Assembly: GCA_947306425.1 (NCBI GenBank) | Contig: CAMZGO010000013.1 | Location: 1 to 41,438 of the forward strand | DNA length: 41,438 nucleotides | Direction: 5' to 3' | Source: an uncultured Elusimicrobia bacterium | GTDB lineage: Bacteria; Elusimicrobiota; Elusimicrobia; Elusimicrobiales; Elusimicrobiaceae | In this document: in pieces, positions 1 through 41,438 of the stretch | Layout of the letters: each line of letters begins with the position of its first letter | How positions within the stretch are numbered: position 1 is the first letter of the stretch | Program-made: the position numbers and the translations under genes | The notes under the pieces: generated by a model | Seen by the model: only the letters and a program-made list of their open reading frames with translations | Database searches by the model: none | What the model was told of the DNA's origin: nothing

Positions 1-2
1 CA

Positions 3-3000
3 GCAGCAACGATAGCAGGTTTAACGGTAGTAGGGGCAATAAGCCCGATAACAGCTATAGGAACGGTAGGAACGGCTTTAGCCTTAGCACCTATCGGTAT
101 ACCGGGAAGCGGTATAGATTCGGAAAATAAAAATCCTTTTACCAATATCAAAAATGATATTACCGAAGTTTGGTATAAGTATTTCCAGCCAAAAACTAAT
201 CTTAAAAGGGCAAAATATATTGCAAAACATTTGCCTAATTTTAAATATAGTGACGTAACTCTTGAAGATGGCACTACCGTTAAAGTAGAAAGCAAGTATG
301 GTTTTATTGCTGAAAGTGAATATTTAGATTTCTATAATGCAAATTTTACAAAAGAAGCGGGAAAACATTTTGAAAGGAAAGTCGCACATGACAATTTGCT
401 TGCGGAATTAATTTTTAAATCTCTTGAATTTCCTACTCAAAAACAACTTTATTGGGTTATGGCAAGTGCAGCTGATAATGTTTATAAAGTATTGGCATCC
501 CAATTAATGCAAGAATTTGGATATGACAATGTTTCTAAAGAAGAGATTGCCAATTATTTTGAAAGCATTTTTAATGATGTAAAAGTTGCTTTGCCTCAAT
601 TATCTAAACAAGATGTAGAAAGGCTTCAATCATTAACTAGGAGAATTATAGAGAAAACAGAGAATTCATTGAATGTTTCCTCACCGGAAGATCAAATATT
701 ATCAGGGGCTATAGTTGATTTAGATATTCTTAAGAATAAGATGTCAGATAAAGCTATAGATGCTTTATATAATGCCTCTGATTTAACAAAAGATATTTTG
801 GAACCTCTTATAATAACGAAACATAATGATTATTCTACCACGTATAAAAATATTCTACCGATTCATCTAATGTATAATAACGGAACGATTTCAAAAACCC
901 CTAAGATATACATTATACTATCTAGAGAAATAACAGTACCAAATGGTTTTGTTGTAGCACAAGATGAAACCATGACTTATAAGTTCGTAGTAAATGATAT
1001 TGTTGCCGTAAATAATTCTAGAAGTTTTTCACGTAGTGCTTTTAAAAATCCTAAGAAGATGTATAATTCTCAACCTAAAGATAGAGATTTATTAATTGAA
1101 AGTGCACTTAATTTAGAAGATAAAGCTTATATAGCTGCAAGTGTACAAAAGGCGGATTTAACCACCACTCACCAAGATGATTTAATTGCTATAGTAAAAG
1201 CATTTGAGAAAGATCGTTTGGATTGGGCGTTAACCGGTATTGCACTAATTGCAGGTGCTGACTTAGCAGCAAGTTTAAGCAGTCAGTTAGGGAAATTGAT
1301 TCCAATATATGGTCTTGTTCTCATGGTTGCGGGTGTCGGATATCTTACACCTCTTATAGCTGTTGCTCTTAAGAAATATATTAATAGGCTCGGCAATGTA
1401 AAAACAGCACAGTTGGGATTATATGCTATGCTCGGTGCTTCAATATTGGGTATGACAGCAGGCATGCTGGGACATTATAAACCTGAAGAAGCGAATTTGT
1501 ATGCTATAATTTCATCGGTAATATTTTTTGCAGTGGCAGCAACTGTCGCCAGCGTTTTTAACACAATAAAAGGCCCTATGCTAAAAAGCGTTTATAAGGA
1601 CAATGTCATATTTTCAAGTAAAAATATGGATTTTGATACTAATAAAGCATTAGCTAAAGTTCTTGCAGCAGGTATTCCCGCAATATTTGTTATTTTAAAT
1701 ATGATTAAAGGTTCTCCTACAGCAGATAATGTAGCCACCCAAGAGTTAATAAATGCCGTAGAAGGAACTATAGCCCCTATGGAACAAGCAAAAGAATTTG
1801 ATATAATGAATTTCTTATCTACAATAAATTGGTCTATTATGGTTCCTGTATCCTCCTTACTGTCCTTATGGGGACTCTATAGTATTAAACACAGTAGATT
1901 ACAAAATGAATTAAATGCTAAATCTTTAAATGAACAGGGAAATAATAAAGTTAATAACCAAAAAGCAGAAAACATAAAAAAGACAAAAGAAAAAATATCA
2001 GAACAAAAACAAAAGGAAAAGTTTGAAAAAATTATCAAACCCATGATTAAACCTGAATATGTACGTTTATTCATGATATATCTGCCTTATGGTATTGTTC
2101 AATCTATTATTATTAACCAAATTGCAGCCGGATTATTAGTAGAACAAGCTTTATTCGTTACTATGACGGGTTCTATTATTAGTTGGTTGGCACGTAAAAT
2201 ATCAACTAAGATGATAGAAGCAAGAAAAATTAATGAAGATCAACTAACAGGTTTAATGTTACCTCTTATGGCATTATCATACATGGGTATATTCCTTTCA
2301 CCATTTGATTTAAGCTTATCTGCAAATTCTATTTATTTGATTCTCTCAATGTTAGGAGCATATATATCAACTCCTACATTAGGAACGGTGGAAAGCACAA
2401 GAATGATAAATAAAACAGTAGATTATTATATGGATTTACGCATGAATATTGAAGAAGATAAGACTTTATCTCAAAAGGAAAAGAAAGAAAAAATTGACAA
2501 AATAAACGAAGAAATGAATGCCATGAAAACTGAAGCAGCCGCCCATTATAATAGGGGTAATGCAAGTGCTCTATATCCTGTAATAGGATTATCACTTGCT
2601 GCTATACTTATGATAGACATATTAAAAAGTAATCCCGCTGTATCTCAAAGCTTAATTAATATTGCGGATATTTTTGGTGGAGTATCAGAGTTAACGGGGG
2701 AAAAACTTATTAAATTATCTTTCTTTAAGATATTTATGAGTATCGCAGCTGGTATGGCTTTGACTACATTCATTTCCAATACGAAACTTTTTAAATCAAT
2801 CTTCTATTCAGAGAAAGCCAAAATAACTCAAGATATGATAGACAAGGGAGGAATTACTGAAAAAGCACTTGCTATTAAAGCTGATAACATGGGTACTAAC
2901 ATTAGAAAATTATACGATGATGTTAAAACTCTAAATACAGATTTAACGCTAAACCGTATAGGGCTTTCTTCTGAAAAAACTGTAAATAATTGGTTACAGA

Positions 3001-3527
3001 GGGCAATTTCTATAAATAACAGAATTAAATTCTTGACTGAGTATGATAGTGATATCGCTGTTAAAATGGAAGGAGCTATTACCACTTTCAAGAATAATAT
3101 TATACCGAATCTTGAATATATTGTGGAAAGAGTTTCACCAGCAAATAATGAATATGCTTTAAAGGGCAATAAAAAAGTATCTCATTATTCATCTCGGTTT
3201 CTATCACAATATAATAATCTGCTGCTTTCTGCGAAAGTAAAAGGATTAAATTATATAGAAGAAGGAGTTACAGCCCCTGTAAAAACTCTGCATTTTGCAA
3301 AAGCAACGGTATATAGAGACGGATTGATATCTCTTCTTAAAAATAAGAAAGAAGGTATTATATATAACGGAATGTTTCAGGACTTTGATCACTTATATAA
3401 TGGTGCTTTAAAGGAAATAGAATATTATAAAAAAGATAACAAGTTCAATGAAGAAGAAGAACTTAGAATTACTATTTTGAAAGAACAAATAGATAATATC
3501 AAAAATACGTTTATGAGTCAAAAATAA
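3..3527 (+). CDS. Giant MFS-like multi-pass membrane protein (5' end missing)
   Basis: The reading frame is open to the left edge, so the start lies outside; 1174 residues are visible. It begins with a hydrophobic Ala/Gly/Thr-rich stretch (visible residues 1-33) that could be a signal peptide or a membrane helix. Next comes a soluble region of about 350 residues. From about residue 408 to 926 there are roughly twelve hydrophobic helices, split in two halves by a Lys/Gln/Glu-rich linker (nt 1900-2040), which resembles a major facilitator fold. About 250 mostly helical soluble residues follow to the stop. MFS proteins are normally 400-500 residues, so the N- and C-terminal soluble domains are unusual. 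No substrate-defining motif was recognised. The next gene is a conventional antiporter of the same superfamily. The MFS assignment is from helix count and layout only. Confidence 0.6.
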   Translation, partial: AATIAGLTVVGAISPITAIGTVGTALALAPIGIPGSGIDSENKNPFTNIKNDITEVWYKYFQPKTNLKRAKYIAKHLPNFKYSDVTLEDGTTVKVESKYGFIAESEYLDFYNANFTKEAGKHFERKVAHDNLLAELIFKSLEFPTQKQLYWVMASAADNVYKVLASQLMQEFGYDNVSKEEIANYFESIFNDVKVALPQLSKQDVERLQSLTRRIIEKTENSLNVSSPEDQILSGAIVDLDILKNKMSDKAIDALYNASDLTKDILEPLIITKHNDYSTTYKNILPIHLMYNNGTISKTPKIYIILSREITVPNGFVVAQDETMTYKFVVNDIVAVNNSRSFSRSAFKNPKKMYNSQPKDRDLLIESALNLEDKAYIAASVQKADLTTTHQDDLIAIVKAFEKDRLDWALTGIALIAGADLAASLSSQLGKLIPIYGLVLMVAGVGYLTPLIAVALKKYINRLGNVKTAQLGLYAMLGASILGMTAGMLGHYKPEEANLYAIISSVIFFAVAATVASVFNTIKGPMLKSVYKDNVIFSSKNMDFDTNKALAKVLAAGIPAIFVILNMIKGSPTADNVATQELINAVEGTIAPMEQAKEFDIMNFLSTINWSIMVPVSSLLSLWGLYSIKHSRLQNELNAKSLNEQGNNKVNNQKAENIKKTKEKISEQKQKEKFEKIIKPMIKPEYVRLFMIYLPYGIVQSIIINQIAAGLLVEQALFVTMTGSIISWLARKISTKMIEARKINEDQLTGLMLPLMALSYMGIFLSPFDLSLSANSIYLILSMLGAYISTPTLGTVESTRMINKTVDYYMDLRMNIEEDKTLSQKEKKEKIDKINEEMNAMKTEAAAHYNRGNASALYPVIGLSLAAILMIDILKSNPAVSQSLINIADIFGGVSELTGEKLIKLSFFKIFMSIAAGMALTTFISNTKLFKSIFYSEKAKITQDMIDKGGITEKALAIKADNMGTNIRKLYDDVKTLNTDLTLNRIGLSSEKTVNNWLQRAISINNRIKFLTEYDSDIAVKMEGAITTFKNNIIPNLEYIVERVSPANNEYALKGNKKVSHYSSRFLSQYNNLLLSAKVKGLNYIEEGVTAPVKTLHFAKATVYRDGLISLLKNKKEGIIYNGMFQDFDHLYNGALKEIEYYKKDNKFNEEEELRITILKEQIDNIKNTFMSQK

Positions 3528-3569
3528 CAAAATCTAAATATACGTTTATATTCTTGTTCAATGCTTTTA

Positions 3570-3615
3570 TATAATATGATATAATAGTTTTGTAGGTTCA
3601 AAAACATTTAAGGAG
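3570..3615 (+). promoter_or_regulatory. Promoter and RBS of the sugar-phosphate antiporter gene
   Basis: Two overlapping TATAAT hexamers occur at 3570-3575 and 3580-3585. The second is preceded by TGA, giving an extended -10 (TGATATAAT). No good -35 lies at the normal distance. AAGGAG at 3610-3615 is a strong ribosome binding site 6 nt before the ATG at 3622. Confidence 0.5.
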
Positions 3616-3621
3616 AAACAA

Positions 3622-5016
3622 ATGTTCAACAAGTTGATGCACTACTTCAAACCGCTTCCTGATATCGCTCCGTTAACAGATGAGCAGGTCATTAAGAAGC
3701 AATATAAATATTGGCGTATCAAGATGTTTTTTTCTATGTATTTTGGTTACGCCCTATTTTATTTTACACGTAAAAATATTGATATCATCAAACCGACTTT
3801 GATTGAAAACAATCTTTTTACAATAGAGCAGTTGGGTAATATTGGGTTTGCTATCTATCTTACTTATGGTGTAGGTAAGTTTTTAAGCGGTATTATTGCA
3901 GACAAATGTAATATACGTGCTGTTATGGCAACCGGTTTAATGGTATCTTCCGTTATTAACCTAATTTTTGCTTTTTTACCTCAGATGAGTTCTGCTTTTA
4001 ACTCAGTTGGAATTCCTTTAAGTGTAACGATGTTAGCAACCTTCTTGTGGGCTTTGAACGGTGTTGCTCAGTCAATGGGTTTTCCTCCGGTTGCAAAAGG
4101 ATTGGTCTATTGGTTCTCACCTAATGAAAGGGCCACCAAGTGGACATTATGGTCTTCATCTCATACTTTCGGGGCATTCTTCGTTGCACAGTTGATTTCT
4201 TTGCTCGCTTGGATGAAATTCGGATGGCAATATGCCTTTATTGTTCCTTCAATTTTAGGTATACTTTATAGTATTTATATGTTGCGTGCTATGACTGATA
4301 AACCAACTACAGTCGGTTTACCTCCTATTGAAAAATATAGAAATGATGTTATCCCCGTGGTAAAAGAAAAAAGTGATATGACTCAGTGGCAAATTATCAA
4401 AAAATATGTTTTGACAAATCCGTTTTTATGGGCTTTGGCTGTGTCTTATATCTTCATATATTATGTACGTTTTGCGACTTTGGATTGGGCAACAACATTT
4501 TTAGTACAAGACCGTGGATTTTCACAAGCATTGGCGGCAAGTGCTGCTTCAGCCATGCCTTTATTGGGTATGCCGGGCGGTATAGTTGCTGGTTATCTTG
4601 CTGACAGATGGTTCGGCGGCCGCTGTACACAAATGAATATAATTTACCTGACGATACTTGCCATTAGTTGCTGGTGCTTTTATAAATATGCTTCTGTTAA
4701 TGCCTTCCTCGTTACAGCTATATTTGCTGCTTTTATAGGTTTCTTTGTAGATGGCCCTCAAAATTTGGCAGGCGGTGTTCAGGCATCCCGTATAACTGTT
4801 CAGGAATCTGTATCTGCTGCTTGCGGATTTACAGGAATGTTCGGCTATTTTGGTGCAATGTTATCATCAAAAGGTGCAGCATATATTAGTCAAAGTTATG
4901 GTTGGAAAGGTGTATATGTTTCTTGTATAATTTCATGTTTTATAGCAATGGCTTTAATTGCTACTACGTGGAAGAAGGAAGCAACACCTCCGCAGAATAA
5001 CAAAAAAACTAACTAA
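3622..5016 (+). CDS. Organophosphate:phosphate antiporter family transporter (GlpT/UhpT/UhpC type)
   Basis: The protein has 464 residues and about twelve membrane helices. The segment YWRIKMFFSMYFGYALFYFT followed by RKNIDIIKPTL is the characteristic first-helix region of the GlpT/UhpT/UhpC group, including the Arg that binds substrate phosphate in that family. Members exchange inorganic phosphate for glycerol-3-phosphate or hexose-6-phosphate across the inner membrane; UhpC is a sensor variant. Which substrate applies here cannot be told from sequence. No uhpA/uhpB-like two-component genes lie nearby, so a plain transporter is more likely than a sensor. It is monocistronic: its own promoter lies upstream and terminator hairpins lie downstream. 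Confidence 0.88.
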   Translation: MFNKLMHYFKPLPDIAPLTDEQVIKKQYKYWRIKMFFSMYFGYALFYFTRKNIDIIKPTLIENNLFTIEQLGNIGFAIYLTYGVGKFLSGIIADKCNIRAVMATGLMVSSVINLIFAFLPQMSSAFNSVGIPLSVTMLATFLWALNGVAQSMGFPPVAKGLVYWFSPNERATKWTLWSSSHTFGAFFVAQLISLLAWMKFGWQYAFIVPSILGILYSIYMLRAMTDKPTTVGLPPIEKYRNDVIPVVKEKSDMTQWQIIKKYVLTNPFLWALAVSYIFIYYVRFATLDWATTFLVQDRGFSQALAASAASAMPLLGMPGGIVAGYLADRWFGGRCTQMNIIYLTILAISCWCFYKYASVNAFLVTAIFAAFIGFFVDGPQNLAGGVQASRITVQESVSAACGFTGMFGYFGAMLSSKGAAYISQSYGWKGVYVSCIISCFIAMALIATTWKKEATPPQNNKKTN

Positions 5017-5024
5017 AAATATAT

Positions 5025-5094
5025 ACTCCCCTTGTCTAAAGCGGGGGGAGTGTTATTATTACATTATACCCCTATTTATATAGGGGTTTTTATT
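5025..5094 (+). terminator. Two consecutive terminator hairpins after the antiporter gene
   Basis: ACTCCCC pairs with GGGGAGT around 5027-5053. A second stem CCCCTAT/ATAGGGG at about 5069-5087 is followed by a T-rich run (TTTTTATTTTTT). The second has the form of an intrinsic terminator. Confidence 0.75.
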
Positions 5095-5108
5095 TTTTAT
5101 TTTTACAA

Positions 5109-5137
5109 TTGACAATATTACATAAAACTGATAATAT
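5109..5137 (+). promoter_or_regulatory. Sigma-70-type promoter of the fructokinase operon
   Basis: TTGACA at 5109-5114 and TAATAT at 5132-5137 are separated by 17 nt. A purine-rich GGGGA precedes the ATG at 5178 by 5-6 nt. Confidence 0.55.
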
Positions 5138-5177
5138 CTAAGCAGGAGTAGTAAAATTTAATTATGCGGGGACTATT

Positions 5178-6056
5178 ATGGAAAATAAAAAACCACTAGT
5201 AGTAGGCATCGGGGAACTCCTTTGGGATGTTTTTCCGACAGGTAAACGTGCCGGCGGTGCACCGATAAACTTTGTTTATCATGCAACACAACTCGGCGCA
5301 GAAGGTTATGCAATCAGTGCTGTTGGTAATGATGCCTTCGGTACTGAAATATTGCAGGAACTTGATAAAAATCACATTGCATATTACATTGATTCTTTAT
5401 CTTATCCAACAGGTAGTGTTAAGGTGGAATTAAATAATGGTATTCCGTCCTATACAATTATTGAAAATGTCGCTTGGGATCATATACCTTTGACACAAAA
5501 GGCAGTTGATTTAGTCAAAAGAGCCGATGCCGTTTGTTACGGTACTTTGTCTTTAAGGCATCCAGATTCAAAAAATACCGTCACAACTCTGCTTTCTTAT
5601 GCAAGAAAAGATGCCCTAAGATTTTACGATATCAATTTGCGTCAGCATTATTATTCAAAAGAACTTATTGAAGAACTTCTAAACTACGCAAATGTATTTA
5701 AAATAAATGATGATGAATTGCTTGTTTTGAGGGATTTGTTCTCCCTTAAAGGTACTGATGAGGAAGTATGTAAATACTTTATGAACACCTACAAATTAAA
5801 GTATCTCATCTTAACAGCCGGGGAAAAATACAGCGTCGTCTATTCCCAAACGGAGGTATCCCGTATTGAAACACCGAAGGTAACCGTGGCAGATACCGTC
5901 GGCGCAGGGGATGCATTTTCCGGTGCTTTTGTACAAGGGATTTTATCAGGTAAAACCTTGAAAGAAGCACATAAACAAGCGGTTGAAATTTCTGCTTTTG
6001 TATGTACTAAAACGGGTGCTTGGCCGGAATACGACCATTGTACTTGTGCAAAATAA
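5178..6056 (+). CDS. PfkB-family carbohydrate kinase, probable fructokinase
   Basis: A 292-residue ribokinase-fold kinase that transfers phosphate from ATP to a sugar in the cytoplasm. The N-terminal sugar-binding region shows GIGELLWDVFPTG and GGAPINFVYHATQLGA (Gly-Gly motif, roughly residues 12-42). Near the C-terminus DTVGAGDAFSGAFV carries the anion-hole GAGD and the catalytic Asp. The GELLWD..P.G..GGAP.N pattern is typical of bacterial fructokinases rather than ribokinase or 1-phosphofructokinase. It is followed 13 nt later by a sugar permease, so the pair likely imports and phosphorylates one sugar. Fructose is the most probable substrate but is inferred. Confidence 0.85.
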   Translation: MENKKPLVVGIGELLWDVFPTGKRAGGAPINFVYHATQLGAEGYAISAVGNDAFGTEILQELDKNHIAYYIDSLSYPTGSVKVELNNGIPSYTIIENVAWDHIPLTQKAVDLVKRADAVCYGTLSLRHPDSKNTVTTLLSYARKDALRFYDINLRQHYYSKELIEELLNYANVFKINDDELLVLRDLFSLKGTDEEVCKYFMNTYKLKYLILTAGEKYSVVYSQTEVSRIETPKVTVADTVGAGDAFSGAFVQGILSGKTLKEAHKQAVEISAFVCTKTGAWPEYDHCTCAK

Positions 6057-6069
6057 ATAAGGAGATATT

Positions 6070-7236
6070 ATGTCTGAAGAAAAAAACACTTCTTTAGTAG
6101 CAAAGTTAGTTCCGGTTATGCTTGCCTTCTTTGCTATGGGCTTTGTTGACAGCGTAGGCACAGCGGCAAACTTCGTGAAGAAAGAATTTATGCTTAATAA
6201 CTTTCAAGCATTTCTTTGTTCATCAGCGGTATTTTTTTGGTTCTTAATTTTCTCTGTTCCTACGGGGATGTTAATGAACAAAATCGGCCGCCGCAAAACG
6301 GTTATAATAAGTTTGTGGATAACATTAGGTGCATTGCTTTTACCGCTTATTCCGGTAAAGAGTTTAGCTTTGCTCATGGTATCTTTTTCTTTATTAGGTA
6401 TCGGTAATGCTTTAATGCAAGTTTCCCTAAACCCGTTAGTATCAAATATTGTTACGGGAGATAAACTCGCCAGCACAATGACTTTTGGACAATTTATAAA
6501 AGCCATTGCCTCTTGGAGTGCAACAGTTATTGCCCCTTTTGTCGCTGCCAAATATAATAATTGGGCATTAATGTACGCGATTTTTGCAGTGGAATGTATT
6601 GTGGCTATTATCTTCCTTACAAAAGAGGATATTAAAGAGGAAGAAATTACCGGCAAGCCGTCTAGCTTTATGGAATGTTTGGCTTTACTTGGCGATACAA
6701 CCATTTTACTCTGCTTTATAGGTATTATGTGTCACGTTGGTATAGATGTGGGTACAAACACATCTGCCCCGCAAATATTGATGGATAAGGTCGGCTTAAC
6801 AACAGGGGACGCTATGAAAGCAACAGGTGTTTATTTTATCTTTCGTACTATAGGTTGTTTAAGCGGTTCTTTCTTGCTTTCCAGATTATCCGCAAAATTG
6901 GTTTTTGGTGTAAGCGTTTTGTTTATGCTGGCGGCAATGGGCGGTTTATTTCTATTTGATAACCAGGCGGCAATATTTGTCTGTGTCGCTTTGATTGGGT
7001 TAGGAAACTCAAACATTTTCCCTATCATTTTTTCCCAAGCGATTATGCATAAACCGGCAAAGAAGAATGAAATTTCCGGCTTAATGATTATGGGGCTTAT
7101 CGGCGGTGCAATTTTCCCGCCTATAATGGGTTATGTATCAGATGTTATGAATTCCCAAAACGGTTCGGTAATTATTATAAGTATCGGTGTTTTGTACTTA
7201 CTTAGTCTAGTAGTAAAAATTAAAAAGACGGTTTAA
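6070..7236 (+). CDS. MFS sugar permease (FHS/FucP-like group)
   Basis: A 388-residue protein with about twelve membrane helices. The start MLAFFAMGFVDSVGTAANFV and the loop 2-3 motif GMLMNKIGRRKTV are typical of the fucose:H+ symporter-like group of MFS sugar transporters found in gut bacteria. It probably symports a hexose with protons across the inner membrane. AAGGAGATATT before the ATG is a good ribosome binding site, and the 13-nt gap to the kinase indicates one operon. The substrate is probably that of the neighbouring fructokinase; this is inferred from context only. Confidence 0.8.
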   Translation: MSEEKNTSLVAKLVPVMLAFFAMGFVDSVGTAANFVKKEFMLNNFQAFLCSSAVFFWFLIFSVPTGMLMNKIGRRKTVIISLWITLGALLLPLIPVKSLALLMVSFSLLGIGNALMQVSLNPLVSNIVTGDKLASTMTFGQFIKAIASWSATVIAPFVAAKYNNWALMYAIFAVECIVAIIFLTKEDIKEEEITGKPSSFMECLALLGDTTILLCFIGIMCHVGIDVGTNTSAPQILMDKVGLTTGDAMKATGVYFIFRTIGCLSGSFLLSRLSAKLVFGVSVLFMLAAMGGLFLFDNQAAIFVCVALIGLGNSNIFPIIFSQAIMHKPAKKNEISGLMIMGLIGGAIFPPIMGYVSDVMNSQNGSVIIISIGVLYLLSLVVKIKKTV

Positions 7237-7251
7237 TTTATTACTCTATAA

Positions 7252-7325
7252 AATATCCCCGGGTTTTGCCCGGGGATATTTTTATCTTTAAATAAATATC
7301 CCCCGAATTTAAAAACTCGGGGGAT
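7252..7325. terminator. Terminator hairpins between convergent genes
   Basis: CCCCGGG-TTTTG-CCCGGGG at about 7256-7274, followed by ATATTTTTAT, terminates the permease operon. A second hairpin, ATCCCCCGA/TCGGGGGAT at about 7298-7325, lies at the end of the convergent minus-strand gene and can serve that gene. Confidence 0.8.
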
Positions 7326-7344
7326 AAAATATATGTGAAGATAT

Positions 7345-8028
7345 CTATTTTTCTTGTTTTGCGTCTTGTGTTAAGGATTTAATCCATCCCCAAAAACCAG
7401 AAGATGATTTTTCTTCAGATTTTTTTTCCAATAATTTCGTAAAATCTTCTACTGTGTAAAAAATTAAAGAACCATTGGAAAGTTCGGATTTTTCTATCGC
7501 GCTGTTCCCTGATAAATAGATGTCTTTCCATGAAGTAGCCAAATCAAATAACTTTGCCGTATTAACAATTTTGCCTGTATATTCAAAATAATAAACATTT
7601 TGGGCAATTTCTTTAGTATAAGCCTTTTTATCGGTATCAGAAGGTAAAGCGTTTAATGCCTTTGCTAAGTCATCAAGAATGACAAAAATACTTTGCCCTA
7701 TATTTTCCTGTTTTTGATGCTTTAGTGTTGTGCTTTCCATTAAGAATAAGAGTTTATAGTACTTATTCTGTAATTCATAATATTCTTTAGATTTTGTGAC
7801 ATTAATTTTGTATAGTATTTCTCTATTTTGCTTTCTTAGTTGTTTGATAACATTTTCTTCAGAAGTTTTTTGTGCTTCTTGTTCCAATTGATTGTTTACC
7901 GCAGAGGTAACATCCTGGATAATATCATCATTCAACCCCAAATCAGCGGCATTTGTTGTTTTAGATGCCATTACAGGCATAGCAGAAAGCGCGCATACTG
8001 CGATTGCTATTAGCAAGTTCTTTTTCAT
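7345..8028 (-). CDS. Secreted coiled-coil protein of unknown function
   Basis: 227 residues. The first ~22 residues form a classical signal peptide (positively charged MKKN, hydrophobic core LLIAIAVCALSAMPVMA, likely cleavage before SKT). The mature part is helical with many Lys, Glu and Gln residues (coiled coil around residues 40-100) and ends in a small Trp-containing segment FWGWIKSLTQDAKQEK. No family was recognised. AAAGGAG lies 6-8 nt upstream of the ATG and a promoter is visible further up. It is probably periplasmic. It sits convergent to the sugar operon and is not obviously linked to any neighbour. Confidence 0.7.
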   Translation of the reverse strand: MKKNLLIAIAVCALSAMPVMASKTTNAADLGLNDDIIQDVTSAVNNQLEQEAQKTSEENVIKQLRKQNREILYKINVTKSKEYYELQNKYYKLLFLMESTTLKHQKQENIGQSIFVILDDLAKALNALPSDTDKKAYTKEIAQNVYYFEYTGKIVNTAKLFDLATSWKDIYLSGNSAIEKSELSNGSLIFYTVEDFTKLLEKKSEEKSSSGFWGWIKSLTQDAKQEK

Positions 8029-8080
8029 TTTTTTCTCCTTTACTTCACATCAAGTTTAGGTACGAATACCTTACAAAAAT

Positions 8081-8109
8081 ATTTTACTAGTTATATTGTT
8101 TTTTTGCAA
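8081..8109 (-). promoter_or_regulatory. Promoter of the secreted coiled-coil gene
   Basis: On the minus strand TTGCAA (8104-8109) and TAAAAT (8081-8086) are spaced by 17 nt, about 50 nt upstream of the start codon. Confidence 0.55.
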
Positions 8110-8120
8110 GGGAATTTAGT

Positions 8121-8136
8121 CCTATTTTAAAATAGG
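8121..8136. repeat. Perfect 16-bp palindrome between uppS and the secreted protein gene
   Basis: CCTATTTT/AAAATAGG forms a perfect palindrome. It lies 13 nt downstream of the uppS stop and just upstream of the -35 of the next gene. There is no T run after it, so an operator is as likely as a terminator. The right half continues as TAGGTCTTTTGGGTACTT, which resembles boxes at 15312-15353 and 41389-41430. Confidence 0.5.
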
Positions 8137-8149
8137 TCTTTTGGGTACT

Positions 8150-8824
8150 TTATTTCCTTTTGCCAAAACGCCGGTCTCTTTTGTTATATTCGGCAATGGC
8201 TTTTAGTAGGTCCTTTTCTTTAAAATCTGGCCACAGAGTTTTTGTAAAATAAAACTCACTATATGCTGCCTGCCAAAGAAGGAAATTTGATAAGCGTTCT
8301 TCGCCGGATGTTCTTATTATAAGGTCCGGTACAGGCAAGTTTTGATATAGGTTTTTTTCAATATCGCTTTCTTTAATATTTGTTTTGCCTTGTGCGATTA
8401 TTTTATTTACTGCATCGGTAATTTCCTGCCTTGCTCCATAATTTAAGCAAAGGTTTAAAGTTAATTTTTTATGGTTTTTAGTCGCTTCAATTACTTTATC
8501 AAGTTTGTTTAAAATCATGCTAGGCAACCCTTTTCGCCTGCCGCTGAAAACTAGTTTTACATCTTTATATTTATTTTCGGTAAATTTGCTTAAAGTATCT
8601 GCTAAAAGTTGCATTAAATATGCAATTTCCATTTTGGGGCGCGCCCAATTTTCTGTTGAAAAAGCATATAAACTTAAAACTTTTATTCCTTCTTCTAATG
8701 CAGTTTGTACGGCACTTTCAACTGAATTTGCACCCTCTTTATGGCCTTCTTTACGGGGCAGGCCTTTAAGTTTTGCCCAACGTCCGTTTCCATCCATTAT
8801 AATTGCGATATGCTTTGGTTTCAT
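8150..8824 (-). CDS. uppS: Isoprenyl transferase (undecaprenyl diphosphate synthase)
   Basis: A 224-residue cis-prenyltransferase that makes the C55 lipid carrier for peptidoglycan and LPS assembly by adding isopentenyl units to farnesyl diphosphate. The N-terminus HIAIIMDGNGRWAK contains the catalytic Asp (residue 11) and the diphosphate-binding loop. LYAFSTENWARP and, near the C-terminus, RTSGEERLSNFLLWQAAYSE with FTKTLWPDF are the other family signatures. The length is slightly short of the usual ~240-250 residues, but all motifs are present. The start is the only ATG upstream of the catalytic motif. Confidence 0.95.
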   Translation of the reverse strand: MKPKHIAIIMDGNGRWAKLKGLPRKEGHKEGANSVESAVQTALEEGIKVLSLYAFSTENWARPKMEIAYLMQLLADTLSKFTENKYKDVKLVFSGRRKGLPSMILNKLDKVIEATKNHKKLTLNLCLNYGARQEITDAVNKIIAQGKTNIKESDIEKNLYQNLPVPDLIIRTSGEERLSNFLLWQAAYSEFYFTKTLWPDFKEKDLLKAIAEYNKRDRRFGKRK

Positions 8825-8911
8825 GTATATATTTTAGCAATTTTGAAATCACTTTGTATTATAAAATATTGTTAGGGTTGACAACCTTTGATACTTTTTA
8901 AAAGACTTATA

Positions 8912-9096
8912 CTCTCATTTTCGCCACCCATTTTTTAGGGCTGTTATCTATGTAAAAAATGAGAGGGAGAACGCCCATTAGGGCAAGAGGGGGGTACTTT
9001 ATTATTAACAATATAGGTAAATTTATTTTTTGGTCACCCTACGCCCGTCTTGCACGATACAGCCGTGCAAACCACTATATGCCCTTTCTCATTTTT
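8912..9096. other. Structured intergenic element with competing stems
   Basis: Most of the 475-base gap between uppS and the pilin gene has no credible gene but contains pairing structure. CTCTCATTTT (8912-8921) pairs with AAAATGAGAG (8956-8965). The same right arm (8955-8964) can instead pair perfectly with TCTCATTTTT (9087-9096), enclosing about 140 nt. Inside are GCCC-ATTA-GGGC (about 8973-8984), GCAAGA/TCTTGC, and TTGCACG-loop-CGTGCAA (9050-9070). It could be a small RNA, a switch, or a MITE-like element with inverted ends. No promoter or T-run terminator is clear. Confidence 0.4.
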
Positions 9097-9223
9097 GTTT
9101 CATCTAATTATACCCTGCGCAAAAATAAAACGGCAAAGTGTGATGGAAATCAGAAAGAACAAGTTTTTTCACAATTTCATTTTTCCTTAAAAGTCTTATA
9201 CAAGCTTAACCTTAACATTTTGC

Positions 9224-9251
9224 TTGACATTTTTTTTTTTTTTTCTAAAAT
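9224..9251 (+). promoter_or_regulatory. Pilin promoter with a 15-T homopolymer spacer
   Basis: TTGACA at 9224-9229 is followed directly by 15 consecutive T (9230-9244), a C, and TAAAAT at 9246-9251. The spacer is 16 nt, almost entirely homopolymer. The leader then has an inverted repeat TATACGG/CCGTATA (9257-9263 and 9275-9281), and AGGAG lies 6 nt before the ATG at 9301. The second pilin gene has the same arrangement. Confidence 0.75.
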
Positions 9252-9300
9252 TTATTTATACGGAAATAAAAACACCGTATAAAATAAATTAGGAGAATTT

Positions 9301-9834
9301 ATGAAAGAAATAAAAAATGTAACAAAAGGTTTTACTTTAATTGAACTTTTGGTAGTTGTTTTAATTATTGGTATTTTGGCGGCGGTAGCGTTGCCGCAAT
9401 ATCAAAAAGCCGTGGAAAAAACAAAAGCAGCACAGGCATTGATATTACTTAAAGCATTGGTACAAGCATCCCAGAGTTATTATTTAACCAATGGGATATA
9501 TCCGTCAAACTTGGAAGAATTGGATGTTGATATTCCATGGACGGGCAATCAAAAATGGCATGGAGACGCAGAGGCAAAATCTAATAAGGAATGGACAGTG
9601 CAAATCTATAAAAACGGTACAAATTTCCGGTTATGGGTTGGGCGTATTTCTGGCCCTTATGCGGGAACAGGATTTAGTGCCGACTCGGAAGGAAATCTTA
9701 TGTGTGTAGAAGATGCACACGAAAATAATCATTTCACTTTTTCTAACTCAAAAGGATCTTATTGTGAAAAGATATTTCAGGCTATCCCTTTGAATGATCA
9801 AGATAGTACAACTCGTTATTATACCTTACCTTAA
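9301..9834 (+). CDS. Type IV pilin-like protein (prepilin)
   Basis: 177 residues. After a short charged leader, GFTLIELLVVVLIIGILAA is a textbook class III signal: a prepilin peptidase would cut after the Gly, and the Glu at +5 aids assembly. The sequence continues VALPQYQKAVEKTKA, the standard amphipathic pilin helix, and then a globular domain with two Cys near the C-terminus that could form a disulfide. Whether it is a major pilin, a minor pilin or a type II secretion pseudopilin cannot be decided. No assembly genes (pilB, pilC, pilQ) are in the window. It is a single gene with its own unusual promoter and a terminator. Confidence 0.88.
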   Translation: MKEIKNVTKGFTLIELLVVVLIIGILAAVALPQYQKAVEKTKAAQALILLKALVQASQSYYLTNGIYPSNLEELDVDIPWTGNQKWHGDAEAKSNKEWTVQIYKNGTNFRLWVGRISGPYAGTGFSADSEGNLMCVEDAHENNHFTFSNSKGSYCEKIFQAIPLNDQDSTTRYYTLP

Positions 9835-9851
9835 CTAAGAGTTACCTACAT

Positions 9852-9884
9852 AAAAAACCTCCGTTTTGCACCGGGGGTTTTAAA
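9852..9884 (+). terminator. Terminator of the pilin gene
   Basis: AAACCTCCG (9855-9863) pairs with CGGGGGTTT (9872-9880) with one G-T pair, in a T/A-rich context just after the stop codon. From here to 10066 I see no gene or clear structure. Confidence 0.65.
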
Positions 9885-10066
9885 AATGAGTAAACTTGTT
9901 TGACGTTTATCATTTCGGTGCGGGAAATATCGCCTTTTCATTGCCAGAATATTGACAATAAAACTACAAAAACCTGCAAAAACGCACAAAAAACGGCCTT
10001 TTTAATGCTTAGTTAACAATGCCATAAAATAGGTAAAAATGGAGATTCTTCGTCGTAAAATGAAAC

Positions 10067-10087
10067 AAATAAAAATTGCCCAGTACA
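10067..10087. repeat. Duplicated tRNA-Val 3' end (copy 1)
   Basis: 21 bases identical to 10239-10259. The copy includes the last 11 bases of tRNA-Val(GAC) plus 10 bases of its downstream flank. Such repeats usually mark site-specific integration or excision, or a tRNA-derived repeat. Confidence 0.65.
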
Positions 10088-10251
10088 AACGGATTTGGCT
10101 TCCGTCAAATTCCTAACGGAATTTGCTCCAGCCCTGGCTCGCGGCACTCGCCTTTGCCTTCGGCAAAACTCGTACATCGCTCCGCCTTCAAATCCTGTCG
10201 CAAGCCAAGCAGTTGGCTTGCTACTGTGCAATTTTTATAAATAAAAATTGC
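10088..10251. repeat. Cluster of hairpins beside tRNA-Val
   Basis: Four perfect inverted repeats lie in tandem: CAAATTCC/GGAATTTG (about 10106-10125), TTTGCC/GGCAAA (about 10153-10167), GCAAGCCAA/TTGGCTTGC (about 10200-10221) and a 10-bp stem at 10228-10251 that could terminate the tRNA. The stretch is more GC-rich than its surroundings. TTCAAATCCTGT around 10188-10199 is the inverse of the T arm of the neighbouring tRNA. Open frames here are not plausible genes. It looks like a tRNA-associated intergenic repeat. Confidence 0.55.
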
Positions 10252-10320
10252 CCAGTACAGGATTTGAACCTGTGACCTTTCCCATGTCAAGGGAACGCGC
10301 TACCACTGCGCCAACTGGGC
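10249..10320 (-). tRNA. tRNA-Val (anticodon GAC)
   Basis: On the minus strand a complete cloverleaf is visible: acceptor GCCCAGT/ACTGGGC, D arm, anticodon stem TTCCC/GGGAA with loop TTGACAT (anticodon GAC), and T arm with GGTTCAAATCC. CCA is not encoded. The last 11 bases also occur upstream at 10077-10087 as part of a longer repeat. Confidence 0.92.
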
Positions 10321-10373
10321 TTAAAACTTAAAAAATTTTCAAATTCCTCGTCGCAATTTCTTGCAACACATAT

Positions 10374-10402
10374 ATTATACCAAATTTTCCGCCCAAGTGC
10401 AA
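10374..10402 (-). promoter_or_regulatory. Promoter of tRNA-Val(GAC)
   Basis: TTGCAC (10397-10402) and TATAAT (10374-10379) on the minus strand are 17 nt apart, about 54 nt upstream of the mature tRNA 5' end and just past the end of thrS. Confidence 0.65.
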
Positions 10403-10421
10403 AAATCAAAATTTGATACGT

Positions 10422-12170
10422 TTATTTAAACAGATTCTCTAAAGAACGTGTATTTGCTTCTTCAGATAACACTTTAATAAGTTCGTCTTGGGAAACAGTT
10501 ATATTTTTCCCGTTTCTTAAACGAATTGTAACAGTATTTGTTTCTGCTTCTTTAGCACCGATAATCAAGGTATAAGGCACCTTTTCAATGTGCGCGGCAC
10601 GTATTTTTGCACCCAATTTTTCCGGACTTCCGTCAAGTTCAGCACGGAGGCCTGCTTGTTTCATTTTGGCTGATAACAAATTTGCTGCATCAAGCTGGGC
10701 ATCTGTTAAAGTCAAAATCTTTGCCTGAACCGGCGCAAGCCAAAGCGGAAAAAGGCCGCCGTAATGTTCAATTAAAATACCCAAAAATCTTTCAATAGAA
10801 CCAAGCATTGCGCGATGTACCATTAAAGGTCTTTGGCGCCCTTCTTTTGCTACATAAGTTAAATCAAAACGTTCGGGCAAATTGAAGTCGAATTGTATAG
10901 TAGAAAGTTGCCAAGGTCTGCCGATTGCATCAATCAATTTTATATCAATTTTAGGACCGTAAAAAGCCGCCTCACCGGAGTGGGAAGTATAAGGAATATT
11001 ATTCTTTATCAACACACCCTCAAGGGCTTCTTGTGCCTGTTTCCAGTCTTTAGCGGAACCGGTGTAATTTTCAGGATGTTTTTCATCCCAAGTAGAAAGT
11101 TCTACCCTATATTCTTTAAAACCAAAAGTCTTAAAAATATGTAAAGCAAAATTAAAACAATCTTCTACTTCCTGTGCAACTTGGTCGGGCGTACAAAAAA
11201 TATGTGCATCATCTTGTGTAAAACCCCTAACGCGTAAAAGCCCGTGCATTACACCGGAACGCTCATAACGGTACACTGTGCCCAATTCGCTAAGGCGCAA
11301 GGGTAAATCTCTATAACTTCTCAACTGCGCATTGTAAATCGCGATATGGAAAGGACAGTTCATAGGTTTTAATTGATATTTTTGACCGTCAACTTCAATG
11401 GGGCTGAACATATTTTCGCTATAGAAATTTGCATGTCCAGACTTTTCCCATAAATGTAAATGGGCAATATGCGGAGTATAAACCATATCATAGCCGCGTG
11501 CCAAATTTTCATTTCTAATCCAATCCTCTAAAATTTTGCGAAGCATCCCGCCGCGCGGCTGCCACAAAACCAGCCCCGGCCCTACGTCTTCAGTAATGGT
11601 AAAAAGTTTTTGTTCCACACCGAGTTTTCTGTGGTCGCGTTTTGCGGCTTCTTCTTGTTGATGAATATAATTTTTTAGTTCTTCCTTGTCATTGAAACAA
11701 AGGCCGTAAATGCGCTGCATCTGGGGGCGTTTTTCATCACCGCGCCAATAAGCACCGGCAATATGAGTAAGTTTAAAACTGTTTACCTGCCCGCTGTGCT
11801 CCACGTGCGGTCCGCGGCATAAATCAGTAAAATTACCTACGGTATAAATAGTAATTTGTCCGTCCTCAAGTTCTTCAATCAATTCTGTTTTAAAAACTTC
11901 ACCGCGCTCTTTAAAATAGGCAAGGGCTTCTTGTTTTGATATACTTTTGCAAACGAAAGGATGCTTTGCTTTGCAAATCTCTTTCATTTTATCTTCAAGA
12001 GTTTTTAAATCCTCCGGTGTAAATTTATGAGTTGTGTAAAGATCGTAATAAAAACCGTTGTCAACGGCCGGGCCGATACCGAATTTTGTATCAGGGAACA
12101 TTTCCTGCACTGCTGCCGCTAAGATGTGTGAAGCGCTATGTCTTTTCTTCTGTAAGTCTATATTTTCCAT
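10422..12170 (-). CDS. thrS: Threonyl-tRNA synthetase, lacking the TGS domain
   Basis: 582 residues; it charges tRNA-Thr with threonine. The editing domain starts almost at the N-terminus: HSASH (residues 11-15) and CRGPH are its metal/active-site motifs, so hydrolysis of Ser-tRNA should be intact. The class II catalytic core shows PRGGMLRKILEDWIR, KPMNCPFHIAIY (zinc Cys), RYERSGVMHGLLRVRGFTQDD (motif 2) and HRAMLGSIERFLGILIEHY (motif 3). The C-terminal anticodon-binding domain begins at LWLAPVQAKIL. Typical bacterial ThrRS is about 640 residues with an N-terminal TGS domain of ~60, which is absent. The ATG sits directly before the editing domain, so the gene is not truncated by a frameshift in view. 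Confidence 0.96.
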   Translation of the reverse strand: MENIDLQKKRHSASHILAAAVQEMFPDTKFGIGPAVDNGFYYDLYTTHKFTPEDLKTLEDKMKEICKAKHPFVCKSISKQEALAYFKERGEVFKTELIEELEDGQITIYTVGNFTDLCRGPHVEHSGQVNSFKLTHIAGAYWRGDEKRPQMQRIYGLCFNDKEELKNYIHQQEEAAKRDHRKLGVEQKLFTITEDVGPGLVLWQPRGGMLRKILEDWIRNENLARGYDMVYTPHIAHLHLWEKSGHANFYSENMFSPIEVDGQKYQLKPMNCPFHIAIYNAQLRSYRDLPLRLSELGTVYRYERSGVMHGLLRVRGFTQDDAHIFCTPDQVAQEVEDCFNFALHIFKTFGFKEYRVELSTWDEKHPENYTGSAKDWKQAQEALEGVLIKNNIPYTSHSGEAAFYGPKIDIKLIDAIGRPWQLSTIQFDFNLPERFDLTYVAKEGRQRPLMVHRAMLGSIERFLGILIEHYGGLFPLWLAPVQAKILTLTDAQLDAANLLSAKMKQAGLRAELDGSPEKLGAKIRAAHIEKVPYTLIIGAKEAETNTVTIRLRNGKNITVSQDELIKVLSEEANTRSLENLFK

Positions 12171-12253
12171 ATATTTTCCTTACCTTTGATAAAGCAAAGA
12201 TTCTCTTAAAAAGGTATAATTATTTTAGCATTTTTTTAGAGGTTATACCAATT

Positions 12254-14014
12254 ATGAAAGACTTTTTAAAAAAATATTTTTATCCTTTAAAACAAGATTT
12301 TTTACTATTTACCGTCTTAACTCTACCCGGTTTGTTTGCTTTTTTATTGGGGTTAAGCCAATTTGATGCATTTAGCGGAATAACCTTAACTTTAGGGATT
12401 ATAACAAAATTTATTTGCGAATTTTTAACCATAGCAGTTATTTTTTACTTTTTTCATTTTCTTGGAGTTAAACGCCCTTGGTCTTTTGCTTTGGTAATGT
12501 TCTTTTACTATATTACTATTTGTGCGGACCTTGCAATTTTAATATATTTTAAAGAGCGTTTTGTAATAAAGTATTTAATGACCTTAGGCGGTGCAAATTA
12601 TAAATTTATGACGGATATTCGCCTTCTTACCATATTTGCCGTATTATATTTTCTACCTTATTTTGCCATTAAAAAACTATGGATTAAAACAAGTTTTAAA
12701 CAAAGCACTAAGAAGTTAGCAGTAGCAGCGGTATTACTTCTCATAATTTCTTGTTTTAATCCTGTAAAATATATCGCGACGGAAAAAGCCTTTTACAGTA
12801 ATCTTTTGACTGATACACCGCTTATAAATATACTTAAGGAATCTGTATCAAGTAGTCCTGAACAAAAAATTGTAAATACCCTTCCTGCAAATCTTCAAGA
12901 ACCGGCCAAAGAATATAATTTGTTTACGCCAAGCAATTTTAAAAATAAAAATACTTATAAAAAAATCATTTTGCTTACTACAGAGGCCCTGTCAAATAAA
13001 TTTATTTCCTCTTTTAACCCAAACATTCCGCTTGAAGCAAGTTCTATTTATGATGGTCTGCTTTATTATTATCCTTATGCCTCTTTAAAGCCTGTAACCC
13101 TTTCTACTTTATATGGATTAAGCGTAATATTCTCAGGTCATCCTAATGCTGAACTATCCTTTAAAAACGGATACCCATTATCTTTTGTTCGCCGGTTAAA
13201 AGAAAATGGTTTTAGAACAGTTTTTATTCGCGGTGCTAATGAAGAATATATGAATGAACATATAACCTTTAAGTCCGCCGGTTTTGAAGAAATTTACGGT
13301 GCTTCCGCTTTTGAGAGAAACCCTAAGTATGCTGCCTCCGTTGCTTGGTGGGGCTTAACGGACAGGAAACTTTTTGACTTTATCGTTGAATACCTTAAAC
13401 AACACAAAGATGAAAAGTTGTTTATAAATATCTTAAATGTGGACACCCATGTTCCTACCGGCCGCATTGATTATTTAGGCCAGGAATATAGTGAAATTTC
13501 TGACATAGACACTAAAATTGAGGCGCTTTATAAAAAACCGAATATGCTTCGTGCTTTTGCACGTCATAATGAAGACTTGGGCCAATTCCTAAAAAATTTA
13601 CAGGAAGAAAACTTACTTGATGAGGACACTCTTTTCATAATCACGGCGGACCATCCTTTTTATGCCAATCTTGAAGGAGGGGGAATATATGCAAACGCCC
13701 GCCCTGTATTCAATGAAGTACCAATGATTTTTATATCAAAAAAACCGATTGAGGAAACAATATCTTCAGATTTATTTAAATCACAACAAGATATTGCTCC
13801 TACGATTTTAGGTCTAGCCGGGCTTGATATTCCCCGCGGAATGTTTGGTAGAAGTATTTTTGATAACCAGCCGCACACGGTTTTTAATATTAAAGACGGT
13901 TATGTGAAAATTAATAATGCATCCGTATCAAAAATTGTACCGTTTAATTCAAAAGATAAAAAAAATAAAGCCCTGCTGGAATTATTAAATACGGCTTTAG
14001 TGGAGGATAAATGA
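12254..14014 (+). CDS. Membrane-bound alkaline-phosphatase-superfamily transferase (LtaS/EptA-like)
   Basis: 586 residues. About five membrane helices fill the first ~210 residues, followed by a periplasmic sulfatase/phosphoethanolamine-transferase-like domain: IILLTTEALSNKF (metal Glu), SLKPVTLSTLYGL (candidate Thr nucleophile), NVDTHVPTG and IITADHPFY (metal Asp-His). Relatives move a phosphoethanolamine or phosphoglycerol group from a phospholipid to LPS, glycans or lipoteichoic acid; the acceptor here is unknown. The frame is open further upstream into thrS, but the ATG at 12254 lies just before the first membrane segment and after the thrS start region, so I use it. It overlaps rimO by 4 nt (ATGA). 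Confidence 0.82.
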   Translation: MKDFLKKYFYPLKQDFLLFTVLTLPGLFAFLLGLSQFDAFSGITLTLGIITKFICEFLTIAVIFYFFHFLGVKRPWSFALVMFFYYITICADLAILIYFKERFVIKYLMTLGGANYKFMTDIRLLTIFAVLYFLPYFAIKKLWIKTSFKQSTKKLAVAAVLLLIISCFNPVKYIATEKAFYSNLLTDTPLINILKESVSSSPEQKIVNTLPANLQEPAKEYNLFTPSNFKNKNTYKKIILLTTEALSNKFISSFNPNIPLEASSIYDGLLYYYPYASLKPVTLSTLYGLSVIFSGHPNAELSFKNGYPLSFVRRLKENGFRTVFIRGANEEYMNEHITFKSAGFEEIYGASAFERNPKYAASVAWWGLTDRKLFDFIVEYLKQHKDEKLFINILNVDTHVPTGRIDYLGQEYSEISDIDTKIEALYKKPNMLRAFARHNEDLGQFLKNLQEENLLDEDTLFIITADHPFYANLEGGGIYANARPVFNEVPMIFISKKPIEETISSDLFKSQQDIAPTILGLAGLDIPRGMFGRSIFDNQPHTVFNIKDGYVKINNASVSKIVPFNSKDKKNKALLELLNTALVEDK

Positions 14015-15294
14015 ATTTTTTCATAATTAGTTTAGGTTGCCCTAAAAACTTAACGGACTCGGAAGATTTTTCTGCACGTCTAATTGCACATGGGCACAAT
14101 TTGGTCTTTGATATTAAAGAAGCAGATGCAGTTTTAATCAATACTTGCGGTTTCTTGGCAAGTTCCTTAAAAGAGGCAGAACAAAATATTGTATATGCTT
14201 TAAAACTTAAAAAAGAGGGGAAAATTAAAAAAGTATTTGTTACAGGCTGTATGGTGGAACGTCTGGGGAAAAAAGTTATGCAAAAATTTCCACAAATTGA
14301 TTTAACATTCTCTATTAAAGCACAGGAAAATATTGAAAATATTTTGTCTAAACATGGTTCTGTTTTGCCAAGTTTACCAAAAACTTTGCATGCACCGGAA
14401 TTTAAAATGGGTTTAACTTTGCCCCATACCGCTTATTTAAAAATCGCCGACGGTTGCAATAACCGCTGTTCTTATTGTACTATTCCCTTTATTCGCGGTG
14501 TTTACAGAAGCAAACCCATTGAAGAAATAATTGAAGAAGCCAAAACAATGGCAAAAGCCGGTGTAAAAGAGATTAATTTAATCGCCCAAGATACTACCTC
14601 TTACGGGCAAGATTTATATGGTAAACCAAAACTTGAAAACTTACTTAAAAAAATAGTTAAAATAAAGGGCTTGGAACGTTTTAGAATAATGTATGCTTAT
14701 CCTCATAGAGTAACAAAAGAACTTGCAAAAATCATAGCCGGAGAAGAAAAGATTTACCCATACTTAGACTTGCCTCTCCAACATATTTCCGCACCTATCT
14801 TAAAGGCAATGAACCGCCACTGCGGGCCTGAACAGATAAAGGAAGTTTTGTCTATGTTGCGGCAAACCGTAAAAAATATAGCAATACGAACTAATTTTAT
14901 AGTTGGATTTCCCGGTGAAACGGAGCGTCAATTTGAAGAACTCAAACAATTTGTAAACGAGTTTAAATTTGATAATGTTGCTGTTTTTGAATATTTTAGG
15001 GAAAAGGGGGCAAGTTCCTATAATTTCAAAAATCAAATTTCAGCACAAACTAAATGCCGCCGTGCACTTGAACTTGAAGCCGTACAAAGCCGCGTTGTTG
15101 ATGATATAAACAAAAAATTAATCGGTAAAAATATTGAAGTGATTTCCGATACTCCTCTGCTTGGCAGAACATATAAAGATGCCCCGGATATTGACGGTAC
15201 AGTAACTTTTAATAAACCTGTAGAAGCGGGAAAGATATTTAAAGCAAAAATAATTTCTGCCGCAGGATATCAAAGAAAAGCAAAAGTAAAATAA
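14011..15294 (+). CDS. rimO: Ribosomal protein S12 (uS12) methylthiotransferase RimO
   Basis: 427 residues; a radical-SAM enzyme that adds a methylthio group to an Asp of ribosomal protein S12. The UPF0004 domain cysteines are at 10, 46 and 80, the radical SAM CxxxCxxC (CNNRCSYC) is at 149/153/156, and a TRAM-like domain ends the protein. ISLGCPKNLTDSE and the absence of MiaB-specific features favour RimO over the tRNA enzyme MiaB. It starts inside the stop of the upstream membrane transferase gene, so the two are translationally coupled. Confidence 0.93.
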   Translation: MNFFIISLGCPKNLTDSEDFSARLIAHGHNLVFDIKEADAVLINTCGFLASSLKEAEQNIVYALKLKKEGKIKKVFVTGCMVERLGKKVMQKFPQIDLTFSIKAQENIENILSKHGSVLPSLPKTLHAPEFKMGLTLPHTAYLKIADGCNNRCSYCTIPFIRGVYRSKPIEEIIEEAKTMAKAGVKEINLIAQDTTSYGQDLYGKPKLENLLKKIVKIKGLERFRIMYAYPHRVTKELAKIIAGEEKIYPYLDLPLQHISAPILKAMNRHCGPEQIKEVLSMLRQTVKNIAIRTNFIVGFPGETERQFEELKQFVNEFKFDNVAVFEYFREKGASSYNFKNQISAQTKCRRALELEAVQSRVVDDINKKLIGKNIEVISDTPLLGRTYKDAPDIDGTVTFNKPVEAGKIFKAKIISAAGYQRKAKVK

Positions 15295-15311
15295 AACAAT
15301 ACATGGCTGTA

Positions 15312-15376
15312 TAGGTCTTTTTAGTATTTAAATTAGGTCCTTTGGCCCTTGACTACTTTAAACATTTGTGTTACAC
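15312..15376 (+). promoter_or_regulatory. Tandem TAGGTCC boxes and promoter of the ankyrin-like gene
   Basis: Two related boxes, TAGGTCTTTTTAGTAT (15312) and TAGGTCCTTTGGCCCTTG (15334), are 22 nt apart. TTGACT at 15349-15354 overlaps the end of the second box, and TACACT at 15372-15377 is 17 nt downstream, which makes a plausible promoter. A near-identical pair occurs at 41389-41430. Confidence 0.5.
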
Positions 15377-15407
15377 TTTATTTATACATGTGCCGGGAGT
15401 GTGCATT

Positions 15408-16637
15408 ATGAGAATTAAATATATACTGAATTCAATTCGCAGTTTTATAGTTTGTTTTTTATTGTTTAATCCTTTGTTTGCCCAAGATAAAAATTACTCA
15501 GTAAGTGCAGAAGTTCCTGCTAATAATGCTGAAATGTTAAATATTCTTCAGGAACTTGCCATTGCCGATAAAATTGACCGTCAAAAAAATATTTTAACCC
15601 TTGCAAAAAATGGGGAAATAGAAGAAATAAAAAAAATGAAAGTATCGGAAGATGATCAATATGACATAATGTCTTACTGTATTGAAAATAATGACCTTAC
15701 CGCTTTAGAAAATCTCTTATTGGCTGATTTTATCCCGACTCTAACAAAAAAATCCGATAATTCTTTAGAAGAGACTTCTTTGTTAACAAAAGCAATTGTT
15801 AATAGAAACATTGAGGCCTTAAACTTACTTTACAATAATATAGACAAAACCTGCAGTATATCTGTTGATGATAGGACATTTGCGTTGTACAATAATAAGC
15901 ATCATGAAATCAGGGAACATGTTGCTTCGTTTTTTGTGTGCAGATATGAACTCACTATGATATCCTCTGCTATAAACTTATTTGTGTATCATAGTTTTGA
16001 GGATTTTAAGTTATTTTATAATTTTTTGAAAGAGAAAAAGTTTATATTTAAGGAAACAAAAAGTTTCCCGATTACACCAAGTTTTCTTTTCCTTAACACG
16101 CTGTATTATAACGGAAGCCCTATAGATTTTAATAATTTCTACCGGGATGTATCCAAAATTATGGAAATTTCCGGTCAGGAAAAAACCGCAATTCTGGAAA
16201 TAGCAATATTACTTTATTCCAATAAATCAGATTTTTTAGAGGACATATTAAAAGTTGTAAATCCTAAAGATATTACCGATTATTTTTATTCCGGGCTTTT
16301 ATTTAGAATGAGGGAAGATGATATGTATGCCCTCACACAAAATATAGTAGAAAAAATAGGCAATACAGACAGAATAAAAAATGTCGGCGGATATTCAACT
16401 TTACTATATAAGGATTTGACTTTCCTGGGTGCATGGATTGCCAATTTATGTAAATCAAATAATACCGAATTACTTGAATTACTTCTTGACACCGGGGCAG
16501 ATTTGAATAAAAGAATTATTATGCAAGGCAGAACGATTACTATTAGGGACTTAGCAAATATTAATAATTGTTCACAAGAAGTAATGTCCGTAATACATAA
16601 TCATGATGCTTCCAAAAAGAATTCTTCCCGTAAGTAA
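15408..16637 (+). CDS. Exported ankyrin-repeat-like protein
   Basis: 409 residues from the ATG at 15408, preceded by GGGAG; the frame is open upstream but lacks an RBS there. The first ~29 residues are a signal peptide (MRIKYILNSIRSFIVCFLLF, then NPLFA before QDK). The mature protein is helical with degenerate ankyrin-like units, for example TSLLTKAIVNRNIEALNLLY and NTELLELLLDTGADLNKRI near the C-terminus. Ankyrin repeats bind proteins; in host-associated bacteria exported versions are often considered possible effectors, but nothing here shows host targeting. No catalytic motif was seen. Tandem boxes sit in its promoter. Confidence 0.65.
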   Translation: MRIKYILNSIRSFIVCFLLFNPLFAQDKNYSVSAEVPANNAEMLNILQELAIADKIDRQKNILTLAKNGEIEEIKKMKVSEDDQYDIMSYCIENNDLTALENLLLADFIPTLTKKSDNSLEETSLLTKAIVNRNIEALNLLYNNIDKTCSISVDDRTFALYNNKHHEIREHVASFFVCRYELTMISSAINLFVYHSFEDFKLFYNFLKEKKFIFKETKSFPITPSFLFLNTLYYNGSPIDFNNFYRDVSKIMEISGQEKTAILEIAILLYSNKSDFLEDILKVVNPKDITDYFYSGLLFRMREDDMYALTQNIVEKIGNTDRIKNVGGYSTLLYKDLTFLGAWIANLCKSNNTELLELLLDTGADLNKRIIMQGRTITIRDLANINNCSQEVMSVIHNHDASKKNSSRK

Positions 16638-16679
16638 AATTATTTAATATTCTCGGTTTTGTGTTACACTTTACAAACC

Positions 16680-16720
16680 AAAAACCGCCGCTTATAAATT
16701 AACAAGCGGCGGTTTTTGAA
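16680..16720. terminator. Bidirectional terminator
   Basis: AAAAACCGCCGCTT and AAGCGGCGGTTTTT form a 14-bp stem with flanking A and T runs, between the convergent ankyrin-like and zinc-finger genes. It works for both directions. Confidence 0.9.
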
Positions 16721-16730
16721 AGAAAAACAA

Positions 16731-17396
16731 CTATTTATTTTTATTCCTTATAAACTCATTTGACGTCTGACAATTTATACAGTATCGCGCAAAAGGTAAG
16801 GCTAAAATACGTTTTTTAGGTATTTGGCAGCGGCAATATTCACAAGTACCGTAAATGCCTTTAGATATACGCCTTAATGCTGCTTCAATTTGGTCAAGCA
16901 TTTCGTGTGAACTGTCATTAAGTTCAAAAAGAACTTCTTTCTCTAAACTTTGGGCAGCCATATCAGCTTCATCACCGGTCTCGTTTTCAGGCATTTCGTC
17001 GTTTTTTTTGTTTTTGATACGCTCTAAAATTTCTTTACGCATTTCAAGCAAATGTTTTTCTATTTCCTTGATTTCTTTTTGGGTTAATATATCTTCTTCC
17101 TTTTTTATTTTTGATTTCAAATTTTTTATTACAGGTTTTACTTTCGTTTTTATTTCTTGTTTTACCTTTTTAGAAATTTCTTTTGCTGCTTTTTTTACTA
17201 CTTTTTTAGCGGTTTGTTTTTGCACTTTAATTTTTTTCGTAACACGCTTAACAATCTTTTTTATTTGCTTTTTAACGCTTGCCTTAATTTGTTTTTTGGT
17301 TTGCTTTTTGACCGCTTTTTTAATCTGCTTTTTGACGGTTGTTTTAACTTGTTTTTTGGTTTGCTTTTTCAGTTGTTTTTTTGCTTTCATTTTCAT
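16731..17396 (-). CDS. DksA/TraR-type zinc-finger protein with histone-H1-like lysine-rich N-terminus
   Basis: 221 residues. Residues 1-95 are extremely Lys-rich and contain a 20-residue tandem repeat (10-29 KKQTKKQVKTTVKKQIKKAV and 30-49 KKQTKKQIKASVKKQIKKIV), like bacterial histone H1-type DNA-binding tails. Residues ~100-180 form a coiled coil (TQKEIKEIEKHLLEMRKEIL). The C-terminus is a DksA/TraR C4 zinc finger with Cys 185, 188, 206 and 209 (CEYC...CINC). DksA-type proteins act in the secondary channel of RNA polymerase; the basic tail suggests nucleic-acid or nucleoid binding. TTTTGAGG precedes the start; Met1 or Met3 are both possible. The leader carries a strong hairpin. Confidence 0.85.
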   Translation of the reverse strand: MKMKAKKQLKKQTKKQVKTTVKKQIKKAVKKQTKKQIKASVKKQIKKIVKRVTKKIKVQKQTAKKVVKKAAKEISKKVKQEIKTKVKPVIKNLKSKIKKEEDILTQKEIKEIEKHLLEMRKEILERIKNKKNDEMPENETGDEADMAAQSLEKEVLFELNDSSHEMLDQIEAALRRISKGIYGTCEYCRCQIPKKRILALPFARYCINCQTSNEFIRNKNK

Positions 17397-17425
17397 GATT
17401 CCTCAAAATAAAAATTTTCCCGCAA

Positions 17426-17490
17426 GTAAGCCGAGTTAAAATAACTCGGCCTACTTTGAGAACTCCTCAGGGGGTAATATTGAAGAGTTC
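17426..17490 (-). promoter_or_regulatory. Hairpins in the leader of the zinc-finger gene
   Basis: GTAAGCCGAGTTA (17426-17438) and TAACTCGGCCTAC (17442-17454) form an almost perfect 13-bp stem with a 3-nt loop, about 30 nt upstream of the start codon. Further up, GAACTC/GAGTTC (17460-17465, 17485-17490) can pair. There is no T run, so regulation of the leader or RNA stability is more likely than termination. Confidence 0.45.
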
Positions 17491-17529
17491 ATCGGGGGTA
17501 AACATAGTAAATGATAACTAAATTAAAGG

Positions 17530-17593
17530 TAAATGTCAAATGTTTTTTGGACCTATTTTTATTTGACATTTAACAACAACAAATTGCTATAAT
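17530..17593 (+). promoter_or_regulatory. Glycosyltransferase promoter with an inverted repeat over the -35
   Basis: TAAATGTCAAAT (17530-17541) and ATTTGACATTTA (17561-17572) are perfect inverted repeats; the right arm contains the -35 TTGACA (17563-17568). TGCTATAAT, an extended -10, is at 17586-17593, with a 19-nt spacer. The layout suggests an operator or a folded DNA element over the promoter. Confidence 0.55.
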
Positions 17594-17610
17594 ATTAAAA
17601 AGGTATTGAT

Positions 17611-18393
17611 ATGGGCGAAAATAAAAACCTGTCTCTTTTTGTAATAACAAAAAACTCCGAGGCTATGCTTGGCAATTGCTTACAAAGTGTACAAGGGCTA
17701 GCAGATGAAATTATCGTAGTTGACAGTTTTTCCTCCGACGGAACTATTAAAGTTGCCCAAAAATACGGTGCTAAAACATATCAAAGGGAATTTATAAATT
17801 TCCAAGACCAAAAACAATTTGCTCTTAATAAATGTACCTGCAAATGGGTACTTAATTTGGATGATGACGAAGCCTTATCACCGGAACTCAAAAAAGAAAT
17901 TTCTTTAATTATAAATAAGAAAGTTAAGGCTAAATTGTTTTCCCTTACCGAACAAGTAACTTTTTTAGGGCGTAAAATGAAATATAGTGGCCTTACCGGC
18001 TATACGAAAGAACGTTTTGCTTATAGGGAGGGGGCAAGATATATAGGCGGTCCCGTACATGAAAAACTTTTTAATGACGGACCGATAAAATGTTTAAAAA
18101 ATTATTACTACCATACGCCATATACTTCCATAGAACAGTACTTTGATAAATTTAACCGTTATACGACTTTAGGTGCTCAAAAGTTATTTGAAAGCGGAAG
18201 AAAATTTAATTTTTTCTATCTTTTCCGCCAACCTGTTGATTTTATAAAAATATATATTTTCCGCCGTGCTTTTTTAGACGGTATACAAGGTTTTTTATGG
18301 GCATGGCTGTCTTCGACATACCCGACGGTAAAATATGCAAAACTTTGGTATTTATATTTTAGAAAAAAGAAGGAATTTAGCAATAACAAATAA
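17611..18393 (+). CDS. Family 2 glycosyltransferase (WaaE/KdtX-like)
   Basis: 260 residues. The GT-A fold is shown by LSLFVITKNSEAMLGNCLQS at the N-terminus, EIIVVDSFSSDGT (nucleotide-binding Asp), and NLDDDEALS (DxD metal site). The C-terminal half, with GPVHEKL, YYYHTPYTSIEQYFDKFNRY and FRRAFLDGIQGFLWA, resembles WaaE-type LPS inner-core glucosyltransferases. It is cytoplasmic or peripheral on the inner membrane. It is encoded alone with its own promoter. Donor and acceptor are not determined; an LPS role is inferred from the family. Confidence 0.85.
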   Translation: MGENKNLSLFVITKNSEAMLGNCLQSVQGLADEIIVVDSFSSDGTIKVAQKYGAKTYQREFINFQDQKQFALNKCTCKWVLNLDDDEALSPELKKEISLIINKKVKAKLFSLTEQVTFLGRKMKYSGLTGYTKERFAYREGARYIGGPVHEKLFNDGPIKCLKNYYYHTPYTSIEQYFDKFNRYTTLGAQKLFESGRKFNFFYLFRQPVDFIKIYIFRRAFLDGIQGFLWAWLSSTYPTVKYAKLWYLYFRKKKEFSNNK

Positions 18394-18400
18394 ATTTTTC

Positions 18401-18429
18401 TAGACAATAAAGCAAAAGTTTAATATAAT
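18401..18429 (+). promoter_or_regulatory. Promoter of tRNA-Val(UAC)
   Basis: TAGACA (18401-18406) and TATAAT (18424-18429) are 17 nt apart, upstream of the tRNA. Confidence 0.65.
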
Positions 18430-18462
18430 ATAGAGGAAGGTTTTGGTAATTACAATTTAAAG

Positions 18463-18539
18463 GGGCTGGTAGCTCAACTGGTTAGAGCGTCCGCCTTACA
18501 CGCGGAAGGTTGAAGGTTCGAGTCCTTTCTAGCCCACCA
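18463..18539 (+). tRNA. tRNA-Val (anticodon TAC)
   Basis: Complete cloverleaf: acceptor GGGCTGG/CTAGCCC with one G-T pair, D arm AGCTCAACTGGTTAGAGC, anticodon stem TCCGC/GCGGA with loop CTTACAC (anticodon TAC), T arm GGTTCGAGTCC, and encoded CCA. The other valine tRNA in this window does not encode CCA. Confidence 0.95.
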
Positions 18540-18542
18540 TTT

Positions 18543-18573
18543 AAAAAGGCATCTTTAAAAAGATGCCTTTTTT
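18543..18573 (+). terminator. Terminator of tRNA-Val(UAC)
   Basis: AAAAAGGCATCTTT/AAAGATGCCTTTTTT immediately follows the tRNA: a long stem ending in a T run. Confidence 0.9.
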
Positions 18574-18714
18574 GCTGGGTTGCTTTACAATTTACCGTCG
18601 GTATTTAGGTGCAATTTTTATTAGTTGAGGTCCTAGAGTTGTTTTATATATTGCTAAAAAGCCGCTATTTTAGCCCTTTTTCTCTAACTGCAAATTTCGG
18701 AAGATCCAATAATG

Positions 18715-19380
18715 TTATTCAGATATATTACTTTTTCCTAAATTACATTTTTCACATAATGTTTGTAAATTATCTAAAACAGTTTCTCCACCTTTTGACC
18801 AAGGTTTTTTATGATCTATATGCAATACCACACTAGGATCCTTTGCAGGGGAAGCACCGCAAATACAACATTTAAAATTATCTCTTTGTAAAACTTTAAA
18901 TCTCAAACGTAAATTTATATCTCTTTTAGTTTTATGACCTGGTGCATTTTGCCCTTTATTATTATAACTTGTACCATCTTTAGAATCTTTCATGTAACTA
19001 ACAAAAGCCTTTAATGCTTTGTACCAAGAACCATATTTTCTCAAATATGCTCCACTCGAAATTCTAGATAATGTCTTGTTATTCATATCTCTTCTAGTTG
19101 GCTGTCGCCCCTTACTTACCCATACAGAAGATATATTTAGCATCAACTCATCAACAGTCCAATATTCTTGTCTACATGGGATATCGGCTTGTTTTAATGC
19201 TTTGTTCCAAGACCCAAATCGTCTACTCACTAAAGAACTACTATATTTACCATTCTCATCATAATCTTTCATAGATAAGGATGTAATATTTAATTGTTTA
19301 AATATATCTTTCAGATCTTTCAAAATTTCTTCATCATTGATCTTTTTATTTTTAATATTTAATATAAATTTCATAACCAT
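18715..19380 (-). CDS. HNH endonuclease with homing-endonuclease-associated repeats
   Basis: 221 residues. The N-terminal half carries two repeats of the type seen with homing endonucleases, each ending in a Gly-Ser-Trp turn: RRFGSWNKALKQADI and LRKYGSWYKALKAFVSY; this repeat probably binds DNA. The C-terminal part is an HNH nuclease: FKCCICGASPAKDPSVVLH, then IDHKKPWSKGG, then DNLQTLCEKCN (two CxxC pairs and the catalytic His). It should be a DNA-cutting enzyme of the freestanding homing type. It stands alone, 175 nt downstream of tRNA-Val on the opposite strand, with a weak RBS. Either ATG at the N-terminus (MVM) may start it. Confidence 0.88.
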   Translation of the reverse strand: MVMKFILNIKNKKINDEEILKDLKDIFKQLNITSLSMKDYDENGKYSSSLVSRRFGSWNKALKQADIPCRQEYWTVDELMLNISSVWVSKGRQPTRRDMNNKTLSRISSGAYLRKYGSWYKALKAFVSYMKDSKDGTSYNNKGQNAPGHKTKRDINLRLRFKVLQRDNFKCCICGASPAKDPSVVLHIDHKKPWSKGGETVLDNLQTLCEKCNLGKSNISE

Positions 19381-19405
19381 AAATTACCGTAATAATATTT
19401 TAGCA

Positions 19406-19516
19406 TTATTTCCACATTTTTTCCTGATTAGTAAAATCAACATTACCTTCGGCGAGATTCATTAGTTCGCGTAAGGTCAAATTCCGCGGGTTTTGGTATT
19501 CCAAAATATCTGACAT
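19406..19516 (-). pseudogene. 36-codon remnant or small protein upstream of the HNH gene
   Basis: On the minus strand an ATG frame gives MSDILEYQNPRNLTLRELMN followed by LAEGNVDFTNQEKMWK. The sequence has a protein-like composition and the frame continues a few codons (DDIPHI) upstream to a stop. There is no good ribosome binding site. It reads like the tail of a larger gene that has been lost, or a small protein encoded 25 nt before the HNH endonuclease. Function not recognised. Confidence 0.35.
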
Positions 19517-19615
19517 AATATGGGGGATATCATCCTATAAAAACATTCATGCTTCTTTAGAGAGAAAAGTCAAGTTATATTTGTTTTTGAAAATACAAAA
19601 AAATTTAATAAATAT

Positions 19616-19650
19616 TATTGCTCTCACCAATATTATAGGCGAGAGCAATA
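19616..19650 (-). terminator. Terminator of the subtilase gene
   Basis: TATTGCTCTC (19616-19625) and GAGAGCAATA (19641-19650) form a 10-bp stem downstream of the stop codon, followed on the minus strand by an A/T-rich run with TTTTTTT. Confidence 0.6.
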
Positions 19651-19669
19651 AAAGCAAATATTTACCAGT

Positions 19670-20881
19670 TTAGTTTAAACTATCGATAAGACGTTTAGGA
19701 TTGATAAAATATTTTACCTGATAAGGTTTACCAGTGGAATCTTTTACCGAAACACTATCCGCAGTTTTACGGGCAATAGAAATAAAATCTTCCATCTTTA
19801 AATTAGGTTTTGCTTGTTTTGCTAAAGCGGCCACACCTGCCAAATACGGTACACCCCAACTCAAGCCACCGGATGCATAGTAAGCATAATCACTTTCCCC
19901 TGTTTCACAAGCAGTAATTCTGTAATCAGTAGGTACCTTAATTCGTTCACTCTGTTGAAGGTAGTCCATATCATCATCCTCAAACCAATAAGGGGGGCGG
20001 GTATATGATTTTAAATTGTTCGGATCTGCAAAATATCCATTTCTGCTTACTGTCATCACATCATTTGTTGCTAACACCAAGACATTTTGCTTTTTAGCAT
20101 TTTGCAAGGCAGTTTGAAATTTATCAGAATTATTGTCTCTTTCAGAAAACCCTCTTGAAATAGATATAACCGATATTTTACTTTTTACGGGTAAGGTCTT
20201 ATTCAACTCCAAAATATAATTTATTGCTTCGGCAATTGGGGCTGCATCAAAAATTTCTTCATCATCTTCTATAAATTCAGCCGCTATAAAATATAAATTT
20301 GCACCTGGTGCTACACCTATATTTTTACCGACAGCAATAGAAGATACTGCAGTTCCGTGCATTGTACCTTCCTTTTGTTGAGTAAAATTTTTATAATATT
20401 TAACATTATTCTTATACTCTTGGTGGGAAGATAAGGGCTGATCAATAATAGCCAAACCTACGCCTTTACCTGTAATACCTCTCGCATGCAATTCTTTGAC
20501 ATTTAAACCGGGTGTTTTGCCTATTTTATTTATCTGCTCCAAGTCTAACCAATCAGGCATTGTTGAAGGCCATATTGTTTTACCATTAAAAGAAAGTTTA
20601 TTTATAATATTTTCCGGTAATTCTGTAAAATCTACGTCTGACACATCACAATATCTTATATCTATTTTGGATGAAGTTAAATCATCAAATGCGCTTTCAC
20701 AGCGTTTTTTATCTCTCATGAAATCGGAAGCAGGTTCCAAGTCATCTGAAACATATTCCTCTTTACCGGAAGAAATGCCACTTACTATATCTTGTTTAAT
20801 TTCGTTCATATCAAGATACATTCCGCAAAACAACAAACAAGCAACTAGTATGCAAATAATATAATAATATCTTTTTTTCAT
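19670..20881 (-). CDS. Membrane-anchored subtilisin-like serine protease (S8)
   Basis: 403 residues. A hydrophobic segment at residues 5-22 (YYYIICILVACLLFCGMYLD) is a signal anchor or uncleaved signal, so the protease faces the periplasm. A ~110-residue propeptide-like part follows. The S8 triad is visible: Asp147 in GLAIIDQPL, His175 in MHGTAVSS, Ser341 in GLSWGVPYLAGVAALA, with oxyanion Asn273 in VLVLATND. The serine motif departs from the usual GTSMATPHVAG (Thr to Leu, Met-Ala-Thr to Trp-Gly-Val, His to Tyr). AAGGAG precedes the ATG. Substrate unknown; it is not paired with an obvious partner. Confidence 0.9.
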   Translation of the reverse strand: MKKRYYYIICILVACLLFCGMYLDMNEIKQDIVSGISSGKEEYVSDDLEPASDFMRDKKRCESAFDDLTSSKIDIRYCDVSDVDFTELPENIINKLSFNGKTIWPSTMPDWLDLEQINKIGKTPGLNVKELHARGITGKGVGLAIIDQPLSSHQEYKNNVKYYKNFTQQKEGTMHGTAVSSIAVGKNIGVAPGANLYFIAAEFIEDDEEIFDAAPIAEAINYILELNKTLPVKSKISVISISRGFSERDNNSDKFQTALQNAKKQNVLVLATNDVMTVSRNGYFADPNNLKSYTRPPYWFEDDDMDYLQQSERIKVPTDYRITACETGESDYAYYASGGLSWGVPYLAGVAALAKQAKPNLKMEDFISIARKTADSVSVKDSTGKPYQVKYFINPKRLIDSLN

Positions 20882-20985
20882 TTTACTCTCCTTAATTTAA
20901 TTTTACTAAAAAATTATTGTAAACTAACATTTTTCTTTTATTTACACCTCCTAAATTTAGCCTAATAGAAACCGTGTTATTAACA

Positions 20986-21087
20986 TTGGCACAGTATTTT
21001 GCATTCAGAGAAGACACTCCGTAGCGAGGTATACCGATGTATCCGAGCGGAGGAGTAACGCACTATAAATGCAAAAGACGAAGCCAA
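20986..21087. repeat. Hairpin element with symmetrical ends
   Basis: TTGGC, 6 nt, TTTTGCATT (20986-21005) is mirrored by AATGCAAAA, 6 nt, GCCAA (21068-21087); ACTCC (21016-21020) pairs with GGAGT (21052-21056) inside. The core is GC-richer than its surroundings and holds GGTATACC. It could be a MITE-like or REP-like element; it abuts the terminator of the candidate ncRNA. Confidence 0.45.
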
Positions 21088-21368
21088 TAAAAAACGGCTG
21101 TGATATCCTAGGCAGATCAACGTACCCAAAATATCACAACCGCTAAGCTCCTGCCATTATAAATGGCAGGAACTCTTAAGTAAAACAGCTGGCTCATGAC
21201 TTCCAACTATATTTACTTATTATCGGTTGTTTTTGGAGTTGATCTGTTCCTTAGGTTTTCCCTAAAGAAACATCCTATTTCCTAGGATTCCAAAAACAAT
21301 TAAATCTCTTAAGTCGCTCCACTTTTGCGACTCAATTTACAACTCTCGCACACTCCTTTTACAACTTA
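21088..21368 (-). ncRNA. Candidate structured ncRNA, class not recognised
   Basis: On the minus strand, with an extended -10 (TGCTATAAT, 21375-21383) and an intrinsic terminator, a transcript of about 280 nt is expected. Helices: a 9-bp hairpin 21309-21317/21327-21335; an 11-bp perfect stem TTGTTTTTGGA/TCCAAAAACAA (21227-21237/21289-21299) enclosing two smaller hairpins (21272-21288 and 21246-21271); TAAGTAAA/TTTACTTA (21177-21184/21212-21219) enclosing a 6-bp stem; a 10-bp perfect hairpin 21149-21171; and a 14-bp terminator stem 21093-21106/21131-21144 followed by TTTTTT. A GAGTTG/CAACTC match could form a pseudoknot. I see no motifs of tmRNA, RNase P, SRP, 6S or common riboswitches. Confidence 0.55.
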
Positions 21369-21374
21369 TACTTT

Positions 21375-21383
21375 ATTATAGCA
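21375..21383 (-). promoter_or_regulatory. Extended -10 promoter of the candidate ncRNA
   Basis: TGCTATAAT on the minus strand, within TTTGCTATAAT. There is no recognisable -35 at 16-18 nt. The same extended -10 occurs at 30101-30109 and in similar form at 17586-17593. Confidence 0.5.
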
Positions 21384-21453
21384 AATAATTTAATTTAGGT
21401 TTTTATGATTTGTATATATACTTAATAACTTTTTCATAGTCCTAATAATTTCT

Positions 21454-21472
21454 TCTCCGGCAAAGCCGGAGA
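21454..21472. terminator. Hairpin of uncertain role
   Basis: TCTCCGGC-AAA-GCCGGAGA is an 8-bp perfect stem with a 3-nt loop in an A/T-rich region between the candidate ncRNA and the ferredoxin terminator. Confidence 0.4.
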
Positions 21473-21537
21473 TATTTATTAGCAATTTTGCTGATGTTTA
21501 ATAATAATTAATACTACGAATAATTCTATTAATATAA

Positions 21538-21578
21538 AATACCCCTGCGTGATTAAAATCAAAGCAAGGGTATTTTTA
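21538..21578 (-). terminator. Terminator of the ferredoxin gene
   Basis: On the minus strand ATACCCTTGC pairs with GCAGGGGTAT and is followed by TTTTATA, just after the ferredoxin stop. Confidence 0.75.
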
Positions 21579-21588
21579 TAATCTTTAA

Positions 21589-21765
21589 TTAGTTTTCTTC
21601 TGCAATTGCACTTACTGGGCAAGCACCGGCGCAAGAACCGCAAGAAACGCATTTTGCGGCATCAATTACCCTTTTGCCGTCCTTTTCTGCAATTGCACTC
21701 ATGGGGCAAGAGGCCTCACAAGCGCCGCAATTTACGCAGACATCCGGATTAATCTTATAAGCCAT
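21589..21765 (-). CDS. Ferredoxin with two [4Fe-4S] clusters
   Basis: 58 residues. Two CxxCxxCxxxCP motifs are visible: CVNCGACEASCP and CVSCGSCAGACP, each binding a [4Fe-4S] cluster, in the arrangement of clostridial-type 2[4Fe-4S] ferredoxins. It carries electrons in the cytoplasm for anaerobic redox enzymes such as pyruvate:ferredoxin oxidoreductase or hydrogenase, none of which is in the window. GGAGG lies 6 nt before the ATG. It is the last gene of a minus-strand run and has its own terminator. Its presence fits an anaerobic, fermentative lifestyle. Confidence 0.95.
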   Translation of the reverse strand: MAYKINPDVCVNCGACEASCPMSAIAEKDGKRVIDAAKCVSCGSCAGACPVSAIAEEN

Positions 21766-21792
21766 AAATTTCCTCCTTTCAATATTAAAAAA

Positions 21793-22617
21793 TTACTTCA
21801 CGAAATGTATCAAAGTTGATTTTGCAGGATCCGCACTATCTTTTGCAAAACCTTCAATATAATAACCGTCCTCAGTAATACCAATTTGGAAGCCACTAGG
21901 ACGGAAATATTGCTGCATATCACGCTGAAATTGTACTGCATCACCGCTAATTAAAGCAAGACGCAATAAATCAGAAGTATATACACCATAATTTTGCTTA
22001 TGAAGTTCTTCCAAATAAGCAACTTTTGCAAGCTGCTTATAAGCAGAACTCTTCATAGCTTTATACGGATCATAAATAAAATTATTGTATACAAAGTAAA
22101 CCGAAAGTGAAATTAAAAATGTTCCTACGAAAGAAATAAGCATCATTTCCGTTCCGCTTTTCTCACGTATAGTAACAACTTCGCTCTTTGCAATTAAATC
22201 TTGCAAGGCTAAACGCTTTTTTGAAAATAACACAAAAGCAAAACCAAGACAAAGGGTCAAAATACTTATCAAATAACCGATGGCCCGTAAAAAAGACTGC
22301 CATAAATTTAAATTCTGCTTTGTGCGTCGATCTATAACTTTTATACCAAGTAAAAATTTGCCTATAGTTTGAAATTTACCTGCAGTAAAAACCGTCTCAT
22401 ACAAAACAAAAACAAAAATGCAAATAATAAAATAGGAATTTGTTGAGTTAAAAGAAATATCAAGTAACCCATATAAGAAGGAGGATACAAAAAGCCAAAG
22501 CATAAAGTCAATTAAAAAGGCAATCGCCCTCTCAAAAACAGAAGCAAGAGGAAAATCTTTCACGGCACTATCTTGTATTTTCACTTGTTGCTCTTGCGGT
22601 ACTGATATTTGGTCCAT
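21793..22617 (-). CDS. RDD-family membrane protein with pilin-like C-terminal tail
   Basis: 274 residues from the ATG at 22617, which lies 5-6 nt after GGGAGG; a TTG further upstream would overlap that RBS. Residues ~25-150 are an RDD domain: FERAIAFLIDFMLWLFVSS (Arg, Asp, Asp pattern), GKFLLGIKVIDRRTKQ and FSKKRLALQDLIAKS. A further membrane helix (about 160-185) is followed by ~90 residues resembling the helix-plus-sheet of a pseudopilin: AKVAYLEELHKQNYGVYTSD and FRPSGFQIGITEDGYYIEGF. RDD proteins are poorly characterised membrane proteins; the tail should lie outside the membrane. The fusion reading is from pattern only. Confidence 0.7.
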   Translation of the reverse strand: MDQISVPQEQQVKIQDSAVKDFPLASVFERAIAFLIDFMLWLFVSSFLYGLLDISFNSTNSYFIICIFVFVLYETVFTAGKFQTIGKFLLGIKVIDRRTKQNLNLWQSFLRAIGYLISILTLCLGFAFVLFSKKRLALQDLIAKSEVVTIREKSGTEMMLISFVGTFLISLSVYFVYNNFIYDPYKAMKSSAYKQLAKVAYLEELHKQNYGVYTSDLLRLALISGDAVQFQRDMQQYFRPSGFQIGITEDGYYIEGFAKDSADPAKSTLIHFVK

Positions 22618-22680
22618 TTTAATACCTCCCAAAGCCTGTTAATTTATTATACAAGTTTTTTAGGCATTTTAACATAATTT

Positions 22681-24123
22681 TTATCTTACCTGACCGATTG
22701 ACCAATCAAAAAATTCGCGCCATGTTTGATAAATTTTTGAGGCTTCCTCCGGGCTTAGGCGGGGGGAAATAGTTTCATAATTTTTAAGTTCACGCCATGC
22801 GGAAATATCAAACCCCTTGCTTAAAGCAGCAATTAAAGCTGTACCTGTTAAAGTGCTTTCCTTTTGTTTATTTTGAAGGATATTCCTCCCTAAAATTGCC
22901 GATTGGAAAGCAATCAAGTTTGCCCCGCTTAAACCGCCTGATGTCTGTAAACTTTCAACATTATATCCCTGCTGCTTTAAATAAAATATTATGTCGCATA
23001 ACAGTAGTACAAGCCCACGCATAGAACCTGCAATAACATCTTCTTTTTGTGTATTTGGCAAAAAATTACTAAAAACAGGTTTCAGGCCAAAATCAAAATA
23101 AGGGGCCCCTAGCCCGCCCAAAGCCGGCAGACACCATACGGGGTTTTTAGAAGTTTCAAAAATTTTATCAAGTTTTTTTACATTAAAATTAAGCCCAAAA
23201 TTTTTAAGCCATGCAATAAAAGAACCTGCCGTATTTAAGGGGGCTTCAAGCAAATAATACGGCTCTCTTTGAGGTCTGCTCCATGCAAGAGAAGTTAACA
23301 CACCCTTTACATCAGCACTTTTATGCCCAATATTTAGAAGGAAAAATGCACCTGTACCATAATTAATAAGCGCGGAACCCTTTTCCAATACTCCGCAGGC
23401 AGCACAAGCGGCCTGCTGGTCCCCTGTAGAAACGGTTATTTTTATATTTTTATATGTTCCGAAATCACCTGAACTTGAAACGATTTGCGGTAAAATATCC
23501 GCTGTCAAATTAAAAGATTTTAATATTTCTTCATCCCACTTAAAAGTATTTATGTTAAAGAGCAAAGTACGTTGTGCACAGGCGTAATCGCAAGCGAAAA
23601 CTTTACCGCCGCTTAAATGCCAAATCAAATAACTTGTAACAGGGCCTACGTACAATCGCCCTTCCTTAAAAGCATTTTTTACTTCCGGAAAATTATTTAA
23701 ACCCCATACGATTTTTGCGGCGGAAAAATAAGGTGTTTTATAAAGGCCGGTTTTTTGATGAACATCTTCCTGCGTTAAAGGATTTTCATATATTTCCCGT
23801 TTAGCGCGCCCGTCAAGCCAGCTTAAAGCGGGGGCTAAAGCCTTACCGGTAAATTTATCCCAAAAAACTATGGTAGAGCGTTGTGCCGAGATTGCGATTT
23901 CGCTGATTTGCGCAGCGGGTATTTCATTTAAAATTTCCTCTATAACTTTTTGAGTACTTGTTAGCAAATCAATTGCTTTATATTCGCACCTGTCCTGAAC
24001 GGAATTTAAAAACACTTCTGCTTTTGCAAAAGCAGCCAAACATCCGTTTTGTACCCCAAAAGCCGCTGCTTTTGTGGAAGAAGAACCTTGGTCTATTGCT
24101 AAAATAAAACTTTTATTTTTCAA
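22681..24123 (-). CDS. FGGY-family carbohydrate kinase (glycerol-kinase-like)
   Basis: 480 residues. The N-terminal ATPase-fold signature AIDQGSSSTKAAAF, then STGDQQAACAACGV with the catalytic Asp, and C-terminal GGLSGANLIAFQSAILGR place it in FGGY; the GDQQAA motif and SWLDGR point to the glycerol kinase branch. However, the Arg-Glu that grips glycerol in GlpK (QRETTVVW) is Arg-Ser here (QRSTIVFW), so the substrate may be another polyol or sugar. The start is TTG at 24123, 6 nt after GGAG. It begins 11 nt after the upstream nuclease gene, so the two share an operon. Confidence 0.85.
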   Translation of the reverse strand: MKNKSFILAIDQGSSSTKAAAFGVQNGCLAAFAKAEVFLNSVQDRCEYKAIDLLTSTQKVIEEILNEIPAAQISEIAISAQRSTIVFWDKFTGKALAPALSWLDGRAKREIYENPLTQEDVHQKTGLYKTPYFSAAKIVWGLNNFPEVKNAFKEGRLYVGPVTSYLIWHLSGGKVFACDYACAQRTLLFNINTFKWDEEILKSFNLTADILPQIVSSSGDFGTYKNIKITVSTGDQQAACAACGVLEKGSALINYGTGAFFLLNIGHKSADVKGVLTSLAWSRPQREPYYLLEAPLNTAGSFIAWLKNFGLNFNVKKLDKIFETSKNPVWCLPALGGLGAPYFDFGLKPVFSNFLPNTQKEDVIAGSMRGLVLLLCDIIFYLKQQGYNVESLQTSGGLSGANLIAFQSAILGRNILQNKQKESTLTGTALIAALSKGFDISAWRELKNYETISPRLSPEEASKIYQTWREFFDWSIGQVR

Positions 24124-24134
24124 AATCTGCTCCG

Positions 24135-25292
24135 TTAATCTTCGGTTTTAGTACATCGTAATTTACTTATAATTTCTTTAGTTGTTAAAGTACGCAATTG
24201 CTGCTTTTGTTCAACATTAACTTGGGGATCATTCAATAAAGCCAAAATACTTTTTACCGTTGGTTTTAAAGTTTTGTTAAGCAAGTTATTTTGTTTTAAA
24301 AAATCAATGGTTTTGGCTTCATCTTTAAAAGTAAAAACTTCTTCTTCCTTTAATTCTACTTTATAGGCAGTACCGAAACTTAATGTCTGGTTTTGCTCTT
24401 TTAAAAATTTGATAATTTCCGTTTTCAAATTACGGCCTTCATCGTTAAGTTTACCAAGACGGTCAATTTTTTCCGATAAAGTTTCTTCTTTTTTTGTTTC
24501 CTGCATAGGTCCTTGCTCTTTTTTGCTAGAGTTCCACACCGGGCAATTATCCCTGTAATCACACCATTTACATGCTTGTTCAGATGGTGTTGGTTCAAAC
24601 TTTTCGGCCAAAATATTTTCAGCCGTTTTTAATGCACCTTTCCAAAAGATATCAAGTTCTGCCGAAGGAACCGGTTTAAAACTATCTTCCGTTAAAGTAG
24701 GCAGATGATAAAAGAGCATTTTTTCTATACTGATTTTCTGTATTAGTCCGTCGCGCGCCTGCACCAAAGGCAAAAGTTTTGGGCTGTTCTCCAAAAGTTT
24801 TTGGTAAAACATAAGCTGGTCCGGTTCACGCTTTAAGGTTTTGCCGGTTTTATAATCAAGAATTGCAATTTTACCGTCGCCGAGATAATCAATTCTGTCC
24901 ACAACCCCCATAACGGTTAAACCGTCTATATTTGCGTAGACCTTCATTTCTGTAGAAAGCGGGTGCAAATTATCGGCTACATGCTTTTGATAATATTTCT
25001 TAATAATTTCCTGTCCTTCCAGAAAACCTGCTTGTTCTTTTTCGGCATTTGCATAACCCTTTTCCTGCCAAGTTTGGGCGGACCATTTTTGTTTAAAAAA
25101 TTTCAAAGTTTCTTCAAGGGGGGGAAATTGCGGGGCGGAATATAAAAACTCCATAACGCTATGTAAAATTGTTCCGAAAGTAAAGAAATATTTTGGTTCT
25201 TCCGGTATCTTTAAGATATAGCGGAATTTATATTTTAACGGGCATTCCCGGTATAAACCCATTTTTGATTGGGAATAGAAGAACTGTGCCAT
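24135..25292 (-). CDS. PD-(D/E)XK nuclease of the RecB/Cas4 type with an iron-sulfur site
   Basis: 385 residues. The N-terminus YSQSKMGLYRECPLKYKFRY gives the first Cys of an Fe-S cluster; GTILHSVMEFLY provides the conserved His; GVVDRIDYLGDGKIAILDYK carries the PD-(D/E)XK catalytic Asp and Asp-Tyr-Lys; and ACKWCDYRDNCPVW supplies the other three Cys. This is the layout of Cas4, AddB and the RecB C-terminal domains. A ~110-residue helical C-terminal extension follows. No helicase, addA or CRISPR genes are nearby. Likely a DNA exonuclease in repair; the exact role is open. Confidence 0.88.
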   Translation of the reverse strand: MAQFFYSQSKMGLYRECPLKYKFRYILKIPEEPKYFFTFGTILHSVMEFLYSAPQFPPLEETLKFFKQKWSAQTWQEKGYANAEKEQAGFLEGQEIIKKYYQKHVADNLHPLSTEMKVYANIDGLTVMGVVDRIDYLGDGKIAILDYKTGKTLKREPDQLMFYQKLLENSPKLLPLVQARDGLIQKISIEKMLFYHLPTLTEDSFKPVPSAELDIFWKGALKTAENILAEKFEPTPSEQACKWCDYRDNCPVWNSSKKEQGPMQETKKEETLSEKIDRLGKLNDEGRNLKTEIIKFLKEQNQTLSFGTAYKVELKEEEVFTFKDEAKTIDFLKQNNLLNKTLKPTVKSILALLNDPQVNVEQKQQLRTLTTKEIISKLRCTKTED

Positions 25293-25330
25293 ATTTAAAT
25301 GATACCATTTTTAAAGCGTAATTTGATTCT

Positions 25331-25804
25331 TTAATAATAAGAGTAAGAACACCAATTACCCCCGGTATTACAACGCTTACTTGAGGCAACTTTTCCTGTT
25401 TCTTTTTGACATAAACGATTGGATTTATCCATTAAATCGGTACTATATACATTGCAGCTTCTAGGCATTCCTGTATCTCTGAATACATAATAATAAGTAT
25501 CTATCCCAAATATTTTTTTATTGCATGCGACTTGGTCTGCCCCCACCCAAACCATACAATTTATACCGCTAGGAATAGTAATATCTAAATTACTGTTTAC
25601 ACCTTCATAAGTACCTTGTATCAAATAATATCTTTGGGCTGAGGCTTGTACATCCCTTGTAATAGTCTTTAATGTAGAAAACTTGGTTTTTCCTACGGCC
25701 ATTTGATACTGAGGCAAGGCAATTGCCGCTAAAATTCCGACAATTAAAACAACTACCAGCAGTTCAAGTAAAGTAAAACCTTGCTGATTATTTTTTCTTT
25801 TCAT
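25331..25804 (-). CDS. Type IV pilin-like protein (second copy)
   Basis: 157 residues from the ATG at 25804 (GGGAG, 7-nt spacing; the TTG upstream is too close to the RBS). GFTLLELLVVVLIVGILAA then IALPQYQMAVGKTK is the prepilin signal and helix, nearly identical to the pilin at 9301. The C-terminal domain is different, with six Cys (NCMVW, ACNK, SCNVY, LCQKE, RCNTG, WCSY) that may form disulfides. It has the same promoter architecture with a T tract. It is probably a minor pilin or pseudopilin; assembly genes are outside the window. Confidence 0.88.
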   Translation of the reverse strand: MKRKNNQQGFTLLELLVVVLIVGILAAIALPQYQMAVGKTKFSTLKTITRDVQASAQRYYLIQGTYEGVNSNLDITIPSGINCMVWVGADQVACNKKIFGIDTYYYVFRDTGMPRSCNVYSTDLMDKSNRLCQKETGKVASSKRCNTGGNWCSYSYY

Positions 25805-25847
25805 TTTCAAACTCCCAATTTATACAATGTTTTTATGCTACATTAAA

Positions 25848-25874
25848 ATTGTAGAAAAAAAAAAAAAATGTCAA
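25848..25874 (-). promoter_or_regulatory. Pilin promoter with a 14-T homopolymer spacer
   Basis: Minus strand: TTGACA (25869-25874), 14 T (25855-25868), C, then TACAAT (25848-25853), a 15-nt spacer. ATTTTGCTTGACAT upstream is shared with the pilin promoter at 9217-9230. TACAAT and ATTGTA further on can also pair in the leader. Confidence 0.75.
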
Positions 25875-25927
25875 GCAAAATTTTTAGGCTCAAATAAATC
25901 ATCAAGGAACACTATATGTAGAAAATC

Positions 25928-27721
25928 TTATTTATAAAAACGTCTAAAATATTCTAAACTTTCTTTTATAATACTTGGATCAATCTCTTCTTTTGAGGGG
26001 CGGAAATGATTATCATAATGTTGTATACTCCCAAAATCATCAAAGACTATTATATTATCTCCAACCCGTACAACTTTTTCAGTATAACCGGAAAGAATAT
26101 TAAATCTTCTTGGAGTTTGAGCAAACAAATTATAACCAACAGAATAATCAAAAGTGGAATTTGAACAATTATATACTGACTCTATAATTGTTGGAGCAAC
26201 ATCATAGTTGGAAGTTCTATAATCTATTTTAGCAGGAAACCCTTTGTTAGGGTGATAAACAACTAATGGAATCTTAGTTTGATAATCACTAAAATTACCA
26301 TTATGACCCCAAAAATTATGATGGGAATCATTAATTTCTTGACCATGGTCTGCGGTAATAACTATAAAGGTATTATCCAACAAATTACGTTTTTTCAAAT
26401 CTGTCAGAACACGATCTATTAATTTATCAGAAAAATGTACAGAATTTTTATATTGGTTCAAATAAGGTAGAGGATCTGTATCTTTGGTCAAAAGCAAATA
26501 ATTTAATTCTTTAGCAGGGGTAAAAACTTTTTCTTCAAGCGGATAACTATAAGCATGCGGAGCGTCCAAAAAAATAAAACCAAAGAAAGGCTTATTTAAC
26601 TCTCGTCTATTTAAAAATTCTTCAAAATCTTCTACAGCATTAAGATCCCTCTCCCAACTAGTATTACCTTTAGAACCGATACGAAGATCCTTAATACCTG
26701 CAAAAACATTGCGATAAAAAGTTGGGCTCGTTAATTTCGCGCTTGCAAATATTGCCGGTTCATATCCGTCTTCTAGTGCTTTACTTACTAAAATAGGTGG
26801 TAAATTTAAAGAAGTAAAATCATCCCAATAAGAACGCGGAAGCGAGTAAAATAAAGAAAATATACCTGTTTCGGTCCCATTACCCCCGGAAATATGATTT
26901 GTAAAAACGCTCATTCCGGGTTGTTTTATCCAATTTGATAAAAGAGGCATAACTTCCTTATTTAGCATATCCCAGCGTAAAGCATCAACGACAATAATAA
27001 GAACATTTGTCTTTCCGGTATTAGAACAAAGCAAGGGAACAAGCGGATAATTTAATCTCCCCTGTTTAGGAAGAGAATAAAGATCTTTTTTGGGCTCAAA
27101 TCCTAATTTAACAAGACGGCGGTCTGCAGATAAAGGAAAAGCCAATGGTAAAACTTTACGTTGAGAAATAATTTGGGGTACCATCATAAATTTACCCCAG
27201 GCATATAAACAATTATATCCCACAAAGCAAAAAACCCAAATAATTATAAACACCTTAATCCATTTAGGTTTTAAAGATATGTGTTTAGATAATAGTAAAA
27301 TACCTACTTCGGCAAGAATAATAAATAATATACTGCCAAAACTCATTAACCACATACTTACCGGGAAAACAAATATCTCCCTACTTGCAGGGCCGAAAAA
27401 CAATTCAAGCATAGCAAGCCCGATGTGAGAACGGTATTGTGAAAATACAAATAAATCTATCAATAAAAATACGGAAAATAAAGAGGCCCAAAATACACAA
27501 GAAAATTTTAAAAACGGCTTAGCGATATATTTAAATGGTAAACACAAAATTCCGGTAACCCAGGCAAATAAAAAAATATGTGAGAATAAAAATAGAATGG
27601 CAAAAATAATACCCAAAATATCAATATAAAATCCTACAATTTTAAAAAATCCTAAAGAAATAAAACACCAAAGCAACCCGTTAATTATGATAAAAGTAAA
27701 TAAATTGTCCTTTTTTTCCAT
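25928..27721 (-). CDS. YejM/PbgA (LapC)-like inner-membrane protein
   Basis: 597 residues. Five membrane helices (residues ~10-190) are followed by a periplasmic sulfatase-like domain. The linker LPLAFPLSADRRLVKLGF and the motif SGGNGTETGIFSLFYSLP match the YejM pattern, as do VLIIVVDALRWDML, FLDAPHAYSYP and ITADHGQEIND with HHNFWGHNG. In enterobacteria YejM controls LpxC turnover and thus LPS amount; some relatives are transferases. Metal-ligand residues appear retained here, so catalysis is not excluded. The start codon lies 6 nt from the -10 box, which predicts a leaderless mRNA. Confidence 0.8.
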   Translation of the reverse strand: MEKKDNLFTFIIINGLLWCFISLGFFKIVGFYIDILGIIFAILFLFSHIFLFAWVTGILCLPFKYIAKPFLKFSCVFWASLFSVFLLIDLFVFSQYRSHIGLAMLELFFGPASREIFVFPVSMWLMSFGSILFIILAEVGILLLSKHISLKPKWIKVFIIIWVFCFVGYNCLYAWGKFMMVPQIISQRKVLPLAFPLSADRRLVKLGFEPKKDLYSLPKQGRLNYPLVPLLCSNTGKTNVLIIVVDALRWDMLNKEVMPLLSNWIKQPGMSVFTNHISGGNGTETGIFSLFYSLPRSYWDDFTSLNLPPILVSKALEDGYEPAIFASAKLTSPTFYRNVFAGIKDLRIGSKGNTSWERDLNAVEDFEEFLNRRELNKPFFGFIFLDAPHAYSYPLEEKVFTPAKELNYLLLTKDTDPLPYLNQYKNSVHFSDKLIDRVLTDLKKRNLLDNTFIVITADHGQEINDSHHNFWGHNGNFSDYQTKIPLVVYHPNKGFPAKIDYRTSNYDVAPTIIESVYNCSNSTFDYSVGYNLFAQTPRRFNILSGYTEKVVRVGDNIIVFDDFGSIQHYDNHFRPSKEEIDPSIIKESLEYFRRFYK

Positions 27722-27727
27722 ATTTAA

Positions 27728-27778
27728 ATTATACCATTTGATGAATCTATTGACAAATTTGTTTTATTATATTATAAT
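27728..27778. promoter_or_regulatory. Overlapping divergent promoters (YejM-like / DUF805)
   Basis: Minus: TTGTCA (27751-27756), 17 nt, TATAAT (27728-27733), ATG 6 nt later. Plus: TTGACA (27750-27755), 17 nt, TATAAT (27773-27778). The two -35 boxes overlap by five bases, so RNA polymerase cannot occupy both. Confidence 0.8.
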
Positions 27779-27782
27779 TATT

Positions 27783-27806
27783 TTAGATTATATAAAAATA
27801 ATCTAA
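27783..27806 (+). promoter_or_regulatory. Inverted repeat at the predicted 5' end of the DUF805 mRNA
   Basis: TTAGATTA-TATAAAAA-TAATCTAA is an 8-bp perfect inverted repeat starting about where transcription should begin. It may be an operator or a protective 5' stem-loop. Confidence 0.5.
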
Positions 27807-27838
27807 CAAAGTTATATTTTTACAAGGGGGTAAAAAGT

Positions 27839-28228
27839 ATGGAATATGTAAAAAAATGTTTTTGGCGGTATTGTTCTTTTTCAGGTCGAGCAAACAGGAA
27901 AGAATTTTGGAGTTTTATCTTTTTTGTTTTTATTATTGCCCTTGGGCTTATTTTTCTACAAATTCTGTTTTCACCCAATAGTATGTTTGAAAATATATCC
28001 GGTTTTGCATCGCTTTCACTTTGGTTCATATTTTGCTTTTTACCATTATTAAGCGTGAGCATACGACGCTTACATGATATTGATTTTAGCGGATGGTGGA
28101 TATTAATGGCATTATTTCCGCCTCTGCACATAGTTTTGCTTCTTTTCTTTCTTTTACCGGGTTCAAACAGAATAAACAGTTACGGCAAAGAACCTCCTAA
28201 AAATTATATTTTTGCAGTTAGCCACTAA
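27839..28228 (+). CDS. DUF805 inner-membrane protein
   Basis: 129 residues. CFWRYCSFSGRANRKEFWSF at the N-terminus is the DUF805 signature, and SIRRLHDIDFSGWW is the second conserved stretch; four hydrophobic helices are present. The family includes E. coli YhaH and YhaI, with no established function. AAGGGGG lies 8 nt before the ATG. It shares a promoter region with the YejM-like gene and ends in a strong hairpin. Confidence 0.88.
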   Translation: MEYVKKCFWRYCSFSGRANRKEFWSFIFFVFIIALGLIFLQILFSPNSMFENISGFASLSLWFIFCFLPLLSVSIRRLHDIDFSGWWILMALFPPLHIVLLLFFLLPGSNRINSYGKEPPKNYIFAVSH

Positions 28229-28237
28229 AAAAGATAA

Positions 28238-28263
28238 CCCCCGCTATTTAAAACAGCGGGGGG
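28238..28263. terminator. Hairpin between DUF805 and the phosphate transporter
   Basis: CCCCCGCT/AGCGGGGG forms a stable stem between the convergent genes. Flanks are A-rich on the left, T-poor on the right, so it fits best as terminator of the minus-strand pit operon. Confidence 0.65.
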
Positions 28264-28282
28264 GAATTTGGTTAGAGATAAA

Positions 28283-29341
28283 TTATTTAAACAAACTTTC
28301 TATGTAGAATGTAACGGCAGACAAAATTGCACCGGCCGGAATCGTAATAAACCAAGCCCATACAATACGGCGTGCTACGCCCCAATGGACCGCCGTCATA
28401 CGCTTAAACATTCCTACACCGACTATACCACCCGTTATTACATGCGTGGTACTTACCGGTATACCGAGTAATGATGAAATAAATAAGGACATCGCCGCAC
28501 CCGATTCAGCACAAAAGCCGTCAATCGGTTTAAGGCGCGTAATTTTTTGCCCCATTGTTTTAATGATACGCCAGCCGCCTGACAAAGTCCCCAAAGCAAT
28601 GGCGCCGTAACAAGCAATTTTTACGCTTTCCGGTATAAAAAGTTCAGCATTTGGAACGATAAATTGTTCATATTCGCGATGTGTCATTATAACTTTTGCA
28701 ATAGGTAATATTGAATCGGGGTCAATTGCAATAGTGCTAAACAATATCATACCTATTATACCCATTGTTTTTTGTGCATCATTACCGGAATAACCCAAAC
28801 AGAAAGCAGAGGCAGATAATAGTTCCGCACGCCTAAAAAAAGCATCTACTTTTTTATATTTAAAATAGGAACCGATTCTAAAAACAATACTTGCAACAGC
28901 TATACTTAAAATCATACCGATTGTAGGTGCTACTACAATAAATGCAATAACTTTCAAAACACCTGATGTAACTAAAGCAGACACACCTGCTTTTGCCACT
29001 CCGGCCCCAATAAGTCCGCCGACTAAAGCATGTGAAGAACTTGAAGGAAGGCCAAAGAACCAAGTAATCAAATTCCAGCCGCAAGCACCGAAAAGGGCGG
29101 CAAAAATAACACTGTTATCTACTATGCTTATATCAATTATTCCGCCGCCGATGGTTTTAGCAATATGCATTTCAAAAAATAAGAATGCTATGACATTGAA
29201 AAATGCTGCTGACCACACCGCAACACGAGGGCTCAAAACGCGTGTGGAAATAACCGTAGAAACAGAATTTGCCGCATCGTGAAACCCGTTAAGATAGTCA
29301 AAAAACAGGGCTAAAGCGATAAGTAAAATTATTGAAATCAT
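28283..29341 (-). CDS. Inorganic phosphate transporter, PiT family
   Basis: 352 residues with about ten membrane helices. FDYLNGFHDAANSVSTVIST at the N-terminus and its inverted repeat counterpart LGYSGNDAQKTMGIIG, with GLPSSSSHALVGGLIGAG and GIPVSTTHVITGGIVGVG, are the PiT signatures (GxxNDxxN-type and SxxH motifs). It moves phosphate with Na+ or H+ across the inner membrane. It follows the DUF47 gene by 6 nt, the usual partner order. The shared leader contains an intrinsic terminator. Confidence 0.95.
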   Translation of the reverse strand: MISIILLIALALFFDYLNGFHDAANSVSTVISTRVLSPRVAVWSAAFFNVIAFLFFEMHIAKTIGGGIIDISIVDNSVIFAALFGACGWNLITWFFGLPSSSSHALVGGLIGAGVAKAGVSALVTSGVLKVIAFIVVAPTIGMILSIAVASIVFRIGSYFKYKKVDAFFRRAELLSASAFCLGYSGNDAQKTMGIIGMILFSTIAIDPDSILPIAKVIMTHREYEQFIVPNAELFIPESVKIACYGAIALGTLSGGWRIIKTMGQKITRLKPIDGFCAESGAAMSLFISSLLGIPVSTTHVITGGIVGVGMFKRMTAVHWGVARRIVWAWFITIPAGAILSAVTFYIESLFK

Positions 29342-29347
29342 AATCCG

Positions 29348-29968
29348 TTAATTATTTTTTACCAAAATTGACTCCACGATATTTGCAACATGTTCGCACA
29401 TATCGGTTACATATTCGCAGGTTTCATACATTTCTTTCTTTTTTATAACGACAATCGGGTTTGCGTTTTCGTCGTTTAAAAGTGTTGATATGGCTTCATC
29501 CCTTAAAATATCGGCCATATTTTCAAGGCGGTTAATCTCAACACATTGTTCCATAACTTCTTTGCTATGTTTTTTGTGTTTAAGGCCGTGAACTACCTTT
29601 TGAAGTGCGAGGACACTTTCCTCAATCAAAGCGGCAAATTTATGGCTATATTCGCCGGGGGTTAAAAGTTTGTAAAGGTAATAACGCTTAGAAATCATGT
29701 AAATACCGTCAATAATATTATCGGTAGAATTAGAAAGGTCCAAAATATCTTCGCGGTCAAAAGGTGTGATAAAACTTTCATTAAGTTTTTCAATAATAAG
29801 GTGGGAAACTTCGTCGCCATCGTGTTCAATGGAGTGCATTTTATCAATATTATCGGCAGTTACAGCCGGTGTTGTGATAATGTTTCTAAAAAGTTTTGCA
29901 CCTTTGACAACATTATCAATCTGACGGTCAAACAAGTCAAAAAATTTTGTTTCTTTTGGCATGAACAT
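29348..29968 (-). CDS. DUF47 PhoU-like accessory protein of the phosphate transporter
   Basis: 206 residues, all-helical. HSIEHDGDEVSHLIIEKLNE and FITPFDREDILDLSNSTDNI are typical of the DUF47 family, related to PhoU; the acidic motifs bind metal clusters in PhoU. It is usually encoded with pit and is thought to control transport. The first ATG is 9 nt after AGGAG; Met3 is 6 nt further and also possible. It is cytoplasmic. Confidence 0.93.
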   Translation of the reverse strand: MFMPKETKFFDLFDRQIDNVVKGAKLFRNIITTPAVTADNIDKMHSIEHDGDEVSHLIIEKLNESFITPFDREDILDLSNSTDNIIDGIYMISKRYYLYKLLTPGEYSHKFAALIEESVLALQKVVHGLKHKKHSKEVMEQCVEINRLENMADILRDEAISTLLNDENANPIVVIKKKEMYETCEYVTDMCEHVANIVESILVKNN

Positions 29969-30005
29969 AAATAATTTCTCCTATTTTATATCCTATTTAT
30001 CTAAT

Positions 30006-30109
30006 AAAAAAAGGCAGACACATAAGTATCTGCCCTAAAATCAGAAAGCGAAACCCGCTTTTAAAAAATTAAAACTTCTGCAAAGTTTTTCCATAATTTA
30101 ATTATAGCA
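30006..30109 (-). promoter_or_regulatory. Pit operon leader with three hairpins ending in an intrinsic terminator
   Basis: From an extended -10 TGCTATAAT (30101-30109) a leader of ~125 nt is expected. It has AAAACTT/AAGTTTT (30071-30089), AAAGCG/CGCTTT (30045-30061) and GGCAGA/TCTGCC (30013-30018, 30029-30034) followed by seven T (30006-30012). The last is an intrinsic terminator 38 nt before the DUF47 start, consistent with attenuation, a riboswitch or a separate small RNA. Confidence 0.6.
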
Positions 30110-30213
30110 AATTTACAAAAAGTTTTGTTATTTAAAAAGTTATTTCAAAAACATTCGCACATTTTGAAATTAAATTTGCTAAAATATATATGTAACAATT
30201 TTAGTAAGTTTAG

Positions 30214-30285
30214 GCCCCCATAGCTCAATGGATAGAGCACCTGCCTTCTAAGCAGGGGATTACAGTTCGATTCTGTATGGGGGTA
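30214..30285 (+). tRNA. tRNA-Arg (anticodon TCT)
   Basis: Cloverleaf: acceptor GCCCCCA/TGGGGGT (one G-T pair), D arm AGCTCAATGGATAGAGC, anticodon stem CCTGC/GCAGG with loop CTTCTAA (anticodon TCT), T arm ACAGTTCGATTCTGT. CCA is not encoded. TTTGCTAAAAT upstream (30175-30185) may be its extended -10. No terminator separates it from the gene 16 nt downstream. Confidence 0.93.
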
Positions 30286-30301
30286 ATTGTTTAGGAATAT
30301 T

Positions 30302-31231
30302 ATGCTGAACCGAATAATTGCCAATATAAGTAAATTTGCTGATAAGTTGCGTACTTCTATCGCTCGAAGAATGATATTAGTTAAGTTCGGAAAAGGTTAC
30401 AGGCACATCCATCCTTATTGGCCCTTTATGAAAATCAATTTCAAAGAAGACGGCCGGCACGAAATTGTGTTTAAGGGGAAAAAGGTCTACACTACAAAAA
30501 GTTTCAAAGAACTAAAAAATAGAAAATATGATGAAATAGTAGTTTTTGGAGCAGGGCCATCGGTAAAACAGATGGATATTTCTAAAGTTAAACCGGAAAC
30601 TGCTATCCTGGTAAACGGTGCAATGGCTTTAGCAAATAAGTTAAAGGGCGGGCCCTTGATGTGCGCTGTTTTTGACTATGCCTTTTTATGGGATAAAAAT
30701 TGTTCTAAAATGCTTGATGATTTGCCGGTAGGGACTAAACTCCTTGTAAGTGATTGTTTTCTGGGTTATGCCTTGAGGAAAAACAGACATTTGCTTGATA
30801 AGTTTGATTTATACCTTTCTTTCAGTGCATTACATCCTTATTATAAGCCGGAAAGGAAAGTACAGCAGCTGCCAAAAGAAGATTTTAAAATAGGATATGA
30901 TTCCGCCTTTTCTTATAATCCTCAAAAAGCAATGTTTGACGGGGGTACTATACTAACTTGGGCTTTACAAGTCGCTTATTATTTACGCGCTGATACAACT
31001 TATATCTGCGGTCTTGATTTGGGTAATTTTAATGAACCGCATTTTTACGAAACGGAAAAAAACAAAATTGTAAGTATCGGACTATTACGTGATTATCAAA
31101 GAATTGAAAATTTTATGCGGCTTGCTTCAGAATCTTTTAAAGAACAAAATCTTAAAATTTATAACTGTTCACCGGTTACAAAATTGCCATACTCAATTTT
31201 CCCGTTCAGTGAGCATTTCATAAAAAAATAA
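30302..31231 (+). CDS. GT42/DUF115-like putative nonulosonic-acid transferase
   Basis: 309 residues from the ATG at 30302 (AGGA, 7-nt spacing). YDEIVVFGAGPSVKQMDISK resembles the nucleotide-binding start of GT42 sialyltransferases and of DUF115 (Maf-type) proteins, and GGTILTWALQVAYYL followed by TTYICGLDLGN resembles their later conserved block. Both families use or attach CMP-activated nine-carbon sugars, which fits the pseudaminic acid genes that follow. The ~75-residue N-terminal part is basic. Assignment is by motif and context; a different sugar-phosphate function is possible. Confidence 0.55.
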   Translation: MLNRIIANISKFADKLRTSIARRMILVKFGKGYRHIHPYWPFMKINFKEDGRHEIVFKGKKVYTTKSFKELKNRKYDEIVVFGAGPSVKQMDISKVKPETAILVNGAMALANKLKGGPLMCAVFDYAFLWDKNCSKMLDDLPVGTKLLVSDCFLGYALRKNRHLLDKFDLYLSFSALHPYYKPERKVQQLPKEDFKIGYDSAFSYNPQKAMFDGGTILTWALQVAYYLRADTTYICGLDLGNFNEPHFYETEKNKIVSIGLLRDYQRIENFMRLASESFKEQNLKIYNCSPVTKLPYSIFPFSEHFIKK

Positions 31232-31260
31232 TATACAATTAAAATGAGGAGATAGAATTT

Positions 31261-32259
31261 ATGTTAAATGACAAGACAATTTTAATAACAGGCGGTACGG
31301 GTAGTTTCGGTAAGAAATTTACAAAAACCGTATTAACCAAGTATCCAAATGTCAAGAAGATAATTATATTTTCACGCGATGAGTATAAACAATTTGTAAT
31401 GCAAAATATGCCGGAGTTTAAACCGTTTGAAGAAAAACTCCGCTTTTTTATCGGTGATGTTAGGGATAAGGAGCGCCTCTACCGTGCTTTTGAAGGTGTT
31501 GATTATGTAATTCACGCTGCTGCTTTAAAGCAAGTACCTGCTTGCGAATATAACCCTTTTGAAGCAGTAAGAACAAATATTATCGGTGCAAAAAACATTA
31601 TTGATGCAGCCATTGACAAAGGTGTAAAAAAAGTTGTTGCTTTATCAACCGATAAGGCTTGTGCTCCTATCAACCTATACGGTGCAACAAAATTATGTTC
31701 CGATAAACTATTTATTTCAGGCAACTGTTATTGCGGCAGTAAAGAAACACGTTTCGCCGTAGTTCGCTATGGTAATGTGGCAGGATCAAGGGGTTCAGTA
31801 ATTCCGTTTTTCCAAAAACTTGTTGCCGAAGGGGCTAAAGAATTACCAATAACCGATATGAAAATGACACGCTTTTGGCTTAAACTTGAGCAAGCCGTTG
31901 AAATGGTTTTAGAAGCCCTTGAAAATATGCATGGCGGCGAACTTTATGTTAAGAAAATTCCTTCTATGCATATGCCTGACTTAGCAAAAGCAATCGCACC
32001 TGATTTAAAAATTAAGGAAGTCGGCATTCGCCCTGGCGAAAAAATACACGAACAAATGATTACGAAAGAAGATGCCCCCAATACAATAGAATTTAAGGAT
32101 TTCTATATTGTCCTGCCTCAAATTGTTATGGAAAATAAAAATGTGGATACCTATTATCCTAATGCCAAAAGAGTTCCGCCGGATTTTGAATATAATTCCG
32201 GCAACAACGACCGCTGGCTTACTATTGAAGAAATGCGTAAACTTATAAGCGAGATTTAG
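31261..32259 (+). CDS. pseB: UDP-GlcNAc 4,6-dehydratase (inverting), pseudaminic acid step 1
   Basis: 332 residues. A short-chain dehydrogenase/extended fold: GGTGSFGKKF binds NADP, and AAALKQVPACEYNPFEAVRTN with STDKACAPINLYGATKL contains the active-site region where the usual Tyr-x-x-x-Lys is YGATK. The inverting C5 dehydratases (PseB/FlaA1) have this pattern and the KQVPACE motif. It makes UDP-2-acetamido-2,6-dideoxy-L-arabino-hexos-4-ulose. AGGAG lies upstream. It begins the biosynthetic part of the operon. Confidence 0.93.
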   Translation: MLNDKTILITGGTGSFGKKFTKTVLTKYPNVKKIIIFSRDEYKQFVMQNMPEFKPFEEKLRFFIGDVRDKERLYRAFEGVDYVIHAAALKQVPACEYNPFEAVRTNIIGAKNIIDAAIDKGVKKVVALSTDKACAPINLYGATKLCSDKLFISGNCYCGSKETRFAVVRYGNVAGSRGSVIPFFQKLVAEGAKELPITDMKMTRFWLKLEQAVEMVLEALENMHGGELYVKKIPSMHMPDLAKAIAPDLKIKEVGIRPGEKIHEQMITKEDAPNTIEFKDFYIVLPQIVMENKNVDTYYPNAKRVPPDFEYNSGNNDRWLTIEEMRKLISEI

Positions 32260-32261
32260 GT

Positions 32262-33356
32262 ATGAAAGTCTATAATTACGGCAAACAGTATATTGACAAA
32301 GATGATTGTAAAGCAGTATTAGAAACATTAAAATCACCCTATCTTACTTGCGGCCCCAAAGTGCAAGAATTTGAGAAGGCAATTTGCAAATATACAGGCG
32401 CGAAATATTGCGTTGCGGTAAATTCTGCAACATCCGGTTTACATATTGCTATGCTTGCGGCAGGTGTAGGTGTTGGGGATGAAATTATCACAAGCCCTAT
32501 GACTTTTTTGGCAAGCGCGAATTGTGCCCGTCTTGCCGGCGCAACAGTAAAATTTGCCGATGTTTTACCTAAAACAGCAAATATTGATCCTAACGAAATA
32601 AAAAAGCATCTAACTAAGAAAACTAAGGCAATAGTACCTGTACATTTTACAGGTCAATCTTGCGATATGGAAGCAATACAAAAAATTGCTAAAAAGGCAA
32701 AACAAAAAATCTATATAATTGAAGATGCAGCACATGCAATCGGCTCTAAATACAAAAACAGTCAAGTCGGCAGCTGTAAATATTCCGATATGACGGTGTT
32801 TTCCTTTCACCCGGTAAAAACAATTACTACCGGCGAAGGCGGTGCGGTTACAACTAACGACGAAAAACTTTACAAAAAACTTTTAGCGTACCGCAGCCAT
32901 GGTATGCACCACACTCAAGATTGGTGCTATGATATGATTGAACTTGGCCTTAACTATCGTATGACAGATATTCAGGCGGCATTAGGCATTTCTCAATTAA
33001 AAAAATTAAATAAATTTAAAAAACGCCGCCGCGAAATTGTGGCTTACTATAATAAAAACCTTGGTTTAAAACATTTGGAAGAAGAAACATTTTCAAATGC
33101 TTGCTTTCATTTATATCCGGTGTTAGTAAAAAACAGAAAAGAATTTTATCATAAGGCAAAAAAAGCAGGCCTTAATTTGCAAATTCATTATATACCTGTA
33201 CATTTGCAGCCTTATTATAGGCAATTCGGTTATAAGGCGGGTAATTATCCTAATGCTGAAGAATTTTACGCCCATTGTATATCTTTGCCGCTTTATTATG
33301 ATTTAACTAATGCCGATTTAAAAGAAATTGTCAGGAGAATAAAGAACATTTTATGA
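32262..33356 (+). CDS. pseC: UDP-4-amino-sugar aminotransferase, pseudaminic acid step 2
   Basis: 364 residues. A DegT/DnrJ/EryC1-type PLP enzyme: VNSATSGLHIAMLAAGVGVG, IEDAAHAIGSKYK (Asp to pyridine N), and FSFHPVKTITTGEGGAVTTN with the PLP-binding Lys. YNYGKQYID at the start and the 364-residue length match PseC. It aminates C4 of the PseB product. It follows pseB by 2 nt and overlaps the next gene by 4 nt. Confidence 0.92.
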   Translation: MKVYNYGKQYIDKDDCKAVLETLKSPYLTCGPKVQEFEKAICKYTGAKYCVAVNSATSGLHIAMLAAGVGVGDEIITSPMTFLASANCARLAGATVKFADVLPKTANIDPNEIKKHLTKKTKAIVPVHFTGQSCDMEAIQKIAKKAKQKIYIIEDAAHAIGSKYKNSQVGSCKYSDMTVFSFHPVKTITTGEGGAVTTNDEKLYKKLLAYRSHGMHHTQDWCYDMIELGLNYRMTDIQAALGISQLKKLNKFKKRRREIVAYYNKNLGLKHLEEETFSNACFHLYPVLVKNRKEFYHKAKKAGLNLQIHYIPVHLQPYYRQFGYKAGNYPNAEEFYAHCISLPLYYDLTNADLKEIVRRIKNIL

Positions 33357-34252
33357 AACTTTGTTTAGGAACAGTACAATTTGGTATGAATTACGGAATC
33401 AGAGGGCAAAAGCAGCCCTCTTTAGAAAATGCTGTCAAAATGCTTGACTATGCCACCCAAAACGGTATTGAAGCTATTGATACAGCCCATTCCTATGGAA
33501 CTGCGGAAGATGTCGTGGGAGCATTTTTAAAAAGAAAAACAATCAATAGGGAAAATTTATTTATCAGTTCCAAGTTTCATCCCAATATGTTGGATGATGT
33601 AAATCCAAAGGAATATCAAACAGTTATCAGTAAAAATTTAGAAATTCAACTTAAACGCTTAAATACCGATTATTTGGATGCTTATCTCTTCCATAGTTCC
33701 CGTTACGCTTTTAATGATGCCATGTTGGAAGCAATGTTTAAAGTAAAACAACAGGGTAAAGTAAAACATTGCGGTGTATCCGTTTACTATCCGGATGAGG
33801 CAAAGAGATGTATAGAAAGTCCTTTTGTTGATTTTATGCAGCTTCCTTTTAGCATTTTTGACCAAAGAATGGCAAAAGACGGCATTTTTGATTTAGCCAA
33901 AAAAACGGGAAAGCCGCAAATACACTCAAGAAGTGCTTTTATACAAGGGCTTATTTTGATGGAAGTTGAAGAAGTACCGCCTTTTTTGGAAAAAGCAAAA
34001 CCGATAGTCAAAAAAATTGATGATTTATGCAAAAAATATCAGGTTTCCCGTATCTCACTTGCCATTAATTTCGTTAAACAGTTTGATGCCGTTTCCCATC
34101 TGGTTTTTGGCATTGATAATATAGAGCAGTTAAAAGAGAATATTAAGATATTTCATAACCCGTTTCCGAAGGAAATATTACAAGATATCGCCAAAGAATT
34201 TGAAAATATAGAAACCAATATAATAATGCCCAGTTTATGGGTCAAAAAATAG
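33353..34252 (+). CDS. Aldo/keto reductase-like protein in the nonulosonic acid operon
   Basis: 299 residues with a TIM-barrel AKR pattern: LGTVQFGMNYGI, AIDTAHSYGTAE (catalytic Asp and Tyr), ISSKFHP (Lys) and DAYLFHSS (His). All four tetrad residues appear present. It likely reduces or oxidises a sugar carbonyl with NADPH. Its place between pseC and an aminotransferase gene suggests it modifies a sugar intermediate. The exact substrate is unknown. Confidence 0.8.
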   Translation: MKLCLGTVQFGMNYGIRGQKQPSLENAVKMLDYATQNGIEAIDTAHSYGTAEDVVGAFLKRKTINRENLFISSKFHPNMLDDVNPKEYQTVISKNLEIQLKRLNTDYLDAYLFHSSRYAFNDAMLEAMFKVKQQGKVKHCGVSVYYPDEAKRCIESPFVDFMQLPFSIFDQRMAKDGIFDLAKKTGKPQIHSRSAFIQGLILMEVEEVPPFLEKAKPIVKKIDDLCKKYQVSRISLAINFVKQFDAVSHLVFGIDNIEQLKENIKIFHNPFPKEILQDIAKEFENIETNIIMPSLWVKK

Positions 34253-34260
34253 AGGTATGT

Positions 34261-35574
34261 ATGAACAATAAAAATTGTAAGGAATTACAAGAAAAAGCAA
34301 AAAAATTAATACCGGGTATGACGCAACTTTTATCTAAACGTCCGGATAAATATTCTATGGGTGTTTGGCCTACATATTTTAAAGAAGCACATGGTGTTGA
34401 AGTAACAGATTTAGACGATAATAAATATTTGGATTTCAGCATAGGAGGTATCGGTGCAACAGTTTTAGGTTATGCCGATCCCGATGTAAACAAAGCAGTT
34501 ATTGACGTTATTAACAAAGGTTCTGCTTCCACTTTAAATCCGCCGGAAGAAGTAGCATTGGCAGAAAAACTGCTTGAACTTCACCCATGGGCAGATATGG
34601 CAAGATTTGCACGCGGCGGAGGTGAAGCGATGTCTATTGCCGTACGTATTGCACGCGTTGCAACAAAAAAAGATACTATCGTTTTCTGTGGTTATCACGG
34701 TTGGTGCGATTGGTACCTTGCTGCTAATTTAGGTAAAAAAGATGCCTTGGATGACCAATGGATAGCAGGCCTCAACCCAAACGGCGTACCAAAGGGTTTA
34801 ACAGGAACGGTTATTCCTTTCTATTATAACGATATAGAAAATTTCAAACAGGCAATAAAACAAGCGGGAGATGACCTCTCCGCTATCGTAATGGAACCGA
34901 TAAGAAATTTTAAACCGACGCAAGAATTTATTGATGCAATACATACTGTTGCCAAAGAAAAGAAAGTGCCTTTAATTATTGATGAAGTAACCGCTGCGTT
35001 TAGAATTTGTAACGGCGGAGCGCATTTGAAACTCGGTTTTAAACCTGATATGGCAGTATTTTCAAAAGCATTGGGGCAAGGGTTTCCGTCTTCAGCTATT
35101 ATCGGTAAAAAATGGGTTATGGAATATGCTCAAGATGCTTTTATCACAAGTACAAATTGGACTGAACGAATCGGACCTACGGCGGCACTTGCTATGATTG
35201 AAAAATTTGTCAGAGTTGATGCTTCAAAGCACATGGTTGAAATATCTTCTGCGGTAATGAAAATCTGGGAAGAGACCTCAAAAAAATATGGTTTGGAAAT
35301 ACATATAAGCGGTTTTAAACCATTGATACATTTTTCTTTTAAAGACAATCATCTTGTAAATATCGCTTACTTTACTCAAGAAATGCTTAAAAAGGGTTTT
35401 TTGGCAAGCGGTGGATTCTATGCCATGTATGCCCATACTTTTGAACAAGTGGAAAAATACGGTAAAGCCGTTGATGAAGTCTTTGCCAAACTTGCCGAAC
35501 TTATTAAGCAAGGTAAAGTTAAAGAAAACTTGGAAGGCAAACCTGCAACAGCCGGTTTTGCAAGGGTAAATTAA
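34261..35574 (+). CDS. Class III aminotransferase (glutamate-1-semialdehyde-aminomutase-like)
   Basis: 437 residues from the ATG at 34261, which follows AGAGG by 5 nt; an in-frame ATG at 34237 overlaps the previous gene. PLP fold type I, class III: YLDFSIGGIGATVLGY, FARGGGEAMSIAVRIAR, CGYHGWCDWY, IIDEVTAAFR (PLP Asp) and VFSKALGQGFPSSAIIG with the PLP Lys. It resembles HemL-like enzymes, but the location argues for a sugar aminotransferase or mutase rather than tetrapyrrole synthesis. Function in the pathway is not established. Confidence 0.85.
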   Translation: MNNKNCKELQEKAKKLIPGMTQLLSKRPDKYSMGVWPTYFKEAHGVEVTDLDDNKYLDFSIGGIGATVLGYADPDVNKAVIDVINKGSASTLNPPEEVALAEKLLELHPWADMARFARGGGEAMSIAVRIARVATKKDTIVFCGYHGWCDWYLAANLGKKDALDDQWIAGLNPNGVPKGLTGTVIPFYYNDIENFKQAIKQAGDDLSAIVMEPIRNFKPTQEFIDAIHTVAKEKKVPLIIDEVTAAFRICNGGAHLKLGFKPDMAVFSKALGQGFPSSAIIGKKWVMEYAQDAFITSTNWTERIGPTAALAMIEKFVRVDASKHMVEISSAVMKIWEETSKKYGLEIHISGFKPLIHFSFKDNHLVNIAYFTQEMLKKGFLASGGFYAMYAHTFEQVEKYGKAVDEVFAKLAELIKQGKVKENLEGKPATAGFARVN

Positions 35575-36261
35575 ATGATAGCAATAATAACTGCACGCGG
35601 CGGCAGTAAAAGAATACCGCGTAAAAATATAAAAAACTTTATGGGTAAGCCCATGCTTGCTTATGCCATTGAAGCAGCACTTAAAAGCGGAATCTTTGAA
35701 GAGGTTATGGTGTCAACAGACGACAAAGAAATTGCAGAAGTCGCAATTAAATACGGCGCTAATGTGCCTTTTATGCGTTCGGCAAAAACAGCAAGCGATA
35801 CTGCCACAACTTTTGATGTTATAGACGAAGTTATAAACGAATATAAAAAACTTGGCAAAAACTTTGAAAGTTTATGTTGCATATACCCTTGCGTACCTTT
35901 TTTAAAAGCGGAAACTTTACGTGATGCTCATAAAAAAATGAGAGAGGGTAATTTTGATGCTATAATGCCTGTTTGCAAATATTCCGTTCCGATAGAATGG
36001 GCAATGAAAATAGAAAACAACTTGCTTGTTCCTTTTGACAGGGAAAAACAAAATATGCGTTCCCAAGATATTGAACCGAAATATTTTGACGTCGGTATGT
36101 TCTATTTTTGCAAAACGGAAAAGATATATCAGCACAAATCACTTGCACCGGATAATACCGCCGCTTATATTTTGGATGAAAAAGAGTGCCAGGACATTGA
36201 TAATGAAACCGACTGGCAACTTGCAGAATTAAAGTATAAGATAATACATAATGAAAAGTAA
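35575..36261 (+). CDS. pseF: CMP-nonulosonic acid cytidylyltransferase (PseF/NeuA-like)
   Basis: 228 residues. IITARGGSKRIPRKNIKNF is the CTP-binding signature of CMP-sugar synthetases; VSTDDKEIAEVA, the acidic FDVIDEVI stretch and YFDVGMFYF are other family features. It activates the finished nine-carbon acid with CMP for transfer. With pseB, pseC and pseI it is most likely PseF. It starts immediately at the stop codon of the aminotransferase and overlaps the next gene by 11 nt. Confidence 0.88.
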   Translation: MIAIITARGGSKRIPRKNIKNFMGKPMLAYAIEAALKSGIFEEVMVSTDDKEIAEVAIKYGANVPFMRSAKTASDTATTFDVIDEVINEYKKLGKNFESLCCIYPCVPFLKAETLRDAHKKMREGNFDAIMPVCKYSVPIEWAMKIENNLLVPFDREKQNMRSQDIEPKYFDVGMFYFCKTEKIYQHKSLAPDNTAAYILDEKECQDIDNETDWQLAELKYKIIHNEK

Positions 36262-36928
36262 AAATAATCGCGGCTTTAAGTGGTGTTTTTTAAGGTTTTT
36301 GTCCTGTTTTATAATAGACAGGAGCAAGAGGCGTGCCTTTCGTTTTAAACATGGTTTAACCATATACGGTATCAATCGCAAAAAGTATAATATTGGAGAA
36401 GGGTCATATTTAGGAAATAATACAGTAATCTCAAACCCAGAGCAAACTGTTATAGGTAAATACTGTTCAATATCACACGAAGTTTATATTGGCCCTACGT
36501 CCCATTCTCTCCATTACTTAACAACTAATTCTTTCATTGAAAATGAAGACAACGGAACTATTGATAATGCTATTGTTGTTCCAAAAAATAATCTTGTAAA
36601 ACCAGAATTTGAAATCTCAAAACCAGTGATAATAGGTAATGATGTTTGGATAGGGCTCAGGGCAATCATAATGCCTGGGATAAAAATCGGAGACGGCGCC
36701 GTTATAGCAACGGGGGCCATTGTTACAAAAGATATTCCGCCCTATGCTATAGCAGCGGGTGTACCGGCAAAAATTATCAAATATAGGTTTTCACCACAAA
36801 TTATTGATGAATTATTAAAATTAAAATGGTGGGATTATCCAAAAGATTTCATAATAACTTTACCATTTGATAATGTAGAAAAGTGCATAAAATTGCTTAA
36901 AGAAAATTTACATTTAAAGGCGAAATAA
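36251..36928 (+). CDS. Hexapeptide-repeat acyltransferase (CatB/XAT-like)
   Basis: 225 residues. The central part is a left-handed beta-helix built from hexapeptides (YNIGEGSYLGNNTVI, TVIGKYCSIS, PVIIGNDVWIGLRAIIMPG, IGDGAVIATGAIVTKDIPPY), ending in AIAAGVPAKIIKYRF, which is the standard CatB-type ending. HSLHY may contain the catalytic His. It probably acetylates a hydroxyl or amino group of the sugar. It overlaps pseF and is translated with the operon. Confidence 0.85.
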   Translation: MKSKNNRGFKWCFLRFLSCFIIDRSKRRAFRFKHGLTIYGINRKKYNIGEGSYLGNNTVISNPEQTVIGKYCSISHEVYIGPTSHSLHYLTTNSFIENEDNGTIDNAIVVPKNNLVKPEFEISKPVIIGNDVWIGLRAIIMPGIKIGDGAVIATGAIVTKDIPPYAIAAGVPAKIIKYRFSPQIIDELLKLKWWDYPKDFIITLPFDNVEKCIKLLKENLHLKAK

Positions 36929-36929
36929 A

Positions 36930-37691
36930 ATGTACAAACTTGGCTTAAAACTCTGGTCTGTAAATACCGATTATTATTATGAAGAAGCAAAAAAACTTTA
37001 TAATAAAGGTGTTTTTGATTATATAGAGTTATATGTCGTACCAAATACTTTGGAAACCATAGACAAATGGTCAAAAATCGGCATACCTTTCATTATTCAT
37101 TGTCCTCATTTTATGCACGGTTTTAATCTAGCAAAAGCGGAAAAAAAAGAAAATAATTTTGCTATATACCAAGAAGTTAAACAATTTGCGGATATTTTAA
37201 ATGCAAAATACATTATCTTTCACGGCGGGGTAGATGGTGATATTAAAGAAACAGCTAGACAACTTACAAGTTTTAATGAACCCCGTGCTTTAATAGAAAA
37301 TAAACCGATGGTTGCTCTTCCAAACAGAATGGGGGGGAATTTTTGCCGCGGTTATAATAAGGAAGAAATACAAATTGTAAAACAAGCCTCCAGCTGCGGT
37401 TTTTGTCTTGATTTCGGGCATGCAATATGCGCGGCAAATTTCCAAAAGAAAGAAATTTATGAATACTGTAAAGAGTTTTTAGCTCTAAAACCAAACATGT
37501 TTCATCTGACAGATAATACAGACATAAATTCCCCTTATGATACTCATCCGAATTTGGGCAAAGGGCAGCTTAATTTAGAAAAAATTAAGCAAATGCTGCC
37601 TCAAGATGCTATAATTACTTTAGAAACAGACAAGACATCAAAAACAAATTTAGACGATTTTATCGGAGATTCAAAATGTATGAGAAATTAA
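36930..37691 (+). CDS. TIM-barrel sugar isomerase/endonuclease-IV-like protein
   Basis: 253 residues. Xylose-isomerase-like TIM barrel pattern: IPFIIHCPHFMHGF, YIIFHGGVDGD, LIENKP, LDFGHAICAA, FHLTDNTDINSPYD, and IITLETDK. The His, Asp and Glu residues are arranged as metal ligands of the AP endonuclease 2/sugar isomerase superfamily. A sugar isomerase or epimerase role is likely given the operon; DNA repair is less likely. Not a known pse gene. Confidence 0.65.
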   Translation: MYKLGLKLWSVNTDYYYEEAKKLYNKGVFDYIELYVVPNTLETIDKWSKIGIPFIIHCPHFMHGFNLAKAEKKENNFAIYQEVKQFADILNAKYIIFHGGVDGDIKETARQLTSFNEPRALIENKPMVALPNRMGGNFCRGYNKEEIQIVKQASSCGFCLDFGHAICAANFQKKEIYEYCKEFLALKPNMFHLTDNTDINSPYDTHPNLGKGQLNLEKIKQMLPQDAIITLETDKTSKTNLDDFIGDSKCMRN

Positions 37692-39049
37692 ATATCCGCC
37701 TTGCGACAGCAGAAGATTGTAAAAAAGTTTTTGATTTATCTAATGACCCTGTTGTCAGGGCAAATTCTATACATCAAGAGCAGATTAAATGGGATGAACA
37801 TTGTAAATGGTACAAAAATAAAATTAATGACCGAGATTGTTTTTTCTATACGGTACATAAAGAAGATCAATTTATAGGATATATACACCTTGACAGAAAT
37901 GAACATAATCAATGGATTATTACAATTCATATACTACCCACTATGCGTGCAAAAGGGTATGGAACACAAATCATCTATGAAATTAACAAGTTACATCCAG
38001 AAAAATTTTTAATTTCATTTGTCAAAGAACAAAACTTTAATTCTCTTAAAATATTTATAAAAAATGAATACAAATTAGTTAAGTTGGTAAAAAATGATAA
38101 TAGTACAAACCTGTTTTTATTAGAACGCCCAACCAAAATAAAGAAAATTTTAATATCTCCTATCGGCGGTCAAGCTATTTATGGAATAATAGAATATTTC
38201 AAAAGAAATAATTACATAGTGATAGGTATAGATAGTTCTAATAATCCAGTAGGAAAATATTTTGTTGATAAATTTTATAAGGTACCGCCAGTAAATGACC
38301 CATCATATAAAAAAACAATTTTTGATATTTTAAAAAACGAAAATATTGATGTTTTTTTAAGTTGGCTAGATGCAGAAATATTATTTTGGAACAAGAACAA
38401 AAATGCAATTCCACAACAGTGTTTAAATAAATTTTATATTAATTTTTGGCATGATTACGAAACATTCCTTAATAAAAAGTGTTTCTATAATAAATTACAA
38501 AAAGACGGGTTTAAATTTCCGGAATTTTATACTGTGGGCAGTTCTTTCCCAATTATTGCTAAACCCAATTTCGGTTCCGGTGCTAAAAACGTAGCATTAT
38601 TAAATTCTTTGGATGATTATAAAAACTTCATTGATAAGGATAATTTCGTCTTTCAACAATATATAAGAGGGATAGAATATACAGTTGATTTCATTGCTGA
38701 CAATGGAATTGTAGTTAATTATGTATGTAGAAAGAGAAACATTTCCCGCGGAATATGTCTAGATGGAGAAATAGCAGAAAACGCAAAAATATACGGTATA
38801 CTAAAATCTTTTTGCCAAACTTATAATATAAATGGGCTTAATAATATTCAATTTATTGAAAACAATAATACTTACTATATTATAGATTTTAATCCCCGCC
38901 CTAGTGGAACAATAATGTTAACCATCAAAGCCGGGGTTGACTTGTTGCAAAATTATTTAGAGCAGAAACAAAATAAAAATATAACTAGATTTGACCGACC
39001 TAAACCTCTAAAAATGATTAGATATTATAAGGAATATTATTATGTATAA
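37676..39049 (+). CDS. GNAT acetyltransferase fused to an ATP-grasp ligase
   Basis: 457 residues. Residues 1-150 are a GNAT domain: the acetyl-CoA loop RAKGYGTQ (91-98) and FNSLKIFIKNEYKL; this is the kind of domain that PseH uses to acetylate the 4-amino group. From ~157 to 457 the protein reads as an ATP-grasp: ILISPIGGQAIYGIIEYF (pre-ATP-grasp fold), FPIIAKPNFGSGAKNV (ATP lysine and Gly-rich loop), FVFQQYIRGIEYTVDF, and YIIDFNPRPSGT (Mg-binding Asn). ATP-grasp enzymes join a carboxylate to an amine via acyl phosphate, so the protein may both acetylate and ligate a group. It overlaps both neighbours and is strikingly AT-rich. Confidence 0.75.
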   Translation: MYEKLNIRLATAEDCKKVFDLSNDPVVRANSIHQEQIKWDEHCKWYKNKINDRDCFFYTVHKEDQFIGYIHLDRNEHNQWIITIHILPTMRAKGYGTQIIYEINKLHPEKFLISFVKEQNFNSLKIFIKNEYKLVKLVKNDNSTNLFLLERPTKIKKILISPIGGQAIYGIIEYFKRNNYIVIGIDSSNNPVGKYFVDKFYKVPPVNDPSYKKTIFDILKNENIDVFLSWLDAEILFWNKNKNAIPQQCLNKFYINFWHDYETFLNKKCFYNKLQKDGFKFPEFYTVGSSFPIIAKPNFGSGAKNVALLNSLDDYKNFIDKDNFVFQQYIRGIEYTVDFIADNGIVVNYVCRKRNISRGICLDGEIAENAKIYGILKSFCQTYNINGLNNIQFIENNNTYYIIDFNPRPSGTIMLTIKAGVDLLQNYLEQKQNKNITRFDRPKPLKMIRYYKEYYYV

Positions 39050-39677
39050 AGCCATTTTCTATGATTTAGATAATACACTTTACGACCAAACAGAAGATAT
39101 AAAACAACGTATATATTTTTGTACAAATAAATATAATTTAAACAATAAAATAGCTGCATATTGGTTAAAAGAATGGTTAGATGGCGGCCCTTTAAAAAAC
39201 AACTTAATTGATAATCTTGTCATAAAATATAACTTAGATTTAAATAAAAATGAATTAATAGATTCTTTTAAAACTTACAAAACAGAACTTATATTAGACG
39301 TTAATATAAAAAGAATGTTGTTAAACTTTAAATCAAACGGTATATACCAATTTATAGTAACTAACGGAAACCAAAATATGCAAGAACACAAAATACGAAC
39401 TTTGGGATTGGATAAAATAGTAAATGAATACAAATGTGCTATACCCCCTTATACTAAACCTTCTCCCTATTGGTATGATTATCTCATGAAAAAATATGGT
39501 TTATCACATGATGATTGCATTTCTGTAGGGGATTGGTATGCTTCTGAAGGTATGGCCGCCAAAAATTTAAATATTAAATTTTTATATTTACAAAATAAAA
39601 TTTTTAAAGAAAAAGTATTAGGAAAAGAAATTAAAAAAATAAAAAGTATATATGATTTAATTGGAGAGGTTAACTAA
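39042..39677 (+). CDS. HAD-superfamily phosphatase-like protein
   Basis: 211 residues. YDLDNTLYDQTEDIK is HAD motif I (two Asp), VTNGNQ is motif II, and SVGDWYASEGMAAKN is motif IV; KPSP is the motif III Lys region. It is close to pyrimidine 5'-nucleotidase-like HADs. In this operon it could remove phosphate from the product of the condensing enzyme or from an activated sugar. Overlaps the previous gene by 8 nt. Confidence 0.82.
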   Translation: MYKAIFYDLDNTLYDQTEDIKQRIYFCTNKYNLNNKIAAYWLKEWLDGGPLKNNLIDNLVIKYNLDLNKNELIDSFKTYKTELILDVNIKRMLLNFKSNGIYQFIVTNGNQNMQEHKIRTLGLDKIVNEYKCAIPPYTKPSPYWYDYLMKKYGLSHDDCISVGDWYASEGMAAKNLNIKFLYLQNKIFKEKVLGKEIKKIKSIYDLIGEVN

Positions 39678-39679
39678 AT

Positions 39680-40357
39680 ATGTCTAAAAAAATTTTAATA
39701 GTGGCTGCCCATCCTGATGATGAAGTTTTGGGTTGCTTCGCCACAGTAGCGAAGAAGATAAAACAGGGATATGAAGCTTATACTCTCATTTTAAGCGGCG
39801 GTAAAACTTCACGCGGTAAAGTTAGCAAAAAAGAACTTGATAATTTAAAAAAAGAAATGTTAAATGCAAATAAATTAATAGGGATAAAAACAGTTTTCCA
39901 AGCAAATTTTCCGGACAATTCTTTTGACGCTGTTCCTTTGCTTACTATAGTTAAAAGAATTGAAGAAATAAAAAACAAAATAAAACCGGAAATTATTTTT
40001 ACACATCATATAGGTGATATGAATGTAGACCATCAATTAACACACAAAGCAGTTTTAACTGCAACAAGGCCTATGAATGATGAATGCGTAAAAACAATTT
40101 ATTCTATGGAAATTCCTTCTTCCACGGAATGGAATAATTATTCAAAAGAAACGTCTTTTATTCCTAATGTTTTTAGTGATATAACAGATACCATAGAATT
40201 AAAAATAAAGGCGATGGCAGAATACAAATCGGAATTAAGGGATTATCCTTATCCGCGTTCATTAAAACATATAAGGGAACTTGCTAAAGTTAATGGAACA
40301 AAGGTCGGATTAAAATATAGTGAAAATTTTATACTAGTAAGGAAAATTACAAAATGA
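39680..40357 (+). CDS. PIG-L/LmbE-family deacetylase
   Basis: 225 residues. AHPDDEVLGC and HHIGDMNVDHQ are the zinc-binding motifs of the PIG-L family (N-acetylglucosaminyl-PI deacetylase type). It removes N-acetyl groups from sugars. In this operon it could free an amino group that another enzyme then modifies, for example the fused ATP-grasp. It overlaps pseI by 4 nt. Confidence 0.9.
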   Translation: MSKKILIVAAHPDDEVLGCFATVAKKIKQGYEAYTLILSGGKTSRGKVSKKELDNLKKEMLNANKLIGIKTVFQANFPDNSFDAVPLLTIVKRIEEIKNKIKPEIIFTHHIGDMNVDHQLTHKAVLTATRPMNDECVKTIYSMEIPSSTEWNNYSKETSFIPNVFSDITDTIELKIKAMAEYKSELRDYPYPRSLKHIRELAKVNGTKVGLKYSENFILVRKITK

Positions 40358-41364
40358 ATAAAACTTATATAATTGCGGAAATGTCTTGTAACCATTGTGG
40401 CGATTTTGAACTTGCTAAAAAAATTATTAAGACGGCAAAAGAAATCGGTGCTGACGCTATAAAAATCCAAACTTTTACCCCTGATTGTCTTACAATCAAT
40501 TCACATAATAACGATTTTAGAATTACAGGCGGGACAGCTTGGGATAATCAATATCTTTACGACTTATATACAAAAACGACAATGCCTTGGGAATGGCAGG
40601 GCAAATTAAAAGAGTATGCCGACGAAATTGGCATAGATTTCTTTTCAACACCTTTTGATTATACTGCCGTTGACTTTTTGGAAAGCATCAACGTTCCTTG
40701 CTATAAAATTGCAAGTTTTGAAGCCATTGATTACCCCTTAATAAAATATGCCGCACACCTTGGAAAGCCAATGATAATCTCCGTAGGCATTTCAAATTTA
40801 GAAGAAATACAAGAAGCAATAAATGCCTGTAAAAACGCGGGAAACAATGATATAACAATTTTAAAATGCACATCGTCATACCCCGCTAAACTTGAAGATA
40901 TGAATTTAAACACCATCAAGGATTTGCAAGAAAGATTCGGACCGCAAGGGGTAAAAATCGGTCTTTCAGACCATTCTATGAGCATTATTCCGCCGGTAAC
41001 CGCCGTTGCTATGGGCGCAAGTGTTATTGAAAAGCATTTCACTCTTGACCGCGCCTTAGGCGGTGCCGACAGCGGCTTTTCTTTAAATACCGAAGAATTC
41101 TCCTCAATGATACAAGCCGTCAGGGAAACGGAAAAGGCCTTGGGTCAAATATCCTACAAAGTTAATGAAAAGAATCGTAAGTTTGCCCGTTCTCTGTATG
41201 TAGTTAAACCAATAAAAAAAGGGGAAAAATTTACTAAAGAAAATGTACGTTCAATCCGTCCTGCAAACGGTTTACATCCAAAATATTACGAGGAAGTCTT
41301 AGGTAAAACCGCTAAAAAGGACTATGTTTTTGCAACTCCTTTAACGCTAGAAGATATAAAATAA
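40354..41364 (+). CDS. pseI: Pseudaminic acid synthase
   Basis: 336 residues. NeuB-type TIM barrel: IIAEMSCNHCGDFELAKKII, ADAIKIQTFTPD, FFSTPFDYTAVDFL, KIASFEAIDYPLI, KCTSSYPAKLEDMNL, SDHSMSIIPPVTAVAMGASV with IEKHFTLDR, and a C-terminal SAF/antifreeze-like domain from about residue 280 (ARSLYVVKPIKKGEKFTKEN). It condenses PEP with a six-carbon N-acetylated sugar. IAEMSCNHCGDFELA and FDYTAV favour PseI over sialic acid NeuB. It is the last visible gene of the operon. Confidence 0.92.
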   Translation: MNKTYIIAEMSCNHCGDFELAKKIIKTAKEIGADAIKIQTFTPDCLTINSHNNDFRITGGTAWDNQYLYDLYTKTTMPWEWQGKLKEYADEIGIDFFSTPFDYTAVDFLESINVPCYKIASFEAIDYPLIKYAAHLGKPMIISVGISNLEEIQEAINACKNAGNNDITILKCTSSYPAKLEDMNLNTIKDLQERFGPQGVKIGLSDHSMSIIPPVTAVAMGASVIEKHFTLDRALGGADSGFSLNTEEFSSMIQAVRETEKALGQISYKVNEKNRKFARSLYVVKPIKKGEKFTKENVRSIRPANGLHPKYYEEVLGKTAKKDYVFATPLTLEDIK

Positions 41365-41388
41365 TCTACCTTATGTTATTTTTTCATC

Positions 41389-41430
41389 TAGGCCCTTTAG
41401 CCTATAATCAAATAGGACCTTTTACCCTTG
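41389..41430 (+). promoter_or_regulatory. Second pair of TAGGTCC-type boxes
   Basis: TAGGCCCTTTAGCC (41389) and TAGGACCTTTTACCCTTG (41413) are 24 nt apart, closely matching the pair at 15312-15351. The last box runs into TTGCAC, a possible -35 for a gene beyond the window. Confidence 0.45.
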
Positions 41431-41438
41431 CACTCTTC

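What the first reader, a model, noticed from the sequence alone, without database searches (positions are those of the whole stretch)
9224..9251. Pilin promoter whose -35/-10 spacer is a 15-T homopolymer: candidate phase-variation switch
TTGACA is followed by 15 T, one C and TAAAAT, a 16-nt spacer. Replication slippage in such a tract changes the -35/-10 distance one base at a time, which is how poly-C and poly-G tracts switch Neisseria opc and porA. The second pilin gene at 25804 has the same design with 14 T (15-nt spacer). Two independent copies with different tract lengths support a functional design rather than a chance tract.
Basis: partly seen in the sequence, partly recalled or inferred. 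Interest (0 to 1): 0.82.

Follow-up and report, generated by a model that had tools for sequence, protein, structure and literature searches.

The report
Genome-wide poly-T spacer promoters for pilins
A gut Elusimicrobium-type bacterium with over 100 pilin-like genes drives about half of them from promoters whose -35/-10 spacer is a pure run of about 15 T; this arrangement, found in no other kind of place in its genome, most likely lets replication slippage switch or tune each surface pilin independently, although switching itself has not been observed.

Summary
The window's genome (1.44 Mb; the only related named record with the exact promoter is the rumen 'Elusimicrobium' MAG RUG13237) has 108 type IV pilin N-termini. 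It has 55 runs of 12 or more T. All lie in promoters upstream of genes for exported proteins: 51 before pilins, two more at contig ends with pilin-type leaders, two before signal-peptide proteins. Outside these promoters homopolymers die out at 8-9, so selection maintains the tracts. Relatives in two genera reuse the module with different flanks, and there otherwise identical promoters differ only in T number. In this genome the -35/-10 spacings are 15-16 or 19-21 and avoid the 17-18 of ordinary promoters; three of five short or interrupted versions sit at 16-17. Slipped-strand phase variation or length tuning is the best explanation (about 0.72). It is not proven: only single consensus genomes were available, MutS is present, and lengths are narrowly distributed. 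The mechanism would be of a known kind (M. hyorhinis vlp, N. meningitidis opc), on an unusual scale. Many of the remaining pilins carry a second, apparently undescribed device: a ~200-nt pseudoknotted leader RNA with a terminator-like hairpin.

The parts
9224..9229 (+). -35 element TTGACA of pilin promoter 1
   Evidence: read directly; pattern search
9230..9244 (+). T15 homopolymer forming the spacer (with C 9245)
9246..9251 (+). -10 element TAAAAT, spacer 16 nt
9301..9834 (+). type IV pilin-like gene 1 (177 aa)
   Evidence: PF07963 E 2.7e-8, PF16732 E 1.4e-5 just below cut-off
25869..25874 (-). -35 element TTGACA of pilin promoter 2
25855..25868 (-). T14 homopolymer spacer (with C 25854)
25848..25853 (-). 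-10 element TACAAT, spacer 15 nt
25331..25804 (-). type IV pilin-like gene 2 (157 aa)
   Evidence: PF07963 E 3.4e-10
21090..21299 (-). copy of the second regulatory device (pseudoknotted leader RNA, model R1), upstream of a subtilase-like gene at 19670-20881 (-); related system, not part of the T-tract promoter
   Evidence: cmsearch 100.4 bits, E 7e-26; PF00082 in the downstream ORF

Best explanation
Each promoter is a sigma70-type promoter whose -35/-10 spacer consists almost entirely of a pure T run (14-16 T here, about 12 in several relatives). Slipped-strand mispairing during replication adds or removes single T residues and so changes the -35/-10 distance and the helical phasing one base at a time, switching or tuning transcription of the pilin behind it. 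With more than 50 such loci per genome, a clonal population would express many different pilin combinations. Shown here: the anatomy, the exclusive association with exported-protein genes, maintenance against the genomic background, conservation across two genera, and T-number differences between otherwise identical promoters. Inferred: that length changes occur within a population, that they change transcription, and which lengths are ON.
For: (1) 55 T>=12 tracts in the genome: 51 directly upstream of pilin N-termini, two at contig ends with pilin-type leaders and two before signal-peptide proteins; none elsewhere. (2) Runs of 9 or more are otherwise practically absent, so T14-T16 is kept by selection and free of interruptions. 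(3) Reuse in relatives with different flanks: G012, G005, G002, G014 pilins; G013 pilins and some exported proteins; G006 mainly cysteine-rich exported proteins; up to 82 promoters in one genome of a second genus (G036), reversed control 0. (4) Same flanks, different T number within one genome: G036 TTGACTTG-T11/12/13/14-GCTACAAT 3/5/3/1; G033 TTGACCCG-T10/11/12-CTTACAAT 2/3/10; own TTGACA-T14/T15-CTAAAAT 6/6. (5) Own spacings are 15 (9), 16 (7), 19 (13), 20 (12), 21 (2), 23 (1), none at 17-18, whereas ordinary TTGACA..TATAAT promoters peak at 17 (6) and 18 (3); three of five short or interrupted versions sit at 16, 17 and 17. (6) In the long-spacer class T number falls as the non-T linker grows (Spearman -0.57, p 0.0018, n 27), so total spacing appears to matter. 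(7) Precedents: M. hyorhinis vlp A-tracts (PMC10502178), opc poly-C with 11 versus 12 C changing expression (PMC3447861); tracts of 8 or more were mostly variable by deep sequencing in meningococci (PMC5084427).
Against: No read-level or same-species strain data were available, so no actual length change was seen. Lengths are narrow (48 of 51 are 14-16). The four most similar promoter pairs in the genome (0-6 substitutions in 69 flanking bases) all have the same T number. MutS is intact in the genome, and in meningococcus a mutS+ strain showed no opc tract change in 89 colonies (PMC3447861). The tract is always T on the coding strand, which slippage alone does not require. In G042 T12 is kept whether the linker is short or long (spacings 16 and 19), so tract length is not tuned to one spacing everywhere. 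Two short-tract promoters (L025, L109) have spacing 12, not an optimum.
Confidence: 0.72

Rival explanations
1. Fixed structural promoter: the T tract is a rigid, narrow-groove A-tract element that defines a pilin regulon (bound by a regulator or nucleoid protein, or preferred by the RNA polymerase), with a set length and no switching role.
For: Narrow length distributions (mode 15 here, 12 in G036, G013, G033); strand uniformity; identical T number in the closest duplicate pairs; MutS present.
Against: A pure 14-16 nt homopolymer is more than a rigid A-tract needs; otherwise identical promoters differ by 1-3 T, which moves the -10 by a base or more; spacings avoid the 17-18 used by ordinary promoters; homopolymers are purged elsewhere, implying an instability cost that is tolerated only here.
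Confidence: 0.2
2. Rheostat rather than on/off switch (a sub-version of the best explanation): slippage changes promoter strength by graded amounts through DNA shape and phasing, as reported for the H. pylori sabA T-tract.
For: Spacings come in adjacent pairs (15/16, 19/20); a 16-nt T-rich spacer could have about the twist of a 17-nt mixed spacer (inference from A-tract geometry); sabA precedent (PMC4081817).
Against: The sabA tract lies beside the -35 element, not in the spacer; the 3-4 nt jump between the two spacing classes looks more like an all-or-none difference.
Confidence: 0.3
3. Chance or assembly artefact: AT-rich intergenic DNA or homopolymer misassembly.
For: The window alone has only two tracts, and 7 of 100 shuffles reach as many matches. 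Some contigs end at these loci, and a few G012 loci look chimeric or collapsed (T18-T27 with the -10 missing).
Against: 55 of 55 genomic tracts are in promoters, 0 in reversed controls, and the same design occurs in many independent assemblies.
Confidence: 0.02

Closest known systems
Mycoplasma hyorhinis vlp promoters (Citti and Wise 1995, as reviewed in PMC10502178)
   Same: Multigene surface-protein family in which every gene has a homopolymer in its promoter region; insertions and deletions there switch transcription ON/OFF. From general knowledge the A-tract lies between -35 and -10.
   Different: Poly-A, a few clustered genes, a bacterium without a cell wall. Here poly-T, more than 50 dispersed loci, type IV pilins and cysteine-rich exported proteins, phylum Elusimicrobiota; switching not yet demonstrated.
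Neisseria meningitidis opc (and porA) promoters
   Same: Homopolymer in the promoter of a surface protein; in PMC3447861 11 versus 12 C changes Opc expression.
   Different: G/C tracts at single genes; here T tracts shared by a whole gene family.
Helicobacter pylori sabA T-tract rheostat (PMC4081817)
   Same: T-tract near a sigma70-type promoter, slipped-strand length changes, graded promoter output.
   Different: The sabA tract is adjacent to the -35 element; here the tract is the -35/-10 spacer itself.
Bordetella pertussis fim2/fim3 C-stretch promoters (Willems 1990, cited in PMC4081817)
   Same: Fimbrial genes whose transcription is switched by a homopolymer in the promoter (from general knowledge).
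   Different: Poly-C, activator-dependent promoters, few genes (from general knowledge).

Membership tests
Homopolymer-spacer phase-variable promoter (vlp/opc/porA type) | Pure homopolymer between -35 and -10 boxes | tested here: met
   TTGACA-T15-C-TAAAAT in the window; 44 of 51 own promoters have TTGAC..TANAAT flanking the tract, the other 7 lack a TTGAC or are cut by a contig end
Homopolymer-spacer phase-variable promoter (vlp/opc/porA type) | Controls surface-exposed or exported proteins | tested here: met
   Pilin N-termini behind 51 of 55 tracts; the others pilin-type leaders (2) or signal-peptide proteins (2)
Homopolymer-spacer phase-variable promoter (vlp/opc/porA type) | Tract length differs between otherwise similar promoter copies | tested here: met
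   G036, G033, G042, G006, G013 and own
Homopolymer-spacer phase-variable promoter (vlp/opc/porA type) | Tract length varies within one strain or population | not testable with these tools
   One consensus genome per species; no reads held
Homopolymer-spacer phase-variable promoter (vlp/opc/porA type) | Tract length changes transcription | not testable with these tools
   Needs reporter or RNA data
H. pylori sabA-type T-tract rheostat | T-tract adjacent to the -35 element and outside the spacer | tested here: not met
   The tract lies inside the spacer in the promoters with both boxes

The most novel reading that the evidence does not exclude
Gut Elusimicrobiota carry a combinatorial surface-identity generator: a pilin repertoire of up to about 110 dispersed genes in which about half is switched stochastically by poly-T spacer promoters and many of the rest are gated by a previously undescribed pseudoknotted leader RNA with its own terminator, so that single cells of one clone wear different pili. 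This would be among the largest single-family spacer-slippage batteries known, coupled to a new RNA class.
Probability: 0.5. Interest if true: 0.86.

Novelty: new variant of a known kind. Interest (0 to 1): 0.72.

Why it matters
If true, an almost unstudied gut phylum diversifies its surface filaments by dozens of independent slippage switches, a strategy best known from a few pathogens. It gives a simple test bed, with many near-identical promoters differing only in T number, for how -35/-10 spacing and A-tract DNA set transcription. The association with a new structured leader RNA points to a two-layer control of a giant pilin family.

Tried and rejected
Chance homopolymers: rejected. Loss of mismatch repair as the driver of instability: not supported, MutS in 59 of 60 family genomes examined; MutL was not tested. 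The idea that the two window promoters represent the whole design: rejected, most promoters here have 19-20 nt spacers. One common target spacing for all promoters: rejected, 15-16 and 19-21 coexist, with T-length compensation only within the long class. Evidence of variation from viral contigs: the exact promoter is absent there. A genome-collection scan for the exact promoter found one relative (RUG13237, two contigs) and four isolated hits in unrelated organisms. Literature: no paper in the held library was found that describes poly-T promoters or phase variation of pilins in Elusimicrobia; I could not retrieve the E. minutum genome paper (in which I gave a DOI that differs in its last digits from the one cited in PMC8809381). 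Rfam gave no family for the leader RNA in the 12 loci tested.

Full report
What is there. The window's 9224-9251 reads TTGACA-T15-C-TAAAAT, 49 nt upstream of the ATG of a 177-aa prepilin. A second copy on the minus strand (25874-25848) reads TTGACA-T14-C-TACAAT before a 157-aa prepilin.

Scale. The window is one contig (C13) of a 1.44-Mb genome, 99.4% complete. The same promoter with the same boxes occurs 17 times in it; the reversed pattern occurs 0 times. The genome has 108 hits to the prepilin N-terminal motif PF07963. I took the stretches around these hits and found 101 pilin-like N-termini in them. 55 have a T run of 8 or more within 110 nt upstream of the start codon, 51 of them a run of 12 or more (one cut by a contig end): 30 of 15 T, 13 of 14, 5 of 16, 2 of 19, 1 cut at 12.

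Exclusivity. A whole-genome count gives 55 T>=12 tracts on both strands. 51 are the pilin promoters. Two lie at contig ends and are followed by a pilin-type leader (L178, L179); L178 has the same 37 nt after its tract as the cut copy at the end of C3, so the two are probably one locus. The last two (C4:94457, C1:254191) precede genes for signal-peptide proteins. No long T run is anywhere else. In 166 kb of this genome's DNA A/T runs number 566, 171, 17, 1, 1 for lengths 6 to 10 and none for 11 to 13, then 35 at 14 to 19. Short T runs of 9 and 10 also occur as degenerate versions upstream of pilins. The genome purges homopolymers and keeps them only here.

Architecture. Sub-designs differ in the bases around the run: TTGACA-T14/15-C-TAAAAT (spacer 15/16), TTGACAACG-T15/16-C-TACAAT (19/20), TTGACAGCCG-T15-G-TACAAT (20), TTGACTTGCG-T14/15-CG-TANAAT (20/21). 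Across the 44 promoters with a TTGAC box the spacings are 15 (9), 16 (7), 19 (13), 20 (12), 21 (2), 23 (1), and none is 17 or 18. Ordinary TTGACA-N-TATAAT promoters of the same genome peak at 17 (6) and 18 (3) over a background of about one per spacing. Five promoters with short or interrupted tracts have spacings 17, 17, 16, 12 and 12. In the long class the T number falls as the fixed linker grows (Spearman -0.57, p 0.0018). This suggests that total spacing matters and that the present consensus states flank the optimum. Which lengths are ON is not known.

Relatives. Within the genus T>=12 runs followed by -10-like boxes precede pilins in G012 (RUG13237), G005, G002 and G014. In G013 the design is TTGACTTG-T12-GATAAA before pilins and a few exported proteins; in G006 it stands mostly before cysteine-rich signal-peptide proteins. 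In a second genus the design reaches 82 (G036), 61 (G044) and 46 (G056) copies, with 0 reversed matches. A phylum-wide scan of 341 genomes shows it essentially confined to this family, with 1-3 copies in a few members of a sister family and isolated hits beyond. Within single genomes promoters with the same boxes and flanking bases differ only in T number, so the tract changes faster than its immediate surroundings.

Mechanism. The best-supported reading is slipped-strand promoter variation: single-T gains and losses shift the -10 relative to the -35. The steps shown are anatomy, exclusivity, maintenance and between-copy length differences. The steps inferred are within-population variation and its effect on transcription. 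Against: narrow length distributions, the same T number in the four closest duplicate pairs, and an intact MutS. MutS does not exclude it, but in meningococcus tract changes were far more frequent without MutS (PMC3447861). The main rival is a fixed A-tract promoter element that marks a regulon.

Comparison. The closest known systems are the vlp family of M. [quoted passage not shown] PMC10502178) and the opc promoter of N. meningitidis (11 versus 12 C; PMC3447861). Homopolymers of 8 or more were mostly variable by deep sequencing in meningococci (PMC5084427). The H. pylori sabA T-tract (PMC4081817) works beside the -35, not inside the spacer. The promoters described here therefore look like vlp-type promoters, but membership cannot be closed because the two experimental features were not testable.

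A second device. Of the 46 pilins without a T tract, about 25 have a structured RNA of about 190-205 nt upstream, and several more have hairpin variants of it. It has helix P1 around two hairpins, two further helices, and a final terminator-like hairpin followed by a T run. A pseudoknot joins the P1 region and the last loop: at least 8 contiguous pairs in 18 of 21 loci, against 7% for mismatched pairs of loci. Twenty-nine of 44 consensus pairs show compensatory changes. A covariance model finds 51 copies in this genome, 58 in G007, 50 in G041, and copies in 33 of 40 family genomes. Twelve sample loci searched against Rfam 15 gave no matching family. G007 has 112 pilin hits and 58 RNAs but one T>=12 tract, so a large pilin family does not by itself bring T tracts. 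The strong matches near pilins lie at loci of the class without T tracts. One copy is in the window at 21090-21299 (-), before a subtilase-like gene.

Noticed in passing
window 21090-21299 (-); L071, L073, L081, L078 and about 50 sites in the genome: Apparently undescribed ~200-nt leader RNA (model R1) with several helices, a pseudoknot and a terminator-like hairpin, upstream of many pilins that lack a T tract and of a few other genes (subtilase, a LicD-like protein, small repeat proteins). Present in two genera, no Rfam match in the loci tested. Possibly a new riboswitch or attenuator class.
   Followed up: partly
whole genome (G000): 108 prepilin N-termini in 1.44 Mb, widely dispersed over the contigs; relatives in the genus range from 12 to 112.
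   Followed up: yes
L136-L151 (G006), L122 and L128 (G013): The T-tract promoter module also drives cysteine-rich signal-peptide proteins in relatives, so it is not tied to pilins.
   Followed up: partly
L176 (G000:C4:94457) and L177 (G000:C1:254191): Two nearly identical T15 promoters with a degenerate -35 (TTGCGG) before two related-looking signal-peptide proteins of unknown function.
   Followed up: no
L046, L057, L059, L060, L090, L097: An ACGACGAT / ATCGTCGT motif just upstream of the -35 region in a subset of T-tract promoters; possible regulator site.
   Followed up: no
contig ends of C3, C7, C9, C10, C11, C18, C19 in G000: Several contigs end at T tracts or pilin N-termini; C3 and C10 share the 37 nt after the tract, so the assembly probably broke one locus there. 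Could reflect repeats or length heterogeneity.
   Followed up: partly
L007 (G000:C4:80873): A pilin relic in which the N-terminal helix is fused to a C-terminal pilin segment, apparently by an internal deletion.
   Followed up: no
window 18715-19380 (-): HNH endonuclease with homing-endonuclease-associated repeats.
   Followed up: no
window 9256-9283 (+) and L008: Short inverted repeat (ATACGG...CCGTAT) in the 5' leader of the pilin mRNA; similar small repeats occur in many T-class leaders.
   Followed up: no

What the first reader, a model, noticed from the sequence alone, without database searches (positions are those of the whole stretch)
21088..21368. Roughly 280-nt multi-helix RNA with its own promoter and terminator
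Five helices, two of them 10 and 11 bp without mismatch, plus a 14-bp terminator stem with a T6 tail, follow an extended -10 on the minus strand. None of the hallmark motifs of tmRNA, RNase P RNA, SRP RNA, 6S RNA or common riboswitches was found. Loop-to-leader complementarity (GAGTTG/CAACTC) allows a pseudoknot. This is a strong candidate for an undescribed ncRNA class.
Basis: partly seen in the sequence, partly recalled or inferred. Interest (0 to 1): 0.75.

Follow-up and report, generated by a model that had tools for sequence, protein, structure and literature searches.

The report
Multi-copy RNA leader switch, Elusimicrobiota
The 280-base RNA is one of about fifty related copies in this gut bacterium's genome, and each copy appears to be an on/off switch in front of an accessory gene, often a pilus-like surface protein, working by choosing between a stop signal and an anti-stop fold.

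Summary
Minus-strand 21089-21368 folds far better than shuffles (z -8.95), has an extended -10 and a T6 terminator, and matches no Rfam family at gathering threshold. It is not a lone ncRNA. It is one of at least 49 copies in a 1.44-Mb Elusimicrobiaceae genome. It occurs in 81 of 90 family genomes and in a distant family of the phylum. Its helices covary: 57 of 63 pairs show two-sided changes. Of 48 own copies, 47 have a same-strand ORF downstream: 26 pilin-like, 11 TPR, 4 SNase, 6 others. Each copy has its own 8-11-bp pairing between the terminator loop and a segment before P1's 3' strand (85 of 91; non-cognate 0.55%). It runs on into pairing of P1's 3' strand with the terminator's 5' strand, supported by covariation that neither P1 nor the terminator explains. 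This is an antiterminator, so the RNA is most likely a transcription-attenuation leader; its signal is unknown. The P4 loop usually carries a 6-nt palindrome (68 of 73 loops), suggesting kissing-loop dimers. No transcript data were available.

The parts
21375..21383 (-). extended -10 promoter element TGC-TATAAT; no clear -35
   Evidence: read; similar -10 elements stand upstream of many other copies (printed leaders)
21353..21360 (-). Shine-Dalgarno-like AAAAGGAG in the leader
   Evidence: GGAG within 85 nt upstream in 50 of 91 copies against a shuffled mean of 13.5
21309..21335 (-). P0 hairpin
   Evidence: sequence and fold; not part of the covariance model
21289..21299 (-). P1, 5' strand
   Evidence: fold and covariation
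21272..21288 (-). P2 hairpin
   Evidence: covariation
21247..21269 (-). P3 hairpin
   Evidence: covariation
21238..21246 (-). J3/1 barcode CAGAUCAAC, pairs with the terminator loop
   Evidence: cognate pairing of 8 bp or more in 85 of 91 copies against 0.55% of non-cognate
21224..21237 (-). P1 3' strand (21227-21237) plus extension; alternative antiterminator strand
   Evidence: covariation with P6 5' strand
21177..21219 (-). P4 hairpin
   Evidence: fold and covariation
21194..21199 (-). palindrome UCAUGA in the P4 apical loop, possible kissing-loop contact
   Evidence: 68 of 73 P4 loops of 9-11 nt hold a 6-nt palindrome
21145..21175 (-). P5 hairpin
   Evidence: covariation
21089..21142 (-). 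P6 intrinsic terminator: stem 21142-21095, U6 21094-21089; its 5' strand 21142-21125 is the other antiterminator strand
21113..21121 (-). barcode partner GUUGAUCUG in the P6 loop
20985..21088 (.). 104-bp imperfect inverted-repeat element between terminator and gene
   Evidence: arms 26 nt, 77% complementary; pieces recur in the genome
19670..20881 (-). downstream gene: subtilase-family (S8) peptidase, 403 aa, start 207 nt after the terminator
   Evidence: PF00082, E 5.2e-12; distance

Best explanation
The RNA is the 5' leader of the downstream gene and works by transcription attenuation. OFF: P1 closes the P2/P3 domain and P6 forms, so RNA polymerase terminates and leaves a roughly 280-nt RNA. 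ON: as the 5' strand and loop of P6 emerge, they pair with P1's 3' strand plus its extension and with the copy-specific J3/1 barcode. This makes one long antiterminator helix that encloses P4 and P5, so P6 cannot form and the gene is read. Shown here: the family, its orientation and gene association, and covariation of both alternative folds. Inferred: that transcripts exist, that readthrough is regulated, and what regulates it. My guess for the input is something acting on the P1/P4 region: a ligand, an RNA-binding protein, or RNA-RNA dimerisation through the palindromic P4 loop.
For: 47 of 48 own copies have a same-strand ORF downstream; 26 of 108 pilin genes have the RNA within 500 nt upstream on the same strand, 0 on the opposite strand, and no copy lies within 1 kb downstream of a pilin motif; all 11 full-length TPR paralogues have it. 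Barcode pairing in 85 of 91 and in 27 of 30 f15 copies. Antiterminator structure: 86.2% of cells paired against 67.2% in shuffles and at most 48.2% when slid; A334 only with U172 (8 of 8), with the P1 partner still G in 5 and the terminator partner mismatched in 4. RNA cut before the terminator 3' strand folds into the antiterminator in 84 of 85; the full-length optimum is on average 4.9 kcal/mol better than the antiterminator fold.
Against: No transcript or readthrough data. The full-length RNA alone is predicted to prefer the terminator. The barcode pairing may instead be a pseudoknot within the terminated state, with which it is compatible. With J3/1 swapped in silico, P1's 3' strand still paired downstream in 190 of 262 folds. 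In most copies the P1-3':P6-5' pairing is conserved rather than variable, so cognate (8.47) and non-cognate (8.04) helix lengths hardly differ there. The window copy has a 104-bp element between terminator and gene. One own copy (C12:33263) has no ORF of 60 aa or more found behind it.
Confidence: 0.8

Rival explanations
1. Stand-alone trans-acting ncRNA: the terminated ~280-nt RNA is the product, and the downstream genes have their own promoters.
For: Own promoter and strong terminator; complex fold; some downstream genes start more than 200 nt away.
Against: Same-strand gene placement, often 25-110 nt after the terminator; all 11 TPR paralogues carry it; a covarying antiterminator has no purpose in a plain ncRNA.
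Confidence: 0.1
2. Same leader, but the trigger is a small-molecule ligand: an orphan riboswitch class controlling many accessory genes.
For: Conserved multi-helix domain coupled to a terminator/antiterminator; one platform before many genes.
Against: No Rfam riboswitch match. Conserved residues concentrate in P1 and P6 rather than in a pocket-like core. P4 is of several kinds or absent. Targets share no metabolic pathway.
Confidence: 0.3
3. Same leader, but the trigger is a ribosome on a leader start-stop mini-ORF (AUG followed by a stop, just 5' of P0).
For: GGAG in 50 of 91 leaders (shuffled 13.5); ATG-stop in 18 of 48 own leaders (shuffled 5.6, maximum 14).
Against: Many leaders of relatives lack a start codon there: 25 of 91 overall against 9.8 shuffled. 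A ribosome there would cover P0 rather than P1. The window copy has only UUG-UAA.
Confidence: 0.15
4. RNA-plus-gene units are mobile cassettes and the fold matters mainly as DNA, like a recombination site.
For: Copy number ranges from 0 to about 50 among relatives. At the window site relatives carry other genes and no RNA. Cargo includes a methylase, an SNF2/PLD protein and glycosyltransferases.
Against: No two of the 48 own copies share a barcode (0 of 2256 non-cognate pairs with 8 bp or more), so they are not recent duplicates. The covariation is that of an RNA switch ending in a U-tract. No phage or plasmid match.
Confidence: 0.07

Closest known systems
Intrinsic terminator/antiterminator leaders such as T-box or the B. 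subtilis rplJL leader (recalled; abstract starts of PMC4538822 and PMC3369936 seen in the listing)
   Same: Promoter, structured 5' leader, mutually exclusive antiterminator and terminator, gene behind it
   Different: No family match; at least 49 copies in 1.44 Mb; private 8-11-bp barcode in each copy; palindromic P4 loop; trigger unknown
c-di-GMP riboswitches (GEMM), multi-copy and known before pilin genes (recalled)
   Same: Many copies per genome, pilin genes among the targets
   Different: No Rfam match; a different and larger architecture
Large ornate RNAs (OLE, ROOL, GOLLD; recalled)
   Same: Large multi-helix bacterial RNA with possible RNA-RNA association
   Different: No Rfam match; here a multi-copy leader with an antiterminator
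Retroviral dimer-initiation (DIS) kissing loop (recalled)
   Same: 9-nt loops with a 6-nt palindrome on a long stem
   Different: Bacterial gene leader; dimerisation untested; P4 absent or different in some copies

Membership tests
Transcription-attenuation leader | intrinsic terminator upstream of a co-directional gene | tested here: met
   Terminator; same-strand ORF behind 47 of 48 own copies
Transcription-attenuation leader | mutually exclusive antiterminator supported by comparison | tested here: met
   Covariation of the antiterminator; fold of the truncated RNA in 84 of 85
Transcription-attenuation leader | signal-dependent readthrough | not testable with these tools
   Needs transcription assays
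Any Rfam 15 family (tmRNA, RNase P, SRP, 6S, riboswitches, T-box, OLE, ROOL, GOLLD) | score at or above gathering threshold | tested here: not met
Riboswitch | ligand-binding aptamer | not testable with these tools
   Conserved domain but no ligand evidence
Kissing-loop (DIS-like) dimer | self-complementary loop kept while its sequence changes | tested here: met
   18 of 21 distinct 9-11-nt loops against a shuffled mean of 2.3 and maximum 8
Kissing-loop (DIS-like) dimer | actual dimer formation | not testable with these tools
   Needs gels or light scattering
Type III toxin-antitoxin | tandem-repeat RNA antitoxin before one toxin family | tested here: not met
   Behind it stand several unrelated gene families; no tandem repeats are apparent in the folded RNA (no repeat finder was run on it)
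Integron-type or transposon cassette | defined ends and empty sites | tested here: inconclusive
   At one locus relatives have other genes instead, not a clean empty site

The most novel reading that the evidence does not exclude
A genome-wide network of about fifty bistable RNA switches in which the palindromic P4 loops let leader RNAs pair with themselves or with other leaders of the same loop class, gating terminator/antiterminator choice, so that the cell expresses a shifting subset of its large pilin and accessory repertoire. It would be an RNA-level counterpart to the poly-T (phase-variation-type) promoters that drive many of the other pilins of the same genome.
Probability: 0.2. Interest if true: 0.92.

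Novelty: new variant of a known kind. Interest (0 to 1): 0.77.

Why it matters
It is a large RNA family absent from Rfam 15, found in two separate families of Elusimicrobiota, with about 4% of one small genome's genes behind it (49 copies; the gene number of roughly 1300 is my estimate). Copies with private barcode helices and palindromic loops give a natural set of orthogonal RNA switches to test. It offers a concrete control mechanism for the very large pilin repertoires of these gut bacteria.

Tried and rejected
Known family: Rfam at gathering and at E<=10. Phage or plasmid origin: the viral-contig pattern scan gave 7 contigs whose model scores are chance-level (19.2 bits or less); no phage or plasmid blastn match. 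Barcodes selected to avoid cross-talk: not supported; non-cognate helices of 6 bp or more number 60 of 2256 against a shuffled mean of 46. All pilins under the RNA: no; of 20 pilin genes without a model hit, 17 have a poly-T promoter by my count of the printed sequences, 1 (L189) has a short RNA variant, 2 neither. Literature: no paper on such an RNA found in the held library with the term sets (listings and abstract starts only; one search searched pilins of E. minutum). The 2017 survey of 224 candidate RNAs is not held, so it was not checked.

Full report
Observation. The minus strand of 21088-21368 carries an extended -10 (21383-21375), an SD-like AAAAGGAG, seven helices and a terminator with U6. 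The fold is -109.1 kcal/mol, z -8.95. Rfam 15 has no gathering-level match and nothing credible at E<=10.

Organism and family. The genome is 1.44 Mb in 21 contigs; the nearest named contigs are Elusimicrobiaceae MAGs, one of them from a buffalo rumen. A DNA search found diverged matches in 24 of 60 family genomes. I aligned 27 sequences from them and from the own genome (A1) and built model R1 (218 positions, 63 pairs). R1 finds 50 matches in the own genome, 49 after removing one antisense overlap; matches in 81 of 90 genomes of the family; and in 87 of 294 of the phylum, 15 of them in another family, f15, with up to 26 matches each, plus one weak match in a third family. The 207 phylum genomes without a match show that the model is specific.

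Structure. On the model-fitted alignment of 97 matches (95 distinct) 57 of 63 pairs have two-sided changes and 94.0% of cells pair, against 74.5% in shuffles and at most 52.6% when slid. That alignment leans towards its own structure, but the next two tests do not depend on that structure.

Barcode helix. The segment before P1's 3' strand (J3/1) and the terminator loop form 8 or more contiguous Watson-Crick pairs in 85 of 91 copies; non-cognate combinations do so in 0.55% of cases. In f15 it is 27 of 30 against 1.1%. Among 48 own copies 44 have a cognate helix of 8 bp or more, and 0 of 2256 non-cognate pairs reach 8 bp.

Antiterminator. The barcode pairing is continuous with pairing of P1's 3' strand plus extension (AACAGUCG) to the terminator's 5' strand (CGGCUGUU). 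In the window the pair is ACAACCG with CGGUUGU. Over the alignment this 18-pair structure has 86.2% of cells paired, against 67.2% in shuffles and at most 48.2% when slid. At columns 172:334, A334 occurs only with U172 (8 of 8), while the P1 partner is still G in 5 and the terminator partner is mismatched in 4, so the change serves the antiterminator rather than P1 or P6. Short P4-less variants use AAUAAUCG with CGAUUAUU. RNA stopped before the terminator 3' strand takes the antiterminator fold in 84 of 85 copies; the full-length optimum is only 4.9 kcal/mol better on average than the antiterminator-constrained fold (range 0 to 14.3, window 10.1). Against this: when J3/1 was swapped in silico, P1's 3' strand still paired downstream in 190 of 262 folds, so the barcode is not the only determinant; and the barcode pairing could also exist as a pseudoknot in the terminated state.

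Genes behind it. Of 48 own copies, 26 precede pilin-like genes, 11 a TPR family, 4 an SNase and 7 others. Among the others are LicD, an SNF2/PLD protein, a family-2 glycosyltransferase, an MptE-like protein and a zinc-ribbon-like protein and, in the window, an S8 peptidase; one had no ORF of 60 aa or more. 26 of 108 pilin genes have the RNA within 500 nt upstream on the same strand, none on the opposite strand (pilin list). All 11 full-length TPR paralogues have it (the remaining 5 of 16 matches are partial or remote). In f15 it precedes lipoprotein-like proteins and pilins (by eye), a family-8 glycosyltransferase and an EcoRI-type methylase. At the window's locus relatives carry AsmA- and OmpA-like genes (names by eye) and no RNA.

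P4. Of 73 P4 loops of 9-11 nt (from 91 + 30 copies) 68 hold a 6-nt palindrome (UAAUUA, UCAUGA, UUAUAA, UCUAGA, UUGCAA and others); 18 of 21 distinct loops do, against a shuffled mean of 2.3 and maximum 8. Other copies have GAUC- or AGCU-centred loops, a different hairpin, or no P4. The architecture recalls retroviral dimer-initiation loops (recalled). A DNA-level operator reading of the palindrome is not excluded.

Leader. GGAG occurs in 50 of 91 leaders against 13.5 shuffled; ATG-stop in 18 of 48 own leaders against 5.6 but not in many relatives. Ribosome involvement is possible, not shown.

Conclusion. A new, multi-copy transcription-attenuation leader family; mechanism 0.8 confident, trigger open. 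It works like known attenuators, but it is not a member of any Rfam family tested.

Noticed in passing
window 9230-9251 (+) and 25848-25866 (-); own genome: Many pilin genes without the RNA have a 12-16 T tract between -35 and -10 (TTGAC..T14..TAAAAT/TACAAT), as in slipped-strand phase variation: 17 of 20 upstream regions read, and 39 of 43 listed poly-T/-10 sites have a pilin motif within 200 nt.
   Followed up: partly
own genome, 108 places: 108 N-terminal-methylation (PF07963) pilin-like genes in a 1.44-Mb genome, against 18, 39 and 76 in three relatives.
   Followed up: partly
window 20985-21088: 104-bp inverted-repeat (MITE-like) element directly after the terminator; pieces recur elsewhere in the genome, and ATTGGC (up to 1 mismatch) follows the terminator in 20 of 48 copies.
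   Followed up: partly
window 18715-19380 (-): HNH endonuclease with homing-endonuclease-associated repeats next to the S8 peptidase, at a site where relatives have other genes.
   Followed up: no
L124, L127, L128, L130, L131, L136, L100, L118: In eight own copies P4 is replaced by a hairpin with an AGUA/GAA internal loop (sarcin-ricin-like, recalled) and a CCG-CGG tip.
   Followed up: no
L126 and L130; L117 and L122: Near-identical TPR proteins sit behind different RNA copies, and similar RNAs (L117, L122, L126) sit before different genes: leaders and genes seem to be reshuffled.
   Followed up: no
L151-L154, L164-L166, L189: A shorter variant without P4 occurs in f15, once weakly in a third family, and in the own genome; R1 finds it poorly, so copy numbers are lower bounds.
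   Followed up: partly
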